DNA of 40,254 nt from Spirochaetaceae bacterium (GTDB lineage Bacteria > Spirochaetota > Spirochaetia > DSM-27196 > Alkalispirochaetaceae). Shown here one piece after another: positions 1-40,254 of the stretch (the stretch's first letter is position 1; the number at the start of each line of letters is the position of its first letter). Below the pieces are notes generated by a model that worked only from the letters and a program-made list of their open reading frames with translations, was not told the origin of the DNA and searched no databases. The translations under genes and the position numbers were made by a program. The stretch covers positions 1 to 40,254 of the forward strand of contig REEH01000113.1 in NCBI GenBank assembly GCA_007695175.1, given 5' to 3'.

Positions 1-9
1 CCCTGGGCC

Positions 10-69
10 GCCGGGCCGCCCCCCCGGACAGCCGGGCCGCCCCCCCGGACGGCCGGACCGCCCTGCCCG
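10..69. repeat. Imperfect 21-bp GC-rich tandem repeat at left edge
   Basis: Two near-identical 21-bp units (10-30 and 31-51) differ only in the last base. A third, diverged partial unit follows to about 69. Each unit is almost pure G+C with a run of seven C. It lies just beyond the 3' end of the minus-strand regulator gene. There is no coding evidence. It may extend left of the window. Confidence 0.6.
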
Positions 70-101
70 TTATATCAGCGCCGCCCGTGGGTCACGCAGG
101 A

Positions 102-1001
102 TCACGCCTCGTTTTCCAGCCGGTTGAGAAACTTGTTGATCGCCGGTGGCGTGAGACCGAGGACACGCGCCGCCTGGCTCTGGTTTCCTTCCGAACGGCG
201 CAGAGCTTCCATGATCAGCTGTTTCCTGGCCGCCGCGACGGTGGGAAGCTGGGAGGGAAAAATCAGTTGTGTAAGGGGCGTGTGCCTGCTGTTCATTATT
301 TGCGATGCCACGGTGCTGAGAGCGTGGTTTTCCAGGGTAGCGCGAGCAGCCTCTTCCGAGAGACGCTGATCCTGCGTCCAGAATACCGCTTTGTGCATCA
401 CCATCTCCAGCTCCGCCACGTTGCCCGGGAAGGGATACTGCCCCAGGTAATTGAGGAAACCTGCGTCCACCCGCAGGCGCGGCATGCCGAGTGTTTCCGT
501 GGTGCGCCGGCAGAAGTATTCGATCAGCACCGGCAGGTCTCCCTCCCGTTCCCGCAGGGGCGGCAGGTGCACTTCACAGGCCGAGAGAAGATAGTACAGC
601 TCCGGCAGAAAATCGCCGGAACTGATGCGCACGGGAAGATCGGGAAGACTGGAAAAAACCAGGCGGGGCACGGTGGTATCGGAGGCGTCCCTGAGGGCGG
701 TAACGAGGTGTTCCTGCGTATCCCGGGGCAACCGGGCGACGTTCCGTATGTGGAGCGTTGCCTCCGGCGGCACCGATTGCAGCGACTGCCGGTTCACATC
801 CGGCGCCTCCCGCTCCAGAACGGGACCGGTGCCCCCGTTCTCCTCGGACAGAGCTCTCGCCAGAAGCCTCCGGCCGGTACCGGCCTCTCCGACGAGCAGA
901 AGCGGGCGTCCGCTGCCGCTGTAGTCCCGGGCGACGGCGTATGTCTGCAGAAGGCGAGAGTTCCTGGTTATCAGTCGCTCAAAACCTGATTCCGCCGGCA
1001 C
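102..1001 (-). CDS. Degenerate NtrC/Fis-type transcriptional regulator (AAA+ remnant plus Fis HTH)
   Basis: This 299-aa protein is collinear with the AAA+ and DNA-binding parts of sigma-54 activators. The Walker A region is GEAGTGRR (38-45), with Arg where Lys is needed. The Walker B region reads ATLHIRN (81-87), without the DE pair. Only about 36 residues separate the two, so the stretch that normally carries the sigma-54-contacting GAFTGA loop is missing. The later family motifs are present: LPPLRERE and YPFPGNVAELE. The C-terminus is a good Fis-type helix-turn-helix (GNQSQAARVLGL). Start is GTG at 1001, with GGGAGGAG upstream. I infer a DNA-binding protein that can neither hydrolyse ATP nor engage sigma-54. 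Its target is unknown. It has no receiver domain. Confidence 0.8.
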   Translation of the reverse strand: MPAESGFERLITRNSRLLQTYAVARDYSGSGRPLLLVGEAGTGRRLLARALSEENGGTGPVLEREAPDVNRQSLQSVPPEATLHIRNVARLPRDTQEHLVTALRDASDTTVPRLVFSSLPDLPVRISSGDFLPELYYLLSACEVHLPPLREREGDLPVLIEYFCRRTTETLGMPRLRVDAGFLNYLGQYPFPGNVAELEMVMHKAVFWTQDQRLSEEAARATLENHALSTVASQIMNSRHTPLTQLIFPSQLPTVAAARKQLIMEALRRSEGNQSQAARVLGLTPPAINKFLNRLENEA

Positions 1002-1030
1002 CGTCTTACTCCTCCCGTCGTATATTCACG

Positions 1031-1061
1031 TATAGAGAGGGTAATAATGCGAAAATATCAA
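1031..1061 (-). promoter_or_regulatory. Possible promoter of the degenerate NtrC-type gene
   Basis: The 190-bp gap between this gene and aspS contains an unusually AT-rich stretch. Read on the minus strand it offers TTGATA (1061-1056) and TCTATA (1036-1031), 19 bp apart. The spacing is long, so the assignment is weak. Confidence 0.3.
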
Positions 1062-1191
1062 TTAATGAATTTTGACAATCACATTGAATTTTTTCATAGC
1101 CCATACTCTAGAAAGAGCGCCTCCAGAGCTGTCCCGCTTGGCTGGAAAGGAGAATAATGGTGAAATGTGCGGGAACAGGGTCCGGGCCGGG

Positions 1192-2994
1192 CTACTCCGG
1201 TTTTCGCGGCGCCAGTTGCAGTCCCAGATCGGCCAGCTGCTGTTCGTCCACGGGCCCGGGGCTGCCGTCCATGGGATTGAGCCCGTTGGCGGTTTTGGGG
1301 AAGGCGATAACCTCCCGGATCGAGTCTTCTCCGGCCATTATCATCACGAGCCGGTCCAGGCCCGGGGCGATCCCCCCGTGGGGCGGAGCACCGTAACGGA
1401 ACGCCTCCAGGAGGAATCCGAAGCGGCGCTGCGCCTCATCCTCATCAAACCCGACGATACTGAAGATCCGCTTCTGCAGCGCCGGATCGTGGATCCTGAT
1501 CGAACCGGAGGCCAGCTCGAAACCGTTACAGACCAGGTCGTAGAGATCTCCCTTTACTGAAGCGGGATCACTTTCCAGAGTTTCCAGGTACTCTTCCCGG
1601 GGCATGGTGAACATGTGATGGGCCGCCTCCCAGCGCTTCTCCTCCTGATTGTACTCAAAGAGCGGGAAGTCCACGATCCAGGCGAAACGGAAGGTGCCCG
1701 GCTGCGCAAGCTCAAGGTCGCGACCGATGCGGGAACGGACGGCGCCCAGGGCGGTGGTGGCCGTCTTCCACTGGTCCGCCATGAAGAGGAGCAGGTCTCC
1801 CGGCTTTGCTCCCAGCGCCCGGGTGATCTCAATCGCCCGATCGGTGAAGAACTTGCCGATACCACCTTCCAGGAGGGGAGATGTTTCGGGAGTGCTACCG
1901 GTCCCGCCCGACACCTTGGTCCAGGCGAGTCCCTTTGCTCCATAGGTGCGGGCCACTTCCTCGAGCTCGCTGATCTGCTTTCGGCTGAAGTCGGCCCGGT
2001 CCGGCACGACCAGGACCTTCACCGCACCGCCCGCGGCAAGGGCGCCCTCGAAGACAGCAAAGCCGCTGCCCTCCACGAAGGGCGAGAAGTCCTGGATCTC
2101 GAGACTGTAGCGGAGGTCCGGCTTGTCGGAACCGAAGCGGTTCATCGCCTCCTCGTGGGATAGACGGGGAAAGGGTGTCTCCAGCTCCACACCGAGACCG
2201 CGACGGAAGACGTGGGTCATCATACCCTCCACCACGGCGAAGACATCTTCCCGCCCGACAAAGCTCATCTCCAGGTCGATCTGCGTGTGTTCCAGCTGCC
2301 GGTCTCCCCGGGCGTCCTCGTCCCGGAAGCAGTGGGCGATCTGGAAGTACCGGTCAAAACCGCTCACCATGAGGATCTGCTTGTACAGCTGCGGACTCTG
2401 GGGCATCGCGTAGAACTGTCCCGGGTGGAGACGGGACGGTACGAGGAAGTCCCGTGCACCTTCCGGTGTTGACTTGATCATGGTGGGCGTCTCGATTTCG
2501 ATAAAATCGAGCGTGGTGAGGTGTTCCCGAACGGCCTGCATGACGGTGTTCCGCAGAGCGATCTTTCGCTGCATCGCAAAGGTGCGCAGATCCAGATAAC
2601 GATACCTGAGTCGAACGTCGTCGCGTGCGTCCGACCGCTCATCGATCATGAACGGCAGGGGTTCGCTCGTGCTTAGGATCTCCACATGGCGGGCAGCCAC
2701 CTCGATGCCACCGGTGGGCATCGCCTCATTGCGCATTCCCTCGGGGCGCTCCCGAACGACCCCTTCCAGGGCAAGGCAGTATTCCATGCGCAGGGTGGGG
2801 GCCAGTTCACGCAGTTCCCGGGGCGCGTCGTCATCGATCACGACCTGCGTCACGCCATAGCGGTCCCGCAGGTTGATAAAGTGTACTCCTCCATGATCGC
2901 GAAGGCGGTGAATCCAGCCGTTGAGGGTTACCGTCCGTCCGGCGTCGGCAGCGCGCAGGGCGCCACAGGTGTGGGTACGCTTCATCTGTTCCAT
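1192..2994 (-). CDS. aspS: Aspartyl-tRNA synthetase, bacterial type
   Basis: This 600-aa class II aminoacyl-tRNA synthetase matches the usual bacterial AspRS length, including the GAD insert domain. Order: N-terminal OB-fold anticodon-binding domain (about 1-105), motif 2 (FRDEDARGDRQLEHTQID), the bacterial insertion, and motif 3 (GGIAPGLDRLVMIMAG) near the C-terminus. It charges tRNA-Asp in the cytosol. His34 and Gly86 occupy the positions reported as His31/Gly82 in non-discriminating AspRS enzymes, so it may also charge tRNA-Asn. No Shine-Dalgarno precedes the ATG. A -10-like TACAGT (3007-3002) ends 7 nt before it, which suggests a leaderless start. The next ATG, at codon 4, is an alternative. 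pncA lies 44 bp upstream on the same strand. Confidence 0.97.
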   Translation of the reverse strand: MEQMKRTHTCGALRAADAGRTVTLNGWIHRLRDHGGVHFINLRDRYGVTQVVIDDDAPRELRELAPTLRMEYCLALEGVVRERPEGMRNEAMPTGGIEVAARHVEILSTSEPLPFMIDERSDARDDVRLRYRYLDLRTFAMQRKIALRNTVMQAVREHLTTLDFIEIETPTMIKSTPEGARDFLVPSRLHPGQFYAMPQSPQLYKQILMVSGFDRYFQIAHCFRDEDARGDRQLEHTQIDLEMSFVGREDVFAVVEGMMTHVFRRGLGVELETPFPRLSHEEAMNRFGSDKPDLRYSLEIQDFSPFVEGSGFAVFEGALAAGGAVKVLVVPDRADFSRKQISELEEVARTYGAKGLAWTKVSGGTGSTPETSPLLEGGIGKFFTDRAIEITRALGAKPGDLLLFMADQWKTATTALGAVRSRIGRDLELAQPGTFRFAWIVDFPLFEYNQEEKRWEAAHHMFTMPREEYLETLESDPASVKGDLYDLVCNGFELASGSIRIHDPALQKRIFSIVGFDEDEAQRRFGFLLEAFRYGAPPHGGIAPGLDRLVMIMAGEDSIREVIAFPKTANGLNPMDGSPGPVDEQQLADLGLQLAPRKPE

Positions 2995-3038
2995 GGGAGC
3001 GACTGTACTACGCGGAAGGGTACTGTTTCCAGCTCTGT

Positions 3039-3653
3039 CTACCGCAAATCCCGGCTCCCGAGGATGACTCCTCCGGCGGCGGCGATTTCTTCAAGGGCAT
3101 CGTCCACGTCATGGGCGCTCAGGTTGACCCCGCGGCAGGCATCGCGCACCAGGGTCACTTCGAATCCGAGATGAAGTGCGTCCAGGGCGGTGAATTTCAC
3201 GCAGTAGTCCGTGGCGAGTCCACACACCACCACGTGCTCGACGGAACGATCCCGGAGATATTGTTCCAGACCGGTCGCGTGGCGGCGGTCATTGTCGAAG
3301 AATCCGGAGTAGCTGTCGATCTCGCGATCGAGTCCTTTGCGGATCAGCCGGTTGAAGAAGGAGACGTCCAGGGCGGAGGCAAAGGATGCGCCCGGCGTAC
3401 CCTGCACGCAGTGGTCGGGCCAGAGCACTTGCGGCAGGCCGTGCAGGTCGATCACCTCCCCCGGTGAACGCCCGGGATGACGGCCGGCGAAGCTCTCGTG
3501 ATCCGCCGGGTGCCAGTCCTGCGTGGCCACCACGAGATCAAAGGCGGGCATCAATCCGTTGATGATCGGTACAACCTGGTCTCCTTCCGGGACGGCCAGG
3601 GAACCGCCGGGAAGGAAATCGTTCTGTACGTCTACTGGAATCAGCGCTTTCAT
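3039..3653 (-). CDS. pncA: Nicotinamidase
   Basis: This 204-aa isochorismatase-fold hydrolase converts nicotinamide to nicotinate for NAD salvage. The catalytic triad is complete: Asp8 (PVDVQNDF), Lys106 (IRKG) and Cys151 (GLATDYC). The metal-binding residues are Asp46, His48 (TQDWHP) and His81 (WPDHCVQGTPGA). The YSGFFDN stretch is typical of E. coli-type PncA. The ATG at 3653 begins the family's usual N-terminus. The frame stays open far upstream, but that part is antisense-like arginine/proline-rich sequence inside the neighbour and was rejected. A TACTAT box (3668-3663) ends 9 nt before the ATG and no clear ribosome site is visible. It lies 44 bp ahead of aspS, possibly co-transcribed. 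Confidence 0.96.
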   Translation of the reverse strand: MKALIPVDVQNDFLPGGSLAVPEGDQVVPIINGLMPAFDLVVATQDWHPADHESFAGRHPGRSPGEVIDLHGLPQVLWPDHCVQGTPGASFASALDVSFFNRLIRKGLDREIDSYSGFFDNDRRHATGLEQYLRDRSVEHVVVCGLATDYCVKFTALDALHLGFEVTLVRDACRGVNLSAHDVDDALEEIAAAGGVILGSRDLR

Positions 3654-3708
3654 GAGTACAGCATAGTAACGAATCCCCCTGTTCACAACCCCGGGCCGCG
3701 GAGAACCG

Positions 3709-4923
3709 TCACACACCCTTGTACGGTACCGCCGCGTCGAGAAGCGCGATCCGGCGGCGCTCCATCGCGTTGATCCGTCCGATATTCGCCCGGAGAATGG
3801 CCTCCATCCTGGGGTCAAAGAAGCGGTGCATGCTCGTAACGGGCAGGGAGCGGAAGCCGCGGCGCACCTTGTGTTCCGATCCCATGCCGGGATCAAAGGT
3901 CCGGATGCCTTCCCGGATCGCCCACTCCATGGGTGTGTAGTAGCACAGTTCGAAATGAAGGTTATTTGCCTGGATACGCGTTCCCCAGTAGCGGCCGAGC
4001 AGATGATCCCCTTTCCGCACCAGCATGGCCAGCGCCGGCGGATCCCCGATGGAGCCTGTTTCTCCGGCCCACCTCGTTTCTCCGGCGGGAAACGCCGCGG
4101 CAAACCAGAGGTGGCGCCGTACCTCCCGGGGCATGGTAGTGAAGAAGCGATCCGTAAGAAAACGGGCCGCCCATGGTCCGAACTGCTCGTTGGTCTTCCC
4201 GTAGTAACGGGCCATGCGCTGGAAGAGGCTGTCCGGCGCGTCCAGTCCGGAGATGATTCTCGTGCTCAACCCCTGGGCGGGGATGGAAGCGCGCTCGCGG
4301 CGGATGTTGCGGCGCTGCCCCTTGCGGAAGCGCCCCAGGTAGTCCTCAAAGCTGCGGTACTCCTCGTTGAACCACTGGTATCCGTGATGCTCCCACGGTA
4401 CAAGCCCCTGTTCCTCCAGCCGTTTTCGCCAGGCGGGAAGAACGTAGTTGAACTGCAGCACCGGTATGGCCTCGTCATGGCAGTACCGGTGGATCTCCCC
4501 CATCAGAAGGGGACACAGTTCATCCTCCCGGCCCGGCTCCACCAGAATCGCGTAGGCCGTGGAGGGCGTGGCGGGACTCATTCCCACGAGCTTGGGGTAA
4601 TAGGGCGCACCTATCTGATCCGCCACCTCGGCGAAGGCGAAGTCAAAGACGAACTCACCCCAGCTGTTATCGCGCAGATAGAGGGGTACGGCCCCGACGA
4701 TACGGCCTTCTTCATGCAGGGTGAGGTGCCGGGGAATCCAGCCCGTTTCCGCGGTGGTGCTCCCGCTCCGCTCAAGGTGGTGCAGCCACTCGTGGTTGAG
4801 AAGCGGCGTGGGCCCGGCTCGTTCCGCCAGGTGGTTCCACTGCGCTGCGTCGATTGTCGTCGCCGAATCGTGCCACCGGTACTCCACACCGTGAAGGTAC
4901 TGCGCCCTCAGCCCGGAGGCCAC
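3709..4923 (-). CDS. COG3146/DUF482 GNAT-fold acyltransferase-like protein ('peptidogalycan biosynthesis' family)
   Basis: This 404-aa protein resembles the COG3146/DUF482 family, a GNAT-like fold related to FemAB aminoacyl/acyltransferases. Supporting features are a PYYPKLVG-type segment, the basic FRKGQRRNIRRER helix in mid-protein, LGRYWG, and the C-terminal FDPGMGSEHKVRRGF followed by an SMHRF motif. The family's substrate is not established and the 'peptidogalycan' name is historical. Start is GTG at 4923, overlapping the end of the HIT gene by 16 nt, which suggests translational coupling. A second in-frame GTG at 4887 would avoid the overlap. No signal peptide is seen, so it is probably cytosolic. 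Confidence 0.85.
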   Translation of the reverse strand: MASGLRAQYLHGVEYRWHDSATTIDAAQWNHLAERAGPTPLLNHEWLHHLERSGSTTAETGWIPRHLTLHEEGRIVGAVPLYLRDNSWGEFVFDFAFAEVADQIGAPYYPKLVGMSPATPSTAYAILVEPGREDELCPLLMGEIHRYCHDEAIPVLQFNYVLPAWRKRLEEQGLVPWEHHGYQWFNEEYRSFEDYLGRFRKGQRRNIRRERASIPAQGLSTRIISGLDAPDSLFQRMARYYGKTNEQFGPWAARFLTDRFFTTMPREVRRHLWFAAAFPAGETRWAGETGSIGDPPALAMLVRKGDHLLGRYWGTRIQANNLHFELCYYTPMEWAIREGIRTFDPGMGSEHKVRRGFRSLPVTSMHRFFDPRMEAILRANIGRINAMERRRIALLDAAVPYKGV

Positions 4924-5252
4924 CCCAGTTTACGGCCCCCGAGGATATGGGCGTGCACGTACTGGACGGTCTGCAGCGCGTCCCGTCCGGTATTGAACAC
5001 CACCCGGTAGCCCTTTTCCTCCAGGCCCAGCTCGCGGGCGACGGTGGCTATTCCCTGCATGAACCGGCCCAGCGTCTCCGGTTTTCCTGAGGTTGCTTCG
5101 GCGATACTCTCCATCCGTTCCAGAGGAACCACCAGAACGTGGACGGGAGCCTGGGGGTTGATATCGCGGAACGCGATAACGTGCTCGTCCCGGTACACCA
5201 CGTCGGCCGGTACCTCGCCGGCGATAATACCGTCAAAAATAGTCTTTTCCAT
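4908..5252 (-). CDS. HIT-family (HINT-like) nucleotide hydrolase
   Basis: This 114-aa protein is the usual size of a histidine-triad HINT protein. It begins MEKTIFDGIIAGEVPADVVY, contains DINPQAPVHVLVVP, and ends with the family tail GGRKLGWPPG. The triad reads Y98-V-H100-A-H102. The central catalytic His100 and the third His are kept, but the first His is Tyr. HINT proteins hydrolyse adenosine phosphoramidates or AMP-lysine-type bonds, and the physiological substrate is unknown here. The start at 5252 fits the family N-terminus. Upstream in-frame codons encode an Arg-rich stretch from a repeat and were rejected. A -10 box ends 6 nt before the ATG, so the mRNA may be leaderless. The acyltransferase gene follows with a 16-nt overlap. 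Confidence 0.93.
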   Translation of the reverse strand: MEKTIFDGIIAGEVPADVVYRDEHVIAFRDINPQAPVHVLVVPLERMESIAEATSGKPETLGRFMQGIATVARELGLEEKGYRVVFNTGRDALQTVQYVHAHILGGRKLGWPPG

Positions 5253-5258
5253 GGCGGA

Positions 5259-5288
5259 ATCGTACCGTGAACGGCCCCGGCGCGTCAG
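5259..5288 (-). promoter_or_regulatory. Promoter of the HIT gene, leaderless type
   Basis: On the minus strand CTGACG (5288-5283), an 18-bp spacer and TACGAT (5264-5259) are followed by 6 nt and the ATG at 5252. The -35 box falls inside a 15-bp tandem repeat. No Shine-Dalgarno can fit. Confidence 0.5.
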
Positions 5289-5326
5289 CCGCCGGGGCAT
5301 CAGCCGTGGGTGCGTCAGTCGCCGGG
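5282..5326. repeat. Three tandem 15-bp imperfect repeats upstream of the HIT gene
   Basis: Units lie at 5282-5296, 5297-5311 and 5312-5326. Copies 1 and 3 differ at one position, and copy 2 is more diverged. On the minus strand each unit contains a CTGACG or CTGATG -35-like hexamer, so copies sit at a fixed 15-bp phase ahead of the HIT gene. They fill the gap between the HIT start and the GHKL ATPase stop. Confidence 0.6.
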
Positions 5327-5333
5327 GTGGTGT

Positions 5334-6248
5334 CTATTGGCCCGGCAGCGGGGGCTGGGGCACCCGGATTTCTACTGTGGTACCCCCTTCAGGGCCCTCC
5401 GTTGCGGAGGTGATCCACATGCGTCCGCCCAGGGTGCGCGTGACCAGGTGCGCCTTGGTGAGACCGAAACCGCCGCCTCTTGTTTCCGAGGGTGCCGTGT
5501 TGCTCCCCCTCTCGCCGAAGCGCACAACCCGCGGGATCTCCTCCGGATGGATGCCCCGTCCATTGTCCCGGACCGTCAGTATCAGCTCCCGGGCCGTCTC
5601 CTCCAGACGGGCCACAATGCGGCCGCCCGGCTCGGTGTATTTTCGCGCGTTTGCCGTGAGGTCCCGCAGCACATCCTGGAGAACAAGGGGCATATGGATT
5701 GTTTCTCCGTCGGGTGATGCAAGCTCGAGTATGATGCGGTATACCGGAACCGCCTCGTCCCGGGGGGGCTTTGTCCGGGGCGTCTCCTCCCGGAAGGTGA
5801 TCCTGTAGCGGTCTCGGGCCAGTTCACTTATCACGGTGAAAACAAGCTCGAAGCTGTGGCGAAGGCGGGCGAAGCTCATCCTCACCCAGCAGTCACCCTG
5901 GCTCTGGCGTGCGATCATCTCCTCGATACGCATGTGAGCCACCTCAAGAATTTTCATTATCTGCGTCGCTTCGGGAGCGTGCTCCTCGAGATTCGCCTGC
6001 AGAAGCAGTCTCATTTCGTTGAGATGCTGCATCAACGGGAGTTGAGCCTCTTCTTCCCGGAAGGCGTCGATAAGATCGAGCAGCTGTTGCCGGGCGGAAC
6101 GAAAAAGGTCCGGCTTCTCCAGCTCCCCTTCGAGTCTTTCCAGCTCGATCACCAGTACGTTTATTATGTTTACGAAACTGTGATACCCGACCAGGCGCAG
6201 CTGCGGGGGATCGAGCTGGATATCACCGGTTATTTCCGTCCGTTTCAT
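5334..6248 (-). CDS. GHKL/HATPase histidine-kinase-like protein without a clear sensor domain
   Basis: This 304-aa protein has a good C-terminal HATPase_c domain: N-box with Asn200 (DLTANARKY), G1 box DNGRGI (228-233) and G2 box GGGFGLTKAH (258-267). The preceding 180 residues are helical. The only candidate phospho-acceptor is His23 in GYHSFVNIIN, which does not match a standard H-E/D box. No transmembrane segment is visible. I infer a cytosolic histidine kinase or a GHKL regulatory ATPase; a cognate response regulator is not present. The ATG at 6248 has GGGAGG 8 nt upstream. An earlier in-frame ATG (6305) lacks this and overlaps the zinc-ribbon gene further. The chosen start still overlaps that gene by 26 nt, consistent with an operon. 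Confidence 0.85.
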   Translation of the reverse strand: MKRTEITGDIQLDPPQLRLVGYHSFVNIINVLVIELERLEGELEKPDLFRSARQQLLDLIDAFREEEAQLPLMQHLNEMRLLLQANLEEHAPEATQIMKILEVAHMRIEEMIARQSQGDCWVRMSFARLRHSFELVFTVISELARDRYRITFREETPRTKPPRDEAVPVYRIILELASPDGETIHMPLVLQDVLRDLTANARKYTEPGGRIVARLEETARELILTVRDNGRGIHPEEIPRVVRFGERGSNTAPSETRGGGFGLTKAHLVTRTLGGRMWITSATEGPEGGTTVEIRVPQPPLPGQ

Positions 6249-6738
6249 TTCGTTGGCCTCCCTGGCCTCTTCGGCCTCCTCGACATTCGGTGCAACCCAG
6301 AACATGAACGTGCTTGCGTGTCTCCCGCGTGAACATCCGGGCGATCACGTACCCCTCCGAGGGAATGACACCCTTGCAGACGGGGCAGATCCGCGGGGCC
6401 CGCGTCCCGAGGGGAGCGACCGACCCTGGCCGGCAGTGGGGACACCCGAACATGTGCACCAGCGCCTCCCGGGGCTGATCCCGCCTGCCGGGCGGATCCC
6501 CGGAAAAGACGATGGTATGGACCCGTTCTCCCCGATTGAGAAGCGTCCCGCAGAGTGGACAGGGACGCATCATGTGCAACCCCTCCCTGCTGCGATCCGC
6601 CATGTAGTTGGCGAGGTTGCTGTAATCGGTGCGGCGCAGGCGTACAAGGCTGTAAACAAGTGCCGTAATCAGTATGACCAGCAGTACAAGCAGCGTTGCC
6701 TGAATGACCTGCACCTCCCCTTCAGAGTACACTACCAT
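6223..6738 (-). CDS. Membrane-anchored protein with duplicated zinc-ribbon modules
   Basis: This 171-aa protein has one N-terminal transmembrane helix (about 12-32). A cytosolic part follows with four CxxC knuckles: C60/C63, C99/C102, C118/C121 and C149/C152. They form two similar modules, each ending in a VH-x-x-GC-x-x-C pattern (VHMFGCPHC and VHVLGCTEC). This looks like an internal duplication of a two-knuckle zinc ribbon. I do not recognise a named family. It is first in a probable pair with the GHKL ATPase, so a signalling or membrane-partner role is possible but unproven. Its ATG is 3 bp from the divergent rsmI ATG and no Shine-Dalgarno precedes it. A TATAAA (6755-6750) inside rsmI could be its -10. 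Confidence 0.75.
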   Translation of the reverse strand: MVVYSEGEVQVIQATLLVLLVILITALVYSLVRLRRTDYSNLANYMADRSREGLHMMRPCPLCGTLLNRGERVHTIVFSGDPPGRRDQPREALVHMFGCPHCRPGSVAPLGTRAPRICPVCKGVIPSEGYVIARMFTRETRKHVHVLGCTECRGGRRGQGGQRNETDGNNR

Positions 6739-6741
6739 TGT

Positions 6742-7425
6742 ATGGCGGGTTTATACGTTGTAGCAACGCCGATCGGGAACCTGGGCGATATCACCTTCCG
6801 GGCAGTGGAGGTTCTCAAGTCATGTCATACCCTGGCGTGTGAAGATACGCGGCACAGCCGGAAGTTGCTCACCCATCTGGGTATTTCCCGTCCCCTCCTG
6901 GCGTGCCACGCCAACAACATGGACCGGTGCACACCCAGAATTCTGGACCTGCTCCGGGAGGACCGGGACGTGGCGTACCTGAGTGATGCCGGGACGCCGG
7001 GAGTGAGTGATCCGGGAAGTGCCCTGGTCCGGGGTGTCCGGGACGCGGGTTTTCCCGTAATACCGATACCGGGACCGAGCGCGGTGACGGCGCTCATCTC
7101 GGCGGGGGGTATTGCCGGAAGGGGATGGTATTTTGAGGGGTTTCTGCCACCCAAGGGGCAGAAACGGCGTACGCGCCTGGCGGAGCTTCTCGGGCGGGGT
7201 GATCCGGTGGTGCTGTACGAGTCTCCCCACCGCTTCAAGCGCCTGACGGAAGACCTCCTGGAGGTTGCACCGGGATTTCACCTGGTGGTAGGCCGGGAAC
7301 TCACGAAGATTCACGAACAAATTGTTACGGGAACAGTGGAAGAAATCCGCCTCATGGTCGACAATAACACCATATTGTGCCGTGGTGAGTTCGTGGTGGT
7401 TGTCTGGTCAGGCAAATGCCGTTAA
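6742..7425 (+). CDS. rsmI: 16S rRNA 2'-O-ribose C1402 methyltransferase, short form
   Basis: This 227-aa tetrapyrrole-methylase-fold enzyme has the RsmI motifs in order: YVVATPIGNLGD at the N-terminus, CEDTRHSRKLL, LSDAGTPGVSDPG, PGPSAVTALISAGG and YESPHRF. It uses SAM to methylate the ribose of C1402 in 16S rRNA. It ends shortly after the GEFVVVV strand and so lacks the roughly 50-residue C-terminal extension of the E. coli protein. The ATG at 6742 gives the canonical N-terminus. There is no Shine-Dalgarno. TACACT (6729-6734) ends 7 nt before the ATG, so a leaderless start is likely. Its TAA stop overlaps the -35 element of the flgM promoter. Confidence 0.95.
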   Translation: MAGLYVVATPIGNLGDITFRAVEVLKSCHTLACEDTRHSRKLLTHLGISRPLLACHANNMDRCTPRILDLLREDRDVAYLSDAGTPGVSDPGSALVRGVRDAGFPVIPIPGPSAVTALISAGGIAGRGWYFEGFLPPKGQKRRTRLAELLGRGDPVVLYESPHRFKRLTEDLLEVAPGFHLVVGRELTKIHEQIVTGTVEEIRLMVDNNTILCRGEFVVVVWSGKCR

Positions 7426-7449
7426 AATATAGGCGGTAGGGGCCGATAA
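7423..7449 (+). promoter_or_regulatory. Sigma-28 (FliA) promoter of flgM
   Basis: TAAAATAT (7423-7430), an 11-bp spacer and GCCGATAA (7442-7449) match the sigma-28 consensus TAAAGTTT-N11-GCCGATAA, with a perfect -10. It lies directly upstream of flgM, a typical late flagellar class gene. The TAA of the -35 is also the rsmI stop codon. Confidence 0.9.
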
Positions 7450-7474
7450 TGTGTTTGAAAGGATGGATCAATCG

Positions 7475-7762
7475 ATGACGATTGAACGGTTGGGTCCGGT
7501 TGACCCGATTCAGAAGTACAACAAATCTGAAAAGGTTGCCCGGCCGGATGCAAGAAACAGCGGTGATTCGATCTCGGTATCTGATGAGGCAAAGATCCGC
7601 TCGGAGATAATGCAGGCGGTGGAGCAGGTCCGTTCCCTTCCTGATATCCGGGAGGACCGCGTGGCCGAGATCCGGGAGAAGCTGCGGGATCCATCCTATA
7701 TTTCCGATCGTGTCGTGGAGGCGGTTGCGGAGGAGTTGATCTCCGTTTTTGAGATCGGCTGA
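7475..7762 (+). CDS. flgM: Anti-sigma-28 factor FlgM
   Basis: This 95-aa protein fits the FlgM size and layout. The N-terminus is polar and probably disordered (IERLGPVDPIQKYNK). Then comes DSISVSDEAKIRSEIMQAVEQVRSLPD, and the C-terminal sigma-binding helices include VAEIREKL and YISDRVVEAVAEEL. FlgM holds FliA inactive until it is exported through the completed hook-basal body. The start at 7475 is preferred: AAAGGA lies 11-12 nt upstream and it is downstream of the predicted start site near 7456. An ATG at 7463 is possible, and the GTG at 7451 would precede transcription start. It is followed by a strong terminator. Nearby genes are not flagellar structural genes. Confidence 0.92.
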   Translation: MTIERLGPVDPIQKYNKSEKVARPDARNSGDSISVSDEAKIRSEIMQAVEQVRSLPDIREDRVAEIREKLRDPSYISDRVVEAVAEELISVFEIG

Positions 7763-7790
7763 TTCGCTACCGGTGACTGGACGGAACGTA

Positions 7791-7823
7791 AAGCAGTGCT
7801 ATACTGAGGGCACTGCTTTTTTT
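7791..7823 (+). terminator. Rho-independent terminator after flgM
   Basis: A perfect 9-bp stem (AAGCAGTGC at 7791-7799 with GCACTGCTT at 7810-7818) encloses a 10-nt loop and runs into seven T (7817-7823). It ends 17 bp before the next ATG, so that gene either depends on read-through or has a promoter within or very close to the terminator. Confidence 0.93.
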
Positions 7824-7839
7824 ATGGATAGAAAAACAA

Positions 7840-8988
7840 ATGATGCAGAATTTTACTATTAAGACACCTTCAACTATTGTATTCGGGCAGGACGTTCTGC
7901 CCCAGCTCGGTCCGCTGGCGCGAGGACACGGGACGCGCGGTTTACTGATCACCGAGGGGGTCCTGCACGAAGGCGGTCATATCGAGCGGACAATGGAGAT
8001 ACTCCGGCGCAGCGGCATGGAGATGATGGTTTACGACGAGCTGACGCCAAACTCCGCCTCGACTCGTGTCAACGAGATCGCTTCTCTGGCCAGAGCGAGC
8101 AAGACCCGGGTGATCATCGGACTGGGCGGGATGCGTGTTCTTTCCGTTGCGCGCTGCGTCGCCAACATCGCCGCAAGCAAACTGACAATTGGTGACCTCA
8201 TGGAGGGGAAGCAGACCGAGGAGTCCCTTCCCTATATCGAGGTGCCCTCCTCGTTCCGGAATCACCTGATGATGCGCAATGAAGCGGTGGTGCGCGACTC
8301 CATGGCGGAGCGGGTCCGGATTGTGCGGATCGTGCCCGACACGGTGCGTGCCGTGGTGGTGGAGACCAGCTTCGCCCAGACGCTCTCCAGCAAGTACGCC
8401 CTGGCGGCGATTCTCGATACGCTGCTCGCCGCCGTGGAGGGCTATTTCTCCACCCATTCCTCGATGTACTCGGACGCTCTCCTGGAGCGCGCGATCAAGG
8501 AGCTGCACGGCGCGGCCATGACGGGGGTTCGTCAGCCTTCGGATGGACGTTTCCGCGTGCGGGCCGCCGAGGCGGGACTGCTGACCGCCATGGCTCTGGC
8601 CGTAACCGGTCAGGGAGCGGGAGGCGCCCTGGCCTACGGGATAAACGCTCGTTTCAGCCTGCCCAAATCCTGGGTGGCGGGTATCCTGCTGCCCCACGTG
8701 ATGGAGTATCTCGTATCCAGGAACATGGAGAAAGCCGCCGGTGTTGCCGCGGCGCTCGGCGAAGCGGTGAGCGGTATCTCCGCCCAGGACGATGCTCCCC
8801 GGGCGGTGCGGGGGATTCGCAAGCTTGTGGGCCAGCTGGATCTCCCGGTTCGTCTGCGGGATCTGGATGTGACCCTGGACGAACTGTCCCACTGTGCGGA
8901 GCAGGTGGCGGATCTCGATATCCTCGGGGGTGTCCCCGGGGGCGTCGGGCCAAACGAACTGCAGCGGCTGGTGGCCACCGCCTATTGA
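7840..8988 (+). CDS. Iron-containing alcohol dehydrogenase-fold protein lacking metal ligands
   Basis: This 382-aa protein has the length and start (TIKTPSTIVFGQDVL) of group III Fe-dependent alcohol dehydrogenases, and PHVMEY late in the chain. The catalytic signature is lost. GLGGM (94-98) stands for the GGGS dinucleotide motif and PSSFRNH (136-142) for TTAGTGSE. In ILDTLLAAVE, Asp193 is kept but Ala197 replaces the first His. GALAYG (262-267) and PKS (275-277) replace the other two His ligands. It is probably not an alcohol dehydrogenase. I infer a pseudoenzyme or a much altered oxidoreductase. The frame is intact and long, which argues for selection. It sits after the flgM terminator, and the TrmH-like gene follows 33 bp downstream. 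Confidence 0.8.
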   Translation: MMQNFTIKTPSTIVFGQDVLPQLGPLARGHGTRGLLITEGVLHEGGHIERTMEILRRSGMEMMVYDELTPNSASTRVNEIASLARASKTRVIIGLGGMRVLSVARCVANIAASKLTIGDLMEGKQTEESLPYIEVPSSFRNHLMMRNEAVVRDSMAERVRIVRIVPDTVRAVVVETSFAQTLSSKYALAAILDTLLAAVEGYFSTHSSMYSDALLERAIKELHGAAMTGVRQPSDGRFRVRAAEAGLLTAMALAVTGQGAGGALAYGINARFSLPKSWVAGILLPHVMEYLVSRNMEKAAGVAAALGEAVSGISAQDDAPRAVRGIRKLVGQLDLPVRLRDLDVTLDELSHCAEQVADLDILGGVPGGVGPNELQRLVATAY

Positions 8989-9021
8989 TGGCCACCGCCC
9001 GTTGATGGTCGCCACGCAGCG

Positions 9022-9981
9022 GTGATGACCGGCCCGCGCATGGCACCCCGGCGCCTCGCCACTCTTGGCCCGCGCGCCCTGCACCGCCTCATGGGCTCCC
9101 TCTTTTCTCTCCAGCCCGGGGGGCCTCCCCTTCTCCAATGCGACCGGCTTTACTTCGCGCAGGTGCTCGCCGCCATTCAGGGAAACCCCCGGCACGCCGA
9201 CGATCTGAGGGATGCGGCGCGGTGCGTCCTGGAGGCGGACGATGCAGCGCGGGAGTCCGCGTTTGTGCGGCTGCAGAATGTGCTGGACCGGCACGCCCGG
9301 GCGGAAGCGCGGGGGGTGTCGGCACCGGCCGCGCCGGCGGCTGCCGCTCCATCGGCCGGCGCACCATCGGCCTCACCATCGACTGCCGCGCCCGTGGCCG
9401 CCGCGCCGCAGCGCACCGATCCTGTTCTTCCGGTGGTGCTCTACCTGGACAATATCCGTTCACCCTTCAATACAGGCAATATCATCCGCAGTGCCGCTGC
9501 TTTCGGTATCGTGGGAGTCATGGTGAATGAGGGGTGCCCCGCTCTGGACCATCCGCAACTGCTGCGCGCCGCCATGGGGTCCACGGGGATGATCGAATGC
9601 GGACGGGGCAGTCTCGGGGATGCGCGACGCATGCTGGAGGCTTCTCTCCCCTCCCTGTCCGTGCCGGTGTCCGTACCCGCCGCCGTACCCGTGCCCGCCG
9701 CAGGCGCCGCCTCCTCTTCCTCCACGGTCGGGACGAGCCTCTACGCGCTCGAGACGGGGGGGACGGCGCTGGAGGAGGTTTCGCTCGCCCTGCCGGCTCT
9801 GGTGATTCTCGGTCACGAGGAGCTGGGAGTCTCCGCTCCTCTTCTGGAGGAGGCGCGCCGGGCGGGAGGGGTTGTCTCGATCCGCCACGGTGGTGCCAAG
9901 GAGTCGCTCAACGTGGGGGTGGCCGCGGGTATTCTGCTTCACCACCTGGAGTTGGCGCTGCGGGCGGCCTCCGGGTACTAG
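9022..9981 (+). CDS. TrmH/SpoU-family RNA 2'-O-methyltransferase with low-complexity insertions
   Basis: This 319-aa SPOUT methyltransferase contains motif 1 (LDNIRSPFNTGNIIRSAAAFG, 142-162), motif 2 (VILGHEELGVSAPLLEEA, 261-278) and motif 3 (SIRHGGAKESLNVGVAAGILL, from 286). It probably methylates a ribose in tRNA or rRNA with SAM; the target cannot be told from sequence. An N-terminal helical region (1-95) precedes it. Two inserts are odd: an Ala/Pro/Ser stretch at 100-129 and a Val/Pro/Ala/Ser stretch at 208-234 inside the catalytic domain. Start is GTG 9022 or the adjacent ATG 9025, both with a weak ribosome site. Its stop shares CTAG with the convergent OsmC gene. Confidence 0.9.
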   Translation: MMTGPRMAPRRLATLGPRALHRLMGSLFSLQPGGPPLLQCDRLYFAQVLAAIQGNPRHADDLRDAARCVLEADDAARESAFVRLQNVLDRHARAEARGVSAPAAPAAAAPSAGAPSASPSTAAPVAAAPQRTDPVLPVVLYLDNIRSPFNTGNIIRSAAAFGIVGVMVNEGCPALDHPQLLRAAMGSTGMIECGRGSLGDARRMLEASLPSLSVPVSVPAAVPVPAAGAASSSSTVGTSLYALETGGTALEEVSLALPALVILGHEELGVSAPLLEEARRAGGVVSIRHGGAKESLNVGVAAGILLHHLELALRAASGY

Positions 9982-10406
9982 TCCCGGGGGTTCAGGCGCA
10001 CCTGGTGGGTGATTTCTCCCACCCCCCGCATCGTGGCGGAAACGCCACAGTACCTGTCCTGCGAGAGCTGTACCGCCTTGTTGATCTTGCCCTCCTCCAG
10101 GGCATCTCCCCAGAAAGAATAAACCACCGTGGTGTGGCCGTACACTTTCGGATGCTCCTCCGTAAGCTTCCCCTCCACGGAAATGGTCAACCGGTCAAAG
10201 GGCATCTGCATCTTGTTCAGAATTGATACGACGTCCATGCCGGTGCATCCCGCCAGGGCGCTCAGCAGCAGCGCTTTGGGACGTGGACCCTGGTTGCTGC
10301 CGCCTACCGATTCGTCGGCATCCACCAGGAAGGTGTGTCCCTGCAGTTCAACGTCGAAGGACATATCTCCGCGCCATGTAGCGGTCGTTGCTGGTTTGTG
10401 TGTCAT
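9978..10406 (-). CDS. OsmC/Ohr-family protein
   Basis: This 142-aa protein is of OsmC family length. The two family cysteines are Cys54 in LLSALAGCTGMDVV and Cys120 in RYCGVSATM. Members reduce organic hydroperoxides through a Cys pair; this one looks closer to the YhfA-like branch than to Ohr. ATG at 10406 has AGGGAGG 6 nt upstream. It is the second gene after the glutaredoxin (31-bp gap), consistent with a redox-defence operon. Its stop overlaps the convergent methylase stop by 4 nt. Confidence 0.93.
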   Translation of the reverse strand: MTHKPATTATWRGDMSFDVELQGHTFLVDADESVGGSNQGPRPKALLLSALAGCTGMDVVSILNKMQMPFDRLTISVEGKLTEEHPKVYGHTTVVYSFWGDALEEGKINKAVQLSQDRYCGVSATMRGVGEITHQVRLNPRD

Positions 10407-10437
10407 TTCATGCCTCCCTGTTTTATCTCCGCAGGTT

Positions 10438-10668
10438 CTATCTTCGCAGGGCGGCGTCGATTTTGTTCCTGTCAAAACCGACGATTATCCTGCCGTGAAT
10501 ATCCAGAACGGGTACACCCATCTGGCCGGATTTCCGGAACATCTCCTCCGCTTTCTGCTCGTTTCTGGAAACATCGTAGTCACGGAAGGGGACGCGATTC
10601 TCCCGGAAATACTTCTTCACCTGCGTGCAGAAGGAACACTGCGGGGTTGAATAGACTGTTACTGCCAT
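10438..10668 (-). CDS. Glutaredoxin-like thiol-disulfide protein
   Basis: This 76-aa thioredoxin-fold protein resembles the NrdH/YruB glutaredoxin group. The redox motif is C11-S-F-C14. The cis-Pro loop is GVPVLDI, followed by the typical IVGFD. It probably serves as an electron donor, perhaps for the OsmC protein encoded next. ATG at 10668 has AGGAGG with good spacing. An in-frame GTG two codons earlier lies inside the ribosome site and was rejected. Confidence 0.93.
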   Translation of the reverse strand: MAVTVYSTPQCSFCTQVKKYFRENRVPFRDYDVSRNEQKAEEMFRKSGQMGVPVLDIHGRIIVGFDRNKIDAALRR

Positions 10669-10716
10669 CTCCACCTCCTATCTCATTCTCGTTATATATA
10701 GAAAATACGTATATAT

Positions 10717-10745
10717 AAAATACTAGAGAGAAGGTGTTCCGTCAA
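10717..10745 (-). promoter_or_regulatory. Promoter of the glutaredoxin-osmC operon
   Basis: On the minus strand TTGACG (10745-10740), a 17-bp spacer and TATTTT (10722-10717) lie in a very AT-rich stretch upstream of the glutaredoxin gene. The -35 box is inside an inverted repeat. TATA-rich alternatives lie slightly downstream. Confidence 0.55.
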
Positions 10746-10782
10746 CGGTGCCGTGGGAGGACCTCAATCGTTCCGTTGACGG
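10739..10782. repeat. 10-bp inverted repeat around the HDOD stop and the glutaredoxin promoter
   Basis: CCGTCAACGG (10739-10748) and CCGTTGACGG (10773-10782) are exact reverse complements, 24 bp apart. Each arm is itself nearly palindromic (CCGT-NN-ACGG). One arm covers the -35 of the redox operon and the other lies in the last codons of the HDOD gene. It could be an operator pair or part of a terminator hairpin. No T-run follows. Confidence 0.5.
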
Positions 10783-12278
10783 GTGAGCGTCGAGTACTCC
10801 GTGTCGTACTGGTTCTGCAGCCGTTCGGCGAATGTGCGCAGGCGATCGGTCGAATCGATACGAAGGACGCGCAGTACGCGGCCGTCGATCAGCTCGTACG
10901 TTTCTCCGTGCATGTTTGCCAGCTCGTTGGCCAGGTAAACGGTGGCTACCACGTCGCGGAACTGCGGCTGCGCCTTGAGGGGAGCGTGGTGATGACGGAT
11001 CGTCTGCACCAGTACGTCCGGGAAGTTCCATTGCCGGGCAAGCTGGGCTCCCACTTCGGCGTGATCGATGCCGTTGGCCATCTCCTCAAAGACCGAGGAG
11101 GGAATGCCCCGGTTCAGGGAGAAGGTCCGGATCCGTTCCACCGTGTCCGGGTGCAGGTTGGAGAAGACGATTTTGCCCATGTCGTGGAGGATACCTCCCA
11201 CGTACACGTCGTCCAGGATATCCTTGCGCTTGCAGATGTACCGGGCGATGCCGTACGCGTAGAACGCGGTGCGCTGACTGTGTTCCCAGAGGTCCCGGGA
11301 AACGCTGTTGTCTTCACCGTCGCCCAGCACGCGCTGCGTGCCGTAACTGAAAAGCATCTGCCTCAGGCCCCGCAGTCCCACCACCTTGACCGCTTCCACC
11401 ACGTTGTCCATCTTGCGGGGGAGCATGTAGCGTGCGCTGTTGACCGTCCTGAGCAGGTCCGCCGTGAGGGCCGGATCCTTGCTGAGGGCGCGGGCGATCG
11501 CGGAGACTTCCGCATCCGGGTCTTCCAGCAGTGTCCGCAGCTCCATGATGCTCTCCGGAAACTGCGGCAGGGACTGAATGTGGTTTGCCAGTTCCTCCGA
11601 CATCGTGGAGAGATGCTCCACCTTGGTCCGGTCCATCGGTATCACCAGGCGTGCTATCGTCTCGTTGTTCTCCACGTCGATATCAAAGGCGTCCTCGTCC
11701 AGACCCAGCTTCTTGAGCATCAGCACCAGGATCACGATACCCAGGCCCGCCCCCTCGCTGTCGTCCAGCACGGCGGTCATCGCTTCCTCGAGACTGCGGA
11801 AGGCCCGGGACCGGGCGATTCGATCGTAGATGCGGATCTGTTCCTTGCGGGTGATCTGCGTGTTGTTGGCCACCTTGATGGAAAGCTCCCGGGACTGTAT
11901 CTGGAAGCTTACCCGGATATACAGCCCCGCCTTTTCCTGCTTCTCCAGCCAGTAGGCTATATTGTCCAGAGTCTCGCTCTTGAAGGTGGTCATCCCCGTG
12001 CGATAGTCCTCGTCGTCCGTCAGACTGAGCTGTTTTTCCTCAAAGTAGACGCGCTTCGTATTGGCCTTCTTGGCGTTGGTGGTCAACTCCCGGAGGCAGT
12101 ACGCGATGGAGTCCTTGAGGATGTCCCGGTCCAGCTCCCCGAGAAAGGTAGCGAGGATTTCCTCAATCTGCATTTCCGTCGGCGGGGGCAGGGTATAGCT
12201 CTTAATCGAGAAGGGTTTTTGTGCTCGCGCCGCCATGCGCGCCTTGTCCAGGACCGAAGCTTTGTTATCCTCGCTCAT
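10764..12278 (-). CDS. HATPase-like / HDOD fusion signalling protein
   Basis: This 504-aa cytosolic protein has two parts. Residues about 40-215 resemble a GHKL ATPase: N-box-like CLRELTTNAKKAN (61-73), SIKVANNTQIT, and a glycine lid EGAGLGIVIL (175-184). Residues about 230-500 form an HDOD domain (LPQFPESIMELRTLLEDPDAEVSAIA). Several HD residues remain (His333, HD at 365-366, His406, and HHH at 429-431), but Asn replaces the last usual Asp (YLANELAN). HDOD proteins are regulatory, often linked to chemotaxis, motility or c-di-GMP. Ligand and partners are unknown. The start is placed by the promoter: TATACT ends 6 nt before the ATG, with no ribosome site, so the mRNA is probably leaderless. 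Confidence 0.87.
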   Translation of the reverse strand: MSEDNKASVLDKARMAARAQKPFSIKSYTLPPPTEMQIEEILATFLGELDRDILKDSIAYCLRELTTNAKKANTKRVYFEEKQLSLTDDEDYRTGMTTFKSETLDNIAYWLEKQEKAGLYIRVSFQIQSRELSIKVANNTQITRKEQIRIYDRIARSRAFRSLEEAMTAVLDDSEGAGLGIVILVLMLKKLGLDEDAFDIDVENNETIARLVIPMDRTKVEHLSTMSEELANHIQSLPQFPESIMELRTLLEDPDAEVSAIARALSKDPALTADLLRTVNSARYMLPRKMDNVVEAVKVVGLRGLRQMLFSYGTQRVLGDGEDNSVSRDLWEHSQRTAFYAYGIARYICKRKDILDDVYVGGILHDMGKIVFSNLHPDTVERIRTFSLNRGIPSSVFEEMANGIDHAEVGAQLARQWNFPDVLVQTIRHHHAPLKAQPQFRDVVATVYLANELANMHGETYELIDGRVLRVLRIDSTDRLRTFAERLQNQYDTEYSTLTRQRND

Positions 12279-12284
12279 TCGCCC

Positions 12285-12313
12285 AGTATAGACGCGTCGG
12301 GGGTGCTACGCAA
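12285..12313 (-). promoter_or_regulatory. Leaderless promoter of the HDOD gene
   Basis: TTGCGT (12313-12308), a 17-bp spacer and TATACT (12290-12285) are followed by 6 nt and the ATG at 12278. This is one of the clearest examples of the leaderless pattern in the window. Confidence 0.75.
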
Positions 12314-12323
12314 GAATCCGTTC

Positions 12324-14714
12324 TCAGGAGAAATCCTTGACCTGGGTCGCCATCTGCCGGAGTCGCCGTTCCACCATTCCGTTGACCGTGTTTTTCGGGA
12401 AGTGTCCGTCCCCACCGCGCTCGCCCGCCACTATTCCGGTCAGTATCTCGATCCCCTCGTCTACCGTATCGATCGCGTAAATATGATAGAGCCCGTTTTC
12501 CACCGCATCCTGTACTCCCCGGGAAAGTATCAGATTCTGGATATTGGTGCGCGGTATGAGGACTCCCTGTTTGCCCGTCAGACCCATCAGGGCGCAGGTG
12601 GCGTGGAAGCCCTCGATCTTCTCGCTGATACCACCCACCGGCTGGATCTGTCCGAACTGGTTCACGCTGCCCGTGACCGCGATGTCCTGCCGCAGGGGAA
12701 GCCCGCCGATTGCCGACAGGAGCACGTAGATTTCAGTGGAGGAGGCGGAGTCTCCATCCACTTCCACGTAGCTCTGCTCGAATCCGATGCTGGCGTTGAT
12801 CGAGAGCGGAAAATCGGTGGCGTACGTGGCCTGGAGAAAACCCTGGATGATGTAGATTCCCTTGTCGTGCAGCTCCCCGGAAAGACCGCTCTCACGCTCT
12901 ATATTGATTATCCCGTCCGATCCGGGAGCAACCCGGGCGGTTATCAGCATGGGCCGGCCGAAGGCGTAGTACCCCCGATCGAGGACGGAGAGTCCGTTGA
13001 TCGCCCCGATCCGTTCGCCGTCCACCTGGAGGATCATTTCACCCGAGGAAAGCTGCTCGTCATATTTTTCTTCCGGCATATTATGGAGAAAACGCCGCAT
13101 TTCCCGCGCCTTCTCAACGGCGGTGCGGTCGATCACGGAGTTGCCTGCCACTTGTGACCAGTGGCTCGACTCACGGAGCAGGTCCGCCACCAGGGAGAAG
13201 CGTGTGCTCAGCTTGTCCCGAAACTCGCTCAGGCGAACACCGTACTCCAGCACCGCCGCTTTACCGCCCGTTTCGATCGGCAGAAGGTGCTCCTCCTCGC
13301 AGATCATCTGTATGAAGTCCAGGTAGGCGCGACGCGTTTCCCTCGTATTCTCCATCACTGAGTCAAACTCACTCAGAACCTTGAAAAGTTTGCCGAACTC
13401 CTCATCCTGGTAGAAAAGCAGATCGTAGACGTGCTCGCTCCCCATGAGAATGATCTTGAGGTCCAGATCGATCGGTTCCGGTTTGAGGCTCGCCATGGGA
13501 GAGCCGAAAGGGGTCGGGGGCGTGCGGATCTCCGTTACACCATCCTGCAGCACACGCTTGATTCCGCTCCAGATCTCCTCGTGACTGAGCACATCCTCGG
13601 CCCGGAGTACGATATATCCCCCCGATGCGGCCACGAGGCTGCCGCCCCGGAGACCGAGAAACCCGTTGCGTCCCTCCGGATCGTTTCCCGGGTCCTGCGT
13701 GCCGAAGAGCTTCTGGTAGTCCGGGTGACTCTCGAAAACCACCGGCGTCTGCCGCGTACTGCCGTGATCCATCAGGATATTGACGCCGTAGCGCTGCAGT
13801 TCCTGCTGTATCTCCTGCTCCCGGGAGAGTTCCTGCGGAACGAAGAGTTCCAGGTTATCCAGGAGATCCTCCTTGAGATCCTCCAGATGAACGTGGATCT
13901 TGTCCCCGTTGAAGTCGCGATCGATCTCACCTACCAGCTTATCCAGGAGGGGGAGGACCGTCTCGCGCTGCAGCGTTCGCAGCTGGTTTTCCGCTACCAT
14001 CCGCTCCCCCCGGAGAGAGAGAAAAATCTGGTTCATCTGGTCCATGAGCTGGTAATAGCGGCGCCGAATCCTGTTCCAGCTCTTCTGCGGGAGCGTCCCC
14101 CGGGAAACGTGCTGCTGCAGATCCTCCAGCGGGACCGGTTCACCGTCGATTACCGGGTTGATGTCGCTGCGCTGTTCCTGTTCCTCCTGGACCTGGACGA
14201 TCGTGAAACCCTCTTCCGTGAGTCGGGACTCGAAACTCTGCAGCGCTTCCGCCTCCCGGCTCTCGGTATCGAGCATGATCCGGTCCCGTTCCTCCCGGAA
14301 TCCGCTCGTTTCCAGCAGCCCCGGCAGCTGCTCCCGCAGGGTGTCCACCAGTCCCTGGACGCGCCGGCGGAAACGGGATGCGTCGCCGGCGGAGAAATAG
14401 AGCGTCCGTGGTCGGTCAGGCTGTTTGAAATTGTTCACGAAAACAACATCCCGGAGTGTTTCCGGACGAAAGGGCTGTTCCCGCAGGATGCGCATGACGG
14501 CGGTCCGCTTTCCCGTGCCGGTGGGACCCGCCACGAATACATTGTATCCCTTGGCGCGGATGGCGATGGCCAGTTTGAGTGCTTCCACCGCCCTCGGCTG
14601 GCCGATAATGCGCTGGTGCTTGTATCCGGAGTGTTCCTCCGCTATTTCATTCTCCGGTACGGAGAAACGTACGACGGTAGGGTCAAGGCGAAAACGATCG
14701 GACCGTTGGTGCAT
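12324..14714 (-). CDS. LonB-like ATP-dependent protease (COG1067, AAA_32 type)
   Basis: This 796-aa AAA+ protease starts with a short N-terminal segment and a Walker A GPTGTGKR (63-70). A long helical insertion follows (about 100-330), then a second AAA portion (GGYIVLRAEDVL), and ends in a Lon-type protease domain. The Ser-Lys dyad is Ser656 (GDSASS) and Lys699 (PVGGISEK), 43 residues apart as in E. coli Lon. It probably degrades misfolded or regulatory proteins; the class is distinct from Lon itself. The frame remains open far upstream. ATG 14714 is chosen because a -10 TATACT ends 7 nt before it and the upstream residues overlap the divergent regulator's promoter. Confidence 0.93.
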   Translation of the reverse strand: MHQRSDRFRLDPTVVRFSVPENEIAEEHSGYKHQRIIGQPRAVEALKLAIAIRAKGYNVFVAGPTGTGKRTAVMRILREQPFRPETLRDVVFVNNFKQPDRPRTLYFSAGDASRFRRRVQGLVDTLREQLPGLLETSGFREERDRIMLDTESREAEALQSFESRLTEEGFTIVQVQEEQEQRSDINPVIDGEPVPLEDLQQHVSRGTLPQKSWNRIRRRYYQLMDQMNQIFLSLRGERMVAENQLRTLQRETVLPLLDKLVGEIDRDFNGDKIHVHLEDLKEDLLDNLELFVPQELSREQEIQQELQRYGVNILMDHGSTRQTPVVFESHPDYQKLFGTQDPGNDPEGRNGFLGLRGGSLVAASGGYIVLRAEDVLSHEEIWSGIKRVLQDGVTEIRTPPTPFGSPMASLKPEPIDLDLKIILMGSEHVYDLLFYQDEEFGKLFKVLSEFDSVMENTRETRRAYLDFIQMICEEEHLLPIETGGKAAVLEYGVRLSEFRDKLSTRFSLVADLLRESSHWSQVAGNSVIDRTAVEKAREMRRFLHNMPEEKYDEQLSSGEMILQVDGERIGAINGLSVLDRGYYAFGRPMLITARVAPGSDGIINIERESGLSGELHDKGIYIIQGFLQATYATDFPLSINASIGFEQSYVEVDGDSASSTEIYVLLSAIGGLPLRQDIAVTGSVNQFGQIQPVGGISEKIEGFHATCALMGLTGKQGVLIPRTNIQNLILSRGVQDAVENGLYHIYAIDTVDEGIEILTGIVAGERGGDGHFPKNTVNGMVERRLRQMATQVKDFS

Positions 14715-14721
14715 CCATCCG

Positions 14722-14750
14722 AGTATAGTCGTCTGCAATGACGGAGACAA
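14722..14750 (-). promoter_or_regulatory. Leaderless promoter of the LonB-like gene
   Basis: On the minus strand TTGTCT (14750-14745), a 17-bp spacer and TATACT (14727-14722) are followed by 7 nt and ATG 14714. A second, out-of-frame ATG lies 4 nt earlier. Confidence 0.7.
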
Positions 14751-14759
14751 GCTCAGGTA

Positions 14760-14788
14760 TTGCATACGTTCATGGCACCCTTTACAGT
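14760..14788 (+). promoter_or_regulatory. Promoter of the SorC-type regulator
   Basis: TTGCAT (14760-14765), a 17-bp spacer and TACAGT (14783-14788). TGGCACC occurs twice here (14774-14780 and 14791-14797), 17 bp apart, which could be operator half-sites for autoregulation. The divergent LonB-like promoter lies just to the left. Confidence 0.5.
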
Positions 14789-14807
14789 GGTGGCACCAGT
14801 GAAGGCA

Positions 14808-15794
14808 ATGAATACGGAAGACCGGATTTATCAGGAAGCGCTCAATGTAGCCACCATGTACTACTATCAGGGGCTTACCACCGAGGCGATAGCCCGGGAA
14901 ATGAGCTTTTCCCGTCCCAAGGTGAGCCGATTGCTCTCCCACGCCCGCTCCAGCGGGATGGTGGAAATCAGGATTCTCAATATCCAGAAGGCACTCTCCC
15001 CGCTGGAACGGCAGATCCGTGACCGGTACGGACTGCAGGCGGTCCACATCGTACCGGCGCCGGAGCTGATGGGTGAGGTGGTGTGGCTGGAGCGCGTTGC
15101 CCGTTTCGCCGCCAACCATATCAACGGCATCCTGGAGAGCGGGGACGTACTGGCGATCGCCTGGGGAACAACCATCAGCGAGATCGCGACAAATCTCATA
15201 CCGCGGCGCATCCCGGAGCTGAGGATCGTGCAGCTGAACGGCTCGGGAAATACCTTTACCCCGGACAACCGGTACGCCGCCGGTATCCTGGAGCATTTTG
15301 CCCGGAATTACGGTGCCAAGGTCATGCTCTTTCCGGTGCCCACCTTTTTCGACTATCGCGAGACCAAGGAAGCGATGTGGCGTGAGCGCAGTATCCACCG
15401 GATCATTGAATTGCAGCAGAAGGCGAAGGTCTTTCTTTACAGTATCGGCGCTGTCGACGCGGGCGTGCCGAGCCACGTCTATTCCCAGGGATATCTCGAT
15501 CCCCGGGACCTGGAGGAACTGGAGCGGGAGCGCGTGATCGGTGACCTGGCAACGGTCTTCTTCCGGGACGACGGGACATGGGAGGACATTCCCCTGAACC
15601 TCAGAGCGAGCGGACCGCCTCTCTCGCTGTACCGCGACGCGGACCGTGCCATCTGCGTGGTCAGCGGGCGAAACAAGGTGCCCGGTCTGAGAGCCGCGCT
15701 CAAGGCACGCCTCATGACCGAGCTGATCGTGGATGAACCGACGGCGCGTCTGCTGTGCCGGTCCGGGGCGTGTGAGGAGGCGGAGGAACAGTGA
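14808..15794 (+). CDS. SorC/DeoR-type sugar-binding transcriptional regulator
   Basis: This 328-aa regulator has an N-terminal helix-turn-helix (YYYQGLTTEAIAREMSFSRPKVSRLL region, about 18-45). A SorC/CggR-like sugar-binding domain follows (VLAIAWGTTISEIA, ELRIVQLNG, VFLYSIGAVDAGVPSH). Such proteins bind a sugar phosphate and control carbohydrate operons. No sugar genes adjoin it, so the target may be the divergent protease gene, itself, or distant genes. ATG 14808 matches the family N-terminus. In-frame GTG codons at 14790 and 14799 are alternatives, since only a weak GAAGG precedes the ATG. Its stop overlaps the start of the Nif3 gene (GTGA). Confidence 0.92.
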   Translation: MNTEDRIYQEALNVATMYYYQGLTTEAIAREMSFSRPKVSRLLSHARSSGMVEIRILNIQKALSPLERQIRDRYGLQAVHIVPAPELMGEVVWLERVARFAANHINGILESGDVLAIAWGTTISEIATNLIPRRIPELRIVQLNGSGNTFTPDNRYAAGILEHFARNYGAKVMLFPVPTFFDYRETKEAMWRERSIHRIIELQQKAKVFLYSIGAVDAGVPSHVYSQGYLDPRDLEELERERVIGDLATVFFRDDGTWEDIPLNLRASGPPLSLYRDADRAICVVSGRNKVPGLRAALKARLMTELIVDEPTARLLCRSGACEEAEEQ

Positions 15795-16630
15795 GGGATG
15801 ATATCGGGATGAATGAAACCGGAAAGAACGGGGTCGTTACCGTCCCCAGACTCGATGAGTATTTTCACGATATTCTGCCGATCGACCAGTACTCCGGGAT
15901 CGATTCCTCCCGGAACGGGCTCCAGGTCGACCGGCGGGACCAGGATATACGGCGCGTGGCTTTCGCGGTGGACGCGGCGCTGCAGGTTTTCGAGGCCGCT
16001 CTTGAGTGGAACGCGGATATGCTCTTCGTCCACCATGGCCTTTTCTGGGGCCGGGAGGAGGTGCTGACCGGCACCCATTACCGGCGCATCCGGACGCTCC
16101 TGGACAACGATCTGGCGCTGTACGCGGTACACCTTCCGCTGGACGCGCATCTCTCCCTGGGCAACAACGCGGGTATGGCGGAGGCCCTGGGACTGGGGGA
16201 TGTGGAGCCTTTCGGTCTGATCAAGGGGATCCCGATCGGTGTGATGGGCCGGTTTGCCCAGGCGGTGAGCCTGGAGGACGTTCTGGGGCGTCTGGGTGTA
16301 GAGGGCGGGGACCCTTCGAGGAGCGGTGCGGGCAAAGCGCCGGCACCCCTGGCGGTACTACCCTTCGGACCGGATTCCATTACCACGGTGGGTCTCATAT
16401 CCGGCGGTGCACCCCTGGAGGTGGACCAGGCGATCCGGCTCGGCCTGGATCTCTACATTACCGGCGACGCAAACCACGTAGCGTACCACCGTTGCAGGGA
16501 GGCGGGCATCAATGCTATTTTTGCCGGACACTATGCGACCGAGGTTTGGGGGGTTCAGCGTGTCGCGGCGCAGCTTGCCGCGGATACAGGGCTGGAGACG
16601 ACATTTATCGATATTCCTACCGGTCTTTGA
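15791..16630 (+). CDS. Nif3/YbgI-like dinuclear metal-binding protein
   Basis: This 279-aa NIF3-family protein is often annotated as a GTP cyclohydrolase I type 2 homolog. Metal-binding residues are recognisable: His81-His82 (FVHHGLFWG), Asp118 (HLPLDAH), and His247/Glu251 (GHYATEVWG). Its biochemical function is not settled in any organism. Start GTG 15791 overlaps the upstream TGA (GTGA) with GGAGGA a few bases before. The in-frame ATG 15809 is an alternative and would remove six residues that carry no family signal. It is probably translated from the same mRNA as the SorC regulator and lspA. Confidence 0.93.
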   Translation: MRDDIGMNETGKNGVVTVPRLDEYFHDILPIDQYSGIDSSRNGLQVDRRDQDIRRVAFAVDAALQVFEAALEWNADMLFVHHGLFWGREEVLTGTHYRRIRTLLDNDLALYAVHLPLDAHLSLGNNAGMAEALGLGDVEPFGLIKGIPIGVMGRFAQAVSLEDVLGRLGVEGGDPSRSGAGKAPAPLAVLPFGPDSITTVGLISGGAPLEVDQAIRLGLDLYITGDANHVAYHRCREAGINAIFAGHYATEVWGVQRVAAQLAADTGLETTFIDIPTGL

Positions 16631-16639
16631 GGACACACG

Positions 16640-17221
16640 TTGAGATCATACGATACCACTCTTGGTGAACCGGGGCGCCTCGATCTCCTGCGCCCCCTGG
16701 TGCTTCCCTTTGTAATAGTCATCCTCGATCAGGTGACCAAGCTCATCATCGTGGCCCACGTACCGCTCTTCTACCAGACGGGGGAAGTCATTCCCGTTCT
16801 GGGAGATTTCCTGCGCATTATCCACGTGCGCAACCTGGGCATCGCGTTCAGCATCGGTCACGGCCTTGTCCCCTGGGTACGACGCCTGCTCTTCATCGCG
16901 TTGCCCCTGGTGGTGATGGTGCTGCTCTTCGTCTTCTACTACATGAGCAGCACCCTGACACAGCGGCAGCGCTGGCTCGTCGCCGGCATTCTCGGTGGGG
17001 GGATCGGCAATATCATTGACCGCATCTTTCGGCCCCTGGGAGTCGTGGATTTTCTGGATGTCAAATTCTACGGGCTTTTCGGAATGGATCGGTGGCCCAC
17101 CTTCAACGTGGCCGATGCGGCGGTGGTGGTGTGCGGGTTTCTGCTGGTGGTCTCCATGCTGCTCACCCCGGAGACGCCGTTCCATGGTGAGAGGGACCGC
17201 ACCAGGAGAGATAAGGAATGA
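16640..17221 (+). CDS. lspA: Lipoprotein signal peptidase (signal peptidase II)
   Basis: This 193-aa inner-membrane aspartyl protease removes signal peptides from prolipoproteins. It has four hydrophobic segments, ILDQVTKLII in the first, RNLGIAFSIG (the N-x-G-x-AFS motif), GGGIGNIIDR, and the catalytic region with Asp137 (VVDFLD) and Asp159 (FNVADAAV). It is slightly long because of a loop between the two Asp. Start TTG 16640 has GAGG 8 nt upstream, 9 bp after the Nif3 stop. The several lipoproteins encoded nearby are natural substrates. Confidence 0.95.
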   Translation: MRSYDTTLGEPGRLDLLRPLVLPFVIVILDQVTKLIIVAHVPLFYQTGEVIPVLGDFLRIIHVRNLGIAFSIGHGLVPWVRRLLFIALPLVVMVLLFVFYYMSSTLTQRQRWLVAGILGGGIGNIIDRIFRPLGVVDFLDVKFYGLFGMDRWPTFNVADAAVVVCGFLLVVSMLLTPETPFHGERDRTRRDKE

Positions 17222-17505
17222 ACCGTCGACTCAACTCTGTTCTCTTTGTGCTTGCCGCTACGGTTGCCAATATCCTGGCCATGACGGTGCTGTTTCTCGT
17301 GCTTCTGGTCCTCTTTGCCCGGCTGGTCGCTCCATCGCTTCCCACCCAGGTAAACCAGATCATGTTCCTGGTGCTCTTTATCGTTTCCGTCGTGGGCACG
17401 TACGTGATCTACCACCGCGTCATGCGCGTGCTCATGAAGAAATACGACATGCAGAAGTACTTCGGGCCCATATTCGGCAAGGAGCGTCACCCCCCGGTCC
17501 GATAG
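17218..17505 (+). CDS. Small two-helix membrane protein of unknown function
   Basis: This 95-aa protein has two strongly hydrophobic helices (about 8-38 and 45-68) and a basic C-terminal tail (KKYDMQKYFGPIFGKERHPPVR). The ATG overlaps the lspA stop as ATGA, with AAGG just upstream, so it is probably coupled to lspA translation. I do not recognise a family. Its position suggests a link to lipoprotein processing, but no motif supports that. It ends 6 bp from the convergent DUF5312-like gene. Confidence 0.75.
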   Translation: MNRRLNSVLFVLAATVANILAMTVLFLVLLVLFARLVAPSLPTQVNQIMFLVLFIVSVVGTYVIYHRVMRVLMKKYDMQKYFGPIFGKERHPPVR

Positions 17506-17511
17506 GCGCTC

Positions 17512-19128
17512 CTAATACCCGTCGGACATGGCGCGATTCTGGTCCTTCTTGTAGAGCTCCTGGTACACAAACCCCCGGTTCTTGAGTTTGTCCTTGATAT
17601 CCTGGGGGAAGGGAATGTAGCGCCAGAAGATATCACGCACCTCGCGGGAGAGCTTCTGTGTGCCCTCGCTCTCCCTGGTCAACCAGAGGATATAATCCTG
17701 GATGAACTGATCCTTCACGTCCCCCTTCAGTTTCTGCTCCGCGAACCACTGGTAGTACCAGCCGGTGAGACCCTCTTCCATCCAGTAGTGCGCCGCCTTT
17801 TCCTTGGCTACCTGCCAGCGCAGATCCCCGAGGGCGGCTATCACCGCCGGTTTGAGATCTTTCCCGTACATGGGAATGGCCAGGCGGCCCCGGCTGGTGG
17901 CGCGGTTGAATCGTTCAAAGGGCTCCCAGCAGATTCCGGAATCGCCGTAGCAGGGTATCAGGACGATATTGGGAACAATCCGGGTTGTCTTCTGCTTGAA
18001 GGTGCGCTGGAAGATGCTGGGGTCCAGGTATTCCACCTCGGCCAGGATGTTGTGCACATTCTCCCTCGTTGCCATGGAGGTCATTCCACCGCGGAAATAC
18101 TGCTTGTAAAGCAGGGGGAAGTGGTTGCCCTGCCGGCCGACGCACATTTTCGCCATCTGCCGGATCGTACCCATTTCCTCGGCGGCGGCCTTCGTGTCGA
18201 CGGCTCCCAGGTCCTCTCCCGCTTCCTCGGCCTGCCGCTTCAGGTCCTCCAGCGTATCCTGGTACCGCTCCAGCTCCGCGTAGGCACGGCTCAGATCCCG
18301 GCCTTTGTTGCTCAAACGACGCAGCTCCGATCCGATATCCGAGAAGAGCGAACGCTGGGTCTCGGAGTAGGGCCCCTTGAGACCTCCGGAATCGAAGCGG
18401 GTCTCCCGGTTGGCCAGATCCCTCACCATCCGGATGAGCGCCTCCTCCACTTCCTCCATCTCCTCGTTATGCGTCTTGATCAGCGTAATCTGGGCGTCCA
18501 CTTTCCCTCGGGCCGTTTCAACCTGCCGGGATACCCGGGATGCCTGCGGACTGCCGGCGCCCTTTGTCTCGTCCGTGGCGGAGACGTTAATCTCGCCGGA
18601 GGCCACCTTCTTGACCCACTCGTCCACGTAGTGGATGGGCTGTCCCCAACGGTTTTCCGTGATGATCTGGGCTATCATGAGGCGCTGATCCTTGTCGATC
18701 ATGGTGGGCAGGAGAACGCCGAACCGCAACATGAGACGCTTGGGGTCCGGCAGGGTGCCGTACGCCTTGAGCGCCACCGACTTGGTGAGTTCCCAGTAAA
18801 CGGGAATGAGCCGGTTGCGGTAGAGACCACGGTCCTCCGGATTGTCAGCCTTGAGAAACTGAGCCAGAGTGCTGTGAAGTCGCTTGGCGATCTCGCCCTC
18901 TCCGGTGAGTGCATCCTGATAGAAGTTGGTATTGCGGAAGAAGGGTTTGGGATCCTCCGAGAGCGTATCCAGTTTCGAGAACTGTTCGGTGCTGGTATCG
19001 GCTGCTCCGGAACCCTCGAAATCACCCGATTCATCCAGCCCCGGCTCATCGAAGATATCTTCAAAGCTGGGAGCCGCCTCGTCGTCGGCGACGAAGAGGT
19101 TTTCACTCGTGTCGAAAGAGGAACTCAT
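17512..19128 (-). CDS. DUF5312-like cytosolic protein
   Basis: This 538-aa protein lacks signal peptide and membrane segments. The N-terminal 60 residues are acidic and probably disordered (FVADDEAAPSFEDIFDEPGLDE). The rest is largely helical and charged, with a likely coiled coil around 190-310 (KVDAQITLIKTHNEEMEEVEEALIRM; LKRQAEEAGEDLGAVDTKAAAEE). It resembles a spirochaete family of unknown function that I recall as DUF5312; this is from memory and needs a profile search. TAATAT ends 6 nt before the ATG, with no ribosome site, suggesting a leaderless mRNA. A tRNA-Ala gene with its own terminator lies upstream. Confidence 0.8.
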   Translation of the reverse strand: MSSSFDTSENLFVADDEAAPSFEDIFDEPGLDESGDFEGSGAADTSTEQFSKLDTLSEDPKPFFRNTNFYQDALTGEGEIAKRLHSTLAQFLKADNPEDRGLYRNRLIPVYWELTKSVALKAYGTLPDPKRLMLRFGVLLPTMIDKDQRLMIAQIITENRWGQPIHYVDEWVKKVASGEINVSATDETKGAGSPQASRVSRQVETARGKVDAQITLIKTHNEEMEEVEEALIRMVRDLANRETRFDSGGLKGPYSETQRSLFSDIGSELRRLSNKGRDLSRAYAELERYQDTLEDLKRQAEEAGEDLGAVDTKAAAEEMGTIRQMAKMCVGRQGNHFPLLYKQYFRGGMTSMATRENVHNILAEVEYLDPSIFQRTFKQKTTRIVPNIVLIPCYGDSGICWEPFERFNRATSRGRLAIPMYGKDLKPAVIAALGDLRWQVAKEKAAHYWMEEGLTGWYYQWFAEQKLKGDVKDQFIQDYILWLTRESEGTQKLSREVRDIFWRYIPFPQDIKDKLKNRGFVYQELYKKDQNRAMSDGY

Positions 19129-19134
19129 AGGGTG

Positions 19135-19162
19135 ATATTACACCATTTCAACGTTTTGTTCA
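19135..19162 (-). promoter_or_regulatory. Leaderless promoter of the DUF5312-like gene
   Basis: On the minus strand TAATAT (19140-19135) ends 6 nt before ATG 19128. The -35 is poor: TGAACA (19162-19157) with a 16-bp spacer. Confidence 0.45.
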
Positions 19163-19194
19163 GCCAGTGAGGGCAGGTAAGGATGGGGGAAGAC

Positions 19195-19229
19195 AAAAAA
19201 ACCGCCCCCGCAGCTGCAGCGGGGACGGT
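19195..19229 (-). terminator. Rho-independent terminator of tRNA-Ala
   Basis: Read on the minus strand, an 11-bp stem with one mismatch (19229-19219 with 19211-19201) encloses a 7-nt loop and is followed by seven T (19201-19195). It separates the tRNA from the DUF5312-like gene. Confidence 0.88.
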
Positions 19230-19263
19230 CCCTTTCGCCCGGAAGAGGGCGCGTGAACCAGGT

Positions 19264-19337
19264 TGGAGGTGACGGGACTCGAACCCGTGACCCCTTGAAT
19301 GCCATTCAAGTACTCTAGCCAGCTGAGCTACACCCCC
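19264..19337 (-). tRNA. tRNA-Ala (anticodon GGC)
   Basis: A cloverleaf forms on the minus strand. The acceptor pairs GGGGGTG (19337-19331) with CACCTCC (19271-19265) and includes the G3:U70 wobble that identifies tRNA-Ala. The D-arm contains AGCTCAGCTGG. The anticodon stem CTTGA/TCAAG closes a loop ATGGCAT, giving anticodon GGC. The T-arm contains GGTTCGAGTCC. A73 is at 19264. The 3' CCA is not encoded. Confidence 0.97.
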
Positions 19338-19350
19338 GGATTACCGCCGT

Positions 19351-19379
19351 ATTCTTGCCATAAAGCGGTGGTGTGTCAA
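19351..19379 (-). promoter_or_regulatory. Promoter of tRNA-Ala
   Basis: TTGACA (19379-19374), a 17-bp spacer and AAGAAT (19356-19351). The predicted start is a few bases before the tRNA 5' end. The -35 overlaps the stop codon of the upstream MFS gene. Confidence 0.7.
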
Positions 19380-20542
19380 CCGGTGGGGCACCGATCGTGG
19401 GGCACCACAAAATAGAGAACCGACAGGCCGCCCAGGGCCGCGGTCAGGGGGAAGATGAACAGCGCCTTCTGAAGCGTCAGAACCTGCGTCGCCAGCGCCA
19501 GGAGCAGAGGCAGGAAGATGCCCCCCAGGGGAATACCAAGCTTGACCAGACCGATTGCCGTACCGGCCTGGTGGGGAAACCACCGCCCGGCCAGGACGAT
19601 GATGGAGGGCAGCAGTACCGATACGGTCATGCCCGCCACCGGGGCGAGGATATAGAGAAGCGTGGTGGGGGCCACCGTGTAGAGCAGGGCCGTGGCGATT
19701 ATCGCCAGGACGAAGAATCCAAGCACCCATCGTTCCACCGTGGCGTCCCGGATCAGTGCCGCCAGGGTGGTGCGGCCGATGCCTACCCCGCCGATAAAGA
19801 GGAGGAGTCCCACCTTGGAGGTCACCTCGTTGAAGCCGCGCAGCTCCACGAGATACGTTGTCAGGAGTGCGATCGATCCGAGTTCCAGTCCCACGGCGCA
19901 TATCATCGCGAGGAGCAGCAGGAAGAGCGCCGGCGAGAGCCGGAGCGGTTCGCCCGCGGCGGAATCTCCCTCGCGCCCGGGGCTCTTCCTCTTATCCTTC
20001 GGCACTTCGGAGAAGGCAAAGAAGAGGGCCAGCAACGCCACCGCTATAGCCGCCTGGGTCATGGAGAGACGCCAGGCCATCTGCAGAAAGATCAGGTAGA
20101 GCGTGATGATCAGGGATCCCAGGGTGACGAAGAAATGGTTGACATTCACGAAGAAGCTTTGCCTGTGCGGCTGGAGTACGATGATCAGCGCGTCGGTCAC
20201 GCCCTCATAGGAGCCGATACCCACACCCACCAGAAACATGAATACCGCGTTGATCAGAAACGTCTGTCCAAGGTAGAAGCCACCAAACCCGGCGGCCAGG
20301 ATCACGCTTCCCAGGGCAAGCACGCGGGTCATGGAATAGCGGTCCGCCAGGCCGCCCGCCAGTGCTACCGAGAGAAGAAACCCGATATTCTGGACCGTCA
20401 GCAGAATTCCCACCTCGCCGGCGGAGATACCCGCATTCTGTGCTGCCGCGCCGACGATCGTGACGCCCAGGCCGAGAAAGAACATCGCCCCGAAGGAGAG
20501 GCCCGTCATGAGGCGGCCGCTGGTGATTTTCCTGAAATTCAT
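19376..20542 (-). CDS. Major facilitator superfamily transporter
   Basis: This 388-aa integral membrane protein has about twelve hydrophobic helices in two halves. The loop 2-3 motif is present as GGLADRYSMTRVL. The central loop (KDKRKSPGREGDSAAGEPLR) is charged, as is usual between the two six-helix bundles. No substrate-specific motif is evident. A -10 TATACT ends 6 nt before the ATG, with no ribosome site. It follows the FecR-domain gene by 14 bp, but probably has its own start site within that gene's 3' end. Confidence 0.88.
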   Translation of the reverse strand: MNFRKITSGRLMTGLSFGAMFFLGLGVTIVGAAAQNAGISAGEVGILLTVQNIGFLLSVALAGGLADRYSMTRVLALGSVILAAGFGGFYLGQTFLINAVFMFLVGVGIGSYEGVTDALIIVLQPHRQSFFVNVNHFFVTLGSLIITLYLIFLQMAWRLSMTQAAIAVALLALFFAFSEVPKDKRKSPGREGDSAAGEPLRLSPALFLLLLAMICAVGLELGSIALLTTYLVELRGFNEVTSKVGLLLFIGGVGIGRTTLAALIRDATVERWVLGFFVLAIIATALLYTVAPTTLLYILAPVAGMTVSVLLPSIIVLAGRWFPHQAGTAIGLVKLGIPLGGIFLPLLLALATQVLTLQKALFIFPLTAALGGLSVLYFVVPHDRCPTG

Positions 20543-20548
20543 CGGGGC

Positions 20549-20576
20549 AGTATAGCCTAGAAACGCATTGAGTCGA
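20549..20576 (-). promoter_or_regulatory. Leaderless promoter of the MFS gene
   Basis: TATACT (20554-20549) ends 6 nt before ATG 20542. TCGACT (20576-20571) with a 16-bp spacer is a moderate -35. Most of the element lies inside the 3' end of the FecR-domain gene. Confidence 0.55.
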
Positions 20577-21678
20577 GGAGGCCGGCGCCACCGAAGGGAC
20601 TTTCCCCGCCCGGGAGGCCCCCGAAGGAGCGCTTCTCGATCTCCTGATACAGCCGGAAAACGGCTCGAACCTCCGAGAGCTGGCCCATGAGACGCCTCTC
20701 GTCCCGGGCGAAGCGTCGGAAGAAATCCTCCGAGTCCTCCCCGTCGATCATGGTTCTCCCGATGCCCTGCCGGTGGAACCGGTCCAGTTCCCGCAGGCGA
20801 TAGAAGGTATTCTCAAAAAGGGGCAGCACGCTGCGCATCCCGATTATGGCGGGACTCACCTCCGTACGAAGGCGCATGTCCGCGCCCGGTCCGGGGGAAT
20901 CGCTCCGTGTCGCTTCCCGCAACCGGTCCCGGTGGCGCATCAGCTCCTGGTAGGAAGCCTGAAAGGAGGGTTCCGTATCACGGAAGCGCCGGACGTAGGC
21001 TTGTATGAAAACGGGCGCACCGCTGCGGAATGCCCGCAATCGGGTCTCCCTCCAGGATGCGTAGAAGCGATCAAAGTCCCCTTCCGGAACAACGCGCCCT
21101 GCCGGTGGGCTGTCGGGGAGCATCTCCACCGCGAGGCCCTCTTCCACCCGGGCCTGCCGCCCCTGGGTGCTTAGATCGACACGTCCCCGGCGCACGCCCA
21201 GGAGCGAACTCCCGTCGGGAGCGGTCAGGATGTCAAACTCCGTTCCTCTGACGCCGATGACCGCCGTGCGCGTCTCCACGTCCATGGTGGAATTGCGGGC
21301 GATCTGCTCCACTCCTATCTCCAGGGAGCCACTGAGAAGGCGCAGGCGTGTCCGTATCCCGCCGTCGGTGCGCGTTTCCGTATCAACGTAGTAGGCCGTG
21401 TTTTCCCGAATACGCACTGCCGCACGCCCTCCGGTGGTGAGGAGCACCTCCACGTAGCCGTCGGACCCGGTCTGGATCACCTCCATCCCGAAGAGCTCTT
21501 CCCCGGGTGAGAGGGCCGGTCCCTGGACGATCTCGCCATCCCGGAGGAGTGCGGCCTCACCGTGCAGGTACTCGATTCTTCCTACCGGCTCGGCAGCGAG
21601 CTCGACAGCGACCGGAGGGATCACGGCAAGGATCACCGGAAGCACGAGAACCGGAAGGGTTGCGCGAAACCATCTCAT
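20557..21678 (-). CDS. Exported FecR-domain protein
   Basis: This 373-aa protein starts with a signal peptide (MRWFRATLPVLVLPVILAVI, no lipobox Cys). The FecR domain follows, running from VGRIEYLHGEAALLRDGE through RTAVIGVRGTEFDI (142-150 is the diagnostic GVRGTEFDI). The C-terminal half is charged and helical, with no family I recognise. Exported FecR-domain proteins of this kind act in the envelope and are not necessarily anti-sigma regulators. ATG 21678 has GGAGG 6 nt upstream; in-frame codons before it fall within the upstream lipoprotein gene. It is the second gene after that lipoprotein, with a 19-bp gap. Confidence 0.88.
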   Translation of the reverse strand: MRWFRATLPVLVLPVILAVIPPVAVELAAEPVGRIEYLHGEAALLRDGEIVQGPALSPGEELFGMEVIQTGSDGYVEVLLTTGGRAAVRIRENTAYYVDTETRTDGGIRTRLRLLSGSLEIGVEQIARNSTMDVETRTAVIGVRGTEFDILTAPDGSSLLGVRRGRVDLSTQGRQARVEEGLAVEMLPDSPPAGRVVPEGDFDRFYASWRETRLRAFRSGAPVFIQAYVRRFRDTEPSFQASYQELMRHRDRLREATRSDSPGPGADMRLRTEVSPAIIGMRSVLPLFENTFYRLRELDRFHRQGIGRTMIDGEDSEDFFRRFARDERRLMGQLSEVRAVFRLYQEIEKRSFGGLPGGESPFGGAGLLDSMRF

Positions 21679-21697
21679 CCCATACCTCCAGGGAAGG

Positions 21698-22492
21698 CTA
21701 TTCCTCCCGTGCCACCACCAGACTGTAGTAGTATCCTCCGTCGGGAGGGGCGTATCGGGCAAGTACCAGGAACTGTCGCAACACCGCCTCCGCCTCCTGT
21801 GCCGCCGTGGTTGTTTCCAGCGTGCCGACCCGGTCGATATCCCGCCGGTCCTCGATCATGCGGACGGTGGATTGGGCCTGCAGGAGAATCTCCTTGAGGG
21901 CATCCTGGTCCGCCGTATCGAGGCTGTCCCTGATGCGTCGGCTTCTCCGGGTGGCCCCCACCGTAACGATGAAGCCGGGAATCACCGGAGGACGGGATAC
22001 CCATTCCGGTTCACCCGGTCCGTGGAGCGTGTCGATTTCCACCACCGGAGCGGGTGGAATCCCATCCACCGTAGCCACCACGTACGTCCCCTGCTCGTCC
22101 CGAAAGGTTTCCAGTGCTTCCACTCGCTGCACCAGCTCATCCGCGAAAGCGGCGTCCCAGTCCGCCTGGATGTCGTCCAGGTATCCCACCGCACCGCCTC
22201 CGCGCTGCGTCACGAATCGGTACCGGGCGAACATGCGCGTATATCGGGAGGCCTGCTCGGCGGCGTGCAGAAGGGCGAGGTTGACCTCGTCCTCCCGGTT
22301 GTGCAGCCGGGGAGAAACGCCCAGGAAGAGAGGCCGTCCGGCCCGCGGCGTGAGATCTCGCATCACCACGTCAAGAGTTGGGGGTTGCACGGGCTCTTCC
22401 GGAGGAGTCGGCGCGGGGGACCGGTCCGGTGAGGACGCACAGGAGAGGACGCCCAGCGCCAGGAGCCCCCAGATGGTCCGTGGTACTTTCAT
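21698..22492 (-). CDS. LPP20-like lipoprotein
   Basis: This 264-aa protein begins with a lipoprotein signal (MKVPRTIWGLLALGVLSC, lipid-modified Cys18) and a Pro-rich linker. A region like the LPP20 superfamily follows (LFLGVSPRLHNREDEVNLALLHAAEQ), which also occurs in the last lipoprotein of the divergent operon. It is probably a periplasmic, membrane-anchored protein of unknown role. The start at 22492 is preferred because a promoter TTGATT-N17-TATTAT ends 8 nt before it. The TTG three codons earlier would begin within the -10. Confidence 0.82.
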   Translation of the reverse strand: MKVPRTIWGLLALGVLSCASSPDRSPAPTPPEEPVQPPTLDVVMRDLTPRAGRPLFLGVSPRLHNREDEVNLALLHAAEQASRYTRMFARYRFVTQRGGGAVGYLDDIQADWDAAFADELVQRVEALETFRDEQGTYVVATVDGIPPAPVVEIDTLHGPGEPEWVSRPPVIPGFIVTVGATRRSRRIRDSLDTADQDALKEILLQAQSTVRMIEDRRDIDRVGTLETTTAAQEAEAVLRQFLVLARYAPPDGGYYYSLVVAREE

Positions 22493-22500
22493 TACCGCCA

Positions 22501-22529
22501 ATAATAGGATTCCGGTTCTGCAAAATCAA
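22501..22529 (-). promoter_or_regulatory. Promoter of the LPP20-like/FecR operon
   Basis: TTGATT (22529-22524), a 17-bp spacer and TATTAT (22506-22501), ending 8 nt before ATG 22492. It stands 8 bp from the divergent lpoB promoter, so shared regulation is possible. Confidence 0.75.
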
Positions 22530-22537
22530 CTGGTTTG

Positions 22538-22566
22538 TTGACAAACGGTTGGGCCAAACCTAAACT
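22538..22566 (+). promoter_or_regulatory. Promoter of the LpoB-like operon
   Basis: TTGACA (22538-22543), a 17-bp spacer and TAAACT (22561-22566). Unlike many promoters here, it leaves a leader of about 32 nt with a GGAGGAGG ribosome site. Confidence 0.85.
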
Positions 22567-22604
22567 GAAGCGTGGCCGGTCCCGCGGGGACCGGAGGAGG
22601 TGCT

Positions 22605-23210
22605 ATGAGAATACTGACGGTTGTTCCGCTGATAACCCTGGCGATCATTATCGGCGGTTGCGCTACGCCGAGCCGGACGGTACAGCGAACGGCGGCGGAC
22701 GAGCAGATAGATCTGAGTGGTCGCTGGAACGATACCGACTCACGCCTCGTGGCGGAGGAGATGGTCGATGATGTGCTGCGGCGGCCCTGGCTGGGTCGGT
22801 TCGAATCCTCGGAAAACCGCGCTCCCGTGGTGATTGTAGGAGAGGTGCGCAACCTGAGCTCCGAGCATATCGATACGACACCCTTCATCAGGGATATCGA
22901 ACGGGAGCTGATCAACAGCGGCATGGTGCGCTTTGTTGCCGGTGACCGCGTACGGGAACAGCTGCGGTCGGAGCGGATGGATCAGCAGACCCAGGCCCGG
23001 GAGGAGACCGTCTCCCGCCTGGGAGCGGAGACGGGCGCGGACTTCATGCTCAGCGGCACCATTTCCTCCACTACCGATGCGATCGACGGTCTGAGGGCCG
23101 TGGCGTACAGCGTCAACATGGATCTTATCAATATTGAAAGCGCGGAGATCGTCTGGATCGGCAACAAGGAGATCAAGAAGCTCATAGAACAGCGTCGGTC
23201 CCGCTGGTAG
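22605..23210 (+). CDS. LpoB-like penicillin-binding protein activator lipoprotein
   Basis: This 201-aa lipoprotein has the signal MRILTVVPLITLAIIIGGC (Cys19). The body matches the LpoB/YcfM family: ALSGRWND-like LSGRWNDTDSRLVAEEMVDD, RAPVVIVGEVRNLSSEHIDT, DIERELINSGMVRFV, GADFMLSGTISS, and INIESAEIVWIGNKEIKKL at the C-terminus. E. coli LpoB activates PBP1b from the outer membrane. ATG 22605 has GGAGGAGG upstream. It leads an operon with a COG3014 and an LPP20 lipoprotein, an order I recall from other bacteria. The cognate PBP is not in the window. Confidence 0.92.
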   Translation: MRILTVVPLITLAIIIGGCATPSRTVQRTAADEQIDLSGRWNDTDSRLVAEEMVDDVLRRPWLGRFESSENRAPVVIVGEVRNLSSEHIDTTPFIRDIERELINSGMVRFVAGDRVREQLRSERMDQQTQAREETVSRLGAETGADFMLSGTISSTTDAIDGLRAVAYSVNMDLINIESAEIVWIGNKEIKKLIEQRRSRW

Positions 23211-23223
23211 GAATGGTAACAGG

Positions 23224-24633
23224 ATGAAGGGTGTTCGCTTCGCGATCACCACCGTGCTTCTCGCCGTCGCTCTGGCCGGGTGTGCATCCACGCGGAATAC
23301 GCTCTTCGTGGAGGCGGACGATGCGGTCCGGGACGCGGATTACTCGCGAGCCCTCCAGATCGTTGAAAGCAACCAGGACCGGATGTACACCAGTCGTGAC
23401 GGGGTTCTCTTCTACCTCGATACGGGGATGCTGCTGCACTACGACGGGGAATACCGGGAAAGTACGGAGCGCCTTGAGGAGGCGGAGCGGCTCATCGAGG
23501 AGTACTTCACCCGGAGCATCAGTCAGGCCGCGGCCACCTTCCTCATCAACGACGCGATGCGGGACTACGGCGGCGAGGATTTTGAGGATATCTACCTCAA
23601 CGTCTTCAAGGCTCTCAACTTCCTCGGTGAGGGCCGGACCGAGAGCGCCCTGGTGGAGGCGCGGCGCATAAATATCAAGCTCAACCTCCTGGAGGACAAA
23701 TACCAGTCCCTGGCGGCAGGGTATGCCCGGGCGGAGGAAGCGGATGGGCCCGAGATACGGCCGGGGGAGAACAGATTCTACAACAGTGCTCTCGCCAGGT
23801 ACGTGAGCCTTGTTCTCAACCGGGCGGAGGGCAACGCCGACGGCGTACGCATCGACTGGCAGTTTGTCCAGGAGGCGTTTCGGCAGCAGTCAAACCTGTA
23901 CGATTTTCCCCTTCCGCTGGACGAAAGCACGGCGCGCATGCCCGCCGATTCCCGCTTGAGCGTTCTTGCCTTTGCGGGCCGCTCTCCGGTCAAGCTGGCC
24001 CAGACGCTCTGGATCCTCACCGGTGACAACATGGTGACGATCATCTACGCGGAGGAGGACGAGCGGCTGGGGCGGATTCCCCAGGGTCTGGCCAGTTTCT
24101 ACTTCCCCGGGGTTGAAGGGGGATACCGGTTCAAGTTTGAACTGCCCCGTCTGCACCCCCGCGGCTCCGAGGTTACCCACATACGGGTGGTCGCCGACGG
24201 GCGCGTGCTCGGTGAGGTTGAGATGCTGGAGAACATGGAGGAGATCGCCCTGGATACGTACCGCATCAAGGAGCCCATCGTCTTCATCAAGACGGTCACC
24301 AGGACCCTGGTGAAAAGCCTGGTGGGTGCGCGGGCGGGTCAGGCCATGCGCCAGGCCGGCAGTGAGTCGGGCACGGCGATCGGCATGATAGCGGGTATTC
24401 TGGGATCAATCGCCACGGAAATCGTTCTGGACGCAAGCGAGCAGGCGGATCTGCGCGTTTCCCGCTATTTCCCCGCCTACGCCTATGTGGGAGAGTGGGA
24501 TCTGCCGGCGGGAGAGTATGAGATCGATGTAGAATACTACCGGGGAGGGCAGCTTCTGTACGTGGACCGGCTCGGTCGCGTACCGGTTTCCCCCCGGAGT
24601 CCCAACCTTCTGTCCTCCTACCTGGCACGGTGA
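23224..24633 (+). CDS. COG3014-type lipoprotein
   Basis: This 469-aa lipoprotein has signal MKGVRFAITTVLLAVALAGC (Cys20). The N-terminal half is helical and TPR-like (DADYSRALQIVESNQDRMY; YDGEYRESTERLEEAERLIEEYF). FKALNFLGEGRTESALVEARRINIKLNLL is typical of COG3014. A glycine-rich segment (GTAIGMIAGILGSIATEIV) precedes a C-terminal beta-rich part. Function is unknown, but the family travels with lpoB, so a role in peptidoglycan synthase control or envelope assembly is inferred. It begins 13 bp after lpoB. Confidence 0.9.
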   Translation: MKGVRFAITTVLLAVALAGCASTRNTLFVEADDAVRDADYSRALQIVESNQDRMYTSRDGVLFYLDTGMLLHYDGEYRESTERLEEAERLIEEYFTRSISQAAATFLINDAMRDYGGEDFEDIYLNVFKALNFLGEGRTESALVEARRINIKLNLLEDKYQSLAAGYARAEEADGPEIRPGENRFYNSALARYVSLVLNRAEGNADGVRIDWQFVQEAFRQQSNLYDFPLPLDESTARMPADSRLSVLAFAGRSPVKLAQTLWILTGDNMVTIIYAEEDERLGRIPQGLASFYFPGVEGGYRFKFELPRLHPRGSEVTHIRVVADGRVLGEVEMLENMEEIALDTYRIKEPIVFIKTVTRTLVKSLVGARAGQAMRQAGSESGTAIGMIAGILGSIATEIVLDASEQADLRVSRYFPAYAYVGEWDLPAGEYEIDVEYYRGGQLLYVDRLGRVPVSPRSPNLLSSYLAR

Positions 24634-24722
24634 GTGCCGCGGAGGCGCAAGCGGGATGGGCGATAATCGGCGATACCGAGAGGATCAGGCCAATGCAGAC
24701 ACAACCGGGAATGAGGTGTGAA

Positions 24723-25772
24723 ATGAGAGTAATTCTGGGTGCGGTGGTAACGGCCGCGGTATTAATCATGGCCGGTTGCGCCGGCGGACCGGGGGGCGCA
24801 CCGTCGGCGCGGACGGCTCAGGACATGCCGGCGTGGTATCTCAATCCGTCGGCGGTCTATCCGGACCAGGTATATCTTACGGCGGTCGGAACGGGTGACA
24901 CGCGTCGGGACGCGGAGCAGCAGGCTCTGGCGGGACTGTCCCAGATCTTTGAGGCGGATATCGAGGTGGACATGACAACCCGGGAGCGGTATCGGGAGAT
25001 CATGACGGCCCAGGGCACCCTCTCGGAGACCGAGGTTGAGCTGGCCCAGACCACCAACGTGCGCTCCGCCCAGACACTGCTCAACGTGCAGACCGGTGAA
25101 GCGGCGGTGGATCAGTCCGGCCGGGTCCACGTGATCGCCTACATCGAACGCATCCCTACGGGACGCCTCTACGTGGAGCTGATCGAGAAGAACGGCAACC
25201 AGGTCCAGTACTTTCTGGACGAGGCGGCGGTGAGCGGAACACTGGTGCGGGAGTACGCCTACGTGAGTGCCGCGGCGGTGGTCGCGGCGGGGAACGAACT
25301 GCTCCGCGACCAGTTGCGCATCATTGCCCCCGCCATGGGACAGATTGTACGCCTCTCCTACACCTACGAGGATGTCCTGCGGCGACGGGTCGACCTGGCC
25401 GGGCGGATGCGTGTTTCCGTGGTCATCACCGACGACGAGGGTGACCGGGTGGGGGGCGTCCTGCGGCAGGCCCTGGGGGATGAGCGCTTCCCCGTCTCCT
25501 CGGAGGACCCGGTGTTGCGCATAACCGGTCGCGTCAGCCTGGAGCCCGTTGCCCTGAGCGATGAGTTTGAGACGGTGCGCTGGGTGCTGAATCTGGCCAT
25601 GAGCGGACCTGACGGCTCGGCGCTCATTTCCTACGACGACCAGGGGCGTGCCTCGGCGGTTACCATCGATTCCGCCCGCGCCTTCGCGTACCGTGACATC
25701 CAGGACGCGGTGGCGAAAAATTTCGTGCGGAGTATGCGGCGGTACTTTGACGGTCTTGTGCTCGGCAACTGA
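24723..25772 (+). CDS. LPP20-family lipoprotein
   Basis: This 349-aa lipoprotein has signal MRVILGAVVTAAVLIMAGC (Cys19). The LPP20-like domain follows: MPAWYLNPSAVYPDQVYLTAVGTGDTRRDAEQQALAGLSQIFEADI. The second half has a different alpha/beta region (GRMRVSVVITDDEGDRVGGVLRQALGDERF) that I do not recognise. ATG 24723 has GAGG 6-7 nt upstream. Earlier in-frame codons from 24630 encode a hydrophilic stretch ahead of the signal and were rejected. An 89-bp gap without other features separates it from the COG3014 gene. It is last in the operon. Confidence 0.9.
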   Translation: MRVILGAVVTAAVLIMAGCAGGPGGAPSARTAQDMPAWYLNPSAVYPDQVYLTAVGTGDTRRDAEQQALAGLSQIFEADIEVDMTTRERYREIMTAQGTLSETEVELAQTTNVRSAQTLLNVQTGEAAVDQSGRVHVIAYIERIPTGRLYVELIEKNGNQVQYFLDEAAVSGTLVREYAYVSAAAVVAAGNELLRDQLRIIAPAMGQIVRLSYTYEDVLRRRVDLAGRMRVSVVITDDEGDRVGGVLRQALGDERFPVSSEDPVLRITGRVSLEPVALSDEFETVRWVLNLAMSGPDGSALISYDDQGRASAVTIDSARAFAYRDIQDAVAKNFVRSMRRYFDGLVLGN

Positions 25773-25787
25773 GGCGTGAGGCGTCGG

Positions 25788-25805
25788 CCCGGACGGTTGT
25801 CCCGG
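25788..25805. terminator. Weak hairpin between convergent genes
   Basis: CCCGGAC (25788-25794) and GTCCCGG (25799-25805) form a 7-bp stem with one mismatch and a 4-nt loop, in the 33-bp gap between two convergent stop codons. There is no T-run on either side. Confidence 0.3.
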
Positions 25806-27263
25806 TCAGGAGCCGTGCCGGGCGATCCGTTCCTCGTGGAAGCCGAGAAAGATATCGAAGAGGATTGGATCGATCTTGTGGTTCTCCTCGATGAACTGGG
25901 TCCTGATCATGCCCAGGGCCTCCTCCGGTGTGAGGGGCTTGCGGTAGATGCGGTTGGGGTCCGTCAGGGAATCGTAGACATCGACAATCTCCAGCATCTT
26001 GGCGGGGAAGTACGCCAGGACCTCGTAGTCGATCAGTGGTTCCATCGTGTAGGACATGACGTAGTCCTGCGTCGCCGCGGGGTTGGCCTTCTTGTACGCC
26101 GCGAGAAACTCCCGGAAGTAACCGTACCCGCGGGGGTCGCCGTAGTACTCGTGGTGGTACCCCGTAATCAGAGCGGCCTCCCGGGGATAATTGGTTTTGT
26201 CCATGACCGCCTTGTATCCGAGCTTGACGTGACGCTCCACCGTTTCGCGATCGAAGCCTGACTCACCCTCGTGGTACTCGATGTCCTCCGCCTTGCCTAC
26301 GTCGTGTACGAGGAATCCCGTGGAAAACTTGTTGAGTTCCACCTCCGAGAGAGCCTTCATGCCTCCGAGAAAGACATGCTCCAGGCTCACGTAGTCCTCG
26401 TGAAGATGCGGAAGGAGGGAGCGATAATACTCCTTGTAGTCCCGTTTGAACCGCGTCCGTATGCGGGTTGCGATTCCCCGGGTGATGACCTGCCGGTTGT
26501 AGTAGAGCAGAAACTCCAGGCCCGTGAGGAAGACGCGCGTCATGTGCTGTGCAACGGTACCGTTGGACTTCTGTACGACTGCCCGGACGAGATCGTCATC
26601 GTAAATGGCGGAGTCCACCAGGCGGATAGTGGATTTCACCATCTTGTGCGTCTCTATCACCATCTCCCGGGTGTAGGCCCGGGCCTGGTCGTCTCCCTGC
26701 CGCAGCGCCTCAAGTAGAGACGCCCGATTGGCGAGGGCCGCGTCCCGGGACGCATCAACAAGAGCTTCCGCCACGACCTCGGGAGAGGCGCCTGGATCCA
26801 GCGCGAGCGCACTGAGATGCTCCGTCGTCCGCTGCAGGAGACCCACCCGCTCAGGCTGGTCCATTTCCGCGTACCTGCGCGCTTCCCCGCCGAAGTTGGT
26901 CGGTCTGTCCGCGGGGCTTTCCTCGGGAGGTGCTTCCGCCGGCTCCTGCGGAGCTTCCGGCTCCGTGGCGGATGTGTCCCGTTCAGCCTCCCGGGCGCGT
27001 TGCGCCGCCCGAGCCGCCATCTCACGTTTCAGCTCCTCCACCAGTGCATCCGCTATGGCGCGGTCAAGAAAGTACTCCCAGGTGGCGGGATGCTCCCAGA
27101 AGCGGGGGTTGTTCTGAAAGAGTGCACGGAACTGCACCTGTTTGATCCGTTGCGTCTCCCGGTGCCGGCAGAGGATGTTTTCCCGGTTCCGGAGAAGCAT
27201 ATTGACCACCGGAGGGTATCGAGCAATGAATTGTCGCAGGGGTATAACTTTCGCCGCGGCCAT
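25806..27263 (-). CDS. HD-GYP-like phosphodiesterase domain protein with altered GYP motif
   Basis: This 485-aa cytosolic protein has a helical N-terminus, an Ala/Glu-rich linker (about 110-145) and a C-terminal HD-GYP-type domain. Present are LVHDVGKAEDIEYH, HVKLGYKAVMD, HHEYYGDPRGYGYF in place of the canonical HHE..DG.GYP, and EIVDVYDSLTDPNRIYRKPLTPEEAL. HD-GYP domains hydrolyse c-di-GMP. The altered GYP loop makes activity uncertain. ATG 27263 was chosen: TATTCT ends 8 nt before it, whereas upstream in-frame codons overlap the divergent moxR start. No ribosome site is visible. A stand-alone signalling gene divergent from moxR. Confidence 0.85.
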   Translation of the reverse strand: MAAAKVIPLRQFIARYPPVVNMLLRNRENILCRHRETQRIKQVQFRALFQNNPRFWEHPATWEYFLDRAIADALVEELKREMAARAAQRAREAERDTSATEPEAPQEPAEAPPEESPADRPTNFGGEARRYAEMDQPERVGLLQRTTEHLSALALDPGASPEVVAEALVDASRDAALANRASLLEALRQGDDQARAYTREMVIETHKMVKSTIRLVDSAIYDDDLVRAVVQKSNGTVAQHMTRVFLTGLEFLLYYNRQVITRGIATRIRTRFKRDYKEYYRSLLPHLHEDYVSLEHVFLGGMKALSEVELNKFSTGFLVHDVGKAEDIEYHEGESGFDRETVERHVKLGYKAVMDKTNYPREAALITGYHHEYYGDPRGYGYFREFLAAYKKANPAATQDYVMSYTMEPLIDYEVLAYFPAKMLEIVDVYDSLTDPNRIYRKPLTPEEALGMIRTQFIEENHKIDPILFDIFLGFHEERIARHGS

Positions 27264-27338
27264 TTTCCGCAAGAATACCGCCTTTTGATCCGATAATCTA
27301 CCTTCCGATTTTTTTTTGTCCGGTGTAGGCTGGACGAT
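27264..27338. promoter_or_regulatory. Divergent promoter region between the HD-GYP-like gene and moxR
   Basis: In 75 bp there is a minus-strand TATTCT (27277-27272), 8 nt before ATG 27263, and a plus-strand TAGGCT (27326-27331), 7 nt before GTG 27339. Neither has a convincing -35. A T-rich run lies at 27310-27317. Both starts fit the leaderless pattern. Confidence 0.4.
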
Positions 27339-28349
27339 GTGATTACGGATGTCCTGCAAAACGCCCTTGCTCGCGTCATACGCGGGAAGGAATCAGTGCT
27401 GGAGCTCCTCGTGACGACGCTCGTCGCCGGGGGCCACCTTCTGCTGGAGGACCTGCCCGGTACGGGAAAAACCACCCTGGCGCGTGCCCTGGCGCAGCTC
27501 GTCGAGGGAAGCACCGGTCCCCTGGTCTTTCGGAGGATTCAGTTTACCCCGGATCTGCTGCCCTACGACATCACCGGAGTGGATATCTACGATCCCGCCT
27601 ACCGGCGCTTCCGCTTTGCTCCGGGGCCCGTCTTTGCCCACATTCTCCTGGCGGACGAAATCAACCGGGCGACGCCCAAGGTACAGTCAGCGCTCCTGGA
27701 GGTGATGAACGAGCAGCAGGTGACGGTGGGAGGATCAACACGTCGCCTGGACGAGCTCTTCCTCGTGATCGGTACGGAAAATCCTCTCACGATGGAAGGA
27801 ACCTACCCGCTCCCCCTGGCGCAGCTGGACCGCTTCATGATGCGTCTTCCCCTGGGGTATCCCGATGAGGAAGCGGAGCTCTCGATCCTGCGGGACGATC
27901 CCGGTCGACGTATCATGCCGGATCTTGTTCCCGTGACGACCCGGGAAGAAATCCTGGAGCTGCGTGCCCGGGCGCGGGATGTTTTCGTCCACGAGGACAT
28001 GCTGCGCGCCATAACGGCGATCCTGCGCGCCACCCGGTCGGATAAGCGGTTGAAGTACGGCGCCAGTCCGCGGGCGGCGCTGCACCTGCTGGATGCGATG
28101 CGCGCCCTGGCGCTCATCCGGAAGCGGGACTACGTTTCCGACGCGGAACTGAACGATCTTCTGGTACCGGTGCTGGCGCATCGCCTGCGTACGGCCACGA
28201 TGGAGGACGATGCCATACCGGTGGTGCGCGAGATCGGGGATCGCGTCCTGAGCCGTCTTCAGGAGAGCGGCCCGGGGGCGGGCGGTGCGGGGGCCGGTGA
28301 TGGAGTCGCCGGCGGTACGCTCGCCGGCGGCCCCGGGGGTGTCCCGTGA
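27339..28349 (+). CDS. MoxR-family AAA+ ATPase
   Basis: This 336-aa MoxR ATPase has Walker A DLPGTGKTT (38-46), Walker B ILLADEINRATPKVQSALLE, and sensor-region GTENPLTMEGTYPLPLAQLDRFMM. MoxR proteins act as chaperones with DUF58 and VWA partners. The following genes encode DUF58 and transglutaminase proteins, the standard module. The last 25 residues are Gly/Ala-rich low-complexity sequence. Start GTG 27339 lacks a ribosome site; a -10-like TAGGCT ends 7 nt upstream. Confidence 0.95.
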   Translation: MITDVLQNALARVIRGKESVLELLVTTLVAGGHLLLEDLPGTGKTTLARALAQLVEGSTGPLVFRRIQFTPDLLPYDITGVDIYDPAYRRFRFAPGPVFAHILLADEINRATPKVQSALLEVMNEQQVTVGGSTRRLDELFLVIGTENPLTMEGTYPLPLAQLDRFMMRLPLGYPDEEAELSILRDDPGRRIMPDLVPVTTREEILELRARARDVFVHEDMLRAITAILRATRSDKRLKYGASPRAALHLLDAMRALALIRKRDYVSDAELNDLLVPVLAHRLRTATMEDDAIPVVREIGDRVLSRLQESGPGAGGAGAGDGVAGGTLAGGPGGVP

Positions 28350-29430
28350 GTCGCCCGCGGCTTTCCATCTTCGGTGTCGCTTTTTTTTTGCCCTGCTTAT
28401 AACGCTTCCGGCCGGCGTGGTTCGGCGGGAGCCGGTCTCACTCCTGGTGGGGATCGGTATTCTTGGATTGATGGGCCTCGGCTCGGCGGTGAGTATCCTC
28501 CGTGTTCTGGGACGACGGGAGCTGGAGCTGGATATCCGGTTTGATCCTCCCGTCCTCTCCCGGGGAGAGGGGGCGGAGATGATCGTTAGCATCCGGGAGG
28601 GGTATCTTCCGGCGGGGACGATCATTCCCCTGGTCCTGCGGTCCGGTACGAGAGCGGAAATTGTGTCGATTCGAGTGGATCGGACCCTGTCCCCGGTGAA
28701 GGGGGGACCCCGCAGATTTTCCCTGCCGGTGCTTCCACGCGGCGTATACCGCCCCGAGGAAGTGCGGCCCATAATACCCGATCCGCTGGGAATCAGCACG
28801 GTGTCGCCCCCCTGCACCGTCCAGGCCGGTACCCTCCGGGTGATGCCCCGGGCGAGGCCCCTCAACATGACGGAGACATTTCAGGGGGAGGGAGTCCGGA
28901 CTCCTTCGCCGACCCTGAGGTGGAGCAGGTCCGGCGAGCGGGTGGATGTGAGGCCCTACGTCCCCGGTGATGATATCAGTCGCATTCACTGGAAGGTGTA
29001 CGCCCACACGGGAGAGCTCTTCTTCCGCATCCCCGAGGAGCTGCCCCCCCCTGCGCAGGCGGTTCGTCTCGTGGTGGAGGCGAATCAGCGCGATGAGGCG
29101 CTTCTCGACCAGGTGATCGAGTACGCTCTCGGCCTGGCGGAGACGCTGATGGCGCGGGATCACCGGGTGCTGCTCCTCGTTCGGACCAGGGAGGGGGGTG
29201 CGCCGGCCACGATTCCGGCGGGGTCGCCGCCGGAGGTCTCTTTTCCACTGGCGGCGCTGGACCACGAGATGGGAATTGTCGATCGTACGGGCTGGACCGC
29301 CGGGGAGAGACCGGAGGAGATCCGGGAGGGGATTATCCTTACCACGGAGGAGGCATGGATCGTTCTCGTACCGGAAGGAGGGAAAGCGGGTGCAGCGCAA
29401 CGAGTGGCGCCGCTTGATCGCGACGGGTAG
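28339..29430 (+). CDS. DUF58 domain membrane protein
   Basis: This protein of about 363 aa has an N-terminal membrane hairpin (FFFALLITLPAGVV and VSLLVGIGILGLMGLGSAVSIL). It carries the DUF58 core: RGVYRPEEVRPIIPDPLGI in the beta-rich part and GERVDVRPYVPGDDISRIHWKVYAHTGELFFR, the family signature. DUF58 proteins partner MoxR. The start is uncertain. GTG 28339 overlaps the moxR stop by 11 nt and gives a short N-terminus; GTG 28285 or ATG 28300 would add Pro/Ser-rich residues within moxR. No site has a good Shine-Dalgarno. It ends 40 bp inside the next gene. Confidence 0.88.
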   Translation: MSRESPAAFHLRCRFFFALLITLPAGVVRREPVSLLVGIGILGLMGLGSAVSILRVLGRRELELDIRFDPPVLSRGEGAEMIVSIREGYLPAGTIIPLVLRSGTRAEIVSIRVDRTLSPVKGGPRRFSLPVLPRGVYRPEEVRPIIPDPLGISTVSPPCTVQAGTLRVMPRARPLNMTETFQGEGVRTPSPTLRWSRSGERVDVRPYVPGDDISRIHWKVYAHTGELFFRIPEELPPPAQAVRLVVEANQRDEALLDQVIEYALGLAETLMARDHRVLLLVRTREGGAPATIPAGSPPEVSFPLAALDHEMGIVDRTGWTAGERPEEIREGIILTTEEAWIVLVPEGGKAGAAQRVAPLDRDG

Positions 29431-32400
29431 CCGGCAGGCTCTCTTCCTGCTGCTTGCCCTGGTGCTCTTTCTGCACCTGTCCCCCCTTGTTCCGCCCGGG
29501 CCCTCCCTGGTGCTGTACGTGCTCGGCTGGGTGGTGGCCGGCATCTCACCGCGGGGGCGGGGAGTCGGGCGAGCGTTTCTCTTTACCCTCCTCGTTTCCG
29601 CCGCCCTTCTGGCGGCGATGGCAATTCTGGGCTATCTCCTGCCCCCCTCACCGGGGAGCGTCCTGGCCGATCTGCTCCCGACGGCGCCCTACGCCCTGAT
29701 TCCCATGAGCGTTCTGGTACCGGCACTCTTTGCCTGGGAATGGTGGGTTTCCTCCCGCCGCTCCGGGCGCATCCTTTTCGCGCCGCTCCTCGCGCTGGTG
29801 ACGCTCTTGCTGCTCTGGACACAGGCTGATTTCCGGACCGACCTCCTGAGCCATCCCTGGCAGTATGCGTTCCTGGGCATTCTGCTGGTAATCCTGGTGG
29901 CTCTTCATCACATGTGTCTACCGCCGCAGGACCTGGTCACGCACCCGGCCCAGGGAGGGACGGGGAGGGGTGCCGGCCGCAGGTCGATTCCCCTGCTCCC
30001 TGCGGTGGCCGGGCCGGCCGGCCCGGCGGGCTCGGCGGGGCGGGACGGCACTGCCGCCGGGGCTCGCGGAGAGCGTGCCCCGGCGCTGCGCGCGGCGGCC
30101 TTCCGTGGAGCGATGCTGCTGCTGGTGGTGCTTCTCATGCTTGGTGCGTACCGGCGGTGGCAGGATCAGGCGGTTATCGCCGGCGGCGGGCTGCTGCGTC
30201 CTACCCTGTTCCGGTTTGACTTTGCCGACGTGATCTCCCTGGAGGGCGAGATTCAGCTCAGTCGCGAGCTGGTGATGCTGTACCGGGAGGACCAGCCCCC
30301 GCCGGACCGCCTGCTGCGCCGATACGTCCTCAGCGGCTACTCGCCGCGACGGGGATTCTACCGCCTCGACCCGGATATGGAACCCTCCCGGGCACCGCCA
30401 TTGTCGGTGCGCGAAGCGGCGGGGACGGATCTGGCTCTGCTTCCCGAACCGCCCGGGACGTATCGGATCGTTCCGCAGGAGTACTACGTCGTCAATTTCG
30501 ATCCCGATGCCCTCCTCTCGATCGTGGAACCCCTGGAGGTACGGGAGCGCGTTCAGCCGGCCCGATCGTCCTTCAATAATGCCTACGCGGTGCGCTCCCG
30601 GAGAATACGGGCCGAGGAGGATGAGCTGGGCCTGGTGGAATGGCCGCGGGACCTGCCCCGGTCGTGGCGGTCCGTTTACGTGGATACGCCCGTCCCCGCC
30701 CGCGTCGGGGAGCTGGCCCGGGAAATCACGCAGGAGATCGAGGGATACTACGAGACCGTACGCGCCCTGGAACGGCACCTTCTGGAGGAGTACTACTACA
30801 GCCTTGTTCCGGGTGACGCCCTTGACGGTGACCAGCTTTCCCATTTTCTCTTCGAGAGCCGCCGGGGGTACTGCTCCTATTTCGCCTTTTCCATGGCTCT
30901 CATGGCGCGCAGTCTGGGGATACCAGCCCGCGTGGCAGCGGGTTTTTTTGTCGTACCGGATGCGGGCATGCTCGGATTCCACCCCCTTCGCGGCGACATG
31001 GCCCACGCCTGGGTGGAGGTCTATTTCCCCGGATTCGGGTGGATCGAGTTTGATCCCACCTCCCAGACGCCCGCGCCGGGTGAGGTCTTCTCCATGGATT
31101 ACCAGATCGACCGGGATCAGCTGGCGGCTCTGGTGGAGGAGATCCTGGCGATGCCGGAAGGAGGGGACGAACCGCGTGGAACCACCCCGGAGGATACCGC
31201 CCTTACCCGGGTAACGGACGAGGTGGTACGCGTGCTGCGCCGACACTGGTACGGGATTCCCCTTCTCGCGGGAGCGCTGGCGCTGGTACGGAGGCGTCGG
31301 CGCTGGCGCAGGAAGCGCAGGCGCGATCCCGCCGGTGCGGCGGTGATTCTGTTCAACCGCACCCGACGGGCGCTCGCCGCTTTCGCGCCGGCGGCGTCCG
31401 GCACGATTCCCTTCGCCGGTACGCCGGAGCCGCTGGAGGAGGCGGGTCTGCTCGCGGCCCGGGCCCGTTTCGGGTCCCGATTCTCCGTGCAGGATCTGTG
31501 CAGCCTGGAGCAGCACCTTCAAGAGGCCAGGGCGGTGCTGCGTCGGGATCTGTGCTCCTCCCGCCGCTACCTGGCGTGTATCCGGTTCGTGTTCCGGACG
31601 GCGGGTGTTCCGGGGGTTCCCATGAGTCGATTCAACCGCACCACGGTCCTGCTGCTCTGCGTCCTCATCGGTACGACCCTGGGGATCCCGGGAGTACATC
31701 ACCTTCGGGCGGACACGCCGGACCTGGAGGAGCGGGAAACGGAGATCCGGCGGGTAATCGCCGCGGAGAACTACGAGGAGGCACTCCGGCGGATAGAGGA
31801 GGCGCGACGACTCTATCCCGGGGAGGGGCGCTTTCCCCTGATGGAGGGGGATCTCTACTACAACCAGGAACTCTTTCAGCTCGCCCTCGATGCATACCGG
31901 CAGGCCCTCGCCGTGGGGGCCTCGGAGTACTCCACGCGATTCATGCTGGCCCGGACGCTGGCGCGGCTCAACCGCGACGAGGAGGCGAGTTCCGAGCTGG
32001 AAAAACTGCACGCGGCGTGGCCGAACGATACCTTCGTCGTGGGCGACCTGGCGTGGCTCTACTTCAAACGCCACCGCCTGGTGGACGCACAGGAGCTGCT
32101 GGAGAGGACTATCGCGGAGGTGGGCCGTGAGCGGGATCTCCTCATGACGCTTGCCACGGTACGGGCGGGGCTTTTTGATTATCCCGCCGCTCTGGATGCG
32201 TACCGCACCGCCATCGAGGAGGCGAAACGGGAGGACAACCGCTTCTTCCAGGCGGTGGCGTACTACAACAAGAGCATCCTCCACGCCAATTTCTTCCAGT
32301 GGGAAGCGGCCCTGCGATCGGCGGAAGAATCCCTGGCCACGGCGGAGCGGTCCAGCGGATACATGATCCGCGCCGAGCTGCACCATCGTCGCCTGGATCT

Positions 32401-33367
32401 TGAGGCGGCCCTGACCGATTATGAGCAGGCGGACCTCCTCGACCGGGATACCCCCCTCCCGGGGTTGAGTCTCGCCATGGCGCTGGTCACGGCGGGCCGC
32501 CCGGAGGAGGCGATAGCCCGGATGGAGCGGATTCTCGCCCGGGATAACGCAAACTGGATGTACAGCTACGGTACGGACCCCGTCCGCTATCAGTTGCGCG
32601 TCTACAGTGTCCTGGCGGAGAGCTGGGCCGCCGGGGCGCGGCGGGACCGACTCTTCCGGCCCGGCACGCTCGTGGAGCGGCTCCGGCTGCGGCTGCGTTC
32701 GCTCTATCGTCACGGCGTGGCGTGGTTCTACCGCGGAATGGTGCGCCGCCAGGCACGACTCGTGGCGGCGGAGCTGGAGAGACAGGGACGTACTCTCCCC
32801 GCCCTGCGGCAGCGTATGACCTCGACGGAACACTTCCCTCCCCTTTTCCGGCACTACGCCGTTCAGGCGGAATCGCTGGAAGCGGAGTTCAACCCGGAAT
32901 CGGTACTGGATTACCGTCTTCATCGGGCGCTTCATGAAAGGGATGGTGATGCCCTGCGGGAACTGGTGACGCTCCTTGATGATCCCTGGCGCCGGATCGA
33001 CCGGGCGGCGGCGCTCCAGGAGCTCTACCGGCTGGAGGGGCATCGCAGCGAGCGCGGTCTTGCCGCGGCGGCGCGACTGTACACGCACGCTCCCGGATCC
33101 TTTCTTGTTCGGGGTCTGCCGGTTCCGGTTGCGCTGGATGTGGAGTCACCGGGGACCCGGCCGGTCCGGCGGAGGCTGCAGCGTCTTGGTTTCCGGATCG
33201 TACCGGAGTCTCCCCTCACGCTTGTCCTGCGCTTCCAGGCGGAGGAGGTTGCATACCGGGTCACCTACGGGGAGGAGGGCACCGTTCTGCGCAGCGGTAC
33301 GGTGAGGGGCGCGGCCGGTCTGGAGGATGCCCTGGAAGAGATCGCCCGCGTGCTTACCAGCGGTTGA
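29390..33367 (+). CDS. Transglutaminase-like membrane protein fused to an exported TPR-repeat protein
   Basis: This 1325-aa product reads through two normally separate proteins. Residues 1-about 250 hold several transmembrane helices, as in DUF3488/TgpA proteins. Residues about 440-570 form a transglutaminase-like domain with Cys495 (GYCSYF), His539 (AHAWVEV) and Asp555 (EFDPTSQ). One more helix (YGIPLLAGALALV) and a basic stretch follow. At Met745 a new signal-peptide-like segment starts (FNRTTVLLLCVLIGTTLGI), then TPR repeats (EENYEEAL-type, YYNQELFQLALDAYRQAL, DYPAALDAYRTAIE) to about 1110, and a C-terminal domain I do not recognise. GTG 29390 has AAGGAGGG 7 nt upstream. It is the third gene of the MoxR-DUF58 module. 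Confidence 0.85.
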   Translation: MQRNEWRRLIATGSRQALFLLLALVLFLHLSPLVPPGPSLVLYVLGWVVAGISPRGRGVGRAFLFTLLVSAALLAAMAILGYLLPPSPGSVLADLLPTAPYALIPMSVLVPALFAWEWWVSSRRSGRILFAPLLALVTLLLLWTQADFRTDLLSHPWQYAFLGILLVILVALHHMCLPPQDLVTHPAQGGTGRGAGRRSIPLLPAVAGPAGPAGSAGRDGTAAGARGERAPALRAAAFRGAMLLLVVLLMLGAYRRWQDQAVIAGGGLLRPTLFRFDFADVISLEGEIQLSRELVMLYREDQPPPDRLLRRYVLSGYSPRRGFYRLDPDMEPSRAPPLSVREAAGTDLALLPEPPGTYRIVPQEYYVVNFDPDALLSIVEPLEVRERVQPARSSFNNAYAVRSRRIRAEEDELGLVEWPRDLPRSWRSVYVDTPVPARVGELAREITQEIEGYYETVRALERHLLEEYYYSLVPGDALDGDQLSHFLFESRRGYCSYFAFSMALMARSLGIPARVAAGFFVVPDAGMLGFHPLRGDMAHAWVEVYFPGFGWIEFDPTSQTPAPGEVFSMDYQIDRDQLAALVEEILAMPEGGDEPRGTTPEDTALTRVTDEVVRVLRRHWYGIPLLAGALALVRRRRRWRRKRRRDPAGAAVILFNRTRRALAAFAPAASGTIPFAGTPEPLEEAGLLAARARFGSRFSVQDLCSLEQHLQEARAVLRRDLCSSRRYLACIRFVFRTAGVPGVPMSRFNRTTVLLLCVLIGTTLGIPGVHHLRADTPDLEERETEIRRVIAAENYEEALRRIEEARRLYPGEGRFPLMEGDLYYNQELFQLALDAYRQALAVGASEYSTRFMLARTLARLNRDEEASSELEKLHAAWPNDTFVVGDLAWLYFKRHRLVDAQELLERTIAEVGRERDLLMTLATVRAGLFDYPAALDAYRTAIEEAKREDNRFFQAVAYYNKSILHANFFQWEAALRSAEESLATAERSSGYMIRAELHHRRLDLEAALTDYEQADLLDRDTPLPGLSLAMALVTAGRPEEAIARMERILARDNANWMYSYGTDPVRYQLRVYSVLAESWAAGARRDRLFRPGTLVERLRLRLRSLYRHGVAWFYRGMVRRQARLVAAELERQGRTLPALRQRMTSTEHFPPLFRHYAVQAESLEAEFNPESVLDYRLHRALHERDGDALRELVTLLDDPWRRIDRAAALQELYRLEGHRSERGLAAAARLYTHAPGSFLVRGLPVPVALDVESPGTRPVRRRLQRLGFRIVPESPLTLVLRFQAEEVAYRVTYGEEGTVLRSGTVRGAAGLEDALEEIARVLTSG
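31622..31724 (+). other. Junction of the transglutaminase and TPR parts; possible internal start
   Basis: ATG 31622 lies in frame with no stop between the halves. It is followed by a hydrophobic signal-like segment and then mature TPR sequence. GGGGG lies 5 nt upstream, and the ATGA at the start is the typical look of an overlapping stop/start in another frame. Either this is a true fusion, or a 1-nt frame change in the upstream 3' end removed a stop codon, or the TPR protein is also made from this internal start. Confidence 0.5.
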
Positions 33368-33380
33368 GACGTTCCCCTTC

Positions 33381-33400
33381 AATCACCACCAATCACCACC
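33381..33400. repeat. 10-bp tandem duplication at the fabH 3' end
   Basis: AATCACCACC occurs twice head to tail (33381-33390 and 33391-33400). The fabH stop codon is in the second copy (33395-33393). The duplication occupies most of the short gap between the convergent TPR and fabH stops. Confidence 0.6.
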
Positions 33401-34406
33401 GGAGGAGGTTGCCCCCGTAGGTGAGGCCGGACCCGAATCCCACGAAGAGCAGGAGATCTCCCGGTGAAAGTAGCTTCTTGCGGTTCATCTCGTCGAGCGC
33501 GATCGGGATGGAGGCGGCGGACGTATTGGCGTACTCCTCGATGTTCATGTAGAACCTCTCCGCATCCCACCCGCCCCGGCGCGCGGCGGCTGTTATGATG
33601 CGTGTGTTTGCCTGGTGCGGAACCACCCAGGCGATGTCCTGGAAGGAGAGGCGGTTTCGCTCCAGAAGCGTCTGGATGACCTCCACGAGGGCAGCCACGG
33701 CAAAGGTGTAGACGCTGCGTCCGTCCATCTGCAGAAGCGTGGCCGACTCCGGCGTCACTCCCGGGACATAAGGGTGGCGTGTGCCTCCGTGGAGGCGGCA
33801 GAGTGTCTCCGCCCCGCTGCCCCGGCTGCCCAGCAGGGCGGGGAAGATGTGGCCCGCGGCCGGTGCGCTGCGGGCGGTATCCACCGCACTGACGACCACG
33901 GCGCCGGCGCCGTCGCCAAAGAGGACACTGCTCTTGCGGTCCTCCCAGTTGACGATGCGGCTGTACACCTCCGATCCGATGACCAGCACGTGCCGGGCCG
34001 CTCCCGCGGCGATGAAGGTACGGGCCGTCTCCAGGCCGTAAATAAAACCCGTGCACGCCGCGACGAGATCCATCGCACCCGCTCCGGTAATCCGCAGCTT
34101 GTCCTGCACCACGCACGCCGTGGAGGGCAGGCCGATGTAATCGGGAGTGCTCGTCGCCACCAGGACGAGATCTACAGCGTCCGGTGCCAGGTGCGCCGCA
34201 TCGAGCGCTCCGTGGGCGGCCTTTACGGCCAGATCGCTGGCCGCCTCCTCTTCCGCCGCCACGTGCCGGTACCGGATTCCCGTGTGGGAATAGATCCAAT
34301 CGTCGGACGTATCCATGATTTGCGCCAGCTCTTCGTTGTGTAAACGCCGTTCCGGCACGTACGCGCCTATCCCGGAGATGTGGGCGGCATGCTGTTTCAG
34401 TTCCAC
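33393..34406 (-). CDS. fabH: 3-oxoacyl-ACP synthase III (KAS III)
   Basis: This 337-aa enzyme condenses acetyl-CoA with malonyl-ACP to start fatty acid synthesis. The family order is intact: HISGIGAYVPERR, TSDDWIYSHTGIRYRH, active-site Cys118 (DLVAACTGFIYGLE), FGDGAGAVV, His264 (VPHQANTRI), Asn294 (EYANTSAASIP), and FGSGLTYGGNLLRW at the C-terminus. A serine-rich insertion is not seen. Start GTG 34406 gives the usual N-terminus. Upstream in-frame sequence reaches into the divergent fabD gene. GGAGG lies 20 nt upstream, too far, and a weak TACCTT ends 6 nt before the GTG, so the initiation mode is unclear. Confidence 0.95.
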   Translation of the reverse strand: MELKQHAAHISGIGAYVPERRLHNEELAQIMDTSDDWIYSHTGIRYRHVAAEEEAASDLAVKAAHGALDAAHLAPDAVDLVLVATSTPDYIGLPSTACVVQDKLRITGAGAMDLVAACTGFIYGLETARTFIAAGAARHVLVIGSEVYSRIVNWEDRKSSVLFGDGAGAVVVSAVDTARSAPAAGHIFPALLGSRGSGAETLCRLHGGTRHPYVPGVTPESATLLQMDGRSVYTFAVAALVEVIQTLLERNRLSFQDIAWVVPHQANTRIITAAARRGGWDAERFYMNIEEYANTSAASIPIALDEMNRKKLLSPGDLLLFVGFGSGLTYGGNLLRW

Positions 34407-34517
34407 CCGGGAAAGGTACCAGCTTTCCTCCGGAAATACCACAGAGTGTATGCGCAAGCCCCGGTTTTTTCCGGTGATGCCGAAAGGGGGAACTTTGTCG
34501 GCCCGTGGCCGAGAAAC

Positions 34518-34547
34518 TTGATTGTTACCCCCGGGGCGTGATACTAT
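34518..34547 (+). promoter_or_regulatory. Leaderless promoter of fabD (extended -10)
   Basis: TTGATT (34518-34523), an 18-bp spacer ending in TGA, and TACTAT (34542-34547) form an extended -10 promoter. ATG 34554 follows after 6 nt, with no ribosome site. Confidence 0.7.
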
Positions 34548-34553
34548 CCGGGT

Positions 34554-35531
34554 ATGAACACGGTATTTCTGTTTCCCGGGCAAGGCGCCCAGTATGTCGG
34601 CATGGGCCGGGATCTGTACGATTACAGCCCGGCGGTACGGGAGCTGTTCGAGATCGGTTCCGATGCGGGCAGGCTTGACCTGGCGGCTCTTCTCTTCAGC
34701 GGTACCGAAGAGCATCTTCGTCAGACCGATAACACCCAGATAGCAATTACCCTGGTAAACCTGGCGGCACGCCAGGTTCTGGTGGACTTCGGAATAAGCA
34801 GCAGCGCCTCCGCCGGGTTCAGCCTCGGCGAATACACGGCTCTGGTGGACGCGGGTGTCCTCTCCCGGGCGGACGTACTCACCCTGGTGCTGCAGCGCGG
34901 CCAGATTATGGAACGGGCGAGTCGCCACCTGGACCGGGAAGGCGGGCCCGCCGGTATGATGGCCGTCATGGGGGCCGACCTGCCGCAGGTGCGGCAGATC
35001 CTGGCGGACTCCGGCGTCCGGGACGTATATCCCTCCCTGCACAACAGCCCCATTCAGACCGTCGTGGGCGGGACGGCGGAGGGTCTGGCCCTCGCCGCGG
35101 AGGCCTTCAAGGCGGCGGGGATCCGCAAGACGATACCGCTGAAAGTATCAGGTCCCTTTCACACTCCCCTTATGGAGGAGGCGCGGGAGGATATGGAGCG
35201 GATCATACAATGGGTCACCTTCCGGGAACCGGAAAAACCGGTGTACTCCAACGTTACCGGGGAGCGTATCACCTCCGCCGCCGAGGCTCGGCAGCGGTGC
35301 CTGGAGCAGCTGGTCAACACCGTTGTGTGGGTGCAGGAGGAACGGCAGATTCTCGGGGGCGGAGCGGATCTGGTGATCGAGGTCGGGCCGGGCAAGGTTC
35401 TGCAGGGGCTGTGGAACGCCGTGGGCAAGGTTGATCCGGAATGGCCCGCGGACCGGTGCAGGACCGCCGGGACCCTTGAGGAAATCGAGGCAATCGCCCG
35501 GGAGATCGAGGAGCAGAGCAATGCCAGTTGA
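34554..35531 (+). CDS. fabD: Malonyl-CoA:ACP transacylase
   Basis: This 325-aa enzyme transfers malonyl from CoA to acyl carrier protein. It shows FLFPGQGAQYVGMG at the N-terminus, nucleophile Ser90 in GFSLGEYTALVDAG, an oxyanion Gln in FPGQ, Arg in LVLQRGQIME, and His203 in SGPFHTPLM. The length is near the usual 310. It heads fabD-fabG-fabF and is divergent from fabH. The predicted transcript begins at or next to the ATG. Confidence 0.96.
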   Translation: MNTVFLFPGQGAQYVGMGRDLYDYSPAVRELFEIGSDAGRLDLAALLFSGTEEHLRQTDNTQIAITLVNLAARQVLVDFGISSSASAGFSLGEYTALVDAGVLSRADVLTLVLQRGQIMERASRHLDREGGPAGMMAVMGADLPQVRQILADSGVRDVYPSLHNSPIQTVVGGTAEGLALAAEAFKAAGIRKTIPLKVSGPFHTPLMEEAREDMERIIQWVTFREPEKPVYSNVTGERITSAAEARQRCLEQLVNTVVWVQEERQILGGGADLVIEVGPGKVLQGLWNAVGKVDPEWPADRCRTAGTLEEIEAIAREIEEQSNAS

Positions 35532-36285
35532 GCACGCTGCGCGAGAGGGAATACTGAAGGATAGAGTCGCCGTGGTAACGGGTGGGTCCCGTGGCATCGG
35601 GCGGGCGATCGTGGAGGAACTCCTGCGGGAGGGGGCGGTTGTACACTACTTCTCGCGCTCGGAGGGAGATTCCCTTGAATACTTCCGGGAAAACCATCCA
35701 GCGTCGGATGTTACGTACCACCAGGTCGACGTTAGCGACGAGGCGGTCGTGGCCGAGACCTTCGAGAAGATCCTGGAGGCGCGTCCCGGAATCGATATCC
35801 TGGTCAACAACGCCGGAATAACCCGGGACGGGCTGATAATGCGCATGTCCAGCGAGGATTGGCGCACCGTCATGGACGTAAACCTGGCAAGCGCCTTTTA
35901 CTGCAGTCGTGCCGTGGCGCGCCACATGATCAAACGGCGGGCCGGGTCCATCATCAACATAACCTCCGTAGTCGGCAAGATCGGCAACGCCGGACAGGCG
36001 AACTACGCCGCCAGCAAGGCGGGGCTCATCGGGTTTACCAAGAGTCTCGCCCGGGAGACCGCCGGCCGTTCCGTCCGCGTCAACGCAATCGCGCCCGGGT
36101 TCATCGAAACGGAAATGACTGATAAGCTCAACGAGCAGCAGCGAGCGCAGCTGATCGAGCAGATCCCCATGGGGCGCATCGGATCGGGAGAGGACGTGGC
36201 TCGGGCGTGTCTGTTCCTGGCCTCGGACATGTCCACCTACATTACCGGTGAGGTGCTGACGGTCGGGGGCGGCCTGGCAATGTAG
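35521..36285 (+). CDS. fabG: 3-oxoacyl-ACP reductase
   Basis: This 254-aa short-chain dehydrogenase reduces 3-oxoacyl-ACP with NADPH. The cofactor motif is VVTGGSRGIGRAI (18-30), with NNAG (96-99). The catalytic residues are Ser149, Tyr162 and Lys166 (YAASK). The tail VLTVGGGLAM is typical of FabG. ATG 35521 overlaps the fabD end by 11 nt, with GAGGAG 7 nt upstream. Earlier in-frame codons fall within fabD and were rejected. Confidence 0.96.
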   Translation: MPVEHAAREGILKDRVAVVTGGSRGIGRAIVEELLREGAVVHYFSRSEGDSLEYFRENHPASDVTYHQVDVSDEAVVAETFEKILEARPGIDILVNNAGITRDGLIMRMSSEDWRTVMDVNLASAFYCSRAVARHMIKRRAGSIINITSVVGKIGNAGQANYAASKAGLIGFTKSLARETAGRSVRVNAIAPGFIETEMTDKLNEQQRAQLIEQIPMGRIGSGEDVARACLFLASDMSTYITGEVLTVGGGLAM

Positions 36286-36319
36286 CGCCGCCCGGCGACA
36301 GATTTCTCGGAGGTACATC

Positions 36320-37579
36320 ATGAAACGAGTTGTTGTGACGGGCATGGGCATCGTCAGCCCGGTAGGAAACTCCCTGTCCGATTTCTGGCGGGCAATACGG
36401 AAGGGCGAGAGCGGGGTAGGCCCGATCACGCGCTTCGATACATCCGCTTTCACCACGCGCTACGCCGCGGAGGTAAAGGAATTTGATCCCACGGTGCGCA
36501 TCGACAAGCGGGAGGCGCGCAAGATGGACCGCTTCGCCCAGTACAGCGTCTACGCCGCCCTTGAGGCATGGGAGGACGCGGGACTGGCGCCGGCACCGGG
36601 CGGGATCGATGCGACCGGCTTTGATCCGGAAAGACTCGGGGTGATCCTGGGCGTGGGAATCGGCGGATTCGAGACGATCGAGAACTCCACGAAGACACTC
36701 TTCGAGAAGGGACCTTCCCGTGTTCCCCCCATGACGATCCCAAAAATGATCGCCAATATCGGACCCGCCCAGGTGGCGATCGCCATCGGCGCGCTCGGGC
36801 CCGTCTACTCCCTGGCCACGGCCTGCGCCAGCGCCACCGACGCGATCGGCAACGCCATGCGGCATATCCGGGAGGGACTGGTGGACGTGGCTATCGCCGG
36901 CGGCGCGGAGGCACCGATCACGCAGCTCGGGATATCCGGGTTCAACGTGATCCAGGCGCTCAGTACGAAATGGGAACACGACCCGAAGCGCGCCTCCCGC
37001 CCCTTTGACAAGGACCGGGACGGCTTCGTGATGGGTGAGGGCGCGGGTGTCCTCATCCTGGAAAGCCTGGACCACGCCCTGGCGCGGGGCGCCCGGATCT
37101 ACGCGGAGGTGGCGGGAAACGCCATGACCGACGACGCCAATCACCTCACCGCTCCCCACCCGGAGGGTGCGGGTGCTGCCCGGGCGATGACGCTGGCGCT
37201 CAAGGACGCAGGCATGAAGCCGGAGGATATTGACTACATCAACGCCCACGGCACCTCCACGCCGATCAACGATCCGGTGGAGACGCTGGCGATCAAGCTG
37301 GCCTTCGGGGATCACGCGTACAAGGTGGCGATCAGCTCCACCAAGTCCATGACGGGCCACTGCGTGGGCGCCGCCGGAGCGGTGGAGGGAATCGCCTCGG
37401 TCATGGCGATCCACGAGGGGTACATCCCGGCCACGATCAACCTGGAGGAACCCGGAGAGGGATGCGACCTGGACTACGTACCCGGGACGGGACGGGCGCA
37501 GGAAGTGCGGGCGGCCATGAGCAACTCCCTCGGATTTGGCGGGCACAACGGGGTGGTGGTTTTCCGGACGTACCAGTAG
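36320..37579 (+). CDS. fabF: 3-oxoacyl-ACP synthase II (KAS II)
   Basis: This 419-aa elongating condensing enzyme has VVVTGMGIVSPVGN at the start and active-site Cys169 (LATACASATDAIG). The two catalytic His are in NAHGTSTPINDPVE and STKSMTGHCVGAAGAVE, and SNSLGFGGHN closes the family pattern. GGAGG lies 7 nt before the ATG. It follows fabG by 34 bp. No acpP lies between them, although fabG-acpP-fabF is the common order. Confidence 0.97.
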   Translation: MKRVVVTGMGIVSPVGNSLSDFWRAIRKGESGVGPITRFDTSAFTTRYAAEVKEFDPTVRIDKREARKMDRFAQYSVYAALEAWEDAGLAPAPGGIDATGFDPERLGVILGVGIGGFETIENSTKTLFEKGPSRVPPMTIPKMIANIGPAQVAIAIGALGPVYSLATACASATDAIGNAMRHIREGLVDVAIAGGAEAPITQLGISGFNVIQALSTKWEHDPKRASRPFDKDRDGFVMGEGAGVLILESLDHALARGARIYAEVAGNAMTDDANHLTAPHPEGAGAARAMTLALKDAGMKPEDIDYINAHGTSTPINDPVETLAIKLAFGDHAYKVAISSTKSMTGHCVGAAGAVEGIASVMAIHEGYIPATINLEEPGEGCDLDYVPGTGRAQEVRAAMSNSLGFGGHNGVVVFRTYQ

Positions 37580-37597
37580 GTCCCGGTAATAGAGGGC

Positions 37598-37618
37598 GGG
37601 CCGCCCGGAAGGCGGCCC
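37598..37618. terminator. GC-rich hairpin between fabF and hypA
   Basis: A perfect 8-bp stem (GGGCCGCC at 37598-37605 with GGCGGCCC at 37611-37618) encloses a 5-nt loop, 18 bp after the fabF stop. No T-run follows, so it may be a weak or Rho-assisted terminator, or an mRNA stabiliser. Confidence 0.45.
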
Positions 37619-37628
37619 AACCACAGGC

Positions 37629-37982
37629 ATGCACGAGCTGGCTGTAACCGAAGCTATCGTGAAGCTGGTCCTGGACACGGCGCGGCGGGAGCGTGCCCGG
37701 CGCGTCGTCACGGTCAATCTCCGGATCGGGGAGATGAGCGACCTCAAGGCGGAATGGATCCAGCGGTACTTTGATCATCTTGCGGTGGGGACGATCGCCG
37801 CGGGAGCGCGGATCCTGGTGGAGACAACCGTCCCCTCCTTTCAGTGCGATCATTGCGGAGAGCGCTTTTCCCGCTCCCTCCGGGGGGTGGAGAGCATTAC
37901 CTGTCCCCGCTGCGAGAGCGGATCCTGCACCCTCACGGGAGGGATGGAATACCTGGTGGAAAACGTGGAGATTGAGGGATGA
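37629..37982 (+). CDS. hypA: Hydrogenase/urease nickel incorporation protein HypA
   Basis: This 117-aa nickel metallochaperone starts MHELAVTEAIV, with the nickel-binding His2-Glu3 at the N-terminus. The zinc-binding domain has Cys73/Cys76 (CDHC) and Cys92/Cys95 (CPRC). HypA works with HypB to insert Ni into [NiFe]-hydrogenase or urease. No hydrogenase structural gene is in the window. The ribosome site is weak (ACAGG). Its stop overlaps the hypB start (ATGA). Confidence 0.95.
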   Translation: MHELAVTEAIVKLVLDTARRERARRVVTVNLRIGEMSDLKAEWIQRYFDHLAVGTIAAGARILVETTVPSFQCDHCGERFSRSLRGVESITCPRCESGSCTLTGGMEYLVENVEIEG

Positions 37983-38698
37983 GCGGGACCAGGATAGTTC
38001 AGATCCGCCAGGAGATACTCGCGGAAAACCGGATCGAAGCGGGGGCGGTCAGGGAGCGGCTCACCCGGGCGTGCTGCCACATGGTGAATGTCATGGCTTC
38101 CCCCGGGGCGGGCAAGACGAGTCTGATCATTCGCACGATAGAGCGGTTGCGGGAGCAGTTCCGGATTGCCGTGATAGAAGCGGACCTGGACTCCACCGTG
38201 GACGCGGACAAGATCACCGCCCTGGGCCTGCCGGCGGTGCAGCTGGAGACGGGCGGTTACTGTCACGTGGACGCGCGCATGACCAACGCCGCTCTGGAGC
38301 ACCTTGACCTGGAAAAGACGGATCTTCTCTTCCTGGAGAACGTGGGAAACCTCATCTGCACCGCCCAGTCGGACACGGGAGCACACCTCAACGTGGCGAT
38401 CCTCAGCGTACCCGAGGGGGACGACAAGCCCCTCAAGTACCCCGTCATGTTCAGCTATGCCGATATCATTCTGCTCAACAAAAGCGACTATCTGGAACTG
38501 GAAGAGTTTGATCTGGAGGCCTTCCGGCAGCGCGTGGCTACGCTCAATCCCGCCGCCCCGGTTTGCCCGCTCTCCTGCAGAACGGGCCGGGGGCTGGATG
38601 AGTGGGTACACCTGCTCATGGAGCGCATCCCCCGGGGTATCGGGGCCCCCGCATCGGAGCGAAGCGGTAATCCCGCGCCGCGACGGCTGTCCCCCTAA
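37979..38698 (+). CDS. hypB: Hydrogenase nickel incorporation GTPase HypB
   Basis: This 239-aa SIMIBI-class GTPase has Walker A MASPGAGKTS (39-48), EADLDSTVDADKI, ETGGYCHVDARM with the metal-site Cys95-His96, ENVGNLIC with Cys127, SVPEGDDKPLKYP, and base-recognition NKSD. The His-rich or CxxCGC N-terminal nickel-storage extension of some HypB proteins is absent. It delivers nickel together with HypA. The start overlaps the hypA stop. Its stop overlaps the convergent iron-sulfur gene by 4 nt. Confidence 0.95.
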   Translation: MSGTRIVQIRQEILAENRIEAGAVRERLTRACCHMVNVMASPGAGKTSLIIRTIERLREQFRIAVIEADLDSTVDADKITALGLPAVQLETGGYCHVDARMTNAALEHLDLEKTDLLFLENVGNLICTAQSDTGAHLNVAILSVPEGDDKPLKYPVMFSYADIILLNKSDYLELEEFDLEAFRQRVATLNPAAPVCPLSCRTGRGLDEWVHLLMERIPRGIGAPASERSGNPAPRRLSP

Positions 38699-39834
38699 AT
38701 CTTCCTCTTCAGCATCCCCCGGATCGCGGCACGAACGAGGCGGACCACTCCAAACCGATCCCTGTACATCCGCAGATACATCGCGCTGTTCGTCCCGGGT
38801 GGTTTGCGGGCGTCCTTCCGCCTGGTCAGCGTGATCGCATGCACGGGACAGGTGGTGACGCAGAGGCCGCAACCGATGCAGCGGTCGCTGCTGACGCGTG
38901 CCGCGGACCCTTCCGGCAGGAGCTCCACCGCGTCCAGGGGACACCGTCCGGGGCAGATGCCGCAGGCGATACAGCGGGACGGATCCACCGCGGCGCGGTG
39001 CGTGGTGGGAATCGCATCGGAGGGGTGGGGGAGCTTCCGGGCGTTGCGGAGAACCTCGCAGCAGTCACGGCAGCAGCAGCAGATGAAAGCCGGTTCCCGC
39101 GAGTTCTGGGGCTGCAGAACGTGCCCTTCCCGCTCGGCCCGATGGAGGATCTCCAGCACCTCCTCCCGCTCTATGCGCCGGGACGTTCCGCCAATGACGG
39201 TGCCGACCGCGGCGTTGCCGATGGTGAGGCACGTCTCGTGGGTGGAGCTGGTGGTGCAGGGTTCACCCAGGAGCTCCGCTCCCTGCCGGCAGACGCAGTT
39301 CATCACGGCGAAGGGCCCCGGCGATCGCCCGATGTAGTCGCGGATATCGTCGTAGGAGCCCACCGCCCGCGTTCCGCTGATCGCCTCTCCCACCGGGACG
39401 GTACGCATCTGGGCCGTCCTCGTCCCCACCACGGCGCTGCGAAAACCATGGTCCGTGTACTCCTGGAAGTCCCGGACAAAAGAGGGGGTGAGCTTGTTTA
39501 CCTGAAACTCAAACATCCCCACAACGAGGGGCGCCAGTCCGTACCGTACGTGTCCGCGGCCGCGGCGCCGCCCCGGGACGGCGTGGATCGCACCGCGCCG
39601 CGCAAGCCCCCGCAGCATCTTTGCCAGGGCGGCCCGGTCGCCCACGAGATGGGCAACCCGGGGATGGATCCTCTCCGGCGGCTCCGGTACCGCCGAGAGG
39701 TGGATCGCCACCTCCGCCTCCGCTTCCGAGAAGAGGGCCTGCAGCAGGCGCAGCTCCGCGCCGGTACCACTCTCCGGAAAGGGGATCGGCAGCTCGTCCA
39801 GGCGTTCACGGAGGCGATGATAGGGGGATTCCAC
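38695..39834 (-). CDS. Multi-cluster 4Fe-4S protein with N-terminal winged-helix region
   Basis: This 379-aa protein has a winged-helix-like N-terminus (about 28-100, ELRLLQALFSEAEAEVAIHL; RALAKMLRGLARRGAIHAV). A Cys-bearing middle segment follows (Cys180, 182, 193, 202), then CCCCRDCC (252-259), and a C-terminal two-cluster ferredoxin domain: Cys288/291/294/298 and Cys319/322/325/329. It probably carries at least two and perhaps four Fe-S clusters, and could couple electron transfer to DNA or ligand sensing; no enzyme is assigned. Start GTG 39834 is preceded directly by GGAGGG, too close for a ribosome site. TTCACT ends 6 nt before the GTG, which fits a leaderless start. Convergent with hypB. 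Confidence 0.87.
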   Translation of the reverse strand: MESPYHRLRERLDELPIPFPESGTGAELRLLQALFSEAEAEVAIHLSAVPEPPERIHPRVAHLVGDRAALAKMLRGLARRGAIHAVPGRRRGRGHVRYGLAPLVVGMFEFQVNKLTPSFVRDFQEYTDHGFRSAVVGTRTAQMRTVPVGEAISGTRAVGSYDDIRDYIGRSPGPFAVMNCVCRQGAELLGEPCTTSSTHETCLTIGNAAVGTVIGGTSRRIEREEVLEILHRAEREGHVLQPQNSREPAFICCCCRDCCEVLRNARKLPHPSDAIPTTHRAAVDPSRCIACGICPGRCPLDAVELLPEGSAARVSSDRCIGCGLCVTTCPVHAITLTRRKDARKPPGTNSAMYLRMYRDRFGVVRLVRAAIRGMLKRKI

Positions 39835-39840
39835 CCCTCC

Positions 39841-39869
39841 AGTGAATCACGGGGTGGGGGCGGGGTCAA
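39841..39869 (-). promoter_or_regulatory. Leaderless promoter of the iron-sulfur gene
   Basis: TTGACC (39869-39864), a 17-bp spacer and TTCACT (39846-39841), preceded by TGA, are followed by 6 nt and GTG 39834. Confidence 0.55.
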
Positions 39870-39874
39870 CTGCT

Positions 39875-40036
39875 TTACGGAACACGGACGAGGCGCAACC
39901 TCATGTAATCAAAGGCGTCCCACGCGTACCGGCTACCTCGAACGCTCACGTCGAGCCGGCCGGGAAAGACGTCATCCCCGTAGCAGCCGCCACGTATTAC
40001 CCGAACGTTCTCGGGTGGGGCGGTCCCCACGCCTCT
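39875..40036 (-). pseudogene. C-terminal remnant of a formylglycine-generating-enzyme (SUMF1)-like gene
   Basis: Translating the minus strand gives an open stretch ending RLVRVP-stop at 39875. It contains VRVIRGGCYGDD and SVRGSRYAWDAFDYMRLRL, which match the conserved end of FGE-sulfatase domains (R-x-x-RGGSW ... R ... GFRLVR). Only about 50 codons remain before the in-frame TGA at 40037. A full domain needs more than 200 residues, so this is a decayed 3' fragment. It has no start codon with a ribosome site. The intact original or a mobile event cannot be seen. Confidence 0.65.
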
Positions 40037-40254
40037 TCAGACTTCCATCAACCGCCCACCCGTCGCGCTCACCGTATACGCTACGTAGCGCCGGATCGTC
40101 AGCTCCGGGTGCGCGCGTTGCAGCGCCACCGCGTAGCGCTCCACCTGCGCGACGTCCTCCGGCAGGGGGTGTTCCATACTCAGGATATCTGCTCGCTCGC
40201 CGGCGGAACTTTTTGGGGCCGCGTGCTCGCCTGCCGCGCGCTTACCGGTTGCGC
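40037..40254 (-). CDS. Partial gene, 3' end only; unidentified, possibly the tail of an AddA/UvrD-type nuclease
   Basis: An open frame enters from the right edge and ends at TGA 40037 (72 codons visible). The last 45 residues include PEDVAQVERYAVALQRAHPEL and end in TGGRLMEV. This resembles the Q-x-x-x-Y motif and final strands of the RecB-like nuclease domain at the end of AddA/UvrD-related proteins. The more N-terminal part is Pro/Arg/Gln-rich and uninformative. An internal ATG at about codon 26 could instead start a small protein. The identification is tentative, and the sequence right of the window would decide it. Confidence 0.45.
   Translation of the reverse strand, partial: ATGKRAAGEHAAPKSSAGERADILSMEHPLPEDVAQVERYAVALQRAHPELTIRRYVAYTVSATGGRLMEV

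Follow-up and report, generated by a model that had tools for sequence, protein, structure and literature searches.

Stand-alone bacterial enhancer-binding proteins (bEBPs) of the PspF and HrpR/HrpS class are made only of an AAA+ domain and a Fis helix-turn-helix; they have no sensor domain, hydrolyse ATP and contact sigma-54. To our knowledge, a bEBP deprived of the Walker residues, of GAFTGA and of the arginine fingers cannot remodel the sigma-54 polymerase. A second group, namely TyrR, DhaR, HupR, VpsR and the NtrC proteins of R. capsulatus and Caulobacter, has lost the sigma-54 loop and kept the C-terminal Fis helix-turn-helix, and its members carry an N-terminal regulatory domain. The GAFTGA-less TyrR, DhaR and HupR regulate sigma-70 promoters (PMC3162934). 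R. capsulatus NtrC and VpsR, both without the sigma-54 loop, also act at sigma-70 promoters: VpsR needs no ATP, R. capsulatus NtrC requires ATP binding and Caulobacter NtrC requires its Walker residues (PMC10274813).

The stretch of DNA analysed here, called the window hereafter, comprises the 40,254 nucleotides of contig REEH01000113.1 from a Spirochaetaceae bacterium (assembly GCA_007695175.1). Close to its beginning lies a minus-strand gene whose PspF-like product consists of an AAA+ domain followed by a Fis helix-turn-helix, without N-terminal sensor domain, but retains none of the motifs by which the PspF and HrpR/HrpS class hydrolyses ATP and contacts sigma-54. The protein resembles the TyrR, HupR, NtrC and VpsR group in having lost the loop and kept the helix-turn-helix; it differs from that group in that Walker A, Walker B, the sensors and the fingers are all gone, and in the lack of a sensor domain.

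The gene and its surroundings

The gene and the elements upstream of it are as follows.

102..1001, minus strand: degenerate bEBP gene, 299 aa, GTG start (open reading frame list and Pfam)
1007..1014, minus strand: ribosome-binding site GGGAGGAG (AGGAG), six bases before the GTG
1002..1191, minus strand: 190-base gap separating the gene from aspS, AT-rich in the half next to the gene
1192..2994, minus strand: aspS, the upstream neighbour, syntenic in the related genome G001

According to the original prediction, the Fis helix-turn-helix and the AAA+ outline were kept in an open frame preceded by a good ribosome site, which the Pfam matches, the frame and the AGGAG motif bear out. An AAA+ domain of the sigma-54 interaction family with its lid is present, above cut-off in Pfam (Sigma54_activ_2, 1.9e-18; AAA_lid_14, 1.3e-14) and in agreement with the predicted fold, and so is the C-terminal Fis-type helix-turn-helix typical of bEBPs (HTH_8, 1.1e-8). 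The main model, Sigma54_activat, gave 1.1e-5 only, and the many NCBIfam bEBP models that match the protein were every one far under cut-off. The frame is uninterrupted (about eight stops are expected in a random sequence of equal composition) and the GC fractions at codon positions 1, 2 and 3 (0.69, 0.47 and 0.74) draw a coding-type profile. A long frame is also open on the other strand (87-989, plus strand); homology is found on the minus strand only, and this antisense frame is probably a by-product of GC-rich codons.

The gap upstream of the gene likely holds its own promoter; neither a sigma-70 nor a sigma-54 consensus match was found in it. Sigma-54 promoters were discarded over the whole window, the matches being fewer than expected by chance. 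A candidate operator, a 12-base AT-rich word found upstream of the gene and of its relative in genome G003 (shuffle maximum 10), was too weak to be retained: it stands at differing distances in the two genomes and is absent from the G001 upstream region. On the other side, the window starts 101 bases past the 3' end of the gene: positions 1-101 carry short GC-rich repeats (cgggccgcccccccgga) at the end of the contig, and the G001 contig, SKHA01000356, likewise ends just after its copy. Elsewhere in the window, a minus-strand gene (5337-6305) encodes a histidine-kinase-type ATPase domain (HATPase_c), with no recognised HisKA or receiver domain.

Motifs lost and motifs kept

The motifs of the window protein, read by alignment against relatives, are listed below.

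870..890, minus strand: Walker A region, residues 38-44, GEAGTGR (GEAGTGRR with the next residue), Lys replaced by Arg44
762..869, minus strand: Walker A-B interval, residues 45-80, about 22 residues shorter, GAFTGA sigma-54 loop deleted
741..761, minus strand: Walker B, residues 81-87, ATLHIRN, DE replaced by R86 and N87
636..653, minus strand: sensor I stretch, residues 117-122, SSLPDL where ATNxDL is expected, Asn missing
582..611, minus strand: arginine-finger segment, residues 131-140, FLPELYYLLS, with Leu in place of both Arg (L132, L138)
408..428, minus strand: sensor II stretch, residues 192-198, PGNVAEL where PGNVREL is expected, Arg replaced by Ala196
105..254, minus strand: Fis-type helix-turn-helix, residues 250-299, the best-conserved segment, recognition helix TPPAINKFL

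The losses first claimed, i.e. those of the Walker A Lys, the Walker B DE, GAFTGA and the arginine fingers, are thus all real, and two more come in addition, the sensor I Asn and the sensor II Arg. The distance from the Walker A Lys/Arg to the Walker B strand is 38 residues, versus 60 in an intact relative. With the first four motifs gone, the protein no longer has the motor and contact motifs of a functional bEBP; by its bEBP ancestry, its lost loop and its retained helix-turn-helix, it fits among the sigma-54-independent relatives of the TyrR, HupR and VpsR type. The AAA+ domain and the lid are nevertheless predicted to fold despite the loss of the catalytic residues: in a structure model built from 42 sequences, mostly intact bEBPs, which dominate the alignment, the AAA+ core and lid are retained with a mean pLDDT of 86 (below 50 for residues 232-247). 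The model matches the structures of ZraR, NtrC1, NtrX, PspF and VpsR.

Relatives and order of the losses

The genome of the window (G000) was compared with related genomes, among them G001, G002, G003, G005, G006 and G013. Close relatives of the gene were found in only two of the 61 related genomes, and a scan of GTDB genome contigs gave the same two: Spirochaeta sp. CSBr16_18 (G001, locus L045) and an uncultured Spirochaeta (G003, CAJWEZ010000017, locus L044, also L002). Neither a search of 46 genomes of the order nor that GTDB scan gave any further ortholog. All three genes have the recognition helix TPxAxNK[FY] in common.

The G001 gene sits, like the window gene, immediately downstream of aspS, and these two are the only degenerate copies known. 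It has no GAFTGA loop (the same 22-23-residue deletion), no Walker B (SQ for DE) and neither of the fingers, so that an ortholog at the same locus shares losses with the window gene, as the original prediction proposed to verify; the G001 protein still has the Walker A Lys and the sensor II Arg. The two copies are 37% identical, versus 57-86% for control bEBP orthologs from the same two genomes. The G003 gene has a like domain layout and recognition helix (TPAAVNKFL), but differs by its intact catalytic motifs and by its locus: Walker A, Walker B, GAYTGA and both arginine fingers are there, the sensor I Asn is a Ser, and the neighbours are Wza/Wzz-like genes instead of aspS. Intact Walker motifs in orthologs had been put forward as the mark of a decaying pseudogene; the G003 gene does have them, but it falls outside the degenerate pair and lies elsewhere in its genome. 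No such gene was found in the regions downstream of aspS in G002, G003, G005 and G006.

The gene tree unites the window gene and the G001 gene in a clade (100/99) and places the G003 gene as their sister (100/95). The topology did not change when the tree was built on the C-terminal half minus the finger segment, i.e. with the lost-motif columns removed (97/93 and 100/99). Independent losses, with the window gene grouped with the G003 gene instead, were rejected (p-AU 0.003). In the aspS tree, G003 is outermost, followed by G001, then by (G000, G002) with (G005, G006); the forks placing G001 and G000 have bootstrap values of 90-94. Gene tree and species tree concur, and vertical descent therefore fits. 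In agreement with it, the trees suggest that the catalytic loss predates the G001/G000 split and that G002 and the G005/G006 lineage lost the gene later; horizontal transfer may still be envisaged as an alternative. After the split the window gene eroded further, since more motifs are gone than in G001. With G003 as the intact state and G001 as the intermediate one, the order of loss starts with the GAFTGA loop, Walker B and the arginine fingers and ends with the Walker A Lys and the sensor II Arg.

Constraint after the losses

The window and G001 genes differ at 0.50, 0.35 and 0.68 of codon positions 1, 2 and 3 (p 1.5e-13), meaning that, since the split, about two changes have occurred at position 3 for each one at position 2; for the helix-turn-helix alone the values are 0.32, 0.23 and 0.57. 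This constraint acted after the motif losses because the losses are shared by both genes. Identity between the two is highest in the helix-turn-helix (57%) and lowest in the loop/Walker B stretch and in the linker (16% each). In ordinary bEBP ortholog pairs from the same genomes, the Walker A-Walker B region is usually at least as conserved as the helix-turn-helix. The constraint has thus shifted away from the motor and towards the part that binds DNA, which agrees with the expectation of purifying selection on the helix-turn-helix: it is the most constrained part of the protein. Codon-model dN/dS values (0.018-0.064) were set aside, the synonymous sites being saturated and one ratio also spanning the G003 lineage. 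With frames open in two lineages and such a codon-position bias, the window gene is not a fresh pseudogene.

The original prediction also proposed to look for rpoN. It is intact in G000 (467 aa) and was found in 8/8 relatives checked; a TGA flagged in its match turned out to be its own stop codon. The motif loss does not, therefore, merely follow the loss of sigma-54. G000 also encodes nine canonical intact bEBPs, and in none of them was the recognition helix of the window protein seen.

Possible modes of action

We favour, with moderate confidence and from the sequence, a DNA-binding regulator independent of ATP and sigma-54, whose ancestor was a PspF-like sigma-54 activator of the stand-alone type. 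ATP hydrolysis and sigma-54 contact would have been lost; the Fis helix-turn-helix would most likely bind the ancestor's class of operator, with the folded AAA+ body as a probable oligomerisation scaffold, and the protein would most likely act at sigma-70 promoters, by blocking the polymerase or by contacting it directly. What is established directly is the starting point: the motif losses, the common ancestry with the G001 copy, the retention under constraint, the helix-turn-helix conservation and the intact rpoN. From there, sigma-70 regulation appears to be the most economical reading, because GAFTGA-less relatives regulate sigma-70 promoters. The original prediction was of an activator repurposed as a repressor or nucleoid factor. 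Its first part holds, in that the shared losses, the constraint on the helix-turn-helix and the intact rpoN speak for a gene retained with a changed function; repression and sigma-70 activation are both candidate outcomes, and nothing was found in favour of a nucleoid factor.

It is rather unlikely that the protein is instead a pseudo-ATPase partner, which would tune a sigma-54 promoter by forming hetero-oligomers, or competing for sites, with an intact bEBP. The predicted retention of the AAA+ fold and lid would suit such a role, two related genomes pair an intact bEBP gene with an adjacent HTH-less degenerate one (Walker A Lys to Arg), and the window and G001 contigs, both ending just past the gene, leave room for a downstream partner. 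However, aspS, rather than a bEBP gene, is the upstream neighbour, and the protein has neither of the arginine fingers, whose action is across subunits. In addition, its recognition helix was not seen in any of the nine intact G000 paralogs, which leaves simple site competition without a partner.

The pairs, seen in 2/297 genomes of the taxonomic class, are arranged as follows. At L170 (G002:C83), the intact bEBP gene (100-1647) and the degenerate one (1644-2744) overlap by 4 bases, start on stop (ATGA); at L172 (G013:C75), the intact gene (2871-4370) is directly followed by the degenerate one (1771-2985). Both degenerate products have a receiver-like N-terminus, Arg for the Walker A Lys, no GAFTGA and no arginine fingers. 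A common origin with the window-type genes was not rejected (p-AU 0.199), a weak result owing to long branches. It is doubtful that all these genes belong to one recurring class of pseudo-ATPase bEBPs in the spirochaete order, defined by the Walker A Lys to Arg change and the lack of GAFTGA and fingers. If they did, some members would be HTH-less and coupled to an intact bEBP gene and others, like the window gene, would keep the DNA-binding part; they would regulate without ATP or serve as subunits in bEBP rings.

A decaying gene, its function lost in the ancestor and its frame now eroding, is a still less probable explanation. The gene is dispensable, since both G002 and the G005/G006 lineage have lost it; all motifs are lost, stepwise and further in G000 than in G001, and evolution is several times faster here than in the ordinary paralogs. 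Such fast evolution (the 37% versus 57-86% identity given above) counts against a functional regulator and also suits a gene on its way out. Against decay, both frames have stayed intact through a very long divergence following the shared loss, with strong codon-position bias, a coding-type GC profile, a good ribosome site and a preserved helix-turn-helix. Finally, a dead nucleotide pocket turned into a ligand sensor that sets DNA binding (one responding to c-di-GMP, for example, in the manner of VpsR and FleQ) is very improbable: these two c-di-GMP-binding relatives are structural neighbours of the model and Arg49, after Walker A, may match the Arg position used for c-di-GMP in VfmH (PMC10714721), but bEBPs commonly have an Arg there, and the window protein has lost the sensor II Arg.

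To conclude, conversions of this type are known elsewhere, and the window gene stands out among them by its unusual completeness without being of a new kind: here a stand-alone sigma-54 activator has lost all the parts of its motor and kept its fold and its DNA-binding tip. The order of loss across the G003, G001 and window genes is open to bench tests. If annotated by domain alone, such genes would be labelled as sigma-54 activators.
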